Source: Cryptosporangium arvum DSM 44712 (lineage in GTDB: Bacteria > Actinomycetota > Actinomycetes > Mycobacteriales > Cryptosporangiaceae). From it: 64,000 bases of DNA. The stretch covers positions 4,805,251 to 4,869,250 of the forward strand of contig NZ_KK073874.1 in NCBI RefSeq assembly GCF_000585375.1, read 5' to 3'. The notes beneath the pieces are model-generated. The model saw only the letters and a program-made list of their open reading frames with translations, did no database searches and was not told the origin of the DNA. Below, in pieces: positions 1-64,000 of the stretch. Position 1 is the first letter of the stretch. Each line of letters begins with the position of its first letter. The position numbers were made by a program, and so were the translations under genes.

Positions 1-2
1 AC

Positions 3-683
3 CGCGAACTGGGCGACACCGTCGCGGTCACCACCGACGGGAAGACCACGACGCTGACGATCGTCGGGGAGGTGTTCGACCCCGGCGACAACGACGGGCT
101 GCTGCTGACGCAGGCCGGCGCCGGGGTCCGTCCGGACCTGTGGCAACTGGCGGTCACCGACGGCACCGACCTCGACGCGTACCGGACGTCGCTGCAGGCC
201 GCCCTGGACCCGCTCGGGCTCACCGCCCACCTCGAGGGCGGTGGAGGCGCCGACGAACTCGTCGTGGTCATCGACGCGCTGGCCGGGCTGCTGACGCTGA
301 TGCTGGTCACCGTGGCCGGGCTCGGTGTGCTCAACAGCGTCGTGCTCGACGTCCGCGACCGGGTCCACGACATCGGCATCCACAAGGCCCTCGGGATGAC
401 ACCCCGGCAGACGGTGCTCTCGGTGCTCTCGTCGGTCGCGCTGATCGGCCTGCTCGGTGGGGTGATCGGGGTGCCGGCCGGGGTGTGGCTGCACGGGATC
501 CTGCTGCCGGCGATGGGGCACGGCGCGGGCGTGGAGTTGCCGCGGGTGGTGCTGACGGTGTTCGGTCCGGTGCAGCTGATCGCGATCGCGCTCGGCGGGC
601 TCGTGCTGGCCGGCGTCGGCGCGCTGCTGCCGGCCGGGTGGGCCGCGAAGACCCGCACGGCGACGGCGCTGCGCACCGAGTAG
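3..683 (+). CDS. FtsX-family ABC transporter permease, 3' part
   Basis: The frame is open from the window edge, so the 5' part of the gene lies outside. About 226 residues are visible. They end in a typical FtsX/MacB permease domain: a soluble extracellular stretch, then three membrane segments. These begin near VVVIDALAGLLTLMLVTVAG, continue through VLSSVALIGLLGGVIGVPAG and finish at IAIALGGLVLAGVGALLPAG. The cytoplasmic loop HDIGIHKALGMTPRQ carries the usual KALG coupling motif. Such permeases work with a separate ATPase, which is probably encoded upstream, out of view. The substrate cannot be read from this part. Confidence 0.88.
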   Translation, partial: RELGDTVAVTTDGKTTTLTIVGEVFDPGDNDGLLLTQAGAGVRPDLWQLAVTDGTDLDAYRTSLQAALDPLGLTAHLEGGGGADELVVVIDALAGLLTLMLVTVAGLGVLNSVVLDVRDRVHDIGIHKALGMTPRQTVLSVLSSVALIGLLGGVIGVPAGVWLHGILLPAMGHGAGVELPRVVLTVFGPVQLIAIALGGLVLAGVGALLPAGWAAKTRTATALRTE

Positions 684-753
684 CCGAACGGCTGGCGGTC
701 GGCCGGGCAAGCATGGCAGCCGCCCGGCGCCGTCGGCCGGTTACGCTCCGGCG

Positions 754-1563
754 GTGACCGACCCGCTGATCACCGACCCGCTGATCACCGACCCCGACCC
801 GGCGCTGCGCCCGCCGGCGGTGACGCAGGTGTTCACCGTGCCCAGCGCCGGGCTGGACCTGCTCGGGGTGCTGCACCGCCCGGCCGGGCCGGGCCCGCAC
901 CCGGCCGTGGCCGTCCTGCACGGCTTCCCCGGCAACGAACGCAACTTCGACCTGGCGCACGCGCTGCGCCGCGCCGGGTACGCGTCGCTGGTGTTCCACT
1001 ACCGCGGCGCGTGGGGCAGCCCGGGCACGTTCTCCTGGGCGCACGTCCAGCAGGACGCGGCCGCCGCGGTGGTGGCGCTGCGCGCCGACCCGGGCCTCGA
1101 CCCGGACCGGATCGCGCTGGTCGGGCACAGCATGGGTGGTTTCACCGCGTTGCGCGCCGCGGCCGCCGACCCGGGCGTGCGTGCCGTGGCGTCGATCGCC
1201 GGGTTCGACTTCGGTGCCGCCGCCGCGGACGTCCGCGCCGATCCGGCGGTGTACGCGGCGTACGTCGACGGGTTCGCCGGGGACATCGCCCCACTGGCCG
1301 GCACCGGTTCCGCGGCGCTGGTCGCGGAGATGGCGACGATCGGGGACCGTCTCACCGCCCTCGCGCCCGCGCTGGCCGGCCGCCCGGTGCTGCTCGTCGC
1401 CGGTGACCGCGACACCACCGCCCCACCCGCGGTGCACCACGAACCGCTGCTCGCCGCGCTCCCGCACGCGACGCACCGCGAGTGGCCCACCGACCACGCG
1501 TTCTCCGACCACCGCGTCGCGCTGGCCCGCGCCGTCGTCGAGTTCCTCGACGCGTCGCTCTGA
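754..1563 (+). CDS. alpha/beta hydrolase
   Basis: This is a 269-residue cytoplasmic alpha/beta hydrolase of the dienelactone hydrolase/acyl-peptidase-like type. The oxyanion motif HGFPG lies near residue 56 and the nucleophile elbow GHSMGG has Ser at about 126. The acid is likely the Asp in AGDRDTT and the base the His in TDHAF near the C terminus. The GTG start is followed by a perfect 15-bp duplication that encodes PLITD twice, so the first 15 residues may be disordered or the true start may lie further in. The gene follows the permease after 70 bp on the same strand. The substrate is unknown. Confidence 0.85.
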   Translation: MTDPLITDPLITDPDPALRPPAVTQVFTVPSAGLDLLGVLHRPAGPGPHPAVAVLHGFPGNERNFDLAHALRRAGYASLVFHYRGAWGSPGTFSWAHVQQDAAAAVVALRADPGLDPDRIALVGHSMGGFTALRAAAADPGVRAVASIAGFDFGAAAADVRADPAVYAAYVDGFAGDIAPLAGTGSAALVAEMATIGDRLTALAPALAGRPVLLVAGDRDTTAPPAVHHEPLLAALPHATHREWPTDHAFSDHRVALARAVVEFLDASL

Positions 1564-1567
1564 TCCG

Positions 1568-2326
1568 TCAGACGCGCGGGGTGAAGAGCGCGACGGCTTC
1601 GCCGCGGCCCCGAAGCACCCCGCCGGCGGCGTCGATCGCGGTCGTCAGCGTGGCCAGCAACGCGGCCCGCTCGGCGTCGGGGAGCAGCTGGTGGTCGCTG
1701 AACGTCGCGATCAGCCCCACCCACTGCGCGGTCGTGAACGACAGCTCCCACCGGTAGACGCGGGTCTCGGTGACCCCGAACCCCCGTCGCGGTGGCTCGG
1801 GGCGGTCCTCGTCGACCGCCGCCGACGCGTGCGTGTGCACCCCGGTGTGCGCGGCGTACACGCCGTCCAGCAGCGCCAGCGCGTCGTCGTCGAGCACCGC
1901 GTAGGTCCAGGACCGCACCAGTGTTCCGCCGGGTCGCAGCAGCGCGGCGGCCCGCTGCGCGCCGTGCACCGGGTCGATCCAGTGCCACGCGTTGCCCGAC
2001 GTGACCAGATCGAACCGGCGCCCGGCGTCGTCCCAGGTCTCGAAGCCGGAGACCTCCACCGGGACGCCGTGCGCGCGGGCCACCGCGGCCATCCGCGGGT
2101 CGATCTCGACGCCGAGCACGTCCAGCCCGGCGCGCCGCAGCGGCACCGCGAGCTTGCCGGTGCCGCAGCCGACGTCGAGCACGTCCGCCGGGTTCAGGGC
2201 GACCAGGTCGGCGAGCAGGTCGTCCGGGCACTCCGGCCGGTACCGGTCGTAGTCCGCGGCGATCGGGCCGAACGACTCGGCGCGGTCCCGGTCGGTGTGG
2301 CTGGGGCGGTCCGTGGGGGGTGTCAC
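1568..2326 (-). CDS. class I SAM-dependent methyltransferase
   Basis: This 252-residue methyltransferase resembles the UbiE/Methyltransf_11 group. Motif I is DVLDVGCGTGKL near residue 50, followed by an acidic loop GVEIDPRM and the post-motif LLRPGGTLV. The substrate is unknown. The GTG start is chosen because it overlaps the TGA stop of the upstream fusion gene (GTGA), which suggests translational coupling. The frame stays open upstream, but that part is antisense to or within the neighbouring gene and does not look coding. Its end is 4 bp from the convergent hydrolase. Confidence 0.83.
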   Translation of the reverse strand: MTPPTDRPSHTDRDRAESFGPIAADYDRYRPECPDDLLADLVALNPADVLDVGCGTGKLAVPLRRAGLDVLGVEIDPRMAAVARAHGVPVEVSGFETWDDAGRRFDLVTSGNAWHWIDPVHGAQRAAALLRPGGTLVRSWTYAVLDDDALALLDGVYAAHTGVHTHASAAVDEDRPEPPRRGFGVTETRVYRWELSFTTAQWVGLIATFSDHQLLPDAERAALLATLTTAIDAAGGVLRGRGEAVALFTPRV

Positions 2327-3996
2327 CCGTTCGACGGTACCCGCCGGCGCATCTTGACCGTGTTGTCGACGTGGTGGATGGTGCGCCCGTCGGGGAAGGT
2401 GCGGGTGCGTGCGTGCTCGTCGACGACGAGCACCTCCCACTCGTCCTCGGGCAGGTTCAGGGAGGCGATGACCTCGTCGGGTGAGGGCAGCGGGTGCTCC
2501 CCGTGGCCGTGCTGCTCCCCGTGGCCGTGCGGCTCCTGGTGCTGGTGCTCGGGGGCGTCTTCCCAGTGCGGTGTGCCGGAGTGCCCTTCGATCAGCAGCA
2601 CCCCGCCCGGGGCCACCGCCGCCGCGGCGCGCCGCAGGATCTCCTCCCGGGGCATGTCGCCCCACGAGTGCAGGAACTGCGCCGACACCAGGTCGAACTC
2701 GCCGTCGGGGAACGACACCGCGAAGTTGTGCCGCTGGAAGTCGATCCGGTCGGCGACCCCGGCGTCGGTGGCGTGCCGCGCGGCCCGCTCCAGCGCGACC
2801 TGCGAGATGTCGGCCGCGGTGACCGTCCAGCCCTGCCGGGCGAACCACACCGCGTCCCCGCCCTCGCCGCAGCCCAGGTCCAGCACCCGGCCCGGGGTCA
2901 GGTCGGTGACTTCCTTGACCAGCGCGACGTTGGGTTCGCCGCTCCAGATCTTGTCGTCCTCGCGGTACCGCTCGTCCCAGGTGCGTGCCAGCTCGTCGTC
3001 CATGGCCCCCTCCACGTCGTGCCGGTGCCCGGACGCCACGTTACGGTCGCCGCCCGCCGCCGACGCCTCCACCGCGGCCCGCGTGTCCCGCGCGACCAGG
3101 TCGAAGTTGATCATCGCGCCGGCCATCGTGCCGGCCGCCGCGGCCGCGATCACCTGCCCGGGGGGCATCGTCAGGTTCCCGGCCGCGTAGACGCCCGGCA
3201 CGTCGGTCTTGCCGGTGGGGTCGGCCTTGAGGAACGTCCCGATCGTGACGCCGTCGCGTTGCAGGTCCTCGAGGACCAGCCCCAGGCCCTCCAGTCCGGC
3301 CAGCGTCGCGTGCATCGTCGTCGCGGCGACCAGCGCGTCGCGTGCGATGACCCGGTCCCCGAGGCGCACCCCGATCAGCCGGTCGTCCTCGGTGGCGATC
3401 CCGGTGATCTCTCCGTCGACGACCGCGATGCCGCGCGCGGCCAGCTGCGCGTACTGCTCGTCGGTGGGTTCGGGGCCGGTGTGCAGGAACAGCGTCACGT
3501 CGGCGCTCCACTGCCGCCACAGCAGCGCCTGCTCGACGGCGAACGGCCCGGTCGAGAGGATGCCCAGCGCCCGGTCGCGGACCTCCCAGCCGTGGCAGTA
3601 CGGGCAGTGCAGCAGGTCCCGGCCCCAGCGGCCGGCCAGGCCGGGGATCGGGGGGAGCTCGTCGGTGACCCCGGTGGCCAGCAGCAGCCGGGCCGCGCCG
3701 ATCACGGTGCCGTCGTCGAGCGTGACCCGGAACGCGTCGCCGTCGGGTTCGGCCGCCTCGACCCGGCCCGCTACCACGTGCACGCCGTAGGACTCGGCTT
3801 CCTTGCGGCCGGCCGCGGCCAGCTCGGCCGGCGGCATGCCGTCGCGGGTCAGGAAGTTGTGGACGCCCTCCGCGGGCAGGTTGCGCTGTTCACCGGCGTC
3901 GACCACCAGAACCGTCCGGCGGGCCCGGCCCAGGGCCACCGCACCGGCCAGTCCGGCCGCGCCGCCACCCACCACCACTGCGTCGTATGTCGTCAT
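2323..3996 (-). CDS. bifunctional thioredoxin-reductase-like FAD oxidoreductase / SAM methyltransferase
   Basis: One uninterrupted 557-residue frame encodes two enzymes. Residues 1-325 are a thioredoxin-reductase-like flavoprotein with a GGGAAGLAG FAD motif at 10-18, a CPYC redox pair at 131-134 and the FAD-contact segment GVYAAGNL near 268. From about 332 a class I methyltransferase follows, with motif I VLDLGCGEGG near 371 and the post-motif VAPGGVLLIEGH. A His-rich loop spans about 484-501 and could bind metal. The ATG start at 3996 begins the canonical MTTYDAVVVGGG. Fusions of these two families are known in actinobacteria; the substrate is not established. The gene is divergent from a cupin regulator, which is the likely controller. 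Confidence 0.88.
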   Translation of the reverse strand: MTTYDAVVVGGGAAGLAGAVALGRARRTVLVVDAGEQRNLPAEGVHNFLTRDGMPPAELAAAGRKEAESYGVHVVAGRVEAAEPDGDAFRVTLDDGTVIGAARLLLATGVTDELPPIPGLAGRWGRDLLHCPYCHGWEVRDRALGILSTGPFAVEQALLWRQWSADVTLFLHTGPEPTDEQYAQLAARGIAVVDGEITGIATEDDRLIGVRLGDRVIARDALVAATTMHATLAGLEGLGLVLEDLQRDGVTIGTFLKADPTGKTDVPGVYAAGNLTMPPGQVIAAAAAGTMAGAMINFDLVARDTRAAVEASAAGGDRNVASGHRHDVEGAMDDELARTWDERYREDDKIWSGEPNVALVKEVTDLTPGRVLDLGCGEGGDAVWFARQGWTVTAADISQVALERAARHATDAGVADRIDFQRHNFAVSFPDGEFDLVSAQFLHSWGDMPREEILRRAAAAVAPGGVLLIEGHSGTPHWEDAPEHQHQEPHGHGEQHGHGEHPLPSPDEVIASLNLPEDEWEVLVVDEHARTRTFPDGRTIHHVDNTVKMRRRVPSNG

Positions 3997-4027
3997 GCCC
4001 GGAATGATGCACACCACGTCGCCGAAA

Positions 4028-4056
4028 TGACAAACATTCTTGCTGAAGTGGCAAAC
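4028..4056. promoter_or_regulatory. putative operator between the redox/methyltransferase fusion and its XRE regulator
   Basis: Two direct repeats, TGACAAAC at 4028-4035 and TGGCAAAC at 4049-4056, sit 21 bp apart, which is two helical turns. They lie in the short AT-richer gap between divergent starts. This is the expected place for the XRE-cupin regulator to control both genes. The assignment is inferred from position and repeat spacing only. Confidence 0.4.
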
Positions 4057-4063
4057 TGGGGTG

Positions 4064-4645
4064 ATGAGCGACGACTTCGATCCCGTCCTGACCGCCGTCG
4101 GACCGCGGCTGCGTGCCCTGCGCGCCCAGCGCGGCACGACGCTCACCGACCTGTCGGAAGCCACCGGCATCTCGGTGAGCACGCTCTCGCGCCTGGAGTC
4201 CGGGCAGCGCAAACCCACCCTCGAACTGCTGCTGCCGCTCGCCCGGGTGCACCAGGTGCAGCTCGACGAACTCGTCGGCGCCCCCACCACCGGTGACCCG
4301 CGCGTCCACCTGCGGCCCTACACCGTGCACGGGCGCACCACGATCCCGCTCTCCCAGCACCTCGGGGGGCTGCGCGCGTACAAACAGATCATTCCGCCGA
4401 CGCCGGCCGGGGTGGACGTCACCGAGCAGCGCGTCCACGAGGGCTACGAATGGCTCTACGTGCTGTCCGGGACGCTGCGGCTCATCCTCGGCGAACACGA
4501 CCTGACCCTCGGCGTCGGCGAGGTCGTGGAGTTCGACTGCCGCACCCCGCACGCGATCAGCAACCCCGGCCCGGCCGCCGCGGAGATCCTCGCCTTGTTC
4601 GGCCCGCAGGGTGAACGCCTGCACGTGCGGGCCCGCCCGGCTTAA
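4064..4645 (+). CDS. XRE-family regulator with cupin domain
   Basis: The protein has 193 residues. An XRE helix-turn-helix occupies about residues 8-65, with the recognition region ISVSTLSRLESGQRKPTLE. A C-terminal cupin_2 domain follows at about 100-185 and includes GEVVEFDCRTPHAISN. This two-domain layout is typical of small-molecule-responsive repressors. The gene is divergent from the FAD/methyltransferase fusion with direct repeats between them, so local control is likely. ATG 4064 is chosen; a GTG three bases upstream is possible. It overlaps the convergent HxlR gene by 4 bp. Confidence 0.88.
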   Translation: MSDDFDPVLTAVGPRLRALRAQRGTTLTDLSEATGISVSTLSRLESGQRKPTLELLLPLARVHQVQLDELVGAPTTGDPRVHLRPYTVHGRTTIPLSQHLGGLRAYKQIIPPTPAGVDVTEQRVHEGYEWLYVLSGTLRLILGEHDLTLGVGEVVEFDCRTPHAISNPGPAAAEILALFGPQGERLHVRARPA

Positions 4646-5001
4646 CGCGCGTCGAACGCCGCCCGCGCCTCGTGCACCTTCGGCAGGTTCGCCTCCGACC
4701 AGTCGGCCAGGCCCGCGAACAGCGGCGCGAGGCTCTGCCCGAGCGGCGTGATCTCGTACTCCACCCGCGGCGGCACCTCCGGGTGGTAGGTGCGGGTCAC
4801 CAGCCCGTCGCGTTCGAGCTGACGCAGCCGCTGCGTCAGCACCTTCGGCGTGATCGAGCTCAGCCGCCGTTCCAGGTGCACGAAGCGTTGCCGCCCGTAG
4901 GTGTGCAACGCCCACAGGATCGGCGTCGTCCACCGGCTGAACACCAGATCCACCACCGGCGCGACCGGGCACGCCAACTCCGGGTCGTCGGTCTCACGCA
5001 T
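4642..5001 (-). CDS. HxlR-family transcriptional regulator
   Basis: This 119-residue winged-helix protein has the HxlR signature. An N-terminal Cys lies in ELACPVAPVVD, followed by WTTPILWAL and the recognition helix SSITPKVLTQRLRQLERDGLV. The beta-wing reads TRTYHPEVPPRVEYEITPLG. Members usually sense electrophiles or redox state and control a divergent oxidoreductase gene. That fits here, since the divergent neighbour is an NmrA-like NAD(P)-binding protein. The start ATG sits behind a purine-rich ribosome site (AGAGGAAAG). Confidence 0.9.
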   Translation of the reverse strand: MRETDDPELACPVAPVVDLVFSRWTTPILWALHTYGRQRFVHLERRLSSITPKVLTQRLRQLERDGLVTRTYHPEVPPRVEYEITPLGQSLAPLFAGLADWSEANLPKVHEARAAFDAR

Positions 5002-5020
5002 CGGATAGCCACTTTCCTCT

Positions 5021-5047
5021 AGGTACCTACTGTCCTCAGGGTATTAG
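5021..5047. promoter_or_regulatory. putative HxlR operator and divergent promoter
   Basis: The 55-bp gap between the HxlR and NmrA-like genes has an AT-richer core. The palindrome AGGTACCT at 5021-5028 is followed by CAGGGTATTA, which repeats a GGTA half-site. TATTAG at 5042-5047 could act as the -10 box of the NmrA-like gene, leaving a very short leader. Operator function is inferred from HxlR family practice. Confidence 0.4.
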
Positions 5048-5056
5048 CGTCCTCGC

Positions 5057-5878
5057 ATGATCGTGATCACCGGGGCGACCGGCACCGTCGGACGCCCGCT
5101 CGTACAGACCCTGATCGACGCCGGGCACGCCGTCACCGCCGTCGCCCGCACCGTCCCCACGGGAGTCGCCGCGGACCTCGCGCGCCCCGAGACCCTCCGC
5201 CCGGCCCTCGACGGCGCCGACGCGATATTCCTGCTGATCGCCGGTGACCTGCTCGTCGACGCCGGCGAGCCCGACGCTCTGCTCGAGACCATCACGGCCG
5301 CCGGGGTGCGCCGGGTCGTGCTCCTCTCCTCGCAGGCGGCACGCACCCGCCCGTCCGCGCCGTCACACTCCCGGCTACGGGCCTATGAGGACGCCCTGCG
5401 CCGCACCGCGGCGGAGTGGACGGTGCTGCGGCCCGGCGGGTTCGCGTCGAACACGTTCGCGTGGGTGCCGTCGGTGCGGGCCGCGCGCGCGGTCGCGGCC
5501 CCGTTCGCCGACGTGGCACTGCCGGTCGTCGACCCGGCCGACATCACCGCCGTCGCCGCGGCGGTCCTCACCGGCGACGGGCACGCGGGCCGGGCCTACG
5601 AGCTCACCGGCCCGGCCGCGATCAGCCCGCGGGAGCAGACCGCGGCCCTGGCCGCCGCGCTCGGCGAACCGGTGGCGTTCACCGAACTGACCCGCGCCGA
5701 CGCCCGCGCCGCGATGCTGGCGTTCATGCCCGGACCGGTCGTCGAGGGCACCCTCGACATCCTCGGCCGCCCGGCCCCCGACGAGCAGCGGGTCAGCCCG
5801 GACGTCGAACGGGTCCTCGGCCGACCGCCCCGCTCCTACGCCGAGTGGGCCGCCGCCGCCATCGACGCGTTCCGCTAG
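5057..5878 (+). CDS. NmrA-like NAD(P)-binding protein
   Basis: The protein has 273 residues. The Rossmann motif is at its N terminus (VITGATGTVGRPLV), with an NmrA/SDR-atypical fold after it: ADAIFLLIAG, then VVLLSSQAAR, then WTVLRPGGFASNTF. The classical SDR Tyr-Lys pair is absent, as in other NmrA-type quinone reductase or redox-sensor proteins. The divergent HxlR gene makes oxidative or electrophile induction likely. It ends 4 bp into the convergent thioesterase gene. Confidence 0.87.
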   Translation: MIVITGATGTVGRPLVQTLIDAGHAVTAVARTVPTGVAADLARPETLRPALDGADAIFLLIAGDLLVDAGEPDALLETITAAGVRRVVLLSSQAARTRPSAPSHSRLRAYEDALRRTAAEWTVLRPGGFASNTFAWVPSVRAARAVAAPFADVALPVVDPADITAVAAAVLTGDGHAGRAYELTGPAAISPREQTAALAAALGEPVAFTELTRADARAAMLAFMPGPVVEGTLDILGRPAPDEQRVSPDVERVLGRPPRSYAEWAAAAIDAFR

Positions 5879-6660
5879 GTCCGGTCGGCCACCAGCAGCG
5901 TCTGCAGGATCCGCCCGCAGTCACCGGACCGGTCGTCCAGCCGGCCGGTCGCCAGCCCGGACCCACCCGGGCTGGCGACCGTCTCGGCCCGCAGGCACAG
6001 CCACTCACCGACCGGGTCGCGGTGCAACGCCACCGTCACGTCGGTGTTGATCACCAGCCGCCCCACGAAATCCAGTTCGGAGCCGACCGCCCAGTTCGTG
6101 TCGGCGATCGTCAGTGCCCGGGTCAGCGGCGAATCCTCCGCGTCGGCGATCAGCGGGATCCGCTGCCGTCCCCACGCCTCCCCGGGGCCGGCCTCGGTGA
6201 ACCCACCCCCGGACACGAACCGCCACTCCATCGCCGAGAGGTACCCGGCGACGTGCGCGCCGGCGGCCATCGGCGCCGGCGTCGCCACGTCCGGAAGCGG
6301 CGACGCCGGCGGCCCGTGACGCAGCGGCGGCGTGTCGGCGGGCGCGGCCAGCACCCGCCACGCGCGCGCCCGCATCACCGTGCGCCCGGCCGCACTGATC
6401 TGCGCGTCGAGCAGCTCGGTGCGCGCCGTCGAGCTGATCGTGGTGACCTCCACCGACAGTTCCGCGACCGGCACCGGCCGCGGGATGTCGAGCGTCACCC
6501 GCGCGATCCGGAACCCCTCCCGCGGCGCGTGCCGCTCCATCACCGCACCGATCAGCCCCGACGGCGGCCCGGCGTGCTGGAGAGCAGCGCTCCACGGCCC
6601 CGCCGTCGCCGTGCTGCTCTCGAACCGGCCGTCACCCAGATCCCGGTAGAACGCGTCCAC
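5875..6660 (-). CDS. acyl-CoA thioesterase-like double-hotdog protein
   Basis: The predicted protein has 261 residues with the TesB-type double hotdog layout. The first half includes LQHAGPPSGLIGAVMERHAP and TLDIPRPVPVAELSVEV. The second half includes LTIADTNWAVGSELDFVG and NTDVTVALHRDPVGEWLCL. These match actinobacterial thioesterase-family proteins that act on acyl-CoA. The GTG start at 6660 lies 7 bp after the trpS stop, so the two genes are probably cotranscribed. A start at an upstream ATT cannot be excluded. The link to trpS may be incidental. Confidence 0.8.
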   Translation of the reverse strand: MDAFYRDLGDGRFESSTATAGPWSAALQHAGPPSGLIGAVMERHAPREGFRIARVTLDIPRPVPVAELSVEVTTISSTARTELLDAQISAAGRTVMRARAWRVLAAPADTPPLRHGPPASPLPDVATPAPMAAGAHVAGYLSAMEWRFVSGGGFTEAGPGEAWGRQRIPLIADAEDSPLTRALTIADTNWAVGSELDFVGRLVINTDVTVALHRDPVGEWLCLRAETVASPGGSGLATGRLDDRSGDCGRILQTLLVADRT

Positions 6661-6667
6661 AGCAGTA

Positions 6668-7636
6668 TCAATACGCCATCCCCATGGCGGTGCGCACCTC
6701 CGCCAGCGTGGCCTCGGCCACCGCACCGGCCCGCTGCGCCCCGGCCCGCAGGATCTCGCGCACGAAACCCCGGTCGGCCGCATAGGACGCGCGGCGGGCC
6801 CGGATCGGCGCGAAGTAGTCGTTGACCGCGTCGATCACGACGTTCTTCAACGCCGCGGCGCCGCCCGGCCCGACGTCGGCCGCCACCGCGTCCGGGTCGC
6901 GGTCGAGGCACAACGCGGCCAGCAGCACCAGGCTCGACACCTCCGGCCGGGTGTCCGGCCGGTAGGTGATGTGCCGGTCGGCGTCGGTCTTCGTGCCGCG
7001 GATCAGCCGCGCGGTCTCGTCCGCGCTCGCGCCGATCGCGATCGCGTTGCCCCGGCTCTTGCTCATCTTCGTCCCGTCGGTGCCCAGCAGCAGCGGCGCC
7101 GCCGAGAGCAGCGCCTCCGGCACCGGGAACACCGGCGCGTACCGGTCGTTGAACCGGCGCGCGATCGTGCGGGTCAGCTCCAGGTGCGGCAACTGGTCCT
7201 GCCCGACCGGAACCAGCGTCGACTTGCCGAACAGGATGTCGGCGGCCTGGTGCGCGGGGTAGGTGAACATCAACCCGTTCACCGCCCGCCGCGACTGGGC
7301 GATCTCGTCCTTGACGGTGGGGTTGCGTTCCAGCTCGGACACCGAGATCAGGCTCAGGAACGGCAGCAGCAGCTGGTTGAGCGCCGGCAGCGCGCTGTGG
7401 GCGACGATCGTCGTCGACGGGTCGATACCGGCCGCCAGGTAGTCCAGCACCAGCCCGTCGACGTGCCCGGGCAGGTCACGGGCGGCGTCGCGGTCGGTGA
7501 GCACCTGATAGTCGGCGATCAGCACGGTCAGCTCGGCGCCGCCGCGTTGCAGGAGCACACGGTTGTGCAGCGTGCCGAAGTAGTGCCCGAGGTGCAGCGC
7601 CCCGGTCGGCCGGTCACCGCTCATCACACGGTCCAC
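6668..7636 (-). CDS. trpS: tryptophanyl-tRNA synthetase
   Basis: This 322-residue class I synthetase charges tRNA-Trp. It begins VDRVMSGDRPTGALHLGHYF, where GALHLGHY is the HIGH-type motif, and it carries KMSKS in GTKMSKSRGN. The GTG start is chosen because it precedes the family-conserved SGxRPTG and is spaced about 9 bp from AGAGGA. Upstream lie a 12-codon peptide with two tandem Trp codons and a strong terminator hairpin. This is the arrangement known for the auxiliary, indolmycin-resistant TrpRS of Streptomyces. Expression is therefore expected to rise when charged tRNA-Trp is scarce. Confidence 0.95.
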   Translation of the reverse strand: MDRVMSGDRPTGALHLGHYFGTLHNRVLLQRGGAELTVLIADYQVLTDRDAARDLPGHVDGLVLDYLAAGIDPSTTIVAHSALPALNQLLLPFLSLISVSELERNPTVKDEIAQSRRAVNGLMFTYPAHQAADILFGKSTLVPVGQDQLPHLELTRTIARRFNDRYAPVFPVPEALLSAAPLLLGTDGTKMSKSRGNAIAIGASADETARLIRGTKTDADRHITYRPDTRPEVSSLVLLAALCLDRDPDAVAADVGPGGAAALKNVVIDAVNDYFAPIRARRASYAADRGFVREILRAGAQRAGAVAEATLAEVRTAMGMAY

Positions 7637-7643
7637 GGGAAAG

Positions 7644-7665
7644 GGTCCTCTCGGAGAAGAGGACC
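7644..7665 (-). promoter_or_regulatory. hairpin covering the trpS ribosome-binding site
   Basis: An 8-bp perfect stem (7644-7651 with 7658-7665, 6-nt loop) forms in the trpS leader RNA. Its 3' arm contains the AGAGGA that would pair with 16S rRNA 9 nt before the GTG start. The stem would therefore hide the ribosome-binding site. This could add a translational layer to the attenuator upstream. Function is inferred. Confidence 0.5.
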
Positions 7666-7679
7666 GTCCGATGGACAGC

Positions 7680-7712
7680 AAACAGGGCCGTTCGCACCGA
7701 ACGGCCCTGTTT
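7680..7712 (-). terminator. trpS attenuator terminator hairpin
   Basis: A perfect 15-bp inverted repeat (7680-7694 and 7698-7712) with a 3-nt loop begins 29 nt after the leader peptide stop. Its 3' end reads CCTGTTT in the RNA sense. An alternative pairing is visible: GCACGAA upstream (7718-7724) can pair with TTCGGTGC (7694-7701) and would break the terminator. This is the classical terminator/antiterminator switch of ribosome-mediated attenuation. Confidence 0.8.
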
Positions 7713-7741
7713 GTTGATTCGTGCGTGACGAGGCGCCGCTC

Positions 7742-7780
7742 CTATCCGGAGCGCCACCAGCTCAGACGCGCACTACGCAT
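7742..7780 (-). CDS. Trp leader peptide of trpS attenuator (12 aa)
   Basis: The tiny frame ATG to TAG encodes MRSARLSWWRSG, with two consecutive TGG codons at positions 8 and 9. It starts 3 nt after the stop of the epoxide hydrolase gene and lies just upstream of a terminator hairpin and trpS. Stalling at the Trp codons would cover the first RNA segment and favour the antiterminator. There is no clear Shine-Dalgarno sequence, and TACGCT seven nt before the ATG could be a -10 box, so a nearly leaderless transcript is possible. Confidence 0.82.
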   Translation of the reverse strand: MRSARLSWWRSG

Positions 7781-7783
7781 GTC

Positions 7784-8884
7784 TCACAGCGTAGCGAAGA
7801 ACGCGCGGATGTCCGCCACCAATAACTCCGGCACCTCGAGCGCGGCGAAGTGCCCGCCGGTGTCGAAATCGGTCCAGTGGGTGATCGTGTTGACCTGCTC
7901 GGCGAACCGGCGGATCGCCATGTCCTCGGCGAACACCGCCACCCCCGTCGGCACCGGGGACCTCCCGGCCGGCCGCAGGCCCGCGGTGTGCAGCACCTCG
8001 TAGTACAGGTTCGCCGACGAGGCGGCGGTGCCGGTCACCCAGTACACCATCACGTTGGTGAGCAGCCGGTCGCGGCCGACGGGGATGCCCTCGCCGTGCG
8101 TCCACTCGTAGAACTTCTCCACGATCCACGCGAGCTGCCCGACCGGGGAGTCGTGCAGCCCGAAGGCGAGCGTCTGCGGTTTCGTGGCCTGCTGTTTGAA
8201 GTAGCCGTTGCCTTCGCGCCGGTAGTGCCGCGACAACGCCAGCCGCTGCTTCTCCACCGCCGTGAACGTGTCGTCGGGCTCGACGCGCCCGGGCGCCATG
8301 AACCCGCCGGTGGCCGCGTTGACGTGCACCCCGACGACGTTGCCGGGGTGCCGGCGGCCCATCGCCGGGGTGATCACCGCCCCGAAGTCGCCGCCCTGCA
8401 CGCCGTAGCGTTCGTAACCCAGGCGCCCCATGAGCTCGGCGAACGCGTCGGCGATCCGCTCGATGCCCCAGCCGGGCTCCGACAGCGGCCCGGAGAACCC
8501 GAACCCCGGTAACGACGGGATCACCAGGTGGAAGTCCTCGCGGAGCGGTCCGATGACGTCGAGGAACTCCACCACCGACCCGGGCCAGCCGTGCACCAGC
8601 AGCAGCGGCAGCGCGTCGGCCCGCGGCGAGCGCACGTGCAGGAAATGCAGGCGCTGCCCGTCGACGTCGGTCGTGTACTGCGGATGGGCGTTGAGCTCGG
8701 CTTCGGCGGCCCGCCAGTCGTAGCCGCGGGCCCAGTAGCCGGCCAGGTCACGCAGATAGTCGACGGGGACGCCCCGCTGCCAGCCGGGGCCGGGCAGCGA
8801 CGGGGTCCAGCGGGTGCGGGCCAGGCGGTCGGCGAGGTCGTCGAGGTCGGTTCGGGGAACGTCGATCCGGAACTCCGCGATCAT
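7784..8884 (-). CDS. epoxide hydrolase with N-terminal EHN domain
   Basis: This 366-residue protein has the N-terminal epoxide hydrolase domain, including [10 protein letters not shown] and [16 protein letters not shown]. An alpha/beta hydrolase core follows. The oxyanion motif is HGWPGS near residue 99, the nucleophile Asp is about 166 in GVQGGDFGA, and the terminal His is in TGGHFAALE. It opens epoxides to diols. Its ATG overlaps the stop of the upstream FAD monooxygenase (ATGA), so a monooxygenase-epoxide hydrolase relay is plausible though the substrate is unknown. Confidence 0.93.
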
Positions 8885-10023
8885 GCGTCGACGGTAACGA
8901 GCTGCTCCGAGGACGTCAGCAGATCGACCAGACCCCGCGGGGCGTCCGCACGGAAGCACACCGCGAACATCGCCGCCGCCTCGGCCGCGGCCGCGGAGGC
9001 CCGCGGGAACAGCAGCTCCTCGTAGGCGCCGAGCGCGGCCTCGGGGTCGTTCGGGTGGCCCACCAGCGCCGCGGCGAGCTCGGCGCCGTCGAGCATCGCC
9101 TGGTTCGCGCCGTCGCACGCGAACGGCGCCATCAGGTGCGCGGCATCGCCGAGCAGCGTCACCCCGGGGGTGCGGGGCCAGCGGTGCCCGGCCGGCAGCG
9201 TGTGGATGCCACGCGCCACCAGCGGGCCGCCGGCCTCCGCGACCAGCGCGCGCAGACCCTCGTGCCAGCCGTCGAACGCCGCCAGCAGCGCGGCCCGCAG
9301 GTCCGCGGGCGCCCACCGGTCGGGGACGGCCAGCGCCGCGTACACCTGCAGGCTCCCGTCGGCGTCGCGATGGCAGATCAGGCCCCGGCCGTCGCCGAGG
9401 GCGAGTGTCAGCCCGGGCCCGGCGACGGCCGCGGCCACCGGGTGGCGGGCGTCGGCGTCGAACAGCGTCAGCTCGACGTACGTCGAGCCGGTGGAGGTGG
9501 GTTCGGCCGCCGACACCAGCGGGCGGATCCGTGACCAGCCGCCGTCCGCCCCGACCAGCACACCGCTGCTCACCGGTGGGGCACCGGCGATACGCACCTC
9601 GTGCCGGCCGCCGTCCAGCGGCCGGACCCCGGTGACCTCCGCGCCCCACCGGACGGTGCCCGGCGGCAACGACCCGACGAGCAGGGCACGCAGTGCGCGG
9701 CGGTCGACCTCGGGACGGTCGGGGACGGCGTCGGCGTGCTGCTCGTAGTGCCGGGCGCCGGCGGCGTCGAGGATGCGCAGCGCACCACCGCCGGGCGTGG
9801 TGATCGCCGCGACCTCCCGCTGCAGCCCGGCCGCCCGCAGCGCGGCCCCGCCCGAGGCCGGGTGCAGGTCGAGCACACCGCGGCGGCGATCGTCGGGATG
9901 AGGGGCCCGGTCGTAGACCACGGCGGGCACACCGTGGTGGTGCAGGACGCGGGCGGCGGTCAGCCCACCGAGCCCCGCACCGACGATCACGATCGGATGA
10001 TGCTCCATTTGCACACTTTGCAC
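8881..10023 (-). CDS. FAD-dependent monooxygenase (class A)
   Basis: The protein has up to 380 residues. A GxGxxG motif ([16 protein letters not shown]) sits at the N terminus and the second FAD motif is [15 protein letters not shown]. It resembles single-component TetX/PHBH-like flavin monooxygenases. The start may be GTG 10023 or, five codons in, ATG 10008 ([10 protein letters not shown]); neither has a strong ribosome site. It is translationally coupled to the epoxide hydrolase. The upstream gap has a perfect inverted repeat that could be an operator. Confidence 0.87.
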
Positions 10024-10025
10024 CG

Positions 10026-10043
10026 TTTACCGCGTCGGGTAAA
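10026..10043. promoter_or_regulatory. inverted repeat in divergent promoter region
   Basis: TTTACC and GGTAAA form perfect arms around a 6-bp spacer in the 50-bp gap between the monooxygenase and the FBP-domain gene. The adjacent TTTGCAC direct repeats (near 10010-10024) add to the look of a regulator site. The regulator is unknown; no regulator gene is adjacent. Confidence 0.4.
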
Positions 10044-10073
10044 GCAATTGCCCGTTCGCGTAGCGTCCGTTGT

Positions 10074-10568
10074 ATGAAACAACTCGCCGAACCCGAGATC
10101 CGGGGCGCGTTCGTCAACTGCTCCAAGGGCGAGGCCAAACGGATCCCGATGGCCCGGGACCTCGACACCCGGCCGTGGGACGACCTGGACTACCTGGGAT
10201 GGACCGACCTGTCGGCCCCCGACCGCAGCTACCTGGCCACCGAACACGACGGCACGCTCGTCGCCGTGGTGCTGCGCGCCGCCACCGGGCCCCGCGGCTA
10301 CACCCGGCGCAGCCTCTGCTCGCTGTGCCTCACCCAGCATCCCGGCCGCGGCGTCGCGCTGATGACCGCACGCAAGACCGGCGCGGCCGGACGGCAGGGC
10401 AACTCCGTCGGCACCTACGTGTGCAGCGACCTCGCGTGCTCGCTCTACGTCCGGGGCCTCCGGAAACCCGCCGTCGGCGGACGCCTCGAGGAGACCCTCA
10501 CGGTCGACGACCAGATCACCCGCCTCCGGCTGCACCTCGACGGTTTCCTGCGCAACCTGGAGAGCTAG
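10074..10568 (+). CDS. FBP-domain (FusB-like) EF-G-binding protein
   Basis: The 164-residue protein matches the FBP domain family related to the C-terminal zinc domain of FusB. Four cysteines (about 82, 85, 117 and 122, in CSLC and CSDLAC) form the zinc site. The core motifs [13 protein letters not shown] and [17 protein letters not shown] are typical. FusB proteins bind elongation factor G and rescue it from fusidic acid; actinobacterial members are common but less studied. The ATG start follows the shared divergent promoter region. Confidence 0.85.
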
Positions 10569-10578
10569 GCGGCGCCGC

Positions 10579-10869
10579 TCAGGCGACGTCGCGGGCCAGC
10601 TGATCGATCGCGCGGTGCAGATCGGCCAGACGCAGCGTCACGGTGGCGTCCCCGGTGGCCGCCAGCTGCGTGAGGCCGGCCTCCACGTACTCGCGGACCA
10701 GCGCCGAGGGCGTCACCCCGCGCCGCGCGGCCTCGGCCTCCAGCTGCGTGGACAACGCGGCGGGCAACCGGGTGGAGTGCACCACGGTCGCGCCCCGCCC
10801 GGGCGTCTCGGCCACCGCGCCCGACCAGTCGGTGCCGGCCAGGACCTCCATCGCCTCGTCGCGGCTCAT
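10579..10869 (-). CDS. ribbon-helix-helix antitoxin-like protein
   Basis: The protein has 96 residues. The central segment VVHSTRLPAALSTQLEAEAARRG, with VTPSALVREYVEAGL after it, fits a CopG/Arc ribbon-helix-helix DNA-binding fold. The N-terminal part, EVLAGTDWSGAV, could be the toxin-contact region. Its ATG overlaps the stop of the upstream small gene (ATGA), a typical toxin-antitoxin arrangement with the putative toxin first. Toxin neutralisation is inferred, not proven. Confidence 0.68.
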   Translation of the reverse strand: MSRDEAMEVLAGTDWSGAVAETPGRGATVVHSTRLPAALSTQLEAEAARRGVTPSALVREYVEAGLTQLAATGDATVTLRLADLHRAIDQLARDVA

Positions 10870-11144
10870 GCCTCGCCCCTCTCCAGCACGTCAGCGATCT
10901 GACGGGCCTCGTCGCGCTGCAGCTCGCGGGCCGACACGACCAGGTACTGATCGGGGTCCTCCTCGATCAGAACCACGGCCACCCACCGGCCGTCGGCGGT
11001 CACCGACGCCACCCGCAGCACCGCCCCGATGTGCTGGCGAACCCGCCGCGGTGCGCGCAACACCTGCAGCGCGGCCTGCCAGCCCACCCCGGCGGCGTCG
11101 AGGGCGTCGTAGGACCGCTCGTCGAACCGGTAGGTCTCGTCCAC
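10866..11144 (-). CDS. small BrnT-like protein, possible toxin
   Basis: The predicted protein has 92 residues from GTG 11144 (VDETYRFDERSYDALDAAG). The layout of a GV segment, then RRVRQHIGAVLRVASVTADG, then YLVVSARELQRDEAR loosely recalls BrnT/RelE-type toxins, where the SAR motif near the end is typical. Sequence identity to any named toxin is not clear. It is translationally coupled to a ribbon-helix-helix gene, which supports a toxin-antitoxin reading. The longer upstream frame is rejected because it runs into the next gene's end. Confidence 0.6.
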   Translation of the reverse strand: MDETYRFDERSYDALDAAGVGWQAALQVLRAPRRVRQHIGAVLRVASVTADGRWVAVVLIEEDPDQYLVVSARELQRDEARQIADVLERGEA

Positions 11145-11187
11145 GAACCGAACGTAGACGAGTGTAAACAGGGCGGTTGATCGGGGG

Positions 11188-11763
11188 CTAGACCTCGGTG
11201 TCTGATTCGTTCCCGCCGGTCGTGGTCGCGGGGGCGTACGTGACGGCGATCGCACCGCCCGGGAACGGCTCGGAGCTGATGAGCGTCAACTCGGTCGGGG
11301 CGGTGAACAGCGGCAGGCCACTGCCCAGCGCCACCGGGTGGACGACCAGCCGGTACTCGTCCACCAGGCCCCGCGCGATCAGCGCACGGGCGAACCCCGC
11401 GCCGCCGTGCGCCAGCAGGTCGTCGCCGTCCTCGGCTTTGAGGCGGCCGACCTCGGCGGTCAGGTCACCGGAGAGCACCGTCGTGTGCGGCCACGTGCCC
11501 TCGGCGAGGGTGCGGGAGAACACGATCTTCGGGATGTCGTTCATCGGCGCCGCGTAGGGCTCGTCGGAGTCCGGCCAGTGCGTGGCCATGTCGCCGTAGG
11601 TGACACGGCCCATCAGGTGCGCGCCGGCCCGCCCCAGCAGATCGACCATCCACTCCTGCAGTTCCTCGTCGACGCTCGGGAAGATCCACCCGACGTCACC
11701 GTCGTTCCTCCCCACGAAACCGTCCAGCGAGACCGACATCTTCACGACGAGCTTTCGCGGCAT
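11188..11763 (-). CDS. dihydrofolate reductase family protein (RibD C-terminal type)
   Basis: This 191-residue protein has the RibD_C/DHFR-like fold. It begins KLVVKMSVSLDGFVGRNDGD and carries the family motifs HLMGRVTYGDM and IVFSRTL. GGAGFARALIARGLVDEYRL follows, then PVALGSGLPLF. NADPH-dependent reductase activity is expected, but most stand-alone members have no known substrate. Two more members of the family lie at 16163-16771 and 61125-61706. Confidence 0.88.
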   Translation of the reverse strand: MPRKLVVKMSVSLDGFVGRNDGDVGWIFPSVDEELQEWMVDLLGRAGAHLMGRVTYGDMATHWPDSDEPYAAPMNDIPKIVFSRTLAEGTWPHTTVLSGDLTAEVGRLKAEDGDDLLAHGGAGFARALIARGLVDEYRLVVHPVALGSGLPLFTAPTELTLISSEPFPGGAIAVTYAPATTTGGNESDTEV

Positions 11764-11850
11764 GAGTCGTGCGTAGCGGCGACGGCGGGTGGACGCAAGC
11801 CGGTTCCCTCAGCTCGTGGCCAGAACCCGGCGCTCGGTACAGTTCCGGTC

Positions 11851-12810
11851 ATGCTGACGATCGCGGTGCTGGCCCTCCCGCACGTGGTGCCGTTCGACCT
11901 GGCGGTGCCGGTCGAGGTGTTCGGACGCAGCCGCCGCACCGACGGGACACCCGCCTACCGGGTGATCGTGTGCGGCCCGCCCGGCGACGTCGACGCCGGG
12001 CTGTTCACGATCCGCGTCCGGCACCCCCTGGCCGCCCTGGACACGCTCACCGCCGCCGACACGATCGTCGTACCGGGCGTCGACGACGTGGACGTCCCCG
12101 CCGCCCCCGAGATCCTCGACGCCCTGCGCACCGCCGCCGCACGCGGTGTGCGCATCGCGTCGGTGTGCTCGGGGGCGTTCGTGCTCGCCGCCACCGGCCT
12201 GCTCGACGGGCTGCGCGCCACCACCCACTGGCTCGGCACCGCCGCACTGGCCGCCCGGCACCCGGCGATCGACGTCGACCCCGACGTGTTGTTCGTCGAC
12301 AACGGCCAGCTGCTCACCTCCGCCGGCGCCGCCGCCGGCCTCGACCTGTGCCTGCACCTGGTACGCCGCGACCACGGCGCGGCCGTGGCCGCCGACGCCG
12401 CCCGCCACTCGGTGATGCCGCTGGAACGCGACGGCGGCCAGGCCCAGTTCATCGCCCACGAGCCACCGGTACCCGACGGTGTGTCCCTGCGGCCCCTGCT
12501 GACGTGGCTGGAGGAACACCTCGACGAGGAACTCACCCTCGACCGGATCGCCCGGCAGGCCGCGCTCTCCACCCGCACGCTGTCACGCCGGTTCCGCGAA
12601 CAGACGTCGTCGACGCCGCTGCAGTGGCTCAACCGGGCGAGGCTGCGGCGGGCGCAACACCTGCTGGAGACCACCGACCATCCGGTCGAGCGGGTGGGCG
12701 GCCTGGTGGGGTTCGCGGCGGCGAGCACGTTCCGTGACCGGTTCGCGCGGTTGGTGGGGGTGAGCCCGGCGGTGTACCGGGCGAGGTTCCGCCAGGCGCC
12801 AGCGGCGTAG
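11851..12810 (+). CDS. GlxA-family AraC transcriptional regulator
   Basis: This 319-residue regulator has an N-terminal DJ-1/PfpI-like domain (MLTIAVLALPHVVPFDLAVP to about 170) with the elbow SVCSGAF. Two AraC helix-turn-helix units lie at about 215-312, the first around LDRIARQAALSTRTLSRRF. The second is PVERVGGLVGFAAASTFRDR. The ATG at 11851 gives the standard family start. A target is not evident. It is divergent from the DHFR-like gene, which is a candidate target. Confidence 0.93.
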   Translation: MLTIAVLALPHVVPFDLAVPVEVFGRSRRTDGTPAYRVIVCGPPGDVDAGLFTIRVRHPLAALDTLTAADTIVVPGVDDVDVPAAPEILDALRTAAARGVRIASVCSGAFVLAATGLLDGLRATTHWLGTAALAARHPAIDVDPDVLFVDNGQLLTSAGAAAGLDLCLHLVRRDHGAAVAADAARHSVMPLERDGGQAQFIAHEPPVPDGVSLRPLLTWLEEHLDEELTLDRIARQAALSTRTLSRRFREQTSSTPLQWLNRARLRRAQHLLETTDHPVERVGGLVGFAAASTFRDRFARLVGVSPAVYRARFRQAPAA

Positions 12811-12824
12811 CGCGGTAGTAGGGG

Positions 12825-13469
12825 TTACACGCCGGTAGTGGAGCCGGGACGCACGATCATCAGCACGACGACGACGGCCCAGAGCAGGTTGAAGATGCCG
12901 GTGGCCATGCCCAGCCGGGCCGCCGAGCGCGCTGCCTCCGGACGGTCGCCGGTGGAAACGGCTTCACCTGGGGTGGAGGGTGAGTCTTCCGGTGTGGTTC
13001 CGGTAGGGGCGAGTGCGGGGCCGGTAGCCGTGACCGTGCCGCCGTCCGAGGCGGCTGTGGTTGGGGTGGCTGTGGTGCGGGTGGCTTTGGTGCGGGCGGC
13101 CGTGGTGCCGGTCAGGGTGGTCGGCGTCGTGGGCGCGTCTAGCGCGGCCAGGGCCTGGGACTGCTGGGGGAGCACCGCGAGCAGCAACACCGCGGCGGCG
13201 ATGGCGGTGAGCACGATCGAGCTGAGCAACCACGCATCGGTCAGCACGCCGAGCGCCGCCGCGGTCGCCAACCCGAACGCCGGCACGGTCAACCCGACGA
13301 CCGTGTAGACCCGGCAGATGCGGTGCAACACGGCGAGGATCGTCGGCGCCTTCGGATCCTGCGCGGCCGTGCGCACGTACCGCGGAAACATACTGGCCGC
13401 GACGGCGACCGGCCCGATCGTGAGAATCGCGGCCAGAACATGGAGGCTGAGGAAGAACGCGGCATTCAC
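12825..13469 (-). CDS. DUF2269-like membrane protein with Thr/Ala-rich insert
   Basis: The predicted protein has 214 residues from GTG 13469 (VNAAFFLSLHVLAAILTIGP). Four membrane segments are seen: AFFLSLHVLAAILTIGPVAV, VVGLTVPAFGLATAAALGVL, LLSSIVLTAIAAAVLLLAVL and a last one, FNLLWAVVVVLMIVRP. The pattern fits DUF2269 integral membrane proteins. Between segments 3 and 4 is an unusual low-complexity stretch of about 70 residues rich in Thr, Ala and Pro, which may be a soluble linker. Function is unknown. Confidence 0.72.
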   Translation of the reverse strand: MNAAFFLSLHVLAAILTIGPVAVAASMFPRYVRTAAQDPKAPTILAVLHRICRVYTVVGLTVPAFGLATAAALGVLTDAWLLSSIVLTAIAAAVLLLAVLPQQSQALAALDAPTTPTTLTGTTAARTKATRTTATPTTAASDGGTVTATGPALAPTGTTPEDSPSTPGEAVSTGDRPEAARSAARLGMATGIFNLLWAVVVVLMIVRPGSTTGV

Positions 13470-14086
13470 GCGCCCCGACGTTAGGGCGACGGCACGCTCC
13501 CCGGCAGCGGCAAGAACGCCATCCTCCGCCGACTTCCCGCCATCACTTCTCCGCGCCGCACCTCCCTCCACCGCACCGTTGCGCCCAGCCGCCATCCGTG
13601 GTCGCGCTGTCCGCCCACATCAAAGACCGCGCCCGCCGCACCCCGGCGCTAGTGGCCTGCGCTCACCTGGCCCTCCGGCGGCTGCGCGGGCACATCGACG
13701 CGCACACCCGCGTTGTTCGGCTGCGCTCACTCGGCCTTCCGCGGCTGCGCTCACCCGGGGTACTCGCCAGTTGCGACCTCTCTGCCCGGCCCAGCCGCCA
13801 CTCACTTCGGCCCTCCGCGTCCGCGCGTTCACCCCGGCTACCCCAGCCTCCTGGGCCGTACGAAGGCAGTGGCATCTATGCGGCACCGAGGCGCACACCG
13901 TTCGAACGCGGGCCTTTCCGTGAGGCAATTCAGAGGTGGGCGTTCGGGTGCGGGCCGCCCAGTTGTGAGCGTTCGCATGTGGGGCCGCCCGTACGCGAAC
14001 CGGTCGGGCGCAAAGCATTCGGACATAACGCATTTGGGCGCGAGGCGCAGTGCACGCGGCAGCCGCGCGCCGACATCTGCGCCTCC

Positions 14087-14146
14087 GGTATTCGTGCCCC
14101 GGGTATTCGTGCCCCGGGTATCTCGGCCTCCGGTATCTCGGCCTCC
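14087..14146. repeat. tandem repeat, four 15-bp units
   Basis: Two copies of GGTATTCGTGCCCCG are followed by two copies of GGTATCTCGGCCTCC. The 15-bp period and pairwise identity point to stepwise duplication. In the plus frame the units would encode a five-residue repeat, but no supporting gene is seen. Confidence 0.85.
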
Positions 14147-14360
14147 GGTGCGATGCGACCGGAGAGATGGGCGCCCGAGTGGTCTGCGCATGGCCCGCAT
14201 GAAGCGCGCGGAAGACAGCCGGTATGCCGCCGTCCGCGCCCCACGCTTGGAGCCCCACGCTTGGAGACCCACGCGCCTGACCTACCGCGCGCCTGACTTC
14301 CCGCGCGCTGCGCATGAGACGTCCTACCGCCCAGACTCTTGCGCACCAGTGGCGAGATGC

Positions 14361-14445
14361 CGCGGTGGCGGGGGCCGCGGTGGCGGGGGCCGCGGTGGCG
14401 GGGGCCCGGTGGCGGGGGCCCGGTGGCGGGGGCCCGGTGGCGGGC
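14361..14445. repeat. G-rich tandem repeat, 15- and 14-bp units
   Basis: Three perfect copies of CGCGGTGGCGGGGGC are followed by two copies of CCGGTGGCGGGGGC and a partial third. The change from 15 to 14 bp breaks any reading frame, which argues against a coding role. The runs of G could fold into four-stranded structures. Confidence 0.85.
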
Positions 14446-14810
14446 CAAGGTGGCGGGTGGCGGAGTCGCGAGTGGCGACCGTGAACCGACTCTCCGATGA
14501 GCTGAGTCGCCCGGTCCTGGCACGCGGGAGGGGGCCCTGTCGCCGGCCGGGGCCGACCTGCCCGGCGCTCGCGGGGTGAGGCGCCGCGCACCCCGGAGAT
14601 TTCCGGTGCCTGTCCAGTATCTCCCGCGGAGCGGCCCCAGGGCATCGTTCTGGGAGAGGACGCCCCGGGTAACGGGCCCGATCTACGGTTGCGGCGCCGA
14701 CCCGGCCAGCTGTGCACGCGGCTCCCGTGTGCCACGACATCGCGCGGGCCGGGCATCGAGCAGCGAGGCGCGCCGACCGGTCGGCGCCCCGGACCAGACA
14801 GGAGAACAGC

Positions 14811-15329
14811 GTGGCCGAGCAGGTGCGCGAACTGGCCGCCGAACTGATCGCGATGGCGGCGGCCGACACGCAAGCGACCCCGTACGGCCTGGACACCGCG
14901 ACCCCGGCCCACCAGCTGGCCTGGCGCCGGCTGACCACCGAACACGCCGACCGGCTCGCCACCCTGATGGCCCGGCACGGCTGGCCGACCCCCGGGCTGG
15001 TCGGCGCGGAAGCGTCCCGGTGCGCGTGGAAGATCGCGATGCACGCCGACCGGCAACTGGACGTCCAGCGCCGCGCGCTTGCGCTCCTCGACGAGGCGGT
15101 CGCCGCCGGCGAAGGAACCCCGCGCGAGGTGGCGATGCTGCGTGACCGGGTGCTCGTCAACGAGGGCCACCCGCAGATCTACGGCACCCAGATCGCCGCC
15201 GTGCAGGACGGCCGGCCCGTACCCTGGCCCGTGGCCGATCCCGACCGCATGGAGGAGCTCCGCGCCTCCGTGGGCCTCCCGTCCTTCGCCGACCACATCG
15301 CCGCCAATCCGCTACCCGCCCCTCACTAA
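14811..15329 (+). CDS. DUF6624 family protein
   Basis: The 172-residue protein starts at GTG 14811, eight bases after GGAGAA. It carries the DUF6624 pattern: N-terminal helices ending in RLATLMARHGWPTPGLVGAE, then AWKIAMHADRQLDVQRRALA. The conserved ending LRDRVLVNEGHPQIYGTQ follows. The family is widespread in actinobacteria and proteobacteria and has no established biochemical role. The gene stands alone, with the repeat-rich stretch upstream and about 200 bp of featureless DNA downstream. Confidence 0.8.
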   Translation: MAEQVRELAAELIAMAAADTQATPYGLDTATPAHQLAWRRLTTEHADRLATLMARHGWPTPGLVGAEASRCAWKIAMHADRQLDVQRRALALLDEAVAAGEGTPREVAMLRDRVLVNEGHPQIYGTQIAAVQDGRPVPWPVADPDRMEELRASVGLPSFADHIAANPLPAPH

Positions 15330-15535
15330 CGCGGCTCTACCGCCGGCGTGTCGGCGATCCACCGTCGATACCGCGACGGCACCCGCGTCGAAGGTGCGAC
15401 GCACCCGGGCGCTCGGCCCGCCGAAAGCACGACGCACTCACCACCTCGTCGATCGCGATCCCGGGCAGGTGCGACAGCACCTCCTGCGCGGCTTCACGCC
15501 GCAGGACAACGAGCCACGGACCGTACGATCGCCCG

Positions 15536-16105
15536 ATGGACGGCCGAACCGACCAAGCCGGCAAGCGCGTGATCCACATCGCGGACTACGACCCGTCGTG
15601 GCCGGCGCGCTTCGCGGAGATCGGCGCCGCGCTTCGCCGAGCACTCGGGGACGTGGCCCTGCGCATCGACCACATCGGTTCCACCTCGGTGCCCGGACTC
15701 GCCGCGAAGGCGATCATCGATGTCCAGATATCGGTCATCCGTCTGGAGCCGGTGGAGCCGTTCCGTGATCGTCTGCGCGGCATGGGGCTGGTCTACCGGG
15801 CGGACAACCCCGAACGAACCAAACGCTACTTCCGGGAAGCGCCGGGCCGTCCGCGTTCACACATCCACGTCCGCCGCGCCGGCAGCTTCTCCGAGCAGTT
15901 CTCCCTGCTGTTCCGCGACTTCCTCCGCGTGGACCGGCGGGCGGCCGCCGATTACGTCTCGGTCAAGCGGGATCTCGCCCGGCGGCATCCCCACGACGGG
16001 CAGGCATACACCGACGCCAAGGCAGCGATCTGCTGGGCGATCATCCACCGAGCCGACGAGTGGGCACAACAGAACGGATGGGAGCCGGGCCCGTCCGACG
16101 CCTGA
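15536..16105 (+). CDS. GrpB family protein (nucleotidyltransferase-like fold)
   Basis: This 189-residue protein has the GrpB/UPF0157 signature: YDPSWPARFAEI, then IDHIGSTSVPGLAAKAIIDV, then the RSHIHVRRAGSFSEQFSLLF region and an ending around YTDAKAAICWAII. The fold is related to nucleotidyltransferases, and some relatives are fused to CoaE. A precise reaction is not known. The start could also lie at the internal residue before HIADYDPSW; ATG 15536 is used here. Confidence 0.88.
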   Translation: MDGRTDQAGKRVIHIADYDPSWPARFAEIGAALRRALGDVALRIDHIGSTSVPGLAAKAIIDVQISVIRLEPVEPFRDRLRGMGLVYRADNPERTKRYFREAPGRPRSHIHVRRAGSFSEQFSLLFRDFLRVDRRAAADYVSVKRDLARRHPHDGQAYTDAKAAICWAIIHRADEWAQQNGWEPGPSDA

Positions 16106-16162
16106 GCCGGGTGGGACGTCGTCATCGCGTCTCGGCCGAGGAGCGGATGCAGGGACGCGCGG

Positions 16163-16771
16163 TCATGTGATGACCCGGTAGCGCAGATGGGTGACGCCGT
16201 CGGATTCGACCACTCGGGTGCATTCGAGGCCCACGGGCTCCGGCAGGTTCGCGAAGAGCGCGACGCCGCTACCGAGGAGGACCGGGATCAGATTGAGGTT
16301 GATCTCGTCGACCAGTCCCGCCGCCATGTACTGCTGCGCGACGTTCGCGCTGGTGATGCCGATGGGGCGGTCACCAGCCACGTGGCGGGCCTGGTCCAGG
16401 GCGCTGCGGATGCCGTCGGTCACGGCCGTCCCGCCGGTGCCCGGCCCCACCCAGTGAGGCGGAGCGCTGTGGGTGAGGACGAAGAACGGTGCGCCGGCCG
16501 GGTGGTGGCCGCCCCAGCCGCGGGCGATGTCGAAGGTGCGTCGGCCGGTGAGCACAGCGCCGCAGTCGAAGAGTTCGGTGGCGACCTGGCGGCTGCGGGT
16601 CGGCGGGGCGAATCGAGGGTCGTTCGCGAGTGGCTCCGTACCGGCGGTCCACCAGTCGAACAGGCTGCTGCCGCCGTCGCCCAGCGGGTTGTCCGGCCCG
16701 TCGTGCGGTCCGGCGATGTAGCCGTCCAGAGAGATCGACAGGCTGATGGAGGTGATCGTCATGCCAGGCAT
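16163..16771 (-). CDS. dihydrofolate reductase family protein (RibD C-terminal type)
   Basis: This 202-residue protein has the RibD_C fold: SISLSISLDGYIAGPHDGPD, then GAVLTGRRTFDIARGWGG and FFVLTHS. Later motifs are VAQQYMAAGLVDEINLNLIP and LLGSGVALFANL. The TGRRTFD motif and the glycine-rich stretch suggest NADPH binding. The substrate is unknown. It belongs to a subgroup with a longer insert (DWWTAGTE) than the family member at 11188-11763. Confidence 0.88.
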   Translation of the reverse strand: MPGMTITSISLSISLDGYIAGPHDGPDNPLGDGGSSLFDWWTAGTEPLANDPRFAPPTRSRQVATELFDCGAVLTGRRTFDIARGWGGHHPAGAPFFVLTHSAPPHWVGPGTGGTAVTDGIRSALDQARHVAGDRPIGITSANVAQQYMAAGLVDEINLNLIPVLLGSGVALFANLPEPVGLECTRVVESDGVTHLRYRVIT

Positions 16772-16818
16772 TCAACCATATGGTTTAAAGGCTTCGGGGC
16801 GGCTGCACGGACGACGAA

Positions 16819-16858
16819 GGCCCGCTGCCGCGGTCCTGGGGGACCGGGGCGGCGGGCC
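16819..16858 (-). terminator. terminator after the ABC exporter gene
   Basis: An 18-bp stem with two imperfect pairs and a 4-nt loop lies 36 bp past the end of the exporter gene. It falls in the gap before the DHFR-like gene on the same strand. There is no U tract, as is usual for actinobacterial terminators. Confidence 0.6.
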
Positions 16859-16893
16859 AGCGTAGGGCCGGGGCGGTGGGCCCGCGCCGACGG

Positions 16894-18792
16894 TCAGGCC
16901 AGCGGCGCGGCCAGGTCTTCGGGAGCGGTGGGGTCGTCGGCGAACTGGGTGCGGTGCAGTTCGGCGTAACGCCCGCCCAGGGCCAGCAACTGCGGGTGCG
17001 TGCCGCGTTCGACGATGCGGCCGCCCTCGACCACGAGGATCTGGTCGGCGGCGCGGATCGTCGACAAGCGGTGCGCGATGACCACCGCGGTGCGCCCGGC
17101 GAGCGCCTCGGCGAGCGCGGCCTGCACGGCGGCCTCCGACGTGGAGTCCAGGTGCGCGGTCGCCTCGTCCAGGATCACCACCCGCGGCCGGGCCAGCAGG
17201 AGCCGCGCGATCGTCAGCCGCTGCCGTTCCCCGCCCGACAACCGGTACCCACGTTCCCCGACCACCGTGTCGAGCCCGTCCGGGAGCGCGGCGACCAGAT
17301 CGGCCAGCCGGGCCCGCCCGAGCGCGTCCCACACCTCGGCGTCGGTGGCACCGGGGCGGGCCAGCAGCAGGTTCTCGCGGATCGACTCGTGGAACAGGTG
17401 ACCGTCCTGCGTGACCAGCCCCAGCGCGTCGCGCACGGAGTCGGTGGTCAGGTCACGCACGTCCACCCCGGAGAGCCGCACCGCGCCGGAGTCGACGTCG
17501 TAGAGACGCGGGATGAGCTGCGCGACCGTGGACTTCCCGGCCCCGGACGAACCGACGAGCGCCACCATCTGCCCGGCGCCGACGGTGAACGACAGGTCGT
17601 GCAGCACCTCCACCCCGCCGCGGGTGTCGAGCGCGGCGACCTCCTCGAGCGAGGCGAGCGACACCTTGTCGGCCGAGGGGTAGCTGAACCGGACGTGGTC
17701 GAACTCCACCGACACCGGCCCGTCGGGAACCGGCCGCGCGCCGGGCTTCTCGGTGATCAGCGGCGGCAGGTCGAGCACCTCGAAGACCCGCTCGAAGCTC
17801 ACCAACGCGGTCATGACCTCCATCCGGGCGCTGGCCAGCGCGGTCAGCGGCGCGTAAAGACGGGTCAGCAGCAACGCCATCGCCACCACCGCACCGGCCT
17901 CCAGCTGCCCGCGCAGCGCGTAGAACCCGCCCAGCCCGTACACCAGCGCGAGCGCCAGCGCCGAGACGAGGGTGAGCGCGGTGATGAACACGAACTGCAC
18001 CATCGCGGTGCGGACCCCGATGTCACGGACCCGCCCGGCGCGCTCGGCGAACGCCGCGGACTCCCGGCGCGGCCGCCCGTAGAGCTTCACCAGCGTGGCG
18101 CCGGGCGCGGAGAACCGCTCGGTCATCTGCGTGCTCATCGTCGCGTTGTGGTCGGCCGCCTCGCGTTCCAGCCGCGCCAGCCGGTTACCCATCCGCCGCG
18201 CCGGCAGGACGAACACCGGCAGGAGCAGCAACGCCAGCAGCGTGATCTGCCACGAGATGCCGAGCATCACCACGAGAGTGAGCACGAGCGTCACCACGTT
18301 GCCGACGACCCCGGACAGGGTGTCGCTGAACGCGCGCTGCGCCCCGATCACGTCGTTGTTCAGGCGGCTGACCAGCGCACCGGTGCGGGTGCGGGTGAAG
18401 AACGCGATCGGCATCCGCTGCACGTGATCGAACACCGCGGTACGCAGGTCGAGGATGAGGCCCTCACCGATGCCCGCCGACAGGCGCCGGGTGGCCAGGC
18501 CGATACCGGCCTCGGCGACCGCGATCACCGCGATCAGCACCGCCAGGCGCACCACCACCCCGGTGGCCTCGGAGCCGACGATCGCGTCGACCACCCGGCC
18601 GGCCAGCACCGGGGTGGCCACGGCCAGCAGCGCCCCGGCCACCGACAACCCGATGAACAGCATCAGCTCCCGCCGGTGGGGCCGGGCGAAGCCACCGATG
18701 CGCCGCAGCGTCGCCCGGGAGAACGGCCGCCGTTCCTCACTGGCGTGCATCGCGTGGTACAGCGAATTCCACGCGGTCATTTCCATACTCAT
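16894..18792 (-). CDS. ABC exporter, fused permease and ATPase
   Basis: This 632-residue half-transporter has a six-helix exporter domain (about 30-350) and a nucleotide-binding domain. The latter carries Walker A GSSGAGKST, signature LSGGERQR, Walker B VVILDEAT and an H-loop in VVIAHRLSTIRAAD. It should act as a homodimer pumping lipids, peptides or drugs outwards. ATG 18792 has a strong ribosome site (GGAGGACTACGCC). About 30 bp upstream is a promoter with the 19-bp spacer and dyad typical of MerR-family activation, which suggests induction by a drug, metal or redox signal. Confidence 0.94.
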   Translation of the reverse strand: MSMEMTAWNSLYHAMHASEERRPFSRATLRRIGGFARPHRRELMLFIGLSVAGALLAVATPVLAGRVVDAIVGSEATGVVVRLAVLIAVIAVAEAGIGLATRRLSAGIGEGLILDLRTAVFDHVQRMPIAFFTRTRTGALVSRLNNDVIGAQRAFSDTLSGVVGNVVTLVLTLVVMLGISWQITLLALLLLPVFVLPARRMGNRLARLEREAADHNATMSTQMTERFSAPGATLVKLYGRPRRESAAFAERAGRVRDIGVRTAMVQFVFITALTLVSALALALVYGLGGFYALRGQLEAGAVVAMALLLTRLYAPLTALASARMEVMTALVSFERVFEVLDLPPLITEKPGARPVPDGPVSVEFDHVRFSYPSADKVSLASLEEVAALDTRGGVEVLHDLSFTVGAGQMVALVGSSGAGKSTVAQLIPRLYDVDSGAVRLSGVDVRDLTTDSVRDALGLVTQDGHLFHESIRENLLLARPGATDAEVWDALGRARLADLVAALPDGLDTVVGERGYRLSGGERQRLTIARLLLARPRVVILDEATAHLDSTSEAAVQAALAEALAGRTAVVIAHRLSTIRAADQILVVEGGRIVERGTHPQLLALGGRYAELHRTQFADDPTAPEDLAAPLA

Positions 18793-18822
18793 GGCGTAGT
18801 CCTCCGGTCCGACGTCACCGGA

Positions 18823-18853
18823 ACCGTAAGAGTTGAAGTGAGCTTCAGGTCAA
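18823..18853 (-). promoter_or_regulatory. MerR-type promoter of the ABC exporter
   Basis: On the minus strand, TTGACC (-35, 18848-18853) and TACGGT (-10, 18823-18828) are separated by 19 bp. The spacer holds the dyad TGAAGCTCACTTCA. The over-long spacer with a centred dyad is the hallmark of promoters activated by MerR-family proteins. No MerR gene is in the window, so the regulator would act from elsewhere. Confidence 0.75.
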
Positions 18854-18891
18854 GCGTGCAGATGCCGCCTCCTCGACGGCACCTGCACGCT
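18853..18891 (-). terminator. rsgA terminator hairpin
   Basis: A 15-bp stem (18853-18867 with 18877-18891, one G-U pair) lies about 105 bp after the rsgA stop. It ends directly next to the -35 box of the exporter promoter. It would stop rsgA transcripts from entering the exporter gene. Confidence 0.65.
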
Positions 18892-18996
18892 CTGCTTCGC
18901 GGAAGCATCCAGAACGTAGCGGCACCCTCCGACAAAACCGCGTGGCGCTCACCGCAACGCGGAGCCGCGACCGCCCACCGGATCCTCGACAGCATC

Positions 18997-20031
18997 TCAG
19001 CGCCGCCCGTGACCAGGGCGGTTGAACTGATTACGGAACTGGCGATGCAACGAACGTTCCTTCGCGCGGCGCTCGGCACGCAGCCGGGCGTCGGTGCGCG
19101 CGGCCGCCCACTCGTTCTCACGCACGAGCTTGCGGTAGCTCTCCAGCCGCCGCGCCGGCACCAGCCCCGCGTCGATCGCCGCCTGCACCGCGCAGCCGGG
19201 TTCACCACCGTGGGCGCAGTCGCCGAACCGGCAGTCCGCGGCCAGCGCGTCGATGTCGGCGAAGACCCGCGCGACACCGTCCTCGGCGTCGAACAACCCC
19301 ACACCACGCAGCCCCGGGGTGTCGATGAGCACCCCGGACCCGCCGCGCAGGGCCAGGAGTTCCCGGCGGACGGTGGTGTGCCGCCCCTTGCCGTCGCCGG
19401 CACGCACCTCACGCACCGCCAGCTCCACACCGGTCAGCGCCGAGGCCAGCGTGGACTTGCCGACCCCCGACCGCCCGACGAGCACCACGGTGCCGGTCAG
19501 CTCGGCGGCCAGCGCGTCCAGACCGGCTCCCGACCGGGCGCTGGTGGGGATCACGTCCACCCCGATCGCCACACCGGTGAGCAGATCGAGCGCGCGATCG
19601 ACGTCGGCACCGGAATCGGTTTTGGTGAGCACCACGACGGGCCGGGCGCCGCTCTCCCACGCCAGCGCCAGCAGCCGCTCGGCGCGACCGAGGTCCAGCT
19701 CGCCCTCACAGGGGATCACGACCGCGACGACGTCGACGTTGGCCGCCAGGACCTGCCCGGACGACACCCCCGACGCCGACGCGCGCACCAGCGCCGTCCG
19801 CCGCGGCAGCACGGCGTGGATGGAGAGGCCGGAGAGCGCGACCCAGTCGCCGGTACACACGTCCAGCCGCGAGTACTCGGCGTGCAGCACCTCGGTGCCG
19901 GTCGCGACCTCGCACCGGCCGCGGTCGACCCGCACCACGCGCCCGGGGATCAGCCCACCGGCGGCGTGCGGAGCGAACGAATCAGCCCAGGCGGAGTCCC
20001 ACCCGAGCACGTCAAACGACAGAGAAGACAA
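18997..20031 (-). CDS. rsgA: ribosome small-subunit-dependent GTPase A
   Basis: This 344-residue circularly permuted GTPase helps late 30S subunit maturation. An OB-fold domain comes first (GRVVRVDRGRCEVATG). The permuted G motifs follow in order: G4 TKTDSG, G5 TSARSGAG, G1 GRSGVGKST and G3 DTPGLRG. A zinc knuckle with CRFGDCAHGGEPGC ends the core. The start is TTG 20031 with a weak AAAGGG ribosome site. A small frame with a much better ribosome site lies just upstream and may affect its translation. Confidence 0.95.
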   Translation of the reverse strand: MSSLSFDVLGWDSAWADSFAPHAAGGLIPGRVVRVDRGRCEVATGTEVLHAEYSRLDVCTGDWVALSGLSIHAVLPRRTALVRASASGVSSGQVLAANVDVVAVVIPCEGELDLGRAERLLALAWESGARPVVVLTKTDSGADVDRALDLLTGVAIGVDVIPTSARSGAGLDALAAELTGTVVLVGRSGVGKSTLASALTGVELAVREVRAGDGKGRHTTVRRELLALRGGSGVLIDTPGLRGVGLFDAEDGVARVFADIDALAADCRFGDCAHGGEPGCAVQAAIDAGLVPARRLESYRKLVRENEWAAARTDARLRAERRAKERSLHRQFRNQFNRPGHGRR

Positions 20032-20071
20032 TGCAGGAACCCTTTACGGGGAATGGCCCCGGCGAGAAGGC

Positions 20072-20143
20072 TCAGCCGGCGGCCGGAAGGACGAGGGACG
20101 GTCGGATGCTGCGCGCGGCAGCGTCAACCACACCGGCGGCCAT
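20072..20143 (-). CDS. possible 23-aa upstream open reading frame of rsgA
   Basis: An ATG seven bases after GGAGGT opens a 23-codon frame, starting MAAGVVDAAARS and ending LPAAG, that stops 40 bp before the rsgA start. After it comes a short hairpin, CGGGG and CCCCG around CCATT. The strong ribosome site in front of a short frame, against the weak site and TTG start of rsgA, suggests a leader peptide that tunes rsgA. It may equally be a chance frame. Confidence 0.35.
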   Translation of the reverse strand: MAAGVVDAAARSIRPSLVLPAAG

Positions 20144-20192
20144 GCGCACACCTCCGTCCCGTCCGAAGTCCCTGAATCCCTGCGAGAACGCA

Positions 20193-20223
20193 CGCTAGCG
20201 GCCGCTGGCCGCGACCGCTAGCG
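20193..20223 (-). terminator. terminator after the TetR gene
   Basis: The arms CGCTAGCGG (20193-20201) and CCGCTAGCG (20215-20223) are perfect. An inner GGCC pairing lengthens the stem. The hairpin begins 5 bp after the end of the TetR-family gene. Confidence 0.65.
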
Positions 20224-20228
20224 AATAT

Positions 20229-20855
20229 TCACCAGCCGCTGGCCCGCGCGATCGCCGGGCGCGCCGCAGCGCTGGGCAGCAACCGGTCGAGGTGATGACG
20301 CAACGCGCCCACCGCCTCGTCCACACTGCGCCCGCCGCCGAGCACGGTGGTGGCCAGCCCGTTGGACATCGCCAGCAACGCCACCGCCTCGGCCCGCGCG
20401 TCCGCCGGTGGACGCAGCACCACCCGCAGCTGCTCGGTGAGCAGCTCCTCGCGCGCGTCCGGGCCGGCGAGCACCGCCTGCGCGGCGATCGTCGAGTCGG
20501 TCATCGCCAGTACCGCGAACGCGGCGTGCGCGAGATGGAACCGCTTGGTGTCCGGGTCGGTCGGCAACATCGCGACGAGCGTCGCCTCGATGACCGTCCG
20601 CGGCGACGCGGCCGGACCCACCGCCTCGACCCGGTTGGTGACCTCGTCGGTCAGCCGCCGGGTCAGGTAGCTGGCGGTGAACAGCAGCAGCTGCTCCTTG
20701 CTCGGGAAGTAGTACTGCACCAGACGCAGCGAGACGCCGGCCTCCGCGGCCACCTCCCGCAGGCTCATGCCGTGGAGGCCCTGGACACCCACCACGCGCA
20801 GCAACGCCTCGGCGATCTCACGCCGCCGTTGCTGATGGTCCACCCGTTTCGGCAT
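20229..20855 (-). CDS. TetR-family transcriptional regulator
   Basis: The 208-residue protein begins MPKRVDHQQRRREIAEALLR. A TetR helix-turn-helix follows at about 10-55 (LREVAAEAGVSLRLVQYYFPSKEQLL). The C-terminal ligand domain is of the TetR_C_6/BetI-like type. The frame is open further upstream, but the ATG at 20855 gives the standard N terminus. No divergent enzyme gene is adjacent, so the target is unknown; the secreted protein gene to its right is a candidate. Confidence 0.9.
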   Translation of the reverse strand: MPKRVDHQQRRREIAEALLRVVGVQGLHGMSLREVAAEAGVSLRLVQYYFPSKEQLLLFTASYLTRRLTDEVTNRVEAVGPAASPRTVIEATLVAMLPTDPDTKRFHLAHAAFAVLAMTDSTIAAQAVLAGPDAREELLTEQLRVVLRPPADARAEAVALLAMSNGLATTVLGGGRSVDEAVGALRHHLDRLLPSAAARPAIARASGW

Positions 20856-21114
20856 GTCTCTCGTGCCTCCGTCCGGTTCGGCCCCTCCGTTTACAGATGC
20901 ACGTGTGATCACTCCAATTCGGTTCGACCACAGGAGAAACAAAAGTGCGGGAAGTGCTTGGCCGAACGGTGGGCAGCGCGCCTCACCCGTACGGGCATTA
21001 CTCGGGCGTGCCGCTCGCCGCGCCCGCGAACCGCGCGCCCTTTCCTCACAAAACTCACATCTGGCGTGCTTTCGTACTCCCTGCCCGAAACAACTCATGG
21101 AGGGACGTACTCGT

Positions 21115-21507
21115 ATGGCAAGCACAACGGCACGACGAGCCGCACTGGTCCTGGCCGGACTCGCGGTCACCGGAGGCATCGCCGGTGTCGCCGGCACCGC
21201 CCAGGCCGCCGCCCCCGCCACCCAGCCCGCCACCACCGCCAGCAACGGCGGCGGCCACGGCTGGTACGGCTGGAACGGCGACGAAGACCAGGTCGTCGCC
21301 GTGTTCCGGTCCTACCGCCAGTGCGCGTGGGCCGCCCGCGTCGGCGAACGCCGCGGCTACTGGGAAGACGCCGACTGCGACTTCGTCCGCACCGGCTACC
21401 GCGGCAACTGGCGCCACCAGTGGGGCAGCGACTTCAGCCGCTTCCACGACGGCGGCGGCTGGCGTTACCGCGGCGTGTGGGTCCTGCGCGCCGAAGTCTG
21501 CGACTGA
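21115..21507 (+). CDS. small secreted protein, unknown function
   Basis: The predicted precursor has 130 residues. A Sec signal peptide is clear: basic start MASTTARR, hydrophobic core ALVLAGLAVTGGIAGVAG, and a likely cleavage after GTAQA. The mature part of about 100 residues is rich in Trp, Arg, Gly and Asp and has three Cys. It shows the repeated style YGWNGDEDQ, YWEDADCDF and GWRYRGVWVL. The ATG is preceded by GGAGGGA. No family is recognised; a cell-wall or extracellular role is inferred. Confidence 0.78.
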   Translation: MASTTARRAALVLAGLAVTGGIAGVAGTAQAAAPATQPATTASNGGGHGWYGWNGDEDQVVAVFRSYRQCAWAARVGERRGYWEDADCDFVRTGYRGNWRHQWGSDFSRFHDGGGWRYRGVWVLRAEVCD

Positions 21508-21605
21508 CCCACCCGCACCACCCAGGTCGGTCTACCAACCCCCACCGACCTCGCCCGCCGGCCCCACCGGACGCGCCCCCCAGCGCAGCCGGTGGGGCCG
21601 GCGCA

Positions 21606-21647
21606 TTCTCCACAGGCACCCCCGAACCACCCACGACCTGTGGACAA
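21606..21647. promoter_or_regulatory. inverted pair of DnaA-box-like sequences
   Basis: TTCTCCACAGG (from 21606) faces CCTGTGGACAA (to 21647), an inverted repeat matching at 10 of 11 positions. The second copy contains TTGTCCACA on the minus strand, which is the consensus DnaA box of high-GC actinomycetes. The first differs by one base. The pair ends 37 bp before the next gene. Confidence 0.5.
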
Positions 21648-21684
21648 CCCCCCACCGCCCAGACCCTGCGGTAAGACAGAACCC

Positions 21685-22446
21685 ATGAGCTACGCCACCG
21701 TCAACGGCCTCCGCACCTACTACGAAACCCACGGCACCGGAGACCCACTCGTCCTCCTGCACGGCGGCCTCGGCAACGCCGAACACTTCGCCGCCCAGAT
21801 CCCCACCCTCGCCCAGCACTACCAACTCGTCATCCCCGAACGCCGCGGCCACGGACGCACCCCCGACGTCGACGGCCGCCTCACCTACCGCCTCATGGCC
21901 GCCGACACCACCGCGTTCCTCGACACCCTCGGCATCACCGCCGCCCACCTCGCCGGCTGGAGCGACGGAGCCCTCGTCGCCGCCCACGTCGCCGTCGACC
22001 GCCCCGAACTCGTCGACAAACTCGTCCTCATCGGCCAATACCTCCAACCCGCAGGTGCCCGCCCCGAAGCCTGGGCCCTCCTCCAGGACGACCACGCCAT
22101 GGGCGCCTGGGCCCGCGACGAATACGCCAAACTCTCACCCGACGGCGCCGACCACTTCGACACCTTCCTCGCCAAATGCCTCCGCATGTGGCGCGAAGAC
22201 ACCGGCATCCCCGACGAGCAGCTCGCCACCATCACCGCACCCACACTGCTCATGCAGGGCGACGACGACATGGTCCGCATCGAACACAGCGCCACGCTGC
22301 TCACCACCCTGCCCGAAGCCCAGCTCGCCGTCGTCCCCGGCACCTCACACGGCCTCCCCATGGAGAAACCCGCCCTGGTCAACCAGCTCATCCTCGACTT
22401 CCTCGGCGGCGAACACCCCCCGAAAATCATGTCGCTCAACGGGTAG
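21685..22446 (+). CDS. alpha/beta hydrolase
   Basis: The 253-residue protein has the standard fold: oxyanion region LVLLHGGLGNAEHF, nucleophile elbow in LAGWSDGALVA (Ser in GWSDG), acid Asp in QGDDDMV and base His in GTSHGLPME. It resembles 3-oxoadipate enol-lactonase/haloperoxidase-like hydrolases. The substrate is unknown. It lies upstream of a LysE exporter gene 22 bp away, so the two may form one transcript. DnaA-box-like repeats lie in its upstream region. Confidence 0.88.
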   Translation: MSYATVNGLRTYYETHGTGDPLVLLHGGLGNAEHFAAQIPTLAQHYQLVIPERRGHGRTPDVDGRLTYRLMAADTTAFLDTLGITAAHLAGWSDGALVAAHVAVDRPELVDKLVLIGQYLQPAGARPEAWALLQDDHAMGAWARDEYAKLSPDGADHFDTFLAKCLRMWREDTGIPDEQLATITAPTLLMQGDDDMVRIEHSATLLTTLPEAQLAVVPGTSHGLPMEKPALVNQLILDFLGGEHPPKIMSLNG

Positions 22447-22468
22447 GGGAGTGGGTTAGCTGACCGCC

Positions 22469-23116
22469 ATGACCACCACCACCGGCGCGCTCCTCGGCAT
22501 CACCGCCGTCGCACTCGGCCTCGTCCTCACCCCCGGGCCCAACATGATCTACCTCGTCTCACGCACCCTCACCCAAGGACGCCGCGCCGGGCTGATCTCC
22601 CTCACCGGCGTCGCCGCCGGCTTCCTCGTCTACCTCACCGCCGCCACCGCCGGGCTCGTCACGCTCTTCACCGTCGTACCCGCCCTCTACACCGCCATCA
22701 AACTCGCCGGCGCCGCCTACCTGCTCCACCTCGCCTGGACCACCCTGCGCCCCGGGGGAGCAGCAGTCTTCGACCCCCAGCCGCTCCCACCCGACACCAC
22801 CCGCCGGCTGTTCACCATGGGCCTGGTCACCAACCTGCTCAACCCCAAAATCGCCATCCTGTACGTCTCACTGCTGCCGCAGTTCGTCGAACCGGCACGT
22901 GGCCACGTCGCACTCCAGAGCCTGACGCTCGGCAGCGTCCAGATCCTCGTCGCGCTCACCGTCAACGCACTCATCGTGCTCAGCGCCGGCGCGATCGCCA
23001 CGTTCCTCGCCACCCGCCCCGGCTGGCTGAAAATCCAGCGCTGGCTGATGGGAACAGTCCTCGCCGCACTTGCGGTCACACTTGCCACCGACCGCTCCAA
23101 AGCCGCCGTCGCCTGA
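22469..23116 (+). CDS. LysE-family exporter
   Basis: This 215-residue inner-membrane protein has six predicted membrane segments. The LysE/RhtB signature LVLTPGPNMIYLVSRTLTQG lies near the N terminus. Later motifs are ISLTGVAAGFLVYLTAATAG, LAGAAYLLHLAWTTLR and FTMGLVTNLLNPKIAILYVS. The family exports amino acids and related molecules such as homoserine lactones. The substrate here cannot be told. The gene ends 28 bp before the dif site. Confidence 0.92.
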   Translation: MTTTTGALLGITAVALGLVLTPGPNMIYLVSRTLTQGRRAGLISLTGVAAGFLVYLTAATAGLVTLFTVVPALYTAIKLAGAAYLLHLAWTTLRPGGAAVFDPQPLPPDTTRRLFTMGLVTNLLNPKIAILYVSLLPQFVEPARGHVALQSLTLGSVQILVALTVNALIVLSAGAIATFLATRPGWLKIQRWLMGTVLAALAVTLATDRSKAAVA

Positions 23117-23144
23117 CCCGGCAGGGAAGGGTCGCTCAGCCTCT

Positions 23145-23172
23145 ACTTGACATAATGCACATTATCGGGGAA
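23145..23172 (-). other. dif: chromosome dimer resolution site dif
   Basis: Read on the minus strand, the site is TTCCCCGATAA, centre TGTGCA, then TTATGTCAAGT: two 11-bp arms around 6 bp. This is the XerC/XerD layout. The right arm matches the Escherichia coli XerD arm at 9 of 11 positions, and the whole fits the consensus I recall for actinobacterial dif (GATAAT and ACATTATGTCAAGT). It lies between convergent genes, as dif sites often do. It marks the replication terminus of a circular chromosome. Confidence 0.9.
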
Positions 23173-23176
23173 CCGA

Positions 23177-24139
23177 TCAGGGGTGCAGACGAGGGAGCAC
23201 CACCCGAAAGGTCGAACCCTCACCAGGCGCCGAAACGACCTCGATCGACCCCCCGTGCGTCCCCACCACACACCGCCACGCCATCGCCAAACCCTGACCC
23301 GTCCCACGACCCACACCCTTCGTCGTGAAAAACGGATCGAACACCCGCAGCCGCGTCTCCTCATCCATCCCGACCCCCGAATCCGACACGGAAATCTCCA
23401 CCGCGTCCGGCCGGCCCCGCGTCGCCACCGTGATCACACCCGTCGACCCGGTCGCAGCCACCGCATGCGCCGCGTTCACCACCAGGTTCAGCACCACCTG
23501 CTTGAGCTCACCCTCATAACAGGCCACCAACCCCACCGACGGATCCAGCTCCAACCCCAGACGAGCCACGTACTTCCACTCGTTACGGCACACCGCCACC
23601 GTCGACTCGACCGCCCGATTCAGATCCGCCTGCGTCAAACCCTCACCCGGATGCGCGAACTCGTTCATCGCCCGCACGATCCCCGCCACCCGCTCCACCC
23701 CTTCGAGCGTCTGCTCCAACGCCGCCGGAACCTCCACCCGCAGATACTCGTCCGACACCGCAGGCAACACCGACTCGAACGCCTCCCGCAGAAACACCAC
23801 GTTGTGCGACACGTACTGCACCGGCGTGTTGATCTCGTGCGCCAACCCCGCCGCCAACGCACCGATCGACTCCAGCCGCGCCGCGTGCGCCGCCTCGTGC
23901 TCGGACGCCACCACACCCGAGACGTCCACCACCACACCCAGTTCCGCGCCCGCCCGCACCAGGTACGTCACCCCGCCGATCCGCACCACCCGCTCCGCGC
24001 CCGGGCCGACCGACCTGACCACGGCATCCAGCTCCGGCGTCCGCAGTGCCTCGTACGCCACGTTCCCCCGAACGCCCGCGCGATCAGCGTCGGCATAAAA
24101 GACCGCAAGCGGGAGCAAATCGACCGTCACCAGACACAC
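23177..24139 (-). CDS. soluble sensor histidine kinase
   Basis: This protein of about 320 residues has no membrane segment. The N-terminal 75 residues are an uncharacterised sensor part. The phospho-acceptor region is GALAAGLAHEINTPVQYVSHN, with His in AHEIN. The ATPase domain has the N box in VVLNLVVNAAHAV, then SDSGVGMDE, a FDPFFTTKGVGRGTGQGLAM stretch and GEGSTFRVVLPRLHP. No response regulator gene is next to it. GTG 24139 or a GTG three codons in may be the start. The mdh terminator lies directly upstream. Confidence 0.9.
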   Translation of the reverse strand: MCLVTVDLLPLAVFYADADRAGVRGNVAYEALRTPELDAVVRSVGPGAERVVRIGGVTYLVRAGAELGVVVDVSGVVASEHEAAHAARLESIGALAAGLAHEINTPVQYVSHNVVFLREAFESVLPAVSDEYLRVEVPAALEQTLEGVERVAGIVRAMNEFAHPGEGLTQADLNRAVESTVAVCRNEWKYVARLGLELDPSVGLVACYEGELKQVVLNLVVNAAHAVAATGSTGVITVATRGRPDAVEISVSDSGVGMDEETRLRVFDPFFTTKGVGRGTGQGLAMAWRCVVGTHGGSIEVVSAPGEGSTFRVVLPRLHP

Positions 24140-24141
24140 AA

Positions 24142-24169
24142 TAGGGGGCGGCCCGAAGGCCGCCCCCTA
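24142..24169 (-). terminator. mdh terminator with UUCG loop
   Basis: A perfect 12-bp GC stem (24142-24153 with 24158-24169) encloses a TTCG loop in the minus-strand RNA. This C(UUCG)G arrangement is exceptionally stable. It begins 15 bp after the mdh stop and precedes the histidine kinase start by only 3 bp. Confidence 0.85.
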
Positions 24170-24183
24170 AACGGAGAACCAAC

Positions 24184-25206
<1,023 letters not shown>

Positions 25207-25284
25207 CTACCGCTCCTCCCCTGCGCGGGGGCGGACCGGTCCCTCCGGTGTGAGCTGTTGCGCTTTGGAGGCGCGTGTTCGGGC

Positions 25285-25302
25285 GTATGGGCTTGTTACT
25301 AC
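25285..25302. repeat. dispersed intergenic repeat, copy 1
   Basis: The core GTATGGGCTTGTTACTAC is one base different from copies at 25777 and 39455. Similarity with copy 2 extends upstream through GCGTGTTCG. It lies immediately after the stop of the ankyrin gene. Its role is unknown. Confidence 0.75.
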
Positions 25303-25306
25303 GGAC

Positions 25307-25696
25307 CTAGGATTCGAGCAGTTCCAGCATCTCGGGGATGTCGAAGAAGCGGGCCGTGTCCAGGGCCGAGGGCGCACCGGCCTGGGGGTCGGCGCCGGCG
25401 TCCAGGAGCGTCCTGACGTTGGCCTTCGAGCGGCGGAACACCGCCGCCGCGAGCGGGGTCTGGCCTTTGTCGTTGGCCCGGTTGACGTCCGCGCCGCGGC
25501 TGACCAGCGCCGAGACCGTCGACGGGTGGTCGTAGTACGCCGCGAGGATCAGCAGCGTGTCGCCCTTGTCGTTGGTCAGGTTGGCCGGCAGGCCCGCGTC
25601 GACGTTCGCCGCCAGCACGTCGGTGTTGCCGTCCCGGGCCGCGTCGAACATGCGGTGGGCGAACGCGAGCGTTTCCGCGTCGATTTCCTCGGCCAT
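25307..25696 (-). CDS. ankyrin repeat protein
   Basis: The protein has 129 residues, almost entirely ankyrin repeats. After an N-terminal cap (FAHRMFDAARDGNTDVLAAN) come repeats around DAGLPANLTNDKGDTLLILA, then YYDHPSTVSALVSRGADVNR and NDKGQTPLAAAVFRRSKANV, then RTLLDAGADPQ. It should act as a small binding scaffold in the cytoplasm. Partners are unknown. The gene is flanked on both sides by copies of the same short intergenic repeat. Confidence 0.9.
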   Translation of the reverse strand: MAEEIDAETLAFAHRMFDAARDGNTDVLAANVDAGLPANLTNDKGDTLLILAAYYDHPSTVSALVSRGADVNRANDKGQTPLAAAVFRRSKANVRTLLDAGADPQAGAPSALDTARFFDIPEMLELLES

Positions 25697-25776
25697 GCCG
25701 CACACCCTAGCGCCGCCGCGGGCGGCCCTCCCCCGCTCGGGTGCGTTTGGGCAGTGGGGTTGGGGCGTGTTCGAGT

Positions 25777-25794
25777 GTATGGGCTTGTTATTAC
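25777..25794. repeat. dispersed intergenic repeat, copy 2
   Basis: The core GTATGGGCTTGTTATTAC lies between the ankyrin gene and the AfsR-like gene, 35 bp before the latter's start. It is identical to the core of copy 3. All three copies have the same orientation. Confidence 0.75.
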
Positions 25795-25828
25795 TAGTCC
25801 TGTCGGTGGGATGGTCCAGACTCGCCGT

Positions 25829-28800
25829 ATGAACATCGGGCTGTTGGGCCCGCTGGAGGTGCGCGACTCCGCGGGTCGTTCGGTGGCCGTCACCGGCGTA
25901 CGTCAGCGCGCACTGCTGTGCCGGCTGGCACTGGATCCGGGGCGGCTGGTGACCGTGGACCGGCTCGTCGACGACGTGTGGGACGCGGACCCGCCGGCGG
26001 CGCCGGGCAACACGTTGCAGTCGGCGATCTCGCGCCTGCGCCGTGATCTGCACCGGGCCGGGCCACCGGGGCGTGACGCGATCGGGTCGCACCCGGCGGG
26101 GTACCGGCTGGCCCTCCCCCCGTCCCGGGTGGACCTGCACGAGTTCGGGCGGCTGGTCGCGGCGGGCACGTCCGCGCTGCGCTCCGGGGACGCCGCGCTG
26201 GCGGCCCAGTTGTTGCGCGACGCGCTGGGGTTGTGGCGGGGGCCCGCGCTGGCCGACGCCGGCGACGCCGCGTTCGTGGTCGCCGCCGCCGCGCAGGCCG
26301 AGGAGCTGCGTCTCACCGCGCTGGAGGGCCGGATCTCCGCGGACCTGGAGCTGGGCGCCGATCCGGGGGCGCTGGTCACCGAGCTGAGCGCGGCGTGCGC
26401 CGCCCATCCCCTGCGCTAAGGGCTCGCCGCGCGGCTGGTGCGGGCGCTGGTCGCGGCGGGGCGGCGGGCGGAGGCGCTGGAACGGTTCGCGGTCGTCCGC
26501 CGGGAGCTCGCCGACCGGCTCGGCGTCGACCCGGGGCCGGAACTGCGCAGCGCCCACCTGGCGGCGCTGCGCGAGGAGGCACCACCGGTGCCCGAGGGGC
26601 GCGGGAACCTCCCGGCGGCGCTGACGAGTTTCCTGGGGCGCACGGAGGAACTGGCGCGGATCGGCTCGTTGCTGGATTCGGGCCGGTTGGTGACGCTCAC
26701 CGGGCCCGGTGGGGTGGGCAAGACCCGGCTGGCGCTCGAGGCCGCGTCGGCGGCGACACCCGGCGGGGCGTGGCTGGTGGAGCTGGCCGGGGCCGGGGCG
26801 TCGCCGGGGGCGCTCGCATCGGCGGTCCTGGCGGTGCTGGCCCGGCCCACGGTGGTGCTCTCGTCCACGGTCGGTGCACCGGAGGAACAGCTCCTCGAGG
26901 TCCTGCGCACCCGCCGGGTCCTGCTGGTGCTCGACAACGCCGAGCCGGTGGTGGAGCCGCTGGCCGTGCTCCTGACGCGGGTCCTGCGGGCGGCGCCGGG
27001 CGTGCGTGCGCTGGTGACCAGCCGGGAGCCGCTGGGGGTGACGGGTGAGGCACTGTGCCCGGTGGCGCCGTTACCGGATTCGCCGTCGGTCGCGTTGTTC
27101 GCGGCCCGCGCCGCGGCGGTGCGGCCGGGGTTCGAGGTCACCGCGGAGAACGCGGCCGAGGTCGCGCGGATCTGCCGGGCGCTCGACGGGCTGCCGCTGG
27201 CCATCGAGCTGGCCGCGGCGCGGCTGCGGTCACTGAGCCTGGCCGAGGTCGCGTCCCGCCTCGACGACCGGTTCGCGCTGCTCGGTCGCGGAAGCCGCGG
27301 TGGGGCGGCGCGGCACCGCACGCTGCGCGCGGTGATGGACGGCAGCTGGGAGCTGCTGTCGGGCCCGGAGCGGGCGTTGCTGCGGCGGCTCGCGGTGTTC
27401 GCCGGTGCGGCGTCGCCGGCCGCGATCGACGCCGTCTGCGGTTTCGGGCCCGACGTGGTCGCCGACCTGGTCGACCGGTCGCTGGTGGTGCCGGTCGACG
27501 GCCCGGACGGGCGCCGGTACCGGCTGCTGGAGACCGTCCGCGCGTACGCCGCGGAGCGGCTCGCGGAGGCCGGCGAGGGTGCACTGGTCTCCGCGTCCCA
27601 CACCACGTTCTTCCTCGACGTCGCCGAGCGCGACGAGCCGGTGCTGCGGAGCGGCGAGCAGCTCGGGGCGATCGCGCGGTTCCAGGCCGGGTACGCGGAT
27701 CTGGATGCGGCGACGGTGCGGGCGCTCGAGGTGGGCGAGGTCGCCGTGGCGCGGCGGCTGGTGGCGGCGCGGCTGTGGTTCTGGTGGCTGACCGGCCAGC
27801 GGCGGGCCGCGGCGACGTGGGCGGAACGGGCTTTGGGGGAGGTTACTGGTCCGCTCGACACCGCGACCGGGTTGTGTCTGCTGGCAGCGTCCGCGGTTCC
27901 GGCCGGGTCGGCCGGGGCCGCCGGGGCTGCCGGGGCTGCCGGGGCTGCCGGGGCTGCGGAGGAGACGGCCGGGGCGTGGTTCGCCCGGGCGGCGGAGCTG
28001 GCCGGGGGTCGGGCGGAGCTGTGGGAGGCCGTGTCCGGGCTCGATCATCCGGCGAGCATGGTCGCGGCGGCGTGGCTGGGGGGTGGCGACCCGTCCTGGA
28101 TGGCGGCGGCCGCGGCCCGGTTCGCGCACCACCCCGACCCGTGGTGCCGCGCGGCGAGCCGGGTGCTGGCCGGTCACGCGGCCTGGGACGCCGGTGACGC
28201 CGACCGGGCGCACGCCGCGTTCGCCGCCGCCCGGGCGCTGTTCACGCCGCTGGGCGAGCGGTGGGGGTTGCTGCTGGCCGCGTCCAGCATCGCGATGGTG
28301 ACCGCGGCCGAGGAACCGGCCGCGGCCCTGGCCGCGCTCCGGGAGGCCGAGGCACTGGCCGAGGAGCTCGACGGGCTCAGCGAGGTACCGGAGCTCCTGG
28401 TCCAGATCGCGACGCTCGCGGGTCGCCTCGGTGACCAGGAGGGAGCGGCCGGCTCGCTCCGGCGGGCCGAGGAGTTCGCGGCCCGCGCGGAGGATCCCCT
28501 GCTGGGGGCCCGGATCGCCCACGCCCGCGGCGAGATCGCCCGGTACGGCGGCGACCTCGAGGCCGCGTACGCCCACCACCGGTCGGCGCTGGCTCTCCTC
28601 CCGGGAGCGGGCGCCGATCAGGCCCGTGGGGGGCCGGCGGCGGGGCGGTTCGCGGCGCAGTTGCACTCGTGTGTGGCTCGAGTGGAGGCGGAGCGGGGTT
28701 CTCCGGAGGCCGGTGGCCGGCACGGACGTGCGCTGCTGCTCTCGGCGCGCACGGGGGATGCTCCGCTGCGCGCTGACGTGCTCGAGCGGTTCGCCGCCTG

Positions 28801-29392
28801 GTGCGCCGGTCCCGCCGTCGCTGCGACTGCCGGCCAGCGGGTCGGCGGAAGGACAGCGGTCGGGGCCGGTGGTTTCGAGGCCGGCCAGGCCGCGTCCGAC
28901 ACGAGGGTGGACACGACAGATGGGGACGCGGTGAGGGCCGACACCGCGGGAAACGGCTCGATCGGGGTGCCGCGCGAGTTGGATGAGGCGTTCGGCGGGA
29001 CGGTCGGTTCGGCGGTCGCGGGAGACGGGGCCGCGAGGACCGGTGGCCACGCGTCGGGCGCGCCGGGCGAGCAGGGGCGCGTGGCCGAGGCACGCGCTCG
29101 GCGGGGCGCGCGGGCGCTGGGAGCCGCATGGGCACTGCGCCACGGCGGCACGCGGAGGGGCGGTGAGCCGGCGGCGGGTGGAGCGGCTACCTCGGCACCT
29201 GGGGCCGAGCAGCTCCTCCACGCGGAGGACTCTCCGCGGGCGGTGGAGGAACCGGTGGTGCCGCGGGGTGGGGTACCAGAGGCGGCGTGGGCCTGGGAGA
29301 CACTTCGGGGTGTGCTCGAGGCAGAGACGTTCGCCGCGGAGTGGCGCGCCGGGTCGACGTTGACGGATCCGGAACGGACGCTGGGAGAGTGA
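25829..29392 (+). pseudogene. AfsR/SARP-type regulator interrupted by an in-frame TAA
   Basis: Two frames in the same phase form one AfsR-like protein of about 1187 residues, split by TAA at 26417-26419. Upstream (196 aa) are the OmpR-like winged helix (MNIGLLGPLEVRDSAGRSVA on) and most of the BTAD domain. Downstream (984 aa from GTG 26438) the BTAD end RRAEALERFAVVRRELADRL continues. Then come an NB-ARC ATPase (P-loop GPGGVGKT, VLLVLDNAE) and a long helical, then disordered tail. The stop replaces the residue before the expected Arg-Leu of AAHPLR-x-RLAARL. It may be a nonsense mutation, a sequencing error, or a split gene with reinitiation. Confidence 0.8.
27911..27955. repeat. 9-bp tandem repeat inside the AfsR-like gene
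   Basis: Five tandem units of GCCGGGGCT (the first ending GCC) encode an Ala-Gly-Ala linker. The unit keeps the frame. Its copy number may vary between strains. Confidence 0.85.
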
Positions 29393-30375
29393 CCACACCC
29401 CCGCCGACCGCGACCACGCTTCCGGCCGAGCTCCGCCCTGATTGCGCGAACTGCGCCGCGCTCTGCTGCGTGGCGCTGCCGTTCGCACGGTCCGCGGACT
29501 TCGCCGTCGACAAGCCCGGCGGCCGACCCTGCACGAACCTCACCAGCGACGACCGCTGCTCCATCCACGCGCGCCTCCGCCCCTCCGGGTACACCGGCTG
29601 CACGGTGTTCGATTGTCTCGGCGCCGGGCAGCACGTCACCCAGCACACGTTCGGTGGCCGCTCCTGGCGCGACGCACCGGACGTCGCGGTGGGCATGTTC
29701 GAGGTGTTTCCCGTGGTGCGGCGGTTGCACGAGCTGCGCTGGTACGTGGCGGAGGCACTGGGGCTGGCCGCGTCCGCGGAACTCCACCCGCAGCTGGGTG
29801 ACGCCGCCGAGCGTCTCCGCGTGCTCGCCGACGGCTCCCCCGATCAGCTCCGCGACTGCGACACCGATGCGCTGCGGGCCGAGTTCACTCCCCTCCTCCG
29901 CGCCGCGAGCGCCCTCGCCCGCTCCGCAGCCGTGCGCACCAACTCACCCGGTGCCGGCACACCCGACGCGGTCGCACCCGGCGCAGGCGACGGTGCCGCA
30001 GCCGGGCGGCGCGGCGCTCGCGCGAGGCAGGCCCGGCGAGGACGGGACGGGGGGCGACCACGGCCGCCCGGTGGCCGGGGCACGGAGCACGGGCCCGTCG
30101 AGTGGGCGGGAGCCGATCGGATCGGAGCCCGGCTGGGTGGGGCGAAGCTGCGGGGAGCCAACCTCCGCGGCACCTATCTCATCGCCGCGGACCTGCGGGG
30201 GGCGGACCTGCGCGACGCCGACCTCACCGGCGCCGACCTGCGCGACGCCGACCTGCGCGGAGCAGACCTCACCACCGCGCTGTTCCTCACCCCGTCCCAG
30301 CTGGCCGCCGCCCGTGGCGACCACACCACCGTGATCCCCGCCCGCCTGCCGCGCCCAGGGCACTGGGGCACCTGA
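29389..30375 (+). CDS. Cys-rich CxxC/pentapeptide-repeat protein
   Basis: The predicted protein has 328 residues from GTG 29389, which overlaps the AfsR-like stop (GTGA). The N-terminal part has a YkgJ-like metal-binding pattern, CANCAALCC, with more Cys in CTNL, DDRCSIH and YTGCTVFDCLG. A poorly conserved Gly/Arg-rich linker follows. The C-terminal 55 residues are pentapeptide repeats (GANLRGTYLIAADLRGADLR, then DADLTGADLR and so on). Metal binding and a beta-helix are inferred; the role is unknown. Confidence 0.82.
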   Translation: MTTPPPTATTLPAELRPDCANCAALCCVALPFARSADFAVDKPGGRPCTNLTSDDRCSIHARLRPSGYTGCTVFDCLGAGQHVTQHTFGGRSWRDAPDVAVGMFEVFPVVRRLHELRWYVAEALGLAASAELHPQLGDAAERLRVLADGSPDQLRDCDTDALRAEFTPLLRAASALARSAAVRTNSPGAGTPDAVAPGAGDGAAAGRRGARARQARRGRDGGRPRPPGGRGTEHGPVEWAGADRIGARLGGAKLRGANLRGTYLIAADLRGADLRDADLTGADLRDADLRGADLTTALFLTPSQLAAARGDHTTVIPARLPRPGHWGT

Positions 30376-30470
30376 TCGCGTATCCGCCCCGATGACTCCC
30401 ACCGAGCCCCCACGGCCGCCGCAGGCCTCAACATCCCCACGACGGCAGGCACGACCCGAATTGGTTCCGG

Positions 30471-31376
30471 CTACAGGGTCGCCGCCCACTCAGTGAGGAT
30501 CTTCGCGTACCGGGCCGGTTCGAACTGGTGCATCATATGCAGCGCGTCGGGCACCGACTCGTAGGCGACGGGCACCCCCGCCGACTCCATCAACCGCCGC
30601 GCCTGCGCCGCCTGTTCGTCGGAGAGGGCGCCGATCAACGATCCCGTCTCCGGATCGACGGACCGGGCGTGGTGCGTGAGGAGAACCGGCGTCTTGACCT
30701 GCGTCAGCATGAGTTCGTGCGGGCAGTGCAGCGCGACGGTGCCCTCGTAGAAGACGCGAGCCCACTCCGGGTCGTATTCCTTGAGGTGCTGCGGGATCTC
30801 GTCGGCGCGGAAGAAGCCGGCCATCGGCGACGAGGACGTGTTGGCGGCGTCGCAGTAGCCGACCCAGTCCCCGATGCTCCACTGGTCGCCCAGGTGGTCG
30901 CGGAGCAGCGCGAACAGTGGCCCGGCGGCCTGACGGATCGAGTGCCCGTACGCGGGGACGAGTTCGGACGCGAAGAACGGCGGGTCCTCGCACAGCGCGC
31001 CGCGGACCTGTCCGGGCATCGCGTACGCCGAGAGCCACGAGGCCAGCACGCCCCCGGACGAGTTGCCGGCCACGACGGCCGGGCGCCCCACCACCAGCGC
31101 GAGGAACCGCACCAGGTCGTTGCCGAAGTTGTCGAGGCTGTAACGCTTCGGAGTCCAGGTGCTGCGGCCCTGACCGCGCAGGTCAACAGCGTAGACGTGG
31201 AAGTTCTCGGCGAGGATGCCCATCGCGTCCTCGTAGACCCACCAGGAGCCGGTCTGCTCGGGGATCAGCAGTAGCGCCGGGTTGTCCGGCGAGCCGGCGG
31301 TCGCGTAGTTCAGCCGCACCTCACCGAGGTCGGCCTGCTGTTCGGGGTAGGAGTGGGGAACGAAAGTAGGCGTCAT
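30471..31376 (-). CDS. alpha/beta hydrolase, likely meta-cleavage product hydrolase
   Basis: This 301-residue protein has the nucleophile elbow GNSSGG (AVVAGNSSGGVLASWL). An acid is likely near HHARSVDPETG and the base His is in PDALHMMHQF. In place of the usual GxSxG first residue context it has NSSGG, as in several C-C bond hydrolases. It is the last gene of an operon with an extradiol dioxygenase, an FAH-family enzyme and a FAD hydroxylase, so cleavage of a ring-fission product is the best inference (MhpC-like role). Confidence 0.85.
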   Translation of the reverse strand: MTPTFVPHSYPEQQADLGEVRLNYATAGSPDNPALLLIPEQTGSWWVYEDAMGILAENFHVYAVDLRGQGRSTWTPKRYSLDNFGNDLVRFLALVVGRPAVVAGNSSGGVLASWLSAYAMPGQVRGALCEDPPFFASELVPAYGHSIRQAAGPLFALLRDHLGDQWSIGDWVGYCDAANTSSSPMAGFFRADEIPQHLKEYDPEWARVFYEGTVALHCPHELMLTQVKTPVLLTHHARSVDPETGSLIGALSDEQAAQARRLMESAGVPVAYESVPDALHMMHQFEPARYAKILTEWAATL

Positions 31377-31386
31377 TGCGTACTCC

Positions 31387-32307
31387 TCACACGGAGTGGG
31401 CCCCGGTCATCAGGGCCGCGAGGTCGTCGGGGGCGAGGAACGACGGTGGGGGCGGTGGTCCCCACTGGTAGAGCGAGCGGACGCCCTCCCAGACCTCGGG
31501 TGTCCACAGCGCGTCGTCGACGATGCAGTCGAGGTCGGAGTGGTACTCGGCGAAGTTGCCCGCCGGATCTTTGAGGTACCAGAAGAAGTTCGAGCCGATC
31601 GCGTGCCGGCCGAGCCCCCACACGTGACGGGCCGGGTCGGCCTCGAGCATCGCCGAGGCGCCGCGCCCCACCTCGTCGACGTCGTCGACCTGCCACGAGG
31701 TGTGATGCAGGAAGCTCACCGGGGCGCGCTGGACCAGCACGTTGTGATGGTCGGTCGAGCAGCGCAGGAACGCCGCGACCCCGGGCACCGTGTCGCTGAC
31801 CCGGAAGCCGAGGCCGTCGGTGAAGAACCGGTGGGAGGTGTCGTGGTCGGTGGAGCCGAGGACGACGTGCCCGAGTTTGCGGGGCCGGACGGGACCGTCG
31901 CGGAGCACGGCGTCGGCGCGGGCATCGGGGCGGGCCACGTCGCCGGGGCGGTTGACCGCCGGTGGCGGCGTCGGTGTCGCCGACAGCCGCGGGGCGAGCG
32001 AGACGGTGACCACCACCTGGGTGCCGCGGTCCGTGGCCCGCACCGTGGTCGCCGTCCGCTCCGCGGCGATTCCCAGGCGGCTCAGACCGTGGGCGGCCCG
32101 GTCCAGGTCGTCGGGGTGGTCGGCGCCGACGCCGAGCGCGATCAGCCGGCGCCGGGCGGAGGAGGTGACGGTCAGCTGTTCTCCCCCGTCCGCGGTGGCG
32201 AACCGCCCGCCGCCCAGCGGGGTGAGCCCGAACTCGGTGTAGAAGGTTGCCGCCGCGGCCACGTCGGGCACCCCGAGCGTGACGCCGGTGAGGCGGTGCA
32301 GGCTCAT
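31387..32307 (-). CDS. extradiol ring-cleavage dioxygenase (VOC family)
   Basis: The 306-residue type I extradiol dioxygenase has two VOC modules. The iron ligands of the C-terminal module are visible: His147 in LGHVVLGS, His201/202 in FLHHTSW and Glu254 in NFAEYHSD. It would open a catechol ring next to the hydroxyls. Its ATG overlaps the stop of the FAH-family gene. A proline-rich linker (about 112-120) joins the modules. The substrate is probably the product of the FAD hydroxylase of the same operon. Confidence 0.9.
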   Translation of the reverse strand: MSLHRLTGVTLGVPDVAAAATFYTEFGLTPLGGGRFATADGGEQLTVTSSARRRLIALGVGADHPDDLDRAAHGLSRLGIAAERTATTVRATDRGTQVVVTVSLAPRLSATPTPPPAVNRPGDVARPDARADAVLRDGPVRPRKLGHVVLGSTDHDTSHRFFTDGLGFRVSDTVPGVAAFLRCSTDHHNVLVQRAPVSFLHHTSWQVDDVDEVGRGASAMLEADPARHVWGLGRHAIGSNFFWYLKDPAGNFAEYHSDLDCIVDDALWTPEVWEGVRSLYQWGPPPPPSFLAPDDLAALMTGAHSV

Positions 32308-33146
32308 GAGGTTGCCACGCAGCGCTGACGCAGCGTTCCGATGCCCTCGACGGAGGTCTCGACGACGTCGCCGGGGCGTAGGAACCGCGGTGGGGTGCGG
32401 GTGCCGCCGACACCGGCGGGGGTTCCGGTGAAGATCACGTCACCCGGGTACAGCGGCACGACCGCGGACAGCCGCTCGACCAGCTCGGGGATCCCGAAGA
32501 TCAATTGCGACGTGGTGCCGCGCTGGACGGTCTCGCCGTTGATCGTGCACGTGATGGTGAGCGAGTCGGGGAGTTCGTCCGGGCTGACCAGCCACGGGCC
32601 CTGGGGCGCGAACCCGCGGTAGGACTTGCCCAGGGAGAACTGCGGGGGCACCCCGGCCAGTTGCAGGGTCCGCTCGGAGTAGTCCTGGCCGACGGTCAGA
32701 CCGGCCACCCGCGACCAGCCGTCACCGGCCGGGACCCGGTCGGCGCGCCGGCCGATGATCACGACGAGTTCGGCTTCCCAGTCGACGGTGTCCGCGGGGA
32801 GGGCCAGTTCGCCGACCGGGCCGGCGAAACTGCCGACGAATTTGGTGAACACCGACGGCGACGCCGGGATCTGCAGGCCGGACTCGAGCACGTGGTCGCG
32901 GTAGTTCAGGCCGATCGCGAACACCTGGCGCGGATCGGGTGACGGGGGGCCGAGTTCGTCGGGGCGCAACGGATCCCCCGCCACCCCGGCGACCGAGGCG
33001 GCCCAGGCCACGAACTCGGGCCAGGCGTCGTACACCGACCGCGGATCGGGTCCGAACGCCCCGTCGCTGGCCTTCGCGACGTCCACCGCCGTGGCGCCGT
33101 CCGGGGAGACCAGGACGGTCCGGCCGGCGCGAGTGGCTATCCGCAT
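32304..33146 (-). CDS. fumarylacetoacetate hydrolase family protein
   Basis: The 280-residue protein has the FAH core: FAIGLNYRDHVLESGL, then SPSVFTKFVGSF. The metal-binding acidic set is in VDWEAELVVIIG, and GLTVGQDYSERTLQL and DVIFTGTPAGVG follow. Members act as acylpyruvate hydrolases, decarboxylases or hydratases on ring-fission products. In this operon it would take the place of the hydratase MhpD. It overlaps the preceding monooxygenase gene by 10 bp. Confidence 0.9.
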   Translation of the reverse strand: MRIATRAGRTVLVSPDGATAVDVAKASDGAFGPDPRSVYDAWPEFVAWAASVAGVAGDPLRPDELGPPSPDPRQVFAIGLNYRDHVLESGLQIPASPSVFTKFVGSFAGPVGELALPADTVDWEAELVVIIGRRADRVPAGDGWSRVAGLTVGQDYSERTLQLAGVPPQFSLGKSYRGFAPQGPWLVSPDELPDSLTITCTINGETVQRGTTSQLIFGIPELVERLSAVVPLYPGDVIFTGTPAGVGGTRTPPRFLRPGDVVETSVEGIGTLRQRCVATS

Positions 33147-34564
33147 GACAGCAGTCCTTTCAGATCGACGGCAGTGAGGTCGTGGCCGCGCCAGGCGATG
33201 TGCTGGTCGGGCCGGACGAGCAGGTAGGGGCCCTCGCCGGGTAGCACGGTGAGCGGGACCGCCGCGGCGAGGGCCGCGACGTCCGGCCCGGGCGGACCGA
33301 TCAGCGTGAACCCGCGGCCCAGGTCGTCGTAGAGGGCGTGGCCGGGCGCCACCCAGGTGTGGGGCAGGCGCGCGCCCGGCCGGGTCGACGGCACGTACCG
33401 GCGCACGTCGAGGGGGGCCGGGTCTCCGTAGGAGTACCCGAGCACCAGGCCGAGGGAGTGGAACTCCTCGGCCTTGGTCTCCTGCAGCGTGGTGGGCGTC
33501 AGATCGGCGCGCAGGTTGCGGACCGCGGACGCGATGGTCTGCTCCGCGACGCCGCGCCGCTCGGGCTCGTAGGTGGCCAGCAGGCCGGGACCGGCCCAGC
33601 CCTGGAGTACCGCGGCGACCTTCCAGCCGATGTTCACCGCGTCGCCGACGCACGTGTTGAAGCCGTGCCCGCCGTAGGGCGGGTTGACGTGGGCGGCTTC
33701 ACCGACCAGGAACACCCGGTCGGTGGCGAACCGGTCGGCCAGCAGCATCCGCGGTGTCCACGGATCGGTCGACAGCAACTCGATGTCCGGGGTGAGCGAA
33801 CCGAGCAGACCCGCGATCAGCGACCCGAAGTCGCCGACCCCGGCGAAGCTCGCCCACCACGTGCCGTCGCGATCGAGCGGCCCCACCGCGCCGGGCACCG
33901 TGGCGCCCAGCACCCAGTAGTGCAGCGCGTCGCCCAGGGCCGGTCGCAGGTCCTTCGACCGGAACACCGCGTTGAGGTTGGCCCGCGGCGCCGAGTCACC
34001 CACGAGTTCCACGCCGAGCCCCGCCCGCACGGTGCTGCGCCCGCCGTCGCAGCCGAGCAGGTACTCCACGTCGACCCGGTAACGCGACCCGTCGGCGCGC
34101 TCGATCTCGCCGGTCACCTGCTCACCGGACGCGGTGAAGCCCACGAGCCGGGAGCCGAGGCGCAGGTCGGCCAGTCCCCCGGCCCGCAGGTGGTCACGCA
34201 GCACGGTTTCGACGACCGGCTGCGCCACCTGCTGGCCCGACTCGGCGGCCAGCCCGTCCTCGGCCGCGGTCAGGCCGAACACGTCGTCGAACTCGGTGAG
34301 CACGGACCCGGACAGCGAGTCGCAGAACACCACCCGCCGGCACCAGCCGGCCGACAGCGGCGCGGCCCGGCGTACCGCCTCGGCCACACCCCAGCGGCGG
34401 AACAGCTCCATCGTCCGGGCACTCGTGGTCTTCGCGCGCGGCCGGGCCCAGCTGATCTCCGCGCGCGGCTCGACGACGATCGACGCCACCCCGTGGTGGG
34501 CGAGTTCAGCCGCCGCGGCCAGCCCGGACGGGCCTCCACCGGCGATCAGTACGTGGTGTGTCAC
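33137..34564 (-). CDS. FAD-dependent aromatic hydroxylase (MhpA-like)
   Basis: This 475-residue class A flavoprotein starts at GTG 34564 (VTHHVLIAGGGPSGLAAAAE). It has the DG motif LLGCDGGRSTVRAGLGV and the second FAD motif VFLVGEAAHVNPPYGGHGFN, and a short C-terminal thioredoxin-like domain without Cys. It likely adds a hydroxyl to a phenol to give a catechol for the dioxygenase two genes on. It is the first gene of the operon and is divergent from an IclR regulator, as mhpA is from mhpR. Confidence 0.9.
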   Translation of the reverse strand: MTHHVLIAGGGPSGLAAAAELAHHGVASIVVEPRAEISWARPRAKTTSARTMELFRRWGVAEAVRRAAPLSAGWCRRVVFCDSLSGSVLTEFDDVFGLTAAEDGLAAESGQQVAQPVVETVLRDHLRAGGLADLRLGSRLVGFTASGEQVTGEIERADGSRYRVDVEYLLGCDGGRSTVRAGLGVELVGDSAPRANLNAVFRSKDLRPALGDALHYWVLGATVPGAVGPLDRDGTWWASFAGVGDFGSLIAGLLGSLTPDIELLSTDPWTPRMLLADRFATDRVFLVGEAAHVNPPYGGHGFNTCVGDAVNIGWKVAAVLQGWAGPGLLATYEPERRGVAEQTIASAVRNLRADLTPTTLQETKAEEFHSLGLVLGYSYGDPAPLDVRRYVPSTRPGARLPHTWVAPGHALYDDLGRGFTLIGPPGPDVAALAAAVPLTVLPGEGPYLLVRPDQHIAWRGHDLTAVDLKGLLSCG

Positions 34565-34612
34565 GCCGATTAAGGTGCGCGAGGTGACCCGTGACTCGCA
34601 GCAGGCGTTCCG

Positions 34613-35374
34613 ATGAGTGGTACGCCGCCCCGCCGCTCGGGGCGGCCGGCCCAGGGCGAACCGATCCTCGAGAGGGCGTTCCGCATCCTCGGCGCTTTCA
34701 CCGAAGCCGGGCAGGCCCTGCCGCTGGGCGCGCTGGCCGCGCGCGCCGCGCTCCCGAAGTCCACGACGTCGCGGATCGCCACGCAACTGGTCGCCGTGGG
34801 TGCCCTCGAACGCCGCGGCGACGGCGATTTCGTCGTGGGGCTGCAGTTGCTGGAGATCGCCTCGCTCGCGCCCCGTGGCCACGGGTTGCGGGCCGCGGCC
34901 CTGCCGTTCCTCGAGGACCTGCACCAGGTCACCCGCCAGCACATCCTGCTCGGCGTCCGCGACGGCCGGCAGGCCGTGCTGGTCGAGCGCCTGTCGGCGC
35001 GGGACGCGACCGCGGTGAAGTACCGCGTCGGCGGGCGGCTCCCGCTCACCGAGACCGGCATCGGCATCGCGCTGCTCGCGTACGCCCCCGACGACGTGCG
35101 CGACGAAGCGCTGGCGGCGGCGGCCGACCCGCCCCGCATCCGTCAGCTGCTCGCGACCGTGCGCTCCGCCGGGGTCTGCGCCGTGACCGGCCCCAACCCG
35201 GTCGGCCGCGGCCCGGTCACGGTGTCGAGCGTCGCCGCCCCGATCCTGAGCCGCACCGGCGATCTGCTGGGGGCCATCTCGCTGGTCGCCCCCGACGACG
35301 AGGGCGTGCAGGTCGCCGCCCGCGTCGCCGTGCGCACGGCGAGCCTCGCGATCGCCCGCGCGGCCGAGAGCTGA
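34613..35374 (+). CDS. IclR-family transcriptional regulator
   Basis: The 253-residue protein has an N-terminal winged helix (ILERAFRILGAFTEAGQALP, then LAARAALPKSTTSRIATQLV). The C-terminal IclR effector domain includes GVRDGRQAVLVERLS and LPLTETGIGIALLAYAP. IclR proteins such as MhpR and PcaR control aromatic catabolic operons. The 48-bp divergent gap to the hydroxylase gene has no obvious long palindrome, but control of that operon is very likely. Confidence 0.92.
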   Translation: MSGTPPRRSGRPAQGEPILERAFRILGAFTEAGQALPLGALAARAALPKSTTSRIATQLVAVGALERRGDGDFVVGLQLLEIASLAPRGHGLRAAALPFLEDLHQVTRQHILLGVRDGRQAVLVERLSARDATAVKYRVGGRLPLTETGIGIALLAYAPDDVRDEALAAAADPPRIRQLLATVRSAGVCAVTGPNPVGRGPVTVSSVAAPILSRTGDLLGAISLVAPDDEGVQVAARVAVRTASLAIARAAES

Positions 35375-35413
35375 ACGTCGTGGTCGCCGACCGGCCACCG
35401 AAACGTTCAGCCC

Positions 35414-36574
35414 TCAGAGCGTGTCCTTGATCGGCGTCACCCGCAGCGGCTCGACCACCCCGACATACGTTTTGAAGTTCTGCAGCCGCACCCGCACCGT
35501 GTCGGTCACCCGGTCGCCCTTGCGCACCAGGATCGCGCCGTTCGTGGCCTTCACGTCACGGACGAAGCGCATGCCGACCTTGAGCTGGTTGATCGACACC
35601 GAGATCGCGTCCGGGGCCGCGTCACGTTCCAGTGCGGTCTTCAACACCGCCTGGATCGCATCCGTCCGGTACCGGCCGCCGCCGGTCAGCCGGGCCGCGC
35701 ACTCCGGTGGCCACTCCCCGATGTCCTTCGCCGCCAGGAACTCGCAGGCCACCAGGAAGATCTGCCGCTGCAGCTCGGCCCGGTCGTCCGGGTCCGGGTT
35801 GCCGCGCGGGGGCGGCGCGGTCGCGTCCGCGGTCTGCTGCCCGATCCAGTCCGCCACCCGCTCCAGCCGGGGAATCCCCGCCAGCAGGTTGCGCGCCACG
35901 TCCGGGTGCGCGCGGTACATGGCCTTCTCCCCCGCGCTGCCCTCGATGCCGCCCTCGACCCGCTGCAGCACCTCGGCCGGGATCGACACCAGCCCCAGCT
36001 GGGAGAGGCGCGCGGCCATCCGCAGCTCCCAGCTGTGCGACTGCCCGAGCTGACGCGCGGCGCCGCCGACCAGTTCGGTGATCGTCGTGATCCGGCTGCC
36101 GGTCTCGGGGCTGGCCATCGCGAGGGCCTGCGCGAGCACCTTCACCGACTCCGACAGGGTCTTCTCGAGCAGGTCCGTGCCGGCCTTGCCGGCCTGGTAC
36201 TGGCGCAGCGCGTCGTCGATCGCGGCCTGCAGGTCACGGGGGCTGCACGGCTTGGCGATGAAGCGGAACAGCCGGCCGGTGTTGATGGCCGGGATCGTCG
36301 AGCGGACGTCGGCCTTGCCCGACAGCAGGATCAGCACCGCCTCGGGGGCGATCTCCGACGCCGCGCGCAGGAAGTCCGCCCCGGTCATCTCGGGCATCAT
36401 CATGTCCGAGACGACGACCGCGAACGGGTTCGAGCCGCCGCGGCCGTGTTCGAGCTTCCTCAGCGCGTCCGCGGGCTTCAGCACCGCTTCGACCTGGTAT
36501 TTCGCGGACAATGTGCGGCGGAGCCCGTCGAGCACCCCCGGCTCGTCGTCCACCAAGAGGATCCGCTGCGCCAC
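35414..36574 (-). CDS. response regulator with degenerate HD-GYP-like output domain
   Basis: The protein has 386 residues from GTG 36574. Residues 1-120 are a receiver (ILLVDDEP, phospho-Asp in VVVSDMMMPEMTG, Lys in FIAKPCSP). The output part resembles an HD-GYP domain in layout (MAARLSQLGLVSIPAEVL, later AHPDVARNLLAGIPRLERVA). Its metal-binding His and Asp are missing: the HD position reads SQ and the later HH reads QQ. It should lack phosphodiesterase activity. It is divergent from another receiver protein, probably a functional partner. Confidence 0.85.
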   Translation of the reverse strand: MAQRILLVDDEPGVLDGLRRTLSAKYQVEAVLKPADALRKLEHGRGGSNPFAVVVSDMMMPEMTGADFLRAASEIAPEAVLILLSGKADVRSTIPAINTGRLFRFIAKPCSPRDLQAAIDDALRQYQAGKAGTDLLEKTLSESVKVLAQALAMASPETGSRITTITELVGGAARQLGQSHSWELRMAARLSQLGLVSIPAEVLQRVEGGIEGSAGEKAMYRAHPDVARNLLAGIPRLERVADWIGQQTADATAPPPRGNPDPDDRAELQRQIFLVACEFLAAKDIGEWPPECAARLTGGGRYRTDAIQAVLKTALERDAAPDAISVSINQLKVGMRFVRDVKATNGAILVRKGDRVTDTVRVRLQNFKTYVGVVEPLRVTPIKDTL

Positions 36575-36651
36575 TGCGCCCCCAGTACGCCGTTTTATCC
36601 CGGATGACCTACTTTAGCCAGTATCGCGGTCCACGGATAGGCGAGGTGGGA

Positions 36652-37728
36652 GTGACCGCCGTACGCGTGCTGTTCGCCGACGACGAGCCGAACGCCCTGG
36701 CCGCCCTGCGCCGTGTCCTACGCACCGCCCGGCCCGGCTGGGAACCGGAGTTCGCGAGCACCACCGCCGACGCACTGGCCCGCTTCCCGGTGGACGTCCT
36801 GGTCTGCGACGCCACCCAGCCCCCGCTCGCCGGGCTGCTCGCCGCACCCGGCACGCACGCCCGCCTCGCGCTCTCCGCCCGCACCGACCGCGACACGCTC
36901 CTGACCGTGCTCGCCGACGCCCACCGTTTCCTGGTCAAACCCTGCCCGGTCGAGGACCTGCTGGCCGCCGTCGACCAGGTCGCCGCCGCCCGCGGCACCC
37001 GCTCCTTCCTCGCCACCGCCCGACTCCCCCGGCCCCCCACCGTGTACACCGACCTGATCGCCGCCGGCCCCGACAGCGACGCCGCCGACCTCGCCGCCAT
37101 CGTCGAACGCGACGTCGCCACCACCACCGACGTGCTCAAACTCGTCAACTCCGGCCTGTTCTGCCCACCCAGCCACGTCGAGAGTCTCGAGGAGGCCGTC
37201 GTCCTGCTCGGCGTCGACACCCTCCAGGCCCTCGCGCTGGCCAGCGGCGCCTACCGCACCGACTCACCGCTGCCCCCGGGCTTCGACCTCGCCGCGCTCG
37301 CCGCCCGCAGCATGCGCACCGCCGCACGGGCCCGGCGCCTCGCGTCCGCCGAAGGCCTGGACCGCGGCGCGAGCAGCGCGGTCTTCCTGGCCGGCGTGCT
37401 CGGCGACATCGGGCTGCTGGCCCAGGTCAGCGCCCGTCCCGCGGGGTGGGCGGCACTCCGGGACGCCCCCGCCGGGCCCCGGGAGCGGGCCGCCGTCGAG
37501 GTCGCCGCGTTCGGGTGCACGTCCACGCAGGCCAGCGCCTATCTGCTCGGGCTCTGGGGCTTCCCCGACGCGGTGCTCGAACCCGTCGTCGCCCAGCCCG
37601 CGCACCCGCTCGCCTCCCCGGCCGCGCACCTGCTCGCCTACGCCCGCGGCACCCCACCGGCCGACAGCGAGTACCTCACCACCGCACGCCGCGCCCGCTG
37701 GGACGCGGCCTGCGCCGACCTCACCTGA
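36652..37728 (+). CDS. receiver-HDOD domain protein
   Basis: The protein has 358 residues from GTG 36652, which has a GAGGTGGG ribosome site; an ATG at 36604 is possible but sits in likely promoter DNA. A compact receiver (VRVLFADDEPNALAALRRVL, Asp in VLVCDATQPP, Lys in FLVKPCPVED) is followed by an HDOD domain. The latter includes LAAIVERDVATTTDVLKLVN and SLEEAVVLLGVDTLQALALA. HDOD proteins act in signalling without known catalysis. It is divergent from the degenerate HD-GYP regulator, so the two likely form a pathway. Confidence 0.86.
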   Translation: MTAVRVLFADDEPNALAALRRVLRTARPGWEPEFASTTADALARFPVDVLVCDATQPPLAGLLAAPGTHARLALSARTDRDTLLTVLADAHRFLVKPCPVEDLLAAVDQVAAARGTRSFLATARLPRPPTVYTDLIAAGPDSDAADLAAIVERDVATTTDVLKLVNSGLFCPPSHVESLEEAVVLLGVDTLQALALASGAYRTDSPLPPGFDLAALAARSMRTAARARRLASAEGLDRGASSAVFLAGVLGDIGLLAQVSARPAGWAALRDAPAGPRERAAVEVAAFGCTSTQASAYLLGLWGFPDAVLEPVVAQPAHPLASPAAHLLAYARGTPPADSEYLTTARRARWDAACADLT

Positions 37729-37870
37729 GCGTCACCGCACCGGCCCCGGATGCCGGCCGACCCGGGCGCCGGCCGACCCGGGCGCTGATCGCCGCGGTCC
37801 GTGCGTGGCCGACACGATGCCCGATACCTCGCAACCTGGTGATGCCCCCCCCGGCCGGCTGCGGCCGAGG

Positions 37871-37922
37871 TCCGAGAGCCGAGGCCCGAGACCCGAGCCC
37901 GAGCCCGAGCCCGAGCCCGAGG
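37871..37922. repeat. CGAGCC-type hexamer repeat
   Basis: Imperfect copies of CCGAGA and CCGAGG lead into at least four exact tandem copies of GAGCCC. The tract is low in complexity and prone to slippage. Confidence 0.75.
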
Positions 37923-38109
37923 AATGGTCTCGGCCCTCTCGCCCGCTCAACCAGGGTCATCTGGACCGTTCGAGCGCCGCCGCCGCGACGGAAAACGCGG
38001 TCCACTCGGCGCTGAGCGCCTCACCGGGACGCGGCGACGCGCACCCGGGCCAGGTCGCCGCGCTCGATGTCCAGGCGCAGCACCGCCGGGCACCAACTCC
38101 ACCCCAAGA

Positions 38110-38133
38110 ATCGATTATCTTCGTATAATCGAT
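38110..38133. promoter_or_regulatory. AT-rich palindrome upstream of the DtxR-like gene
   Basis: ATCGATTAT and ATAATCGAT are perfect 9-bp arms around CTTCGT. This AT-rich island stands out in very GC-rich DNA, 44 bp before the start of the DtxR-like gene. Autoregulation by that protein is the simplest reading. The sequence is unlike the classical DtxR/IdeR box. Confidence 0.65.
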
Positions 38134-38177
38134 CTTAGACCCCGCGACAATCTTCGGAAGGACCCGAGGCGATTCTG

Positions 38178-38612
38178 GTGAGTGAGCTGTTCAACGCGAG
38201 GGAGACCTATCTGCGCGTGATCCTCGAGCTGGAGGAATCGATCGTCCCGCTGCGTGCCCGGATCGCCGAGCGGGTCCGGCAGAGCGGCCCGACCGTCTCG
38301 GAGACCGTCGCCCGGATGGAACGCGACGGTCTGCTCACCGTCCAGGTCGACCGGCGCCTGGAGCTCACCGAGCCGGGCCGGCGGCGCGCGGTCACCGTAC
38401 TCCGCAAACGACGCCTCGCTGAACTCATGCTGGTGAACATCATCGGGCTGACCAGCGCGAACGCGCGCGCCGAGGCCGGGCGCTGGGAGCACGTGCTCAC
38501 CACCGAAGCCGAAGGCAAGGTCCACCAACTGCTCGGCCGTCCGCACCTCTCCCTCTCCGGGAACCCCATTCCCGGGCTCGCGGACCTGGCACGGCATCCC
38601 GGAAAGGAGTAG
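38178..38612 (+). CDS. short DtxR-family metal-dependent regulator
   Basis: The protein has 144 residues, against about 225 for full DtxR/IdeR. It has the DNA-binding domain (NARETYLRVILELEESIVPL, then RIAERVRQSGPTVSETVARM). The dimerisation part carries likely metal ligands (ELMLVNIIGLTSANARAEAG, WEHVLTTEAEGKVHQLLG). The SH3-like third domain is absent, as in MntR-type members. The start is GTG 38178. An SDR gene follows 4 bp later and is probably cotranscribed. Confidence 0.87.
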   Translation: MSELFNARETYLRVILELEESIVPLRARIAERVRQSGPTVSETVARMERDGLLTVQVDRRLELTEPGRRRAVTVLRKRRLAELMLVNIIGLTSANARAEAGRWEHVLTTEAEGKVHQLLGRPHLSLSGNPIPGLADLARHPGKE

Positions 38613-38616
38613 ATCC

Positions 38617-39402
38617 ATGGCAACCGTCTTCCTCACCGGCGCCACCGACGGCCTGGGCCGGGCGGTCGCGCACCGGCTGGCCGCCGAGGGCTTCGACCTG
38701 ATCCTGCACGGCCGCGACCAGGCCCGTCTCGACCGGGTCGCCGCGGAGATCGGCGGGTCGCCGCGCACCGTGCGGGCCGACCTGTCCCAGCTGAGCCAGG
38801 TACGCCGGCTCGCCGCGGACGTGTCCGCCGCGACCGACCGGCTCGACGTCTTCATCAGCAACGCCGGCCTCGGCTCGCCCGACCCGGAGCGGCGGGTGAG
38901 CGCCGACGGCCACGAACTGCATTTCGCCGTCAACTACCTGGCCGGCTTCCTCCTCGCTCGGCAACTCTTACCGCTGCTGCGTCGATCGGCACCGGCCCGC
39001 ATCGTGTTCGTGGCGTCGCTCAGCCGGGCGCGGCTGGACTTCGACGACCTGATGCTCGAGCGCGGATACTCCGGCGACCGCGCGTACGGCCAGTCGAAAC
39101 TGGCGCAGGTCATCTCCGGCTTCGAGTTGGCCGGTCGGACCGACGCCACCGAGGTGACCGTGAACAGCCTGCACCCGGCCACCCTGATGCCGACGAAGAT
39201 GGTGCCGGCCCACGCCACGATCGACACCCTCGAGACCGGTGTCGCGGCGACCGTGCGACTGGCCACCAGTCGCGAGCTGGCCGGAGTGACCGGCAGGTTC
39301 TACGACCGGCAACGCGAGACGCACGCCGACCCCCAGGCCTACGACGACGACGTACGAGCCCGCCTGTGGCGAATCAGTGAGGAACTGGTGTCGCACGTCT
39401 GA
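38617..39402 (+). CDS. SDR-family NAD(P)-dependent oxidoreductase
   Basis: This 261-residue short-chain dehydrogenase has the coenzyme motif FLTGATDGLGRAVA, with NAG in VFISNAGLG. The active site is a Ser in IVFVASLS and the Tyr-Lys pair in RAYGQSKLAQ. It resembles the retinol dehydrogenase/WW-domain oxidoreductase group. A good ribosome site (AAAGGAG) precedes the ATG. Cotranscription with the DtxR-like gene suggests metal-linked expression, but the substrate is unknown. Confidence 0.9.
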   Translation: MATVFLTGATDGLGRAVAHRLAAEGFDLILHGRDQARLDRVAAEIGGSPRTVRADLSQLSQVRRLAADVSAATDRLDVFISNAGLGSPDPERRVSADGHELHFAVNYLAGFLLARQLLPLLRRSAPARIVFVASLSRARLDFDDLMLERGYSGDRAYGQSKLAQVISGFELAGRTDATEVTVNSLHPATLMPTKMVPAHATIDTLETGVAATVRLATSRELAGVTGRFYDRQRETHADPQAYDDDVRARLWRISEELVSHV

Positions 39403-39454
39403 AGCGCGCCCGCCCCCGTCGGTGCTCGAGGTTCGTCGGCGGCTGCGGATCGGT

Positions 39455-39472
39455 GTATGGGCTTGTTATTAC
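39455..39472. repeat. dispersed intergenic repeat, copy 3
   Basis: The core GTATGGGCTTGTTATTAC is identical to copy 2 and lies in the gap between the convergent SDR gene and the hypothetical gene at 39512. The flanks differ from copies 1 and 2 apart from a few bases. Confidence 0.75.
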
Positions 39473-39511
39473 GCTGTTCCGCGAACCACCGTGGGTGGGT
39501 GGCCGCCCCGG

Positions 39512-40144
39512 TCAGGGCGAGCGGTCCAGCGGAACGTCGGGGCCGCTGGAGGACTCCAGCCCGGCGACGATCGGCGCCACCAGCCGGTCCATCCCCCGCG
39601 CCAGCACCGCCACCGCCCGATCGGCGTCCTGCTCGAATCCCTCGACGGGCCCCTCCGGCGCCTCGGGCAGCCCGGTCAGCGGCAGCGGCCCCTCCACCAG
39701 CACGCTGGCCCGCAGGAACGGGCCGCGGGCCAGGTCCCGGTCGGCCGGGGTGACGAACTGCCCGAACGTGTTCGGCCAGCCGCGCCAGGCGCCCTCCCCC
39801 TCCTCGCGAATGCGGTCGTCGCCGAACGGGCTGGTCGGCGGGGTCTCCGATGCCACCGGCGGGAGCGCACCGAGGTTCACCGGCGACGGCGCGACCAGCT
39901 GCACCCGGGCGATCAGCGTGCCGTCCCAGGAGTTGCGCACCACCTCGGCCGAGAGCACCCGGCGGTGCCAGCGCACGTACGCCCGGGTGGCGGCCAGCGG
40001 CGGGGTGGCGATCCGCCAGGCCACCGCGGCGAACTCGACCGGGGCGATGTCGCCCCAGGTGTCGGCGAACAGGTCGTGGTGGAACCGCACGAGCTGTCCG
40101 TAGCGTTCACGCGTTCCGCGGTCCAACCGGAACACGGTGGTCAT
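39512..40144 (-). CDS. protein of unknown function
   Basis: The protein has 210 residues from ATG 40144, which follows GGAGGTCGCAC. Codon use is strongly gene-like. No family is recognised. Visible features are an N-terminal helix pair (RERYGQLVRFHHDLFADTWG), a basic stretch VRWHRRVLSAEVVRNSWDGT and a Pro-rich centre. The terminal part GFEQDADRAVAVLARGMDRL resembles a helix of ligand-binding folds. It has no signal peptide or membrane segment. Confidence 0.72.
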   Translation of the reverse strand: MTTVFRLDRGTRERYGQLVRFHHDLFADTWGDIAPVEFAAVAWRIATPPLAATRAYVRWHRRVLSAEVVRNSWDGTLIARVQLVAPSPVNLGALPPVASETPPTSPFGDDRIREEGEGAWRGWPNTFGQFVTPADRDLARGPFLRASVLVEGPLPLTGLPEAPEGPVEGFEQDADRAVAVLARGMDRLVAPIVAGLESSSGPDVPLDRSP

Positions 40145-40229
40145 GTGCGACCTCCACGCCGTAGTCACTGCCGGAGGCATCCCGGCCGGCTCCACAGTAG
40201 GCCGCTCCGGTCCGGATCGGCGTCCGCCG

Positions 40230-41147
40230 CTACCCGCGGGCGCGGAGGCGGCGGAGCATGCGGGCGTCGGTGAAGCCGACCGAGCGGGCCGCGGCGTCGG
40301 CGGTGCTCCCCTGCCCGATCAGGTGTTCGGCCCGCTCGACGCGCAGCAACTGCTGGTACCGCAGGGGCGTCAGGCCGGTCGCGCGGCCGAAGATGCGGGT
40401 GAGAGTGCGGTCGCTCACACCTCCGGCGTCGGCGAGCGCGCGCAGCGGGAGCGGGTCGGCGAACCGGGCGTCGATGAGGTCCTGGACGCGGTGCACGACG
40501 TCGGACAGGTGCCCGCGGTGGCGCAGCGACGCGCTCTCCTGGGGCTCCTCGCCGTTGCGCCGGGCGTAGACGACCATCTCGCGGGCAACCCGGGCCGCGA
40601 GGCCGGGGCCGTGCCAGGCGGCGACCAGCCCGAGCGCGAGGTCGATGCCGCTGGCGATCCCGGCCGAGGTGGCGACCCGGTCGTCGACGACGTAGAGCAC
40701 GTCGGGCACGACGGTGGCGCGCGGGTGCCGGCGCGCGAGCTCGCGCTGGATCTCGTGGTGGGTGGTGCAGCGCCGCCCGTCCAGCAGGCCCGCCCGGCCG
40801 AGCGCGTCGGCCCCGGAGCAGACGCTGGCCACCGTGCCGCCGGCCGCGTGGTGCGCACGTAGCCGCCCGAGCGTCCCGGCTCCGAGGTGCGGCGTGGTCC
40901 ACCCCGCCCCCGGGTGCGCGTGGACGCGCCAGCCCGGCACCACGACCAGGTCGTCGCGGGTGAGCGCCGGCCAGCCGGCCTCCGCGCTCAGCGGCACGCC
41001 CTGGGCGCTGGTGACCTGCGGGTGCTCGGCGACGTAGTGCAGCGTGACCGGGTGCCCGTGGCCGGGCAGGGCCGAGAAGACCTGCGCCGGGCCCGCGAGG
41101 TCGAGCAGGTGCAGGCCCGGCACGAGGAAGAAGACGATCCGGCGCAC
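40230..41147 (-). CDS. GlxA-family AraC transcriptional regulator
   Basis: The 305-residue protein has an N-terminal DJ-1/PfpI-like domain (RIVFFLVPGLHLLDLAGPAQ, elbow in ASVCSGADAL) and a C-terminal AraC module. The first helix-turn-helix includes LRALADAGGVSDRTLTRIFG and the second GSTADAAARSVGFTDARMLR. It starts 7 bp after the end of the upstream isochorismatase-like gene on the same strand, so the pair is one operon and the hydrolase may be its regulated partner. Confidence 0.92.
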   Translation of the reverse strand: MRRIVFFLVPGLHLLDLAGPAQVFSALPGHGHPVTLHYVAEHPQVTSAQGVPLSAEAGWPALTRDDLVVVPGWRVHAHPGAGWTTPHLGAGTLGRLRAHHAAGGTVASVCSGADALGRAGLLDGRRCTTHHEIQRELARRHPRATVVPDVLYVVDDRVATSAGIASGIDLALGLVAAWHGPGLAARVAREMVVYARRNGEEPQESASLRHRGHLSDVVHRVQDLIDARFADPLPLRALADAGGVSDRTLTRIFGRATGLTPLRYQQLLRVERAEHLIGQGSTADAAARSVGFTDARMLRRLRARG

Positions 41148-41154
41148 GATCCGG

Positions 41155-41736
41155 TCAGTTTGCCACGAGCTCGCCGGTGGACGCGATCCGGGCGAACCGG
41201 CCGGCCAGCGCGTACTCGGTGCGCTCGAGGATCGCGTCGACGCCGAGCGTGCGGGGGTCGGCCAGGATCGTGTCGAGGTCGCTCGCGGTGGCGTCGCGGT
41301 GGGGGATCGGGAACGTCGCCGTGGCGTCGGTGACGAACGTGACGTCGTAGCCGTAGTCGGCGGCCAGCCGGGCCGTCGTCTCGCAGCACTGTTCGGTCTG
41401 GATTCCGGTCACCACGAGCCGCCGTATCCCGGCTTCGGTGAGTAGTTGCTGCAGGTTGGTGGTGGTGAACGCGTTCCGTGACGTCTTCGTGAGGACCGGC
41501 TCGCCGGGGCGGGCCGCGAGCGGCGCGATCAGCCGCACGTGCCCGGAGGCGGGGTCGAACGGCGTGTCGGAGCCCGGTTCGGCGTGCAGCACCCACACGA
41601 CGAGGTCCCCCCGGGAGCGGGCCGCGGCCACGAGCGCGGACACCCGCTCGACGATCGCCGGGTTGCTCACCGCGGCCCACAGCGGCCGCTGCCGGAACGA
41701 TTCCTGGACGTCGAGGACGATCAGTGCGCTGGTCAT
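41155..41736 (-). CDS. isochorismatase-family cysteine hydrolase
   Basis: This 193-residue protein has the catalytic triad of the family: Asp in LIVLDVQESF, Lys in VLTKTSRNAF and Cys in TGIQTEQCCETTAR. A cis-peptide region precedes the Cys. Members hydrolyse amides such as nicotinamide or carbamoyl compounds, or isochorismate. The exact substrate is unknown. It is the first gene of a two-gene operon with a GlxA-type regulator. Confidence 0.92.
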   Translation of the reverse strand: MTSALIVLDVQESFRQRPLWAAVSNPAIVERVSALVAAARSRGDLVVWVLHAEPGSDTPFDPASGHVRLIAPLAARPGEPVLTKTSRNAFTTTNLQQLLTEAGIRRLVVTGIQTEQCCETTARLAADYGYDVTFVTDATATFPIPHRDATASDLDTILADPRTLGVDAILERTEYALAGRFARIASTGELVAN

Positions 41737-41925
41737 GGAGTCATCCTGGGGGTGGGACCGGGCGGCGGAGAAGACCCGATGACGCCGCGCGGCGGAACGA
41801 TCCGGTCACTGCGGCCCGGGTCCGATAGGAATTCCTGGGAACAACAAGACTGTTCTTCGACGTTGGGGCCGCGCACCATCGAGCGCGCACCACCGCATTG
41901 ACCGGCGACACACGAGGGTGGACTT

Positions 41926-44328
41926 TTGTCTCTCGCGGACAGTGACACGACGGCCAGGGGCACGACCGACCTGGACACCGAGCAGGACCGCTTGACCCGG
42001 CTGTACACGCGGCTGGACGAACTGCGGGGCGCGACGCGTTCCCGGCTGGCGGAGGTCGCGGCGCAGACCGGCGGCACCGCCCAGGCCCGCTCGGAGCGGG
42101 ACTCGGCGTTCACCGAGTACGCCTCCCGGCTCTCCCGGTTCGACGCCGCCGAGCACGGGCTGTGCTTCGGGCGGCTGGACCTGAGCGACGGCGGGCGGCA
42201 CTACATCGGGCGGGTGGGGCTGCCGGCCGAGGACGCCGACGCCGACCCGATGCTGCTCGACTGGCGCGCGCCGGCCGCCCGGCCGTTCTACGTCGCGACG
42301 AGCGCCGCGCCCGAGGGCGTCCACCGCCGGCGGCACATCGTCACCCGGGGCCGGCGGGTGGTGTCGCTCGACGACGAGGTGCTCGACGGGGCACCCGACG
42401 CCGGGCGCGAGCAGCTCTCCGGCGCGGCCGCGCTGCTCGCGGCGGTCGACAGCAGCCGCACCGGCCGGATGCACGACATCGTCGCGACGCTGCAGGCCGA
42501 GCAGGACGCGATCATCCGCAGCGACCAGACCGGGGTGCTCGTCGTGCAGGGCGGGCCGGGCACCGGCAAGACCGCGGTGGCGCTGCACCGCGCCGCGTAC
42601 CTGCTGTACCACTCCGGGCGGATCGCCGGGCGGGGTGTGCTCGTCGTCGGGCCCAACACGACGTTCCTGCGCTACATCGGGCAGGTGCTGCCGGGGCTCG
42701 GCGAGACCAGCGTGCTGCTCTCCACCGTCGGCGGGTTGTTCCCCGGGGTGGTGGCGAGCCGGTCCGAGCCGGCCGCGGCCGCGGCGGTGAAGGGGCGGCC
42801 GGTGATGGCGCAGGTGGTCGCGCAGGCGGTGCGTGATCGCCAGGGGCCGCCCGGGGAGCCGTTCGACGTGCGCGTCGGCGACGACGTGGTGACGCTCGAG
42901 CCGGGCTTCTGGACCGAGGCCGCCGACCGGGCCCGCGAGACCCGGCGTCCGCACAACCGCGCCCGGTCGACGTTCGTGCGCCTGGTCGTCGACGAGGTCG
43001 CCCGGCAGCTGGCCGCGCAGGCCCAGGGGCTGGCCGACCGGCTCGAGGCGGAGTCGGCCGAGCTGCTCGGGGGCATGGACCTCGACGGCGCGGCGCGCGG
43101 GGACCTGGAGCGGCTCGGGTTCGACGCCGCCGACGGCGACGCGGACCCGTACGCCGAGACCGCGCTGGACCTGCGGGCGATCGCGGCGACCGACCCCCGG
43201 GTCGCGGCGGCCTGCGAGGCGCTGTGGCCGCAGCTGACGCCGCAGCGGCTGCTCTCCCAGCTGTTCCACGACCCGGCGCGGCTCGCGTCGGCGGCCGCGG
43301 GTCTGCTGACCGACGACGAGCAGGCGCTGCTCGTGCGCCCGGCGGGCATCGGGGCGCCCGGGGGGTGGACGGTGGCCGACGTGCCGCTGCTCGACGAGGC
43401 CGCGCAGCTGCTCGGCGAGGACGACCGGGCGGTGCGGGCCCGGGCGTCGCAGGCCCGGGACGAGGAGATCGCCTACGCCCAGGGTGTGCTCGAGGTCGCC
43501 GCCGGGTCGCGCACCGAGGACAAGGAGGTGCTCACCGCCACCGACCTGATCGACGCCCGGCGGCTGGCCGAGCGCAGCCGGGTCGCCGACCGGCGCACGG
43601 TCGCCGAACGCGCGGCGGTCGACCGCACCTGGACGTTCGGGCACGTGATCGTCGACGAGGCGCAGGAGCTCTCGCCGATGGCGTGGCGGGTGTTGATGCG
43701 CCGCTGCCCGACCCGGTCGATGACGCTCGTCGGCGACGTCGCGCAGACCTCCAGCCCGGGCGGGCTCGACTCGTGGGGTGAGGCGCTCGACCCGTTCGTC
43801 GGGGACCGGTGGCGGCTGGCCCGGCTGTCGGTGAACTACCGGACGCCGGCCGAGATCATGGCGGTCACGGTGCCGCTGCTGGAGACGCTCGACGCGGACT
43901 CGGAGCCGCCGTCGGCGGTGCGTGCGGTCGGGGTCGGGCCGTGGGAGTGCGTCGCGGGCTCGGCGGCCGAGGTGGCCGCGGTGGCGCGCGCGGAGCGGGC
44001 CGGTCTGGGCGACGGGCGGCTGGCGGTGATCACGCCGGACGCGGCGGCGGCGGAGGTCGCGGCGGCGCTGCCGGAGGCGTCGTCGGGGCCGGATCCGGAC
44101 CTGACCGCGCCGATGGTGGTGCTGGGGGCCACCCAGGCCAAGGGGCTGGAGTTCGACGTCGTGCTGGTGGCCGACCCGGTCGCGATGATCGACGCGTCCC
44201 CGCGGGGGCGCAACGACCTCTACGTGGCGCTGACCCGGGCCACCCAGCGCCTCGGGGTGCTGCACCGCGGCACGCTCCCCCCGGAGCTGTCCGAGGGCCT
44301 GGTCCCCCGGGCGGCGATCGGCACCTAG
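41926..44328 (+). CDS. helD: HelD-like RNA polymerase-associated helicase
   Basis: The 800-residue superfamily 1 ATPase starts at TTG 41926 after GAGGGTGG. An N-terminal coiled coil (about 15-75) precedes a split helicase core: Walker A GGPGTGKT at 209-216, motif II VIVDEAQELS, LVGDVAQTSS, LSVNYRTPAEI and YVALTRATQRLGV. HelD proteins pull stalled RNA polymerase off DNA, and actinobacterial HelR also displaces rifamycin. No clear rifamycin-associated promoter element is seen upstream. A role in transcription recycling is therefore favoured. Confidence 0.9.
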   Translation: MSLADSDTTARGTTDLDTEQDRLTRLYTRLDELRGATRSRLAEVAAQTGGTAQARSERDSAFTEYASRLSRFDAAEHGLCFGRLDLSDGGRHYIGRVGLPAEDADADPMLLDWRAPAARPFYVATSAAPEGVHRRRHIVTRGRRVVSLDDEVLDGAPDAGREQLSGAAALLAAVDSSRTGRMHDIVATLQAEQDAIIRSDQTGVLVVQGGPGTGKTAVALHRAAYLLYHSGRIAGRGVLVVGPNTTFLRYIGQVLPGLGETSVLLSTVGGLFPGVVASRSEPAAAAAVKGRPVMAQVVAQAVRDRQGPPGEPFDVRVGDDVVTLEPGFWTEAADRARETRRPHNRARSTFVRLVVDEVARQLAAQAQGLADRLEAESAELLGGMDLDGAARGDLERLGFDAADGDADPYAETALDLRAIAATDPRVAAACEALWPQLTPQRLLSQLFHDPARLASAAAGLLTDDEQALLVRPAGIGAPGGWTVADVPLLDEAAQLLGEDDRAVRARASQARDEEIAYAQGVLEVAAGSRTEDKEVLTATDLIDARRLAERSRVADRRTVAERAAVDRTWTFGHVIVDEAQELSPMAWRVLMRRCPTRSMTLVGDVAQTSSPGGLDSWGEALDPFVGDRWRLARLSVNYRTPAEIMAVTVPLLETLDADSEPPSAVRAVGVGPWECVAGSAAEVAAVARAERAGLGDGRLAVITPDAAAAEVAAALPEASSGPDPDLTAPMVVLGATQAKGLEFDVVLVADPVAMIDASPRGRNDLYVALTRATQRLGVLHRGTLPPELSEGLVPRAAIGT

Positions 44329-45542
44329 GCGGCGGCCAGCAGGTGGTTGGTCCAGCGCAGGGCGTTGAACTGCGCGTGGACCAGGTCGGGTGGGGCGAGC
44401 ACGCCCGGGAGGCGGTCGACGACGCCGCCGGCGTAGCGCACCGCGGTGCGCAGGACGGCGCCGAGCACCCCTTCGCCCGCCACCAGGGCTCCGACCAGCG
44501 GCTCGGCCAAAGGCAGCGCGGCCACCAGCGGCGCCACCGGGGTCCCGAGGATCTCGGCGAGGCCGGAGAGCAACCCGACGGTGAACGCGCTGTCCGGCGG
44601 CGCGCCGAACGCCCCCGCGAGGTTCCGGCAGAACCGGGCCCGCCCGAGCACCACCGACGCGGCGTGCTTGTCCAGCGCCGCCCCGACCGCGCCGTCGGCC
44701 AGCAGCATCAGCGTCACCCAGCCCTGGATGCGGTCGAGGCCGAGCAGCATCACCGCCTCGCGCAGCGAGATGACCCGGGTGGTCTGGCCGGACGCCGCCG
44801 CCCCGGCCGCGTGCAGCAGCCGGTAGCTGACCGCCGGGTCCTGCTCGACGGCCGCGGTGACGTCGTCGATGTCGACGTCCTCGCGGCTGAGCGCCGCGAT
44901 CAGCCGGAGCCGGGCGGTCGCGGACGACGACAGGCGGGGCCGGGACACCACGCCCGGCCCGTGCCCCTCGAACAGCTCGAAGCCCAAGGCGGCGGCGCGG
45001 CCGGGGTCGCCCTCGGTACCGGGGGCCGCGATCAGGTGCACGCCGGGGAACCGGGCCCACCGCGCCCGGAAGCCGGCGTCGTCCTCCGGTACCGCGAGCG
45101 TCACGTACGACACCAGCCCGAACAACGGTTCGAGCAGCGGCCCCCACTCCCCGCCCCGCAGGTCCACCGCGAGCGAGAACCCGCGCCGCGCCAGCGTCGC
45201 CGCGCCGGCCAGCGTCGCGTCGTCGAGGACGAACGGTTCGGCGAGCAGCAGCGCGGCCCGCCCGGGCGCGAACGGCACCGGCACCGCTCCGGTCAGGAAG
45301 TCCCGGTTGACCGTGACGAAGCAGCCCGCCGGCCCGACCAGCTCGTCGAGGCCGTACTCGGTGAACGCCGCGACGATCAGCTGGCTGAGCGCGGCCGTCC
45401 GGGCCGGTGTCGTCTCGGCGCCGTCGGCGGTGTCGCGGAAGCGCAGCCGGTAGGCGACGAGAAGTCCGTTCCGGTCGTACACCGGTTCGCGGCCGACGTG
45501 GATGAGCGGCGGCGCCGACGCGTCCGGGAACGGCTTCAGCAT
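44325..45542 (-). CDS. degenerate EAL / HDOD signalling protein (YuxH type)
   Basis: The protein has 405 residues with a good ribosome site (GGAGAGGGC). The N-terminal half is an EAL-like fold (VGREPVYDRNGLLVAYRLRF, then LAVDLRGGEWG) without the EAL triad, so c-di-GMP hydrolysis is not expected. The C-terminal half is an HDOD domain (LIAALSREDVDIDDVTAAVE, then VISLREAVMLLGLDRIQGWV). Such proteins act as signalling adaptors. It is convergent with helD, overlapping by 4 bp. Confidence 0.88.
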   Translation of the reverse strand: MLKPFPDASAPPLIHVGREPVYDRNGLLVAYRLRFRDTADGAETTPARTAALSQLIVAAFTEYGLDELVGPAGCFVTVNRDFLTGAVPVPFAPGRAALLLAEPFVLDDATLAGAATLARRGFSLAVDLRGGEWGPLLEPLFGLVSYVTLAVPEDDAGFRARWARFPGVHLIAAPGTEGDPGRAAALGFELFEGHGPGVVSRPRLSSSATARLRLIAALSREDVDIDDVTAAVEQDPAVSYRLLHAAGAAASGQTTRVISLREAVMLLGLDRIQGWVTLMLLADGAVGAALDKHAASVVLGRARFCRNLAGAFGAPPDSAFTVGLLSGLAEILGTPVAPLVAALPLAEPLVGALVAGEGVLGAVLRTAVRYAGGVVDRLPGVLAPPDLVHAQFNALRWTNHLLAAA

Positions 45543-46045
45543 GCCCTCTCCACCCTTTACGCGACGATTGCCCGGATAATACTGAATCGTCAGGCGAACC
45601 TCGGATAGTCGGCGAAACGGCGCGAAGCCTCCAATGCGTCGCGGCGACCCCAGTGGTCGCACCCAGCGCAGAAGGTACGCAGCGGCCCGGAAGCCCCGCG
45701 GTCCGGCGCCGACCCGACGTTACGGTAGGTAGCGGACAGGCCAACGAGATGGTTCCAGCGCATTCCGGGTGCCGGTACCGGACCGCCGGGGTGCGTCATC
45801 TGCGGCTCTCGTCCCGGTACGTCCCGCCGGACGTGGGAACCCACGCATCCGGGAATACCAGAAGTGACCCTCGAATGACCCCCTGCAACGGGTGCGTCCG
45901 GTCCCCACACACGCCAGGGTTAGCTCCGGCGCCCCCGAACGACGGAGCAGTCACCGCGGACGCTCCCACCCCCGACAGCAACTTCGTCGTCGATCCGGCA
46001 CGCACACGGTGCTTCCCGGGCGGCGACTCGCGACGGAGGCTGTGT
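45543..46045. other. 500 bp intergenic region, no gene seen
   Basis: This divergent gap is less GC-rich than the genes around it. A minus-strand frame at 45590-45910 (106 codons, ending near CAGCDHWGRRDALEASRRFA) has mixed third-position bases unlike real genes here, so it is not called. Promoters of both neighbours must lie in this stretch, but no clear boxes were found. Confidence 0.55.
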
Positions 46046-47278
46046 ATGGACGGCTATTTCGCCACCGACTCCCACGACCGGATCCGACACGAGGTGCGGG
46101 CCTTCGCCGAGACCGAGGTCCTCCCCCGCGTCCCGGCGATGGAAGCAGATCGGGGCGTCGCCCACGAGCTCTCCCGGCTGATCGCCCGCCAGGGCTGGAT
46201 CGGCGCGGCGATCGACGCCGAGCACGGCGGCATGGGCGCCGGCCACGTCGCGAAGACGATAATCATCGAGGAGCTCTCCCGCGTCAGCGCCGCGATGGGC
46301 GCGATGGCGCAGGCCTCCCAGCTCGGCGTCGCGAAGATCATCCACTTCGGCACGCCCGCGCAGAAGGACCGGTGGCTGCCCGCGGTGGCCGCCGGCGACT
46401 GCCTGCCGACGATCGCGGTCACCGAGACCACGTCGGGCAGCCACGTGCTCGGCATGTCGACGACCGCCCGCCGCGACGGCGACCACTACGTCCTCAACGG
46501 ACGCAAGGCGTTCGTCGGCAACAGCCACGTCGGTGACCTGCACGGGGTCGTCGCGCGCACCGGCGAGCGCGGGAGCCGCAGCCTGTCGGCGTTCCTGGTC
46601 GAGGCCGACCGCCCCGGGTTCTCGCTCGCGCCGCACCGACCGGCCGTCGGCCTGCCCGGGTTCAGCTTCGGCGAGCTGATCTTCGACGACTGCCGGGTGC
46701 CGCTGGCCAACCGGCTCGGCGCCGAGGGCGACGGGCTGGACGTGGCCTACTCCTCCAGCATCCTGGTCGGGCGGCCCAACCTGACCGCGGTCTCGCTCGG
46801 CATCCACGAGGCGCTGGTCGCCGAGACCGTCCGGTTCGCGCGCTGGCAGCGGCGCTACGGCAAGCCGGTCGCCGACCTGCCGACCGTCCGCGACCAGATC
46901 GGACGCATGCAGTCGCAGCTGATGACCGCCCGGCTGGCCGCCTACCACGCCGCGCACCTGCTCGATCAGGGCATCGCCTGCGACGCCGAGCTGCAGAACG
47001 CGAAGCTGATCAACGCCGAGTACGCGCTGGACTCCGCGCGGCTCGCGGTGGAGATCCACGGCGCGCACGGGCTGTTCCCCGAGGACTCCCCGATCGCCCG
47101 GTACCAGCGCGACGCGTTCCACATCCTGCCGCCCGCCGGGACGTCGGCGGTGCAGCGGCTGCGCCTGGCCGAGTACGCGCTCGGCACGGTGAAGGGCGCA
47201 CCGTGGTCGACCCGGTTCACCCCCGAACCGGGCGAGGTCGTGCCGCTGCACGCCGAGGCGCTGATCGAAGCCGTCTGA
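46046..47278 (+). CDS. acyl-CoA dehydrogenase family protein with atypical active site
   Basis: This 410-residue flavoprotein has the family order: helical N-terminal domain, then PTIAVTETTSGSHVLGMSTT, HYVLNGRKAFVGNSHVGDLH and the C-terminal helix bundle with IHGAHGLFPEDSPIARYQRD. The place of the usual catalytic Glu (YEGTS) reads PAGTS. The alternative Glu position of the isovaleryl type also lacks Glu. It may use another base or act on a carrier-bound substrate, as in some biosynthetic clusters. It stands alone, with a strong terminator downstream. Confidence 0.88.
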   Translation: MDGYFATDSHDRIRHEVRAFAETEVLPRVPAMEADRGVAHELSRLIARQGWIGAAIDAEHGGMGAGHVAKTIIIEELSRVSAAMGAMAQASQLGVAKIIHFGTPAQKDRWLPAVAAGDCLPTIAVTETTSGSHVLGMSTTARRDGDHYVLNGRKAFVGNSHVGDLHGVVARTGERGSRSLSAFLVEADRPGFSLAPHRPAVGLPGFSFGELIFDDCRVPLANRLGAEGDGLDVAYSSSILVGRPNLTAVSLGIHEALVAETVRFARWQRRYGKPVADLPTVRDQIGRMQSQLMTARLAAYHAAHLLDQGIACDAELQNAKLINAEYALDSARLAVEIHGAHGLFPEDSPIARYQRDAFHILPPAGTSAVQRLRLAEYALGTVKGAPWSTRFTPEPGEVVPLHAEALIEAV

Positions 47279-47289
47279 CCGGAGCTGGT

Positions 47290-47323
47290 ACGGGTTTCCG
47301 GGCTCGTGGGCCCGGAAACCCGT
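47290..47323. terminator. bidirectional terminator hairpin
   Basis: A perfect 14-bp stem (47290-47303 with 47310-47323) and a 6-nt loop lie between the convergent acyl-CoA dehydrogenase and GAF-protein genes. It can serve both strands. Confidence 0.85.
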
Positions 47324-47341
47324 CGTCACCCCGGACGGGTG

Positions 47342-47908
47342 TCAGCGGCCCAGTTCCCAGATCCGGGCCTCGATCTGCGCCACCGATTCCTTGATCAGCT
47401 TCAGTCCGGCCCGCCCCCAGGCCCGCCGGTCGGTGTCGACGATGCACGCCGTCCCGAGCACGATCCCGGTACGCGGATCGTGCACCACGTCCCCGAGGTA
47501 GGAGCGGATCCCGATCAGGTCCACCACCTCGTTCGACTCGAACCGCGGGTGCGCGCACACGTCGTCGAGGACCAGGGCTTTCCCGCGGCCGACCACCTCC
47601 GGGCAGTAGCCGTGCTGCAGATCCATCACCCGCGACACACCGTCGCCGTCGCCGGAGGGCACGAGCTCGGCCGGCACGTGCAGACCGGCGAAGAACTGGT
47701 GCCGGTCGGTGCGGAAATTCACCATCGCGTACGGCGCGTACTCGATCCCGGCCAGGCTCGCCCCGTCCTGCGCGAGCTTCGCCGCGAGCTCGTCGAACCC
47801 GTCGTCGGGGGTGTCGTAGAGGCCCAGCTCACGCAGCCGGGCGACGCGCTGGGGCGCGTCGGCGTCCTCCCGGGGCAGGTCGAGCCCGGTCTCGTCATCG
47901 AAAGGCAT
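47342..47908 (-). CDS. GAF-domain protein of the conservon operon
   Basis: The 188-residue protein has one GAF domain (ARLRELGLYDTPDDGFDELA, then YAMVNFRTDRHQFFAGLHVP and RGKALVLDDVCAHPRFESNE). It is of the type often found alone beside actinobacterial signalling genes. It has a Cys in HGYCPEVVG near the ligand pocket. The ATG lies 1 bp after the cvnD stop, so it is the last gene of a six-gene operon. It may sense a small molecule for the conservon complex. Confidence 0.87.
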   Translation of the reverse strand: MPFDDETGLDLPREDADAPQRVARLRELGLYDTPDDGFDELAAKLAQDGASLAGIEYAPYAMVNFRTDRHQFFAGLHVPAELVPSGDGDGVSRVMDLQHGYCPEVVGRGKALVLDDVCAHPRFESNEVVDLIGIRSYLGDVVHDPRTGIVLGTACIVDTDRRAWGRAGLKLIKESVAQIEARIWELGR

Positions 47909-47909
47909 G

Positions 47910-48515
47910 TCAACTCCCGTTCGCAGTAGCGGCGGCGGTGGCCAGCGAGTGGCGCACGACCGCGATCAGCACATCGGTCACCGAGCGGGCCAGGCGCGCG
48001 TCGCAGTGGACGACGGGTACACCCGGGCGCAGCGCCAGCGCTTCGGTGATCTCGTCCGGCGTGTAGCGGTACGCGCCGTCGAACTCGTTGACCGCGACGA
48101 CGAACGGCAGGTCGCGGTCCAGGAAGTACTCCACGGCCGGGAAACTGTCGGCCAGCCGCCGGGTGTCGATCAGGACGATCGCGCCGACCGCCCCCAGCGC
48201 CAGCTCGTCCCACATGAACCAGAAGCGGTCCTGGCCGGGGGTCCCCCACAGGTACAGCTTCAGCTGCTGGGCCGGGAACGAGATCCGGCCGAAGTCCATC
48301 GCCACCGTGGTGGTGTTCTTCGACTCGATGCCCTCGAGCCGGTCGAGGGCGGCGCTGGCCGTCGTGATCAGCGCCTCGGTGGTGACCGGCGTGATCTCGC
48401 TGACCGACTTGATCAGCGTGGTCTTCCCGACGCCGAACCCCCCGGCCACCAGGACCTTCAGCGGCACGAACGGAAACGCGGCGTCCGGGTCGTCGTCAGA
48501 GATTTTCGAGGCCAT
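47910..48515 (-). CDS. cvnD: conservon GTPase CvnD
   Basis: This 201-residue small GTPase of the MglA/Ras-like type has G1 GGFGVGKTT, a switch region with TTTVAMDFGRI, G3 LWGTPGQDRFWFMW and a G4-like VAVNEFDG. In Streptomyces, CvnD proteins form a membrane-associated complex with CvnA-C, akin to G-protein coupled signalling. It overlaps cvnC by 20 bp. Confidence 0.95.
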   Translation of the reverse strand: MASKISDDDPDAAFPFVPLKVLVAGGFGVGKTTLIKSVSEITPVTTEALITTASAALDRLEGIESKNTTTVAMDFGRISFPAQQLKLYLWGTPGQDRFWFMWDELALGAVGAIVLIDTRRLADSFPAVEYFLDRDLPFVVAVNEFDGAYRYTPDEITEALALRPGVPVVHCDARLARSVTDVLIAVVRHSLATAAATANGS

Positions 48516-48879
48516 CGAGCAGTTTCTCCAGGAGGCGTTCGTGGGTGTGTCCACCGATGGCGGCCACGGGCGTCCGCATCCGCACGGCACCCAGCCCGAT
48601 GAGGTCAGAGATGAGGATCTTGGTCACCTGGACCGGCCGGCGCAGCGTCGCGGCCAGCTCGGCCACCGTCCGCGGCTCGCGCGCGCAGGCGTGCACGGCG
48701 TAGAGCTGGTCGGGGTCCAGGTGGTGTTCCGGCACCGACCCGGTGGCCCGGACCAGGGCCATCAGGTCGACCGGCACGCTCGGGGTGGTGCGCCCGCCGG
48801 TGACGGCGTAGGGGCGCACCGCTTCGGTCTCGTCGTCCTCGACCCACGGCCGAGGACGACCCTCACCCGGCGAAGTCAT
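48496..48879 (-). CDS. cvnC: conservon protein CvnC (DUF742)
   Basis: The 127-residue DUF742 protein begins with a charged stretch and RPYAVTGGRTTP. The core is LDPDQLYAVHACAREPRTVA and VQVTKILISDLIGLGAVRM. It has a winged-helix-like pattern and is always encoded between the roadblock protein and the GTPase. It overlaps both neighbours, which supports tight co-expression. Confidence 0.95.
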   Translation of the reverse strand: MTSPGEGRPRPWVEDDETEAVRPYAVTGGRTTPSVPVDLMALVRATGSVPEHHLDPDQLYAVHACAREPRTVAELAATLRRPVQVTKILISDLIGLGAVRMRTPVAAIGGHTHERLLEKLLDGLENL

Positions 48880-49297
48880 CGATTCGATGGCTGCCCACCC
48901 GGGACGCGGTGGCGAAGTAGTCGCCGACGCGCCGCGCCAGCAGCGTCATCTCGTAACCGACGATGCCCGCGTCGGCGTGCGGAGCGGCCAGCACCGCGAG
49001 CAGCGTGTTGCGCCCGGCCGCGGCGACGAAGAACAGGAGTTTGTCCAGCTCGGTCACCACCTGACGCACGACCCCACCGTCGAAGTGGGCGCCGATGCCC
49101 AGCGCGAGGCTGTGGAAGCCGGCCGTGATCGCGGCCAGCCGCTCGTTGTCCGCCACCGACATCCCGGTGTTGGCGTAGGTGGAGATCCCGTCGACGCTCA
49201 CGGCGATCGCCGTGCGCACGTCCGGGGTGTCGCGGGTGAACTCGTCCAGCAGCCAGGTCAGGTTCGCAGGGGCGGGGGTGGAGTACATCTCGGTCAT
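48863..49297 (-). CDS. cvnB: conservon protein CvnB (roadblock/LC7)
   Basis: The 144-residue protein is a single roadblock/LC7 domain (LTWLLDEFTRDTPDVRTAIA, VSVDGISTYANTGMSVADNE, LLFFVAAAGRNTLLAVLAAP). These domains act as GTPase regulators, here for CvnD. The ATG at 49297 follows a purine-rich ribosome site. It lies 43 bp after cvnA. Confidence 0.95.
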   Translation of the reverse strand: MTEMYSTPAPANLTWLLDEFTRDTPDVRTAIAVSVDGISTYANTGMSVADNERLAAITAGFHSLALGIGAHFDGGVVRQVVTELDKLLFFVAAAGRNTLLAVLAAPHADAGIVGYEMTLLARRVGDYFATASRVGSHRIDDFAG

Positions 49298-49340
49298 CGC
49301 GGAGCACTTTCTCGAAGGGTGACGAACGCGCCGGTGGTAC

Positions 49341-51347
49341 TCAGTTGCCGTTCGGCGGTTCCTCGGTGTCGGCCCGCTCGCGTCCGCGCTGATAGGACGC
49401 GAACAGGCCCGGGTTGTGCGCGCCGGGCTCCGGCCCCTCGGCGCGCTCGGGGTTGCCCCGCAGTTCCGGTGCCATGTGCTGGCCGTCGCGGCGCGGCAGC
49501 GGCGGCCGCGACGGATCCGGGCCCCGGTCGCCGGGCGGGTTCACCGACGCGGTGCCGCGGGACGCTCCCGGCCGGGCGCGGTCGGGGTCGCCGAACGCGG
49601 CCCGTCCCAGCTCGGCCAGGCGCTGCCGGTCGGCCTCGGTGAGACCGATCCCGCCGGTGTCGTCCCGGTCCGGGCGCGGCGCGGGGGTCTCCACCGGGTG
49701 CGTGCCGGTGGGGACGAACGGGCTCAACCACGAGCCGCCCGACGCGGACCCGGCCGGGGCCGGTGACGCCGGGGCGGCCGGGTACCGGCCGGGCGCGGGC
49801 GGAAACTCCTCGGGCGCGGACGACGTCGGCCCCGACGATGCCGACCCGGTCGATGCCGGCCCGCTCGGCGCGTAGTCCGCCGGGGCGTGCCGGACCGGCG
49901 ACGACGCCGCCGCGACGGCCTCGGGTGCGGCGGCCACCGCCACCGGGGCGGCGGGCAGCGCGGACGGGCCGAGATCCGGCCGGCGCAGCGGCTCCTCGGC
50001 GAGCAGCTTCGCCGGCAGCACGACGAGCGCCCGGTTCCCGCCGCGCTCGTTGCGCTCGAGCCGCACCCGGATCTGGTAGCGCCGGGCGATCGCGGCCACG
50101 ACGATCAGCCCGATCCGCCCGTCCTTGAGCTGCTCCCCGACGTCGAGGCGCTCGGGCGAGGTGAGCAGCTGGTTCATCCGCTGACGCACGTCGGCCGGCA
50201 TCACCAGCCCGAGGTCGTCGATCTCGATCGACAGCCCGTCGGGCACCAGGTCGACCTGGACCTGCACCCGCGAGTCCGGCGGGGAGAACACGGTGGCGTT
50301 CTCGATCAGCTCCGCGATCAGGTGGATGACCTCGGTGACCGCGTGCCCGGTGACCATGCCCTGCACCGGACGCAGCACCTTGACCCGGCCGTAGTGCTCG
50401 ATCTCGGCGATCGCCTGGCGCAGCACCGTGTAGACCGGCACCGGCTTGCGGATCTGCCGCGCGGTCGCCCCGCCCAGCACCGCGATGCTCTCGGCCTGCC
50501 GCCGGGCCCGGGTCACCAGGTGGTCGAGCTGGAACAGCGCGTTGAGCATGTCCGGGTCCTCGACCTGGTTCTCCAGCGCGTCGAGCTCCTTGATCGCGCG
50601 GTGGATCAGCGGCTGCAGGCGCCGCGCGAGCGTGATCAGCACACCGACCGGCTGATGCGACGCGGTGAGCGTCGCGACGCCGAACGACGCGTGGAGCACG
50701 TCCTGCACCCCGGTACGCAACTCCACCAGCGACGCCGGCCAGCCCTCGGCCGACACCGCGGGGGGCTCGGCGTCGGGCGCCTGCCCGTCCCGGATCGCGT
50801 CGGCGACCCGGACCAGTTCCCGCACCGACTCCGCGAGCGCCGCGTTGACCTGGGCGACGGCGGCGGCCGTACCGCGCTGGTGCTCCTCCATCGCGGTGCG
50901 GTTGGTGTTGTCGCGCCACTGCGCCTCCCACGCGGCGCGCTCTGCGGTGGCGCGGGCGGCCCGCTCGGCCGCGAGCTGGGCGCCGATCGGTCGCACCGCC
51001 GCGTTGACGCCGAGCAGCGCGCCCAGCAGCACCAGGAGCCAGCCGCCGGCCGCGCCGACCGCGACCCAGATCGAGGGCTCCAGCGCGGCCGCGACGACCG
51101 CGGCGCCGGCCCCGATGAGCGCGACGACGACGAGCGCGAGCACGACCGTCCACCAGAGCCGCGCCCGCAGACCGCCCGGTGTGCTGGTGGCCTCGTGGAC
51201 GCCGCCCGGCGGGTGGGGCGAGGCCTCCCGGGCCGGGGCGTCGCGGGGGGACGGGGTGTCCGGCCGGCGGGCCTCGGAGAACGTCGGCGCGTCCCCGGGG
51301 ACCGCGTCGGCCGGAGCGTCGCGGTGGGCGGAGGAGCTGTCATACAT
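49341..51347 (-). CDS. cvnA: conservon sensor kinase-like protein CvnA
   Basis: This 668-residue membrane protein has two membrane segments (about 66-88 and 90-113). A coiled segment and an HATPase_c domain follow, with the N box in LIAELIENATVFSPPDS, then LGLVMPADVRQRMN and GRIGLIVVAAIARRYQIRVR. No phospho-acceptor His motif is seen, as in other CvnA proteins. The C-terminal 200 residues are disordered and rich in Pro, Ala and Ser. The start overlaps the end of the upstream regulator gene by 8 bp. Confidence 0.93.
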   Translation of the reverse strand: MYDSSSAHRDAPADAVPGDAPTFSEARRPDTPSPRDAPAREASPHPPGGVHEATSTPGGLRARLWWTVVLALVVVALIGAGAAVVAAALEPSIWVAVGAAGGWLLVLLGALLGVNAAVRPIGAQLAAERAARATAERAAWEAQWRDNTNRTAMEEHQRGTAAAVAQVNAALAESVRELVRVADAIRDGQAPDAEPPAVSAEGWPASLVELRTGVQDVLHASFGVATLTASHQPVGVLITLARRLQPLIHRAIKELDALENQVEDPDMLNALFQLDHLVTRARRQAESIAVLGGATARQIRKPVPVYTVLRQAIAEIEHYGRVKVLRPVQGMVTGHAVTEVIHLIAELIENATVFSPPDSRVQVQVDLVPDGLSIEIDDLGLVMPADVRQRMNQLLTSPERLDVGEQLKDGRIGLIVVAAIARRYQIRVRLERNERGGNRALVVLPAKLLAEEPLRRPDLGPSALPAAPVAVAAAPEAVAAASSPVRHAPADYAPSGPASTGSASSGPTSSAPEEFPPAPGRYPAAPASPAPAGSASGGSWLSPFVPTGTHPVETPAPRPDRDDTGGIGLTEADRQRLAELGRAAFGDPDRARPGASRGTASVNPPGDRGPDPSRPPLPRRDGQHMAPELRGNPERAEGPEPGAHNPGLFASYQRGRERADTEEPPNGN

Positions 51348-52818
51348 CGGGGTCCAGCTTTCCGAGGAAGGCCAGGACCCGGTCGGCCTGGCTCAGCGTC
51401 AGGAGGCGGCTGCGGGGCCGCAGCATGTCGGCGAGCCCGTACTCGCTCAGTTCACGGGCCCGCCGGACGGTCCAGGACCAGTCCAGGTCCAGGTAGTCCG
51501 CGAGCGCGCGCAGCCGGGCCACCGCGGTGGTGCCGGTGGCGACGGTGTGCGCGCGGGCGTGCTCGACGGCGTCTTCGTAGGTGCGCAGTGCGGCTTTGCG
51601 GTCGGTCACGTCGACCTGGCAGACGTCGGGGGTGCGCAGCCAGTTGCCGACGACCGCCCGCCGGCCCGGAACCAGCGCGAACGCGTCGACCTGGCCGTAC
51701 TCCGGCTCGGCGCAGACCCACGTCGCGACGCCGTGGGACTCGGTGAGCGCGATCGCGGCGAACAGCAGCAGCCGTTCGAAACCGGGGCTGTCCTTCACCA
51801 CGGCCTCGGGCAGGCAGTGCGCCGCGACCGTCTCGCCCGCGGTGCGCCGCAGCCCGGCGACGAGCACGTCGTGGCGGAAGAACAGCCGCGCGGCGGACTC
51901 CTCGCCCCGGCACTCGCGGTGCCAGAACGCCAGCGCGTCGGGCCGCTCGGGCAGCCGGCGCACGGTGTGGCGGGCGCAGTGCCGCGAGCCCAGCCAGGTC
52001 GCGCCGACCGACGAGAGGCCCGGCAGCGCCGCCCGGGCCACCGCGGTGAGCGGCCGGGCGAGCTGGGTGTCCAGGTCGGCGGCGCCGGCCCGCAGCGCCG
52101 CGTCGTCGGTACCGAGCCCGTCGTCGAGGTTGGTCAGCGCCCAGATCAAGCCGTAGGTGAGGTCGTCGAGGCGGTACGCGGCCGGGATCGGCAGCACCTC
52201 GACCGGCCGGTCGAGCGTCAGCTGACGCCGGACGTGGGCGGCGTCCTGCGCGTAGAGCCCGGTGCCGGCCGAGGCGTGCCGCGCGGCCAGCACCAGCGCC
52301 GGACGTAACCGGCGCACGAACGCGCGCAGGTGCGGGTGGTCGTCGCCGCCGATCCCGACCAGGTCGTCGGTGAGCGCCACCCCCTGATAGGCCTGGACGG
52401 CGATCGCCGTGCCGTCGAAGAGGCCCAGCCCGTCCATCCGCCAGGAACCGTCCACACCGGCCGCGGGCGACGTCGGGAAGAGCAGGGAGTTGCCCCAGCG
52501 GGCGTCCAGCGCGAGGGCTGCGGCCCGCTCGCTGAGCCCCAGCGGGCGCGGGAGGACGACGTCGTGGCTGGGCGCGGGGCGGAACAGCAGCTCGGTCTCG
52601 ACGCCGAGCATCTCCTCGAGCACGACCCCGGCGAGGCTGCGCGGGTCGCGCTCGCCGGAGAGCCACCGCTTGAACGTCGCCTGGGAAATGCTCATCGGGG
52701 CGGCCGCGGTGCGCTCGGCGACCCGGCGCGCGGCCCCGGCGAAGTGCATCTCGAACACCGGCCAGCTCGCCCAGCCGCGCTGGTCGAGCACGGCCCGGAG
52801 CAACGTGCGCTCAGCCAT
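51340..52818 (-). CDS. helix-turn-helix protein heading the conservon operon
   Basis: The protein has 492 residues from ATG 52818. The N-terminal part fits a helix-turn-helix (RRVAERTAAAPMSISQATFK, RWLSGERDPRSLAGVVLEEM). The long C-terminal part is not recognised and ends in TPR-like helices (ALRTYEDAVEHARAHTVATG and on). Similar proteins are often encoded beside actinobacterial signalling genes. It overlaps cvnA by 8 bp and would be the first gene of the operon, so it is a candidate regulator or effector of the conservon. Confidence 0.8.
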   Translation of the reverse strand: MAERTLLRAVLDQRGWASWPVFEMHFAGAARRVAERTAAAPMSISQATFKRWLSGERDPRSLAGVVLEEMLGVETELLFRPAPSHDVVLPRPLGLSERAAALALDARWGNSLLFPTSPAAGVDGSWRMDGLGLFDGTAIAVQAYQGVALTDDLVGIGGDDHPHLRAFVRRLRPALVLAARHASAGTGLYAQDAAHVRRQLTLDRPVEVLPIPAAYRLDDLTYGLIWALTNLDDGLGTDDAALRAGAADLDTQLARPLTAVARAALPGLSSVGATWLGSRHCARHTVRRLPERPDALAFWHRECRGEESAARLFFRHDVLVAGLRRTAGETVAAHCLPEAVVKDSPGFERLLLFAAIALTESHGVATWVCAEPEYGQVDAFALVPGRRAVVGNWLRTPDVCQVDVTDRKAALRTYEDAVEHARAHTVATGTTAVARLRALADYLDLDWSWTVRRARELSEYGLADMLRPRSRLLTLSQADRVLAFLGKLDPDV

Positions 52819-53048
52819 CGCCGGGAGACCTTCCGGCACACGTCGCTACGCGTCGTCGACTCATGAGCCCCTTCGAGGTCACGACGGATCGTCAGTGCGG
52901 AGCGGGGACGGTCGAGACACCCGGCGTGCCATCCACCACAGTGGAATATACGGAAGTCACGGGGGCGTGCGTACGCACTGTCCAGTAGCTCAAGTCACAT
53001 CATGAAGATTTGGTCACCCGAAGTGATCAGGCCGCTCCGGAACGCGAA

Positions 53049-53080
53049 ACAGCCCCCACGCGGCGGTGCGTGGGGGCTGT
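53049..53080 (-). terminator. terminator hairpin
   Basis: A perfect 13-bp stem (53049-53061 with 53068-53080) with a 6-nt loop lies 18 bp after the end of the small membrane protein gene. Confidence 0.82.
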
Positions 53081-53098
53081 GGCCGTACGGGTCGGGGT

Positions 53099-53482
53099 CT
53101 AGCGGCGCCGGGCCTCGCGCCAAGCCTCGGTGTCGGGGTCGACGTGTCGCGGCCACCTGCCCGCCGGCGGCGGCACCTGGCCGTGCGTCTGCACGTGCCC
53201 CTCGGAGCGACCGTCCCGGTAGCCCGGCTGGTACCGGGACGCCGGCTCACCCGGGGCCGGGACACGGTTCGGTGCGGCCGACGGGACCGGGCCCCCCGCA
53301 CGGGGGTTCGCCACCGGGGCCGGGCCGGTGTCGGAGCCGCTGAGCGCCACCGACATGCACGCGACGATCACGCCGATGATCGCGATCGCCGCCGGAACGG
53401 CGATGTTGTCCAACACGACGTAGCTCGCCACGGCAAGAGCCGCGCTAGCCACTAACAGGAGTGCCGCCTTCACCCATCGCAT
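53099..53482 (-). CDS. small membrane protein, unknown function
   Basis: The 127-residue protein starts MRWVKAALLLVASAALAVAS. It has two membrane segments (about 5-24 and 28-48, AVPAAIAIIGVIVACMSVAL). A Pro/Gly/Arg-rich cytoplasmic or surface tail follows (RYQPGYRDGRSEGHVQTHG). ATG 53482 is the best start, with the stronger hydrophobic beginning. No family is recognised. It is monocistronic and closed by a strong terminator. Confidence 0.7.
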   Translation of the reverse strand: MRWVKAALLLVASAALAVASYVVLDNIAVPAAIAIIGVIVACMSVALSGSDTGPAPVANPRAGGPVPSAAPNRVPAPGEPASRYQPGYRDGRSEGHVQTHGQVPPPAGRWPRHVDPDTEAWREARRR

Positions 53483-53611
53483 GCCCGAAGAGTGCCCGTG
53501 ACCAGCGAGAACGGAAACGTTCCTAGCAAGACGCGGAGCGAGTTCCGAGCGTCCGTTTAACGTGCTCACAGATATCGGTACCCTGCGCCACGCGGTCGTC
53601 GCGCACGGTGA

Positions 53612-53752
53612 TCAGGACCTGATCCCGGGGATGCGCGGCTCGACGCCGCTGTCGGCGCAGTGGCCCAGCGCGTTGTCACGCATCGTCGCGAACCGCTCCG
53701 GGGTGGGCCGGTCCCCCTCGCCGGCCGCCGCGACCCGCCGCCAGTACACGTA
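53612..53752 (-). pseudogene. 3' fragment of an unidentified gene
   Basis: A 46-codon frame with gene-like composition, from YVYWRRVAAAGEGDRPTPER to NALGHCADSGVEPRIPGIRS, ends at TGA 53612. It has no start of its own and joins directly to the response regulator remnant in another frame. It looks like the tail of a gene fused there by deletion. Its family was not recognised. Confidence 0.45.
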
Positions 53753-53903
53753 CCGGGGGCGCGTTCTTGAGCAGGAACCCGCTCGCGCCCGCCTGGAGCG
53801 CGGCGAACGCGTCCTCGTCGGTGTCGAACGTGGTCAGGGCGAGCACCCGGGGGCCGTCCGGGCGGGCGCAGATGCGCCGGGTCGCCTCCACGCCGTCCGG
53901 CAC
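53676..53903 (-). pseudogene. remnant of a NarL-type response regulator
   Basis: The fragment reads PDGVEATRRICARPDGPRVL, ALTTFDTDEDAFAALQAGAS and GFLLKNAPP, which is the middle of a NarL/LuxR-type receiver. The first 55 residues with the phospho-Asp and the whole helix-turn-helix are missing. The joint to the kinase lies within about 20 bp of its end. It is a deletion remnant. Confidence 0.8.
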
Positions 53904-54790
53904 CGGCAGCCGCCTCCGGTGCGCGGCCCGGCTGCGAACTCCCCGCCGTGCACCGCCACCCGCTCCCGCATCCCGATCAGACCGTTCCCTCCGGGTTCCT
54001 CCCCCACGCCGTCATCGGTGCCGTCGTCGGTGACCTCGACGATCAGGCGGCCTGCGGCGCGGGTCAGGTCCACGTCGACATGGGGCGACGGGCCGGCGTG
54101 GCGCAGCACGTTGGTGAGGGCTTCCCGCACAACCCGGTACACGGTCAGCTGCACCGCCGGGCTCACGGCCCCGACGGCGCCCACCGACAGCCGCACGTCG
54201 AGCCCGGCCGCCCGCGACCGCTCCACCAGCGCCGCGAGCTCAGCCACGCCCGCCGGCCGGCGCGACGGGTCCGGCTCCCCCGTCCCGCGCAGCACCGCGA
54301 CGATCCGGCGCATGTCCTCCAGCGCGTCCCGCCCGGTGCCCGCGACCGTGCGCATCGCCTCCCGCGCCCGCCCGGCGTCCTTCTCGATCGCGTAGCTAGC
54401 GCCGTCGGCCTGCGCGATCATCACCGCCAGGCTGTCCGCGACGACGTCGTGCAGTTCACGCGCGATCGACGCGCGCTCGTCGGCGGCGGCCAGGCGCGCG
54501 AGGTGGTCGCGCTCGCGTTCGGCCGTCGCCGCCCGCTCGGCGAGCACCGCGCCGCGCTCCCGGTTGGCCCGCAGCACGTACGCGAGCAGCCACACCGCCG
54601 CGCACCCGGCCGGCCCGGCGAGGTACTCCCCGAGGTAGGGCTCGTCGAGCAGGTCGCCGTCCGGCGCAGCACCAGCGCGGCCGGCCGCCATCGCGAACCC
54701 CACCAGCACGTCGGCCGAGGACTGCCCCCGGTACTGGAACGCGATCGTCACGACCACGCCGCCGGACCCGGCGACTATCCGCGTGCCCAA
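53834..54790 (-). pseudogene. decayed DesK/NarX-type sensor histidine kinase
   Basis: About 318 codons remain open. The phospho-acceptor motif ARELHDVVADSLAVMIAQAD and the ATPase motifs VVREALTNVLRHAG and GGNGLIGMRERVAVHGGEF are intact. The C terminus runs past GPRTGGG into out-of-frame response regulator DNA, and the expected four membrane helices upstream are largely lost. With its partner regulator deleted, the locus is most likely non-functional, though a truncated kinase could still be made. Confidence 0.7.
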
Positions 54791-54865
54791 TCACTGGATT
54801 TCCGCGCGCGGCTGCCGATCTTCTCCGGCGAGGAGTCGGCGCACCGAGCGCGGGGACCAGCGGCT

Positions 54866-57145
54866 GTGTCCAACAGAGCGACGAACGGCAACGGGGCGGG
54901 GCACGGCGTGCGCGTGCTCCGGACGCTGCACGCCCTGCTCGTGCTCGCCTACGGCGTCGTGGCCTGCCTCCCGCAGCTCAAGGCCCAGCTCCCGCTGACG
55001 GTCAGCGCCGGGCTGTCGATCGGCGCGTACCTGACCACGACCGCGCTGCTCACCCACCGGGCCCTGCGGACGCCGGAGGCGCGACGGTCGTGGGGCTTCG
55101 TCGCGGTCGGCTTCGCGGCCTACACCGCTGGGTCGACGTACACCTGGGTCGCCACCTGGAATGGCTCGCCGCTCGGCTTCCCGTCCCTGGCCGACGTCGG
55201 GTGGCTCGCCGCCTACCCGTTCGTCTACCTGGGCATCTTCCGGTTCATCCGGATCAGCACCGCGTCCGGGCTGACCCTGCTCGACGGCGCGATCGCCGGG
55301 GTGGGCGGCGCCGCGATCTTCTCGACGGTCGTCGTCGACCTGCTCGCCGGTGGCGTGCACGCGGACGGCCTGGCGGGCGTGCTCACGCTGGCCTACCCGT
55401 TCGCCGACGCGCTGATGGCCGGCACGCTCTGCTGCCAGATCGCGGTGGGCACCTGGAAGGGCCGGCGCGACCTGATCGTGTTCACCGCCGGGATCGTCGC
55501 GCTGACCGTCGCCGACACCAGCTACGTGCTGCGGGGCAGCTACCAGCCGGGGTCCTCCGTCGACCTCGGGTACGCGGTCGCGCTCGGCGTCATCGGCTGC
55601 TCGACCTGGCTGGGCAGCGTCGGGGAGCACAACCCGGCCCGGCCGACGCTCGTGCGCGCCGGGCTGGCCGCGTCCTCGGCCGCCGGGGCGCTCCTCGTGC
55701 TGCTGGCGGCCAGCCGGATCGAGCTCTCGACGCCGACCGTCGGCCTCGCCGGGACCACGCTCGTGCTCGTCCTGGCCCGGTTCCGCTGGTCGTTCCGGGA
55801 GCTGACCGTGGTCGGTGAGGCCCGCCAGCGGGAGGCGCGCCGGGACCCGCTGACCGGCCTGGCCAACCGGCGCGGCTTCGCCGAGTACTTCGACGACCTG
55901 CGCGCCTCGCCGGCCGACCGAACCGTCGTCGGGCTGCTCCTCGACCTGGACCGGTTCAAGCAGGTCAACGACTCGTTCGGGCACCAGGCCGGCGACGAGC
56001 TGCTCCGGCAGGCCGCCGACCGGCTCCGCGAGGTCACCCGGGACGGCGACCTGCTGGCCCGGCTCGGCGGCGACGAGTTCGTCATCGTCTGCGCGTCCCG
56101 CGGTTTCGCCGACGACGCGGTGGTCGCGCTGGCCGAGCGGGTGCGCGTCTCGCTGCGGCGGCCGTTCGACATCGCGGGCGTCCCGATCGAGATCGACGTC
56201 AGCATCGGCATCGCGAGCGCCGACGGCGACGCGGTCTCCGCCGAGGTGCTGCTGCGCCACGCCGACATCGCGATGTACTGCGCCAAACGCGCGGGCGGCG
56301 GGCACGCGTTCTACCGCGCGAACGACGACGAGGCCGCCCGCAGGCACCTGCAGCTGGCCCAGGACCTGCGGCGCGACGTGGCCGGCCCGGCCATGGTGCT
56401 GCACTATCAGCCCAAGCTCGATCTGCAGACCGACGCGGTGAGCGCGGTGGAGGCGCTGGTGCGCTGGCAGCACCCGGTCCACGGCCTGCTCTACCCCGAC
56501 GCGTTCCTGCCGATCGTCGACGAGATCGGCGCGATGCCCGAGCTGACGCACAACGTGCTGGTGCAGGCGATGGACCAGTGCGTGGCGTGGCGCCGGGCCA
56601 ACCTGAAGCTGTCGGTGGCGGTCAACGTGTCCGCCGCCGATCTGGAGTCGGCCGGGTTCACCGACCTGGTCGTCGGCATCCTGCGCGACCGAGGCCTCCC
56701 GGCGACCGCGCTGACGCTGGAGATCACCGAGACCACCGCGATGGAGAACTCCGAACCCGCCCACCACACCGTCCGCGAGCTGCATTCGCTCGGCATCAAG
56801 GTGTCGATCGACGACTACGGCACCGACCACTCGACGCTCGCCCACCTGCACCGGCTGCTGGTCGCGGGTGAGCTGAAACTGGACCGGCGGTTCGTCATGC
56901 ACCTGGAGACCGAGGAGCGGGCCTCGGCGATCGTGCGGTCGAGCATCCAGCTCGCGCACGCGCTGGGCATGGCGGTGGTCGCCGAGGGCGTGGAGAACGC
57001 CGGGTCGCTGGACATGCTGCGCCAGTGGGGCTGCGACACCGCCCAGGGCTACTTCATCAGCCGGCCCCAGACCGCCGGCGACGTCACCGCGTGGCTCACC
57101 CGACCGGCGGCGTCCCGTGAGTATGGAATGACTCGATCGTCTTGA
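54866..57145 (+). CDS. membrane GGDEF-EAL c-di-GMP enzyme
   Basis: The predicted protein has 759 residues from GTG 54866. Residues 15-305 form eight or nine membrane helices. The GGDEF domain has the active site GGDEF at 401-405 and the inhibitory RxxD (RDGD at 392-395) exactly five residues before it. The EAL domain has EAL at 529-531, Asn in VAVNVS, Glu in LEITET, the Asp pair in SIDDYG, Lys in LKLDRRF, Glu in AEGVEN and Gln in TAQGYF. Both activities may be present. The 3' end overlaps the convergent dioxygenase gene by 50 bp. Confidence 0.93.
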   Translation: MSNRATNGNGAGHGVRVLRTLHALLVLAYGVVACLPQLKAQLPLTVSAGLSIGAYLTTTALLTHRALRTPEARRSWGFVAVGFAAYTAGSTYTWVATWNGSPLGFPSLADVGWLAAYPFVYLGIFRFIRISTASGLTLLDGAIAGVGGAAIFSTVVVDLLAGGVHADGLAGVLTLAYPFADALMAGTLCCQIAVGTWKGRRDLIVFTAGIVALTVADTSYVLRGSYQPGSSVDLGYAVALGVIGCSTWLGSVGEHNPARPTLVRAGLAASSAAGALLVLLAASRIELSTPTVGLAGTTLVLVLARFRWSFRELTVVGEARQREARRDPLTGLANRRGFAEYFDDLRASPADRTVVGLLLDLDRFKQVNDSFGHQAGDELLRQAADRLREVTRDGDLLARLGGDEFVIVCASRGFADDAVVALAERVRVSLRRPFDIAGVPIEIDVSIGIASADGDAVSAEVLLRHADIAMYCAKRAGGGHAFYRANDDEAARRHLQLAQDLRRDVAGPAMVLHYQPKLDLQTDAVSAVEALVRWQHPVHGLLYPDAFLPIVDEIGAMPELTHNVLVQAMDQCVAWRRANLKLSVAVNVSAADLESAGFTDLVVGILRDRGLPATALTLEITETTAMENSEPAHHTVRELHSLGIKVSIDDYGTDHSTLAHLHRLLVAGELKLDRRFVMHLETEERASAIVRSSIQLAHALGMAVVAEGVENAGSLDMLRQWGCDTAQGYFISRPQTAGDVTAWLTRPAASREYGMTRSS

Positions 57146-58028
57146 GGCCCCAGGCCTGGCCCTTCGCGCGTTCGGCCGGGGTCCACGAGATCACCTCCCA
57201 GTCCGGGGCGAGCACCAGCCGCGCCCCGGCGTTGCACAGCTCGACGCGGTTGCCGCCGGGCTCGTAGACGTAGAGGAAGAACGTCTGCTGGATCGCGTGT
57301 TTGTGCGGCCCGGTCTCGATGTGGATTCCGTTGTCCAGGCAGACGTCCGCGGCCCGGAGGATGTCGTCGCGGGTGTCGGTGGCCAGCGCGACGTGATGCA
57401 GGCGGCCGTTCGACCCGGTCCGGTCGGTGGTGTAGACGAGGTCGTAGGACTTGTCGGACACCGTGTACCAGATCGCCGCCGGCACCCCGTCGTCACGGAC
57501 GATCTGCTCGGTGGCGCGGGCCTTGAGCCGCTCGGCGAGGAACCGGCCGCAGGCCGGGGTGTCGGCCGCCAGGTAGTTGACGTGGTCGAGCCGCCGCACG
57601 TTGGCGCCGCGGCCGGGAAACCGGTCGGCCTGGTTCTTCAACGCCGGCGGCCGCACCGGCGTGAACCGCTCGGTCTCCCAGTACAGGCCGATCTCGTGTC
57701 CGTCCGGGTCCTGGCAGAGGTAGACCGGGCCGAGGCCCGGTTCGTCCTCGACCCACCGGCCCGGGATCTCACCGGCCCGGCGCCGCAACGCCTGCGGACC
57801 GGCCGCTCGCAGGTAGGTGCGGCCGATCCCGGCCCGGTCCCGCGCCGTGAGCTTGATCGTGAACCGCTCGTAGTCGTCCCAGGCGTGCAGGTAGACCGAG
57901 TCGCCGCGGCGCCCGGTCTCGCTCATGCCCATCAGGTCGACGAAGAACGCCAGGCTCTCGTCCGGCACCGGCGTGAACAGCTCGACCGAACCGACGTGAG
58001 CCACGTCGCGGACCCGCTCGGTGAACAT
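57096..58028 (-). CDS. catechol 2,3-dioxygenase-like extradiol dioxygenase
   Basis: This 310-residue two-module VOC protein has iron ligands in the C-terminal module: His150 in RRLDHVNYL, His213 in LHHVALATD and Glu264 in NRVELCN. It starts 1 bp after the stop of the prpF-like gene. Cleavage of a catechol or trihydroxybenzene ring is expected. The upstream tautomerase and aldolase suggest that the product enters the oxalomesaconate route, as in gallate or protocatechuate 4,5-cleavage. Confidence 0.9.
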   Translation of the reverse strand: MFTERVRDVAHVGSVELFTPVPDESLAFFVDLMGMSETGRRGDSVYLHAWDDYERFTIKLTARDRAGIGRTYLRAAGPQALRRRAGEIPGRWVEDEPGLGPVYLCQDPDGHEIGLYWETERFTPVRPPALKNQADRFPGRGANVRRLDHVNYLAADTPACGRFLAERLKARATEQIVRDDGVPAAIWYTVSDKSYDLVYTTDRTGSNGRLHHVALATDTRDDILRAADVCLDNGIHIETGPHKHAIQQTFFLYVYEPGGNRVELCNAGARLVLAPDWEVISWTPAERAKGQAWGLKTIESFHTHGTPPVG

Positions 58029-59066
58029 CTATGCCTCCCTGGGCCAGGCGATACCGTCGGCGATCTTGCGGGCGCTGCTGACCACCGCGAGCCCGTCGGG
58101 CGTGCTCACGGCCTCGAACGTGCCGGTGGGGTGCTCCAGGCGGACGCGCCCGCCGGACACCGGGCCGGCCGCGTCGGCCGCCACCGACCCGGGCATCCGC
58201 ACCGCGGCGGCCACGCTCAGGCCCATCAGGACACCGATCGCGGGATGCACGCGGTGCGGGATGAACGTGCGTGTCGTGAGCGTGCCCCCGGCGCGGGGCG
58301 GGGACACCAGCACCAGCTTGGGCACCGTGGCCGCGGTGACGTCGCCGAGTCCCATCCGCAGGCCGGCGCGGGTGCGGAGGCGCTCGAGGCTCCGGCGGAG
58401 CGTGGAGTCGCGTTCCAGTTCGGACGGCGCCTCGTCGCCGTCGAGACCGAGCGCGTCGGCCGGGACCACGACGACCGGCATGCCGTTGTTCACCAGCGTC
58501 ACCGGCACGCCGTCGAGCACGTCGCGCTCCTGGCCGGTGGGCAGCAGCGGCCCGGGGGCGTCGGCGAAACGCAGCGTCACCCCGGCGGCGGGGAACGGGA
58601 CCCCGGCGACCTCGACGTCCCCGGCGTAACGCACCCGCCCGCCCGGCGTGGGCACGGTCGCGACGGCCAGGCCGCCGGTGTTCACCATCCGGATCCGCAC
58701 CGTCGTGGTCTCCGGCCCGGCCGCCACCAGGCCCCGCTCGATCGCGAACGGCGCGACGCCGGCGAGGACGTTCCCGCACGGCTGCCGCGCCGACACCGCC
58801 GCGCGGTCCGGGACGACCTGCAGGAACAGGTAGTCGACGTCGGCGCCCGGGTCGTCCGTGCTGCGGCTGACCACCGCCGCCTTGCTGGTGAGCGGATGCC
58901 CGCCGCCCAGCCCGTCGACCTGGCGCTCGTCCGGCGAGCCGAACAGCCGCACGAGCAGGTCGTCCCGGGTGCCGGGGTCGGCCGGCAGGTCGTCGGCGAG
59001 GAAGTAGACGCCTTTGGACGTGCCGCCGCGCAGGAGCAGGAACGGGATACCGTCAGTACCGCTCAT
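58029..59066 (-). CDS. PrpF-family tautomerase, likely 4-oxalomesaconate tautomerase
   Basis: This 345-residue protein has the PrpF duplicated diaminopimelate epimerase-like fold. The start is IPFLLLRGGTSKGVYFLADD, a catalytic Cys lies in SARQPCGNVLAGVAPF, and the second half has GLRMGLGDV and TFIPHRVHPAIGVLMGLS. PrpF proteins isomerise aconitates; GalD and LigU relatives act on 4-oxalomesaconate. The latter fits the aldolase encoded directly upstream, which it overlaps by 14 bp. Confidence 0.9.
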   Translation of the reverse strand: MSGTDGIPFLLLRGGTSKGVYFLADDLPADPGTRDDLLVRLFGSPDERQVDGLGGGHPLTSKAAVVSRSTDDPGADVDYLFLQVVPDRAAVSARQPCGNVLAGVAPFAIERGLVAAGPETTTVRIRMVNTGGLAVATVPTPGGRVRYAGDVEVAGVPFPAAGVTLRFADAPGPLLPTGQERDVLDGVPVTLVNNGMPVVVVPADALGLDGDEAPSELERDSTLRRSLERLRTRAGLRMGLGDVTAATVPKLVLVSPPRAGGTLTTRTFIPHRVHPAIGVLMGLSVAAAVRMPGSVAADAAGPVSGGRVRLEHPTGTFEAVSTPDGLAVVSSARKIADGIAWPREA

Positions 59067-59733
59067 ACGTGACGCCCAGCCTCTCCAGGAGCGGCCGCAA
59101 CCGGTACCGGTCGAGCCCGAGCTCGCCGGCGTCCAGCGCCGCGCGGGTGGCGTCCTCCGTGGCTTCCCGCTCCCGGGCCTTGATCACGACCGTCTCGGCC
59201 GCCGCCCGGGGCACCACGACGACCCCGTCGTCGTCGGCGACGAGCGCGTCGCCGGGGTGGATCAGGGTGGCGCCGACGGCGACCGGGACGTTCACCGCGC
59301 CCGCCGTCGCCTTCACCGTGCCCTGGGCGCTGACCGCCGCCGACCAGACCGGGAACGGCATCGCACGCAGCGCGGCGACGTCGCGGACCCCGGTGGTGAG
59401 CACTGCGCCACGCACTCCGCGACGGCGCAAGGAGGTGGCCAGGAGCTCTCCGAAGAGCCCGTCGCGGCAGGGTGAGGTGGTGGTGACGACCAGGACGTCG
59501 CCGTCGGCGCACTGCTCGACGGCCGCGTGGATCATGAGGTTGTCACCGGGCCAGCAGACCGCGGTGACGACCGACCCGGCGACGTGCGCCCCGGGGACGC
59601 GGGCCACCAGGTCGGGGCCGAGGTAGCCGGTGCGGCCCTGGGCTTCATGGACGGTCGCGACCCCGACGGTGGCCAGGGCCTCGAGGGCGGGCCGGGGTGG
59701 GCGCGGCACGTCGGTCACGATCACGGTTCTCAC
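59053..59733 (-). CDS. RraA-like aldolase, likely 4-carboxy-4-hydroxy-2-oxoadipate aldolase
   Basis: This 226-residue protein starts at GTG 59733 (VRTVIVTDVPRPPRPALEAL). It has the CHA aldolase pattern: GVATVHEAQGRTGYLGPDLV, then VCWPGDNLMIHAAVEQCADG, RRRGVRGAVLTTGVRDVAAL with the catalytic Arg-Asp, and GTVKATAGAVNVPVAVGA. The metal-dependent enzyme splits CHA into pyruvate and oxaloacetate. It is the first gene of a three-gene operon with a visible promoter. Confidence 0.9.
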   Translation of the reverse strand: MRTVIVTDVPRPPRPALEALATVGVATVHEAQGRTGYLGPDLVARVPGAHVAGSVVTAVCWPGDNLMIHAAVEQCADGDVLVVTTTSPCRDGLFGELLATSLRRRGVRGAVLTTGVRDVAALRAMPFPVWSAAVSAQGTVKATAGAVNVPVAVGATLIHPGDALVADDDGVVVVPRAAAETVVIKAREREATEDATRAALDAGELGLDRYRLRPLLERLGVTYERY

Positions 59734-59800
59734 GCGGCCGGTCCGCGGTGCGGGGTGGCGAGGACAACGGGTAAGGGCGGCGTCACGCTTCCTCCCGGTG

Positions 59801-59847
59801 TTGTGCACGATAATGTTAACAATCTGGAGGAGCGGAGGTGTTGTCAA
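59801..59847 (-). promoter_or_regulatory. promoter and GntR-type operator of the aldolase operon
   Basis: On the minus strand, TTGACA (59842-59847) and GATTGT (59819-59824) are spaced by 17 bp. An inverted repeat, TTGTGCAC and GTTAACAA around GATAAT (59801-59822), overlaps the -10 box, matching at 6 of 8 arm positions. This is the right place and style for a FadR/VanR-type GntR repressor, and such a gene is divergent here. Confidence 0.7.
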
Positions 59848-59930
59848 GGGTGGGGCCGGGCGCGGTGGGGTGGTGTTGGGCGCGTGCCTAAAGTGACTAG
59901 CAGTTCACACGAGACCTCGGAGATCACCAC

Positions 59931-60641
59931 GTGACGCCGGAGACGGACCCGCCCGTGACGGCCGACGCGGTGTCGGATCCGGTTACGGCCGACGTCGGCT
60001 CGGGCTCGGCACCGGCCGATGCCGATCGGGTGGCGGCCGCGATCCGGAGCGCGATCCTCGCCGGGGACCTCGTCGGCGAGCAGCGGCTCGTCGAGGCCGA
60101 GCTCTCCGAGCGGTACGCGGCCAGCCGCGGAGCCGTACGCACCGCGCTGCTGATGCTCGCGCACGAAGGACTCGTCGAGCGCATCGCCAACCGGGGCGCC
60201 CGGGTCCGGGCGGTGAGCACCGCCGAGGCGGTCGAGATCACCGAGGTCCGGATGGTCGTGGAGGGCCTGTGCGCCGCCAAGGCCGCCGAGCGCATCACCG
60301 ACGCCGGGATCACCGAGCTACGCGACCTCGGCGAAGCGATGCGCGAGGCCGTCACGACCGGAGACGTCGTCACGTACTCGCACCTCAACCAGCGGCTGCA
60401 CGATCGCATCCGCGAGATCGCCGATCAACCGGTCGCCGCCGCGGTGCTGTCCCGCCTGCGCGCCCAGAACGTCCGCCACCAGTTCCGCCTCGCGCTCCGC
60501 CCCGGCCGCCCCCAGGTCTCCCTCCCCGAACACCTCGCGATCATCGACGAGATCTGCGCCCGCAGCCCCGGCGGCGCCGAACGGGCCGTCCGCCGCCACC
60601 TCGAGAGCGTCATCGACGCCTTGCGCGCCGGCACTCCCTAG
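59931..60641 (+). CDS. GntR-family regulator, FCD type
   Basis: The 236-residue protein has a winged helix (VAAAIRSAILAGDLVGEQRL, then LSERYAASRGAVRTALLML) and an all-helical FCD effector domain. The latter's metal or ligand His residues lie in HLNQRLHDRIREIA, HLAIIDEI and RRHLESVI. VanR/FadR-type members repress catabolic operons. It is divergent from the aldolase-tautomerase-dioxygenase operon with an operator between, so it is its likely regulator. The GTG start is preceded by a short extension of 30 residues. Confidence 0.92.
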   Translation: MTPETDPPVTADAVSDPVTADVGSGSAPADADRVAAAIRSAILAGDLVGEQRLVEAELSERYAASRGAVRTALLMLAHEGLVERIANRGARVRAVSTAEAVEITEVRMVVEGLCAAKAAERITDAGITELRDLGEAMREAVTTGDVVTYSHLNQRLHDRIREIADQPVAAAVLSRLRAQNVRHQFRLALRPGRPQVSLPEHLAIIDEICARSPGGAERAVRRHLESVIDALRAGTP

Positions 60642-60762
60642 GCCCGGCCCGGGCGACAGAGCCCAGGCCGGAAAGCCGAAGCCCGGCCGCGACGCGCCGG
60701 AGACGTCGAAGCCGGGCCGGGCCACACCTACCCGGCGGCACCGCCGGGCGGACCGATGAGGT

Positions 60763-61035
60763 CTAGTCAGCGGCGATCCGGTCGCTCGCGCGGGCGCCGC
60801 GGACCGACTGGGCCGCGGCGGCTGAGCTGCCCAGTTCGGTCTCGGCACCCGACGGGGGCTCGGTCATCGCCGGGTCACCCTGGGAGCGCTCGACGTGGGA
60901 CTCGCCGCTCTTCGTCCGCTCCGGGTGGGTGTGGGTCTCGTGCAGGGCGCTGTCGTGCTCGGCGGCACCCACCGCCTCGGCGACGTCGGCGCCGCTGCGC
61001 TCGTGCACGGCCGGTTCGTTCGGAGTCTCGGTCAT
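60763..61035 (-). CDS. small hydrophilic protein, unknown function
   Basis: The protein has 90 residues from ATG 61035, which has a good ribosome site (GGAGAGGAG). It is rich in Glu, Ser, Thr, His and Ala without hydrophobic core (MTETPNEPAVHERSGADVAE and on), so it should be disordered. Third-position GC is gene-like. Such short acidic proteins are common in actinomycetes and have no assigned role. It is convergent with the GntR gene. Confidence 0.55.
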   Translation of the reverse strand: MTETPNEPAVHERSGADVAEAVGAAEHDSALHETHTHPERTKSGESHVERSQGDPAMTEPPSGAETELGSSAAAAQSVRGARASDRIAAD

Positions 61036-61124
61036 CACACGCTCCTCTCCGGACGCTCCTCCCGTGGGAGCACCACGCGAGCCACGTACCCACCCGACCC
61101 CGGAACTAGTCGTAGAGTGCCGCC

Positions 61125-61706
61125 ATGACGGCCCGCTTCGCGTACTGGATGAACGTCTCGCTCGACCTGCGCATCGAGCGGACGCCCGGCGACGACGGGG
61201 GTGGCGACTGGCTGCGGATCGGCGAGCCGCTGCACCGCGAGTTCAACGCGCGGGCGAAGGCGCTGACCGCGATGGTGCAAGGGCGCGTCATCTACGAGAC
61301 GATGGAGCAGTTCTGGCCCGCGGCCCGCCACGACGAGTCGCTTCCGGACTTCCTGCGGGAGTACGGGGAGATCTGGACCAACACGCCCAAGGTGCTCGTC
61401 TCGCGCACCCGCCGCACCGCCGGGCACGACACCCGGATCGTCGGCGGGGACGACGCGATCGAGCAGCTCGCGGCGTTCCGGGCGGGCGCCGAGGGCACGA
61501 TCGGCGTCGGGGGCGCGACGGTCGCCACGCAGCTGCTCCGGGCCGGGCTGCTGGACGAGCTGCTGCTCTTCACCCACCCGGCGATCCTCGGTACCGGGCG
61601 CCCGCTGTTCGACGACCACGACGTGACGGTCGAGCTCGACCTGCTCGAGCAGGGCACGTTCGACCAGGGCGTCACGATGCACCGGTACGCGGTCCGCGCC
61701 GGGTAG
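61125..61706 (+). CDS. dihydrofolate reductase family protein
   Basis: This 193-residue protein has the RibD_C-like pattern. It begins RFAYWMNVSLDLRIERTPGD and continues with AMVQGRVIYETMEQFWP. KVLVSRTRR and GTIGVGGATVATQLLRAGLL follow, then FTHPAILGTGRPLF. The usual SLDG near the start reads SLDL, and the loop after it is longer. It is probably an NADPH-binding reductase of unknown substrate, and the third family member in the window. Confidence 0.87.
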   Translation: MTARFAYWMNVSLDLRIERTPGDDGGGDWLRIGEPLHREFNARAKALTAMVQGRVIYETMEQFWPAARHDESLPDFLREYGEIWTNTPKVLVSRTRRTAGHDTRIVGGDDAIEQLAAFRAGAEGTIGVGGATVATQLLRAGLLDELLLFTHPAILGTGRPLFDDHDVTVELDLLEQGTFDQGVTMHRYAVRAG

Positions 61707-61766
61707 GCGCATGAGTTCCGGTGAGGTGAACCCCGGGGTTCACGGCGGCATCGGGATAATGCTGGG

Positions 61767-62372
61767 GTGCCGAATGAACTCGACATCGACGAATGGGCGG
61801 CCGAGGTCGGTCTGCCCGAGGGCCGGCCACGCCGGGTGACCGTACACGGCAGCCCGGTGCTGCACCGGCCGTGCCAGGAGGTCACGGACTTCGGCGACGA
61901 GCTGAAACAGCTCGTCGCCGACATGCTGGAGAGCATGGACGCCGCGGAGGGGGTCGGGCTCGCCGCGAACCAGATCGGCGTGGACGCGCGGGTGTTCGTC
62001 TACGACTGTCCCGACGAGACCGGTTTCTACCACGTCGGAGCGATCGTCAACCCGGTGCTGCTGCCGCCGGAACCGGGCGTCGAGGAGGACAAGGACGACG
62101 AAGGCTGCCTGTCGGTACCGCTGGAGTTCTCCCCGCTGGCCCGCCCGGCGACGGCGTCGGTGACCGGCCAGGACATCGAGGGCCGGCCGATCCGGGTGGA
62201 CGGCACCGGGCTCTTCGCCCGCTGTCTCCAGCACGAGACCGACCACCTCAACGGCATCCTCTACGTCGACCGGCTCGAGCCCGACGCCCGCGAGGCGGTG
62301 CTGGCCGAGAACACCCGCCGCATCGAGGCGCACGAGATGCCCCCGTGGTCCGAGGGCGCACCGCGCGACTAG
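61767..62372 (+). CDS. def: peptide deformylase
   Basis: This 201-residue metalloenzyme removes formyl groups from new proteins. All three motifs are present: [17 protein letters not shown] and the metal site QHETDHLNG. The N-terminal extension (about 25 residues) and the C-terminal tail are actinobacterial features. The start is GTG 61767. The next gene on the other strand is a peptidyl-tRNA hydrolase, another translation housekeeping enzyme. Confidence 0.96.
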
Positions 62373-62440
62373 TCCCGGCCCGGTGGGCGGCCCGCCGGCC
62401 GCCCACCGGGCACCGACCTCCCACCGGGCGTCCGCGGCGG

Positions 62441-63085
62441 TCAGGTGAGCGAGCGGTCCCCGGGGTTCCAGGAGAACGCCGCCGTGGCCGCACCCGGGGC
62501 CACCTCGGTGAAGCCGGCGTCGTGCACCACCGGGCCGTCGGCCGCCGCCCACTGCCGCGCGGTCGCCACCCGCACCGCGAGGGGGAAGCCGTCCGCCGCC
62601 CAGGCCGCGGCCACGGCCGGTTCCAGCGACCACAGGCCCAGCTGGGCGGCGTGCCCGGCCTGGGCCATCGCTTTGCCCGCGGTCATCTCGACGTCGGGCG
62701 CGAGCAGCACGAGCGGGGTGCCGGCGGCCGGCGGGGGCGGCGGGGCCGCGTCGTCGAGTTCGGTGCCGCTGACCTGCAGGCGCGCGAGGTCGCGGGGCCA
62801 CTCGTCGAGCGGGATCGGCGGGTAGACACGCACCTCGGCCGAGCCGGTCGTGACCGTGGTGCCGGGCAGGGCGAGCGCCCGCCGCCACTCCGCGCCGCGG
62901 GCCCGGCGGACCACCTTGCGGATGCGGTTGCCCGCCCACGCGTCGACGTCCTCCCGCCACTGGGGGTCGTCGGTCGTCACCATCAGCAGCACGGCCCGGG
63001 CCGCGGCCTCCAGCGCGTCGGTGCGGGACGGCGGCGCCGCCTTCTCGACACGGACGACAAGCGGCAGGACTCGTTCGGGTTGCAC
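62441..63085 (-). CDS. type-2 peptidyl-tRNA hydrolase-like protein
   Basis: The predicted protein has 214 residues from GTG 63085 (VQPERVLPLVVRVEKAAPPS). The PTH2 signature is in PDVEMTAGKAMAQAGHAAQL, with the end VVHDAGFTEVAPGAATAAF. An N-terminal half of about 110 residues (RTDALEAAARAVLLMVTTDD, WAGNRIRKVVRRARGAEWRR) has no clear match; PTH2 alone is about 115 residues. PTH2 is the archaeal/eukaryotic type and is unusual in bacteria, but it is known in actinobacteria. Confidence 0.82.
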   Translation of the reverse strand: MQPERVLPLVVRVEKAAPPSRTDALEAAARAVLLMVTTDDPQWREDVDAWAGNRIRKVVRRARGAEWRRALALPGTTVTTGSAEVRVYPPIPLDEWPRDLARLQVSGTELDDAAPPPPPAAGTPLVLLAPDVEMTAGKAMAQAGHAAQLGLWSLEPAVAAAWAADGFPLAVRVATARQWAAADGPVVHDAGFTEVAPGAATAAFSWNPGDRSLT

Positions 63086-63095
63086 GCCGACCAGA

Positions 63096-64000
63096 CTATT
63101 TCCCGCCCAGCACCCGTAGCACCGCGGTTTCCACCGCGGGTTGCGCGGCCAGCACATTGGGCTCGTCGTGGCCGAGGCGGTCCAGCGTCGCCCGGATCGA
63201 CCGGCCCTGCTCGTAGGCGGTGATGATCCGCGGGTCGACGTACGACGCGCGCGCCACGGTCGGGGTGTTGCCGAGGTAGTCCGACACGTCCTCGACCGCG
63301 GCCCGCACGACCTTGTTGCGGGCCCGCTCGGCGTCGGGCGGGTCGCCGGCGAGCGCGAGCTCGACCGCCATCAGCACGGTCGCGTGCCAGGTCCGGAAGT
63401 CCTTGGCGCTGAGCGTGACCCCGGCGTTCTCGCGCAGGTAGTCGTTGACGTCCTCGCTCTTGACGTCGTACCAGCGCCCGCCGCTGCGGTAGGCGAGCAG
63501 GTCGTCCTCGTCGTCCTGGTGTCGCCGCAACGCCATCACGACGCGGCGCACGGCGTCGTCGCGGACCTCGATCGTGCGCTCGATCCCGCTCTTGGCCGGG
63601 TAGCGGAACTGGATCGTGCCCCGCTGCAGCGCGACGTGCTTCTTGCGGATCGTCGTGAGGCCGAAGCTGCCGTTCTCCGCCGCGTACACCTCGCCGCCGA
63701 TGCGGAACAGGCCCAGCTCGAGCAGGCGCACGCCGGCCGCGAGCACGCGCTGCCGGTCGAGTTCCCGGTGGTCGAGGTGCCGGGCCACGGTGCGGCGCAG
63801 CTTCGGCAGGCGGCGGGCGACCTCCAGCACGCGGTCGTGCTTGGCCTCGTCGCGCTTCTCCCGCCAGACGTCGTGGTAGCGGTACTGGCGCCGCCCGGCG
63901 TCGTCGGTGCCCACGGCCTGGATGTGGCCGTTGGCGTGGGGCGAGATCCAGACGTCGCGCCAGGCCGGCGGGATCACCAGCGCCTTGACCCGCGCGCGCT
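63096..64000 (-). CDS. DNA topoisomerase IB, 5' end outside window
   Basis: The visible 301 codons run off the right edge (upstream residues read RARVKALVIPPAW). It is a poxvirus-type topoisomerase IB: IPPAWRDVWISPHANGHIQA, then RYHDVWREKRDEAKHDRVLE, the catalytic Lys region FGLTTIRKKHVAL, the Arg-His region KDFRTWHATVLMA, and the catalytic Tyr in ARASYVDPRI. It relaxes DNA supercoils through a 3'-phosphotyrosine link. It is encoded just before the peptidyl-tRNA hydrolase gene on the same strand, 10 bp apart. Confidence 0.95.
   Translation of the reverse strand, partial: RARVKALVIPPAWRDVWISPHANGHIQAVGTDDAGRRQYRYHDVWREKRDEAKHDRVLEVARRLPKLRRTVARHLDHRELDRQRVLAAGVRLLELGLFRIGGEVYAAENGSFGLTTIRKKHVALQRGTIQFRYPAKSGIERTIEVRDDAVRRVVMALRRHQDDEDDLLAYRSGGRWYDVKSEDVNDYLRENAGVTLSAKDFRTWHATVLMAVELALAGDPPDAERARNKVVRAAVEDVSDYLGNTPTVARASYVDPRIITAYEQGRSIRATLDRLGHDEPNVLAAQPAVETAVLRVLGGK

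Follow-up and report, generated by a model that had tools for sequence, protein, structure and literature searches.

A predicted ribosome-mediated attenuator sensing charged tRNA-Trp upstream of the auxiliary trpS gene of Cryptosporangium arvum

The auxiliary, indolmycin-resistant TrpRS of Streptomyces coelicolor, trpRS1, is reportedly under ribosome-mediated transcriptional attenuation, as described by Vecchione and Sello in 2010 (J Bacteriol 192:3565). Hence, this mode of control of an auxiliary trpS is already known in Streptomyces trpRS1. The trpRS1-type leader of S. lividans, MMTRTCTQLWRAA, contains one Trp codon, and a −10 box placed directly before leaderless leader frames has been reported for leaders of this species (PMC8079986). 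Candidate attenuators were also predicted by Seliverstov et al. in 2005 before S. avermitilis trpS2 and before the trp operons of Streptomyces and Corynebacterium; the part of that paper drawn on here describes double or triple UGG codons, a GC-rich terminator and three complementary segments of the type gGCC-rGCy-GGCC (PMC1262725). The auxiliary TrpRS of S. griseus, SGR_3809, is indolmycin-resistant (review PMC6804068). Finally, the Rfam family RF00513 (Trp_leader) combines a Trp-rich peptide with 1:2, 2:3 and 3:4 pairings.

We analysed a stretch of 64,000 nucleotides of the C. arvum genome (the window), in which all features discussed below lie on the minus strand. We suggest that expression of the auxiliary trpS gene of the window is governed by ribosome-mediated transcription attenuation in response to charged tRNA-Trp, and we assign this reading a probability of roughly 0.9. 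Sequence, conservation and modelling establish the elements, their competing pairings, the fit to the ribosome and the auxiliary status of the gene; that transcription really terminates or reads through, that it responds to charging and that the gene contributes to inhibitor tolerance is inferred. The features found are those of the attenuator class: a leader ORF with cognate codons, mutually exclusive terminator and antiterminator helices with a strand in common, a 1:2 hairpin that contains the codons, and a fitting ribosome geometry. The GC-rich stem is present as well; most relatives have a good U run after it, a few have none, and that of the window is weak.

The locus resembles the described systems to different degrees. 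It shares with S. coelicolor trpRS1 the placing of an auxiliary trpS under ribosome-mediated transcriptional attenuation, and the match to that system drawn in the preliminary description holds for the mechanism and need not reflect orthology. The S. coelicolor/S. lividans leader MMTRTCTQLWRAA resembles the leaders of loci L100 and L101, where the TrpRS is of a different lineage and shares about 33% identity with the window enzyme. A back-translated pattern of the S. lividans leader had no match in the genus of genome G126 (393 genomes), and S. coelicolor trpRS1 was therefore not directly located. With S. griseus the genome shares the presence of two trpS genes. SGR_3809 is probably of the window enzyme's type, because its close relatives S. 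globisporus (L036) and S. parvus (L034) carry, besides exactly one primary copy, a single copy of the TrpRS-II type that is preceded by a WWRSS leader. The strands in the window are of the GGGCC type and thus similar to the segments of Seliverstov et al., whose candidates, in the part of the paper used, differ in being predictions from few genomes (PMC1262725). The outer covarying helix, the leaderless start and the fixed silent codons described below were found here and do not appear in that part of the paper (PMC1262725). The window element follows the logic of RF00513 but differs from it in sequence and in the gene controlled, and its score with this family is 14.1 bits (cut-off 41).

The gene that follows the leader is trpS, as had been proposed: it is the next gene, extends over 7636–6668 with a GTG start at 7636, and its product, an auxiliary TrpRS-II-like tryptophanyl-tRNA synthetase, scores above the cut-off for TIGR00233. 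The closest solved structure is that of TrpRS II of D. radiodurans (best PDB match 2a4m/1yi8). The search for a second trpS in the genome yielded one, so that there are exactly two, the primary copy being 34% identical to the auxiliary one. The auxiliary gene is missing from one of three congeners examined, and that species keeps the primary copy only. Trp leaders were also sought 5' of the primary trpS and of trpE of the window genome, and none was found there. Q9 and H43 of bacterial TrpRS are residues of the inhibitor pocket (PMC12093056). Compared with the Geobacillus enzyme (sequence identical to 1i6k), the auxiliary TrpRS has R in place of Q9 and Q in place of H43, whereas the primary TrpRS retains Q and H. 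This is suggestive of an auxiliary enzyme tolerant to indolmycin or chuangxinmycin, though pocket residues by themselves are not proof of it.

The 12-codon leader peptide with two adjacent TGG codons, on which the preliminary description was built, is indeed present. Its ORF, MRSARLSWWRSG, runs from the ATG at 7780 to the TAG at 7742 and reads ATG CGT AGT GCG CGT CTG AGC TGG TGG CGC TCC GGA TAG; it is recognized by its sequence and by the WWRSx*/WWPS* leaders of relatives. The adjacent Trp codons at 7759–7754 are the predicted sensing codons and double as the 5' half of strand 1 of the RNA. A −10-like box, TACGCT (consensus TANNNT), is located at 7793–7788, 7 nt 5' of the leader ATG, and is assigned from its sequence and from the spacing in homologues. 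It falls within the last codons of an upstream epoxide hydrolase gene on the same strand, whose stop codon (7786–7784) lies 3 nt ahead of the leader ATG. Since the start codon sits 6–7 nt past the −10 box, the leader transcript is probably leaderless and would start at or next to the leader AUG. In the 64-kb window the trpS leader is the sole short ORF with adjacent Trp codons that is followed by a stem of at least 10 bp, and 40 Markov-resampled windows contained 57 such short ORFs, 0 of them with a stem of at least 12 bp.

The RNA 3' of the start codon can be described by four strands. Strand 1 (UGGUGGCGCUCC, 7759–7748) consists of UGGUGG and the two fixed codons that follow and is the partner of strand 2 when free of the ribosome, as judged from the complement and from the fixed silent sites in relatives. 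Strand 2 (GGAGCGGC, 7742–7735) overlaps the stop codon with GGAGCGGCC and may pair with either strand 1 or strand 3. Strands 3 and 4 are the arms of the terminator: the 5' arm CAAACAGGGCCGUUCG at 7713–7698, with the core GGGCCGUUC at 7707–7699 and strand 2 as alternative partner, and the 3' arm CGAACGGCCCUGUUUG at 7694–7679, followed by CUGUCC. The hairpin of 7713–7679 is perfect, as had been claimed, with 16 bp rather than the proposed 15 and a 3-nt loop; the U tract 3' of it (CCCUGUUUGCUG) is weak, and a part of it lies within the stem. The competing pairing expected to break the terminator exists as well, joining strand 2 (7741–7735) to strand 3 (7705–7699) by 7 bp in the window. The 1:2 hairpin, which may serve as a pause or protector hairpin, is enclosed by an outer helix with the 5' arm GUGCG (7773–7769) and the 3' arm CGCAC (7725–7721), seen in the MFE fold and supported by covariation in relatives. 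When the leader RNA is folded (156 nt), it reaches −86.9 kcal/mol against a mean of −58.3 for shuffled sequences (z −7.2), so it is more stable than the shuffles.

An extra hairpin, GGUCCUCU...AGAGGACC (7665–7644), is folded around the likely Shine-Dalgarno sequence of trpS (GAGAGGA, 7650–7644). It is not evident in the sequences of the two congeners L003 and L004, and its function is doubtful.

The relatives examined are 80 named trpS loci of about 70–77% identity from a single scan of named genomes, sampled in Streptomycetaceae, Streptosporangiaceae, Thermomonosporaceae and Pseudonocardiaceae. At 75 of the 80 loci a Trp leader stands at the same place. Of these leaders, 72 have the Trp pair or, at L041, a variant with CGG in place of the first Trp codon (CGG TGG), and 3 are single-Trp WRPS leaders of like design (L011, L012, L074). 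The former 72, counted with L041 and L055, end as WWRSx*, WWPS* or, once, WWRLT*. The leader of L055 (Actinomadura logoneensis), WWPSSDG, has no stop straight after PS and keeps the strand complementarity. No Trp leader was seen at L040, L068, L082, L083 and L084 among the 80, L068 having only 333 nt of upstream sequence. WWRS leaders are also present in both congeners that carry the auxiliary trpS.

The window, 72 relatives and the 2 congeners make up a set of 75 sequences, assembled on the Trp pair; the occurrence of TGG TGG in 74 of its 75 leaders (the exception is L041) is thus to be read with this assembly in mind. In 72 of 74 leaders TANNNT precedes the start codon by 6 or 7 nt, with 3 instances in total at other offsets, and this spacing is characteristic of a −10 box that lies immediately upstream of a leaderless frame. 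The codons after the Trp pair are CGC TCC in 65/65 RS leaders and CCG TCC in 9/9 PS leaders. Because their silent positions are invariant, this points to selection on the RNA at the two codons. Downstream of the terminator stem, the first 8 bases include at least 4 T in 68 of 75 loci, whereas L003, one of the congeners, and some of the more distant groups have no U run. Given the weak or missing U tracts, termination may depend on an additional factor or be of a U-poor type.

Aligned with relatives, both the Trp codons and the alternative hairpins prove to be conserved, as the preliminary description requires, and pairing is kept through compensatory changes. For strand 1, the two codons after the Trp pair have an exact 6-nt complement downstream in 74/74 leaders, which is kept across three kinds of codons, CGCUCC, CCGUCC and CGCCUC. 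Strands 2 and 3 are paired in 98% of cells, with 11 cells changed on both sides versus 2.1 in shuffles, a value above every shuffle; of the two pairs affected, one goes from A-U to G-C (10 sequences) and the other from G-C to A-U (Embleya L071). Strands 3 and 4 are paired in 98.9% of cells, and compensatory changes are present there too. In the outer helix around 1:2, both-sided changes occur in 4 of 6 pairs (26 cells versus 9.7 in shuffles). In relatives the first half of the leader supplies one arm of this helix and the segment 3' of strand 2 the other, and the window has a version of it, GUGCG/CGCAC, shifted in register. The outer helix would also explain the common Cys codon in the leaders. 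On the synthetase tree the RS/PS strand switch takes 2 label changes, and the RS-to-PS change is probably a single evolutionary event and RL another. The compensatory cells are hence not all independent; further changes beyond this switch are those in the outer helix and in L071.

In Streptomyces loci such as L009, L021 and L023 an additional GGGCCGTCC repeat lies 3' of the terminator and is complementary to strand 4. Such a possible fifth strand, defined as a complement to strand 4 of at least 8 nt, occurs in 32% of loci versus 1.6% in shuffles; in the window it is not evident, and it is left out of the scheme given below.

The dependence of the pairings on the ribosome position was modelled by constrained folding, with an assumed ribosome footprint and a transcript that ends after strand 3. 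With the footprint on either Trp codon, the probability of 2:3 is ~1. With no ribosome the 1:2 hairpin forms and the probability of 2:3 is ~0, and a footprint at the stop codon lets neither 1:2 nor 2:3 form (probability of 2:3 ~0). The full ribosome signature is obtained for 71 of 74 leaders, versus 39 of 296 with the strand-2 region shuffled. As soon as the transcript includes strand 4, the terminator is favoured at equilibrium in every state, even with a stalled ribosome, so that antitermination must be kinetic. This reservation weighs most for the window itself, whose terminator is exceptionally strong in the energy model (−28.5 kcal/mol for 3:4 versus −14.5 for 2:3).

We suggest the following course of events. 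Transcription would start at or beside the leader AUG, giving a leaderless message. When Trp-tRNA is plentiful, the ribosome would reach the UAG and mask strand 2, the 3:4 hairpin would form and transcription would stop before trpS. When charged tRNA-Trp is scarce, either in Trp starvation or with indolmycin or chuangxinmycin acting on the primary TrpRS, the ribosome would stall on UGG UGG and cover strand 1. With such a stall the free strand 2 would capture strand 3 ahead of the synthesis of strand 4, and trpS would be transcribed. With no translating ribosome the 1:2 hairpin would form and the terminator would win.

The same elements could be read in other ways. The position of the epoxide hydrolase gene, ending on the same strand 3 nt before the leader ATG, where a terminator would be sensible, could mean that the hairpin is the intrinsic terminator of that gene and the Trp-pair ORF arises by chance. 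Among the fetched loci, however, the hydrolase is upstream in the two congeners only, whereas 75 of the 80 relatives retain the leader and hairpins next to trpS, and such a terminator would leave the Trp codons, the −10 spacing, the fixed silent sites and the 2:3 covariation unexplained. We consider this very improbable, and it was rejected on the synteny of the fetched loci. Still less probable, to a degree that makes it close to negligible, is the control of trpS by a T-box or riboswitch. T-boxes regulate many aminoacyl-tRNA synthetase genes in Firmicutes, according to the part of Seliverstov et al. used here (PMC1262725), but the Rfam search of the leader returned no family above threshold, and its sole Trp-related match was the sub-threshold Trp_leader on this strand.

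The Trp leader might also act mainly through translation, by access to the trpS ribosome-binding site, or through Rho entry, and not through an intrinsic terminator. U tracts that are weak or missing in the window, in L003 and in several other groups speak for this, as do the enclosure of the trpS Shine-Dalgarno sequence by a hairpin in the window and the actinobacterial leader peptides without obvious terminators noted in the consulted part of Seliverstov et al. (PMC1262725). Against it, the GC-rich 3:4 hairpin is highly conserved, the T-rich octet follows it in most of the set, and the hairpin around the Shine-Dalgarno sequence is not seen in the congeners. We hold this explanation to be unlikely, if less so than the other two, and favour the transcription attenuator.

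Searched with the covariance model R1, 297 genomes of the class yielded 20 matches, 19 of which lie ahead of Trp genes. The best nine, including the window's own and L090, precede TrpRS-II-type trpS genes. Weaker matches stand before another TrpRS lineage (L094, L100, L101, L103; 32–34% identical to the window enzyme), before anthranilate-synthase-like chorismate-binding genes (L095–L098, L102) and before trpD (L099); L104 is the exception that does not precede a Trp gene. The weaker matches before Trp genes all have adjacent Trp codons, and nearly all have the TANNNT spacing. Leaders of like design, WWPAS*, are seen in other families before the chorismate-binding/anthranilate genes and trpD just named.

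At L090 (genome G164, 1501–2400) an intact WWRSG leader with its attenuator precedes an auxiliary trpS that is apparently internally deleted: only 187 aa are open, and the TIGR00233 match is limited to positions 142–241. Here the switch seems to have outlived its gene.

Of the more distant TrpRS-II-type loci in the same genomes, 20 were fetched, and most of these have WWLPS, WWWLP or similar leaders. In L115, L116, L119, L130 and L131, leaders of the WWLPS type (mostly VKSLVLVWWLPS) are accompanied by perfect terminator-like stems without a U run, before TrpRS-II-type genes. It is possible, with somewhat less than an even chance in our estimate, that there is a single widespread actinobacterial design, recognized by no Rfam family: a leaderless Trp leader in which the Trp codons, the two fixed codons after them and the stop codon serve at the same time as RNA strands of a fold with several parts. 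Such a design would govern TrpRS-II-type genes, a second, distant TrpRS lineage and anthranilate genes, and the lineages that have no U run may terminate U-independently or by Rho.

Last but not least, the leader is below the size used by gene callers and belongs to no Rfam family at threshold, so it is likely unannotated in most genomes, and the covariance model is usable for annotating it. Beyond this model, the present analysis adds to the known attenuation the breadth of such leaders, their spacing typical of leaderless starts, their invariant silent codon positions and the outer covarying helix. The predicted charging-sensitive attenuator control of a spare, possibly inhibitor-tolerant synthetase would thus reach well beyond Streptomyces trpRS1, and drugs against the primary TrpRS are predicted to induce the spare TrpRS.
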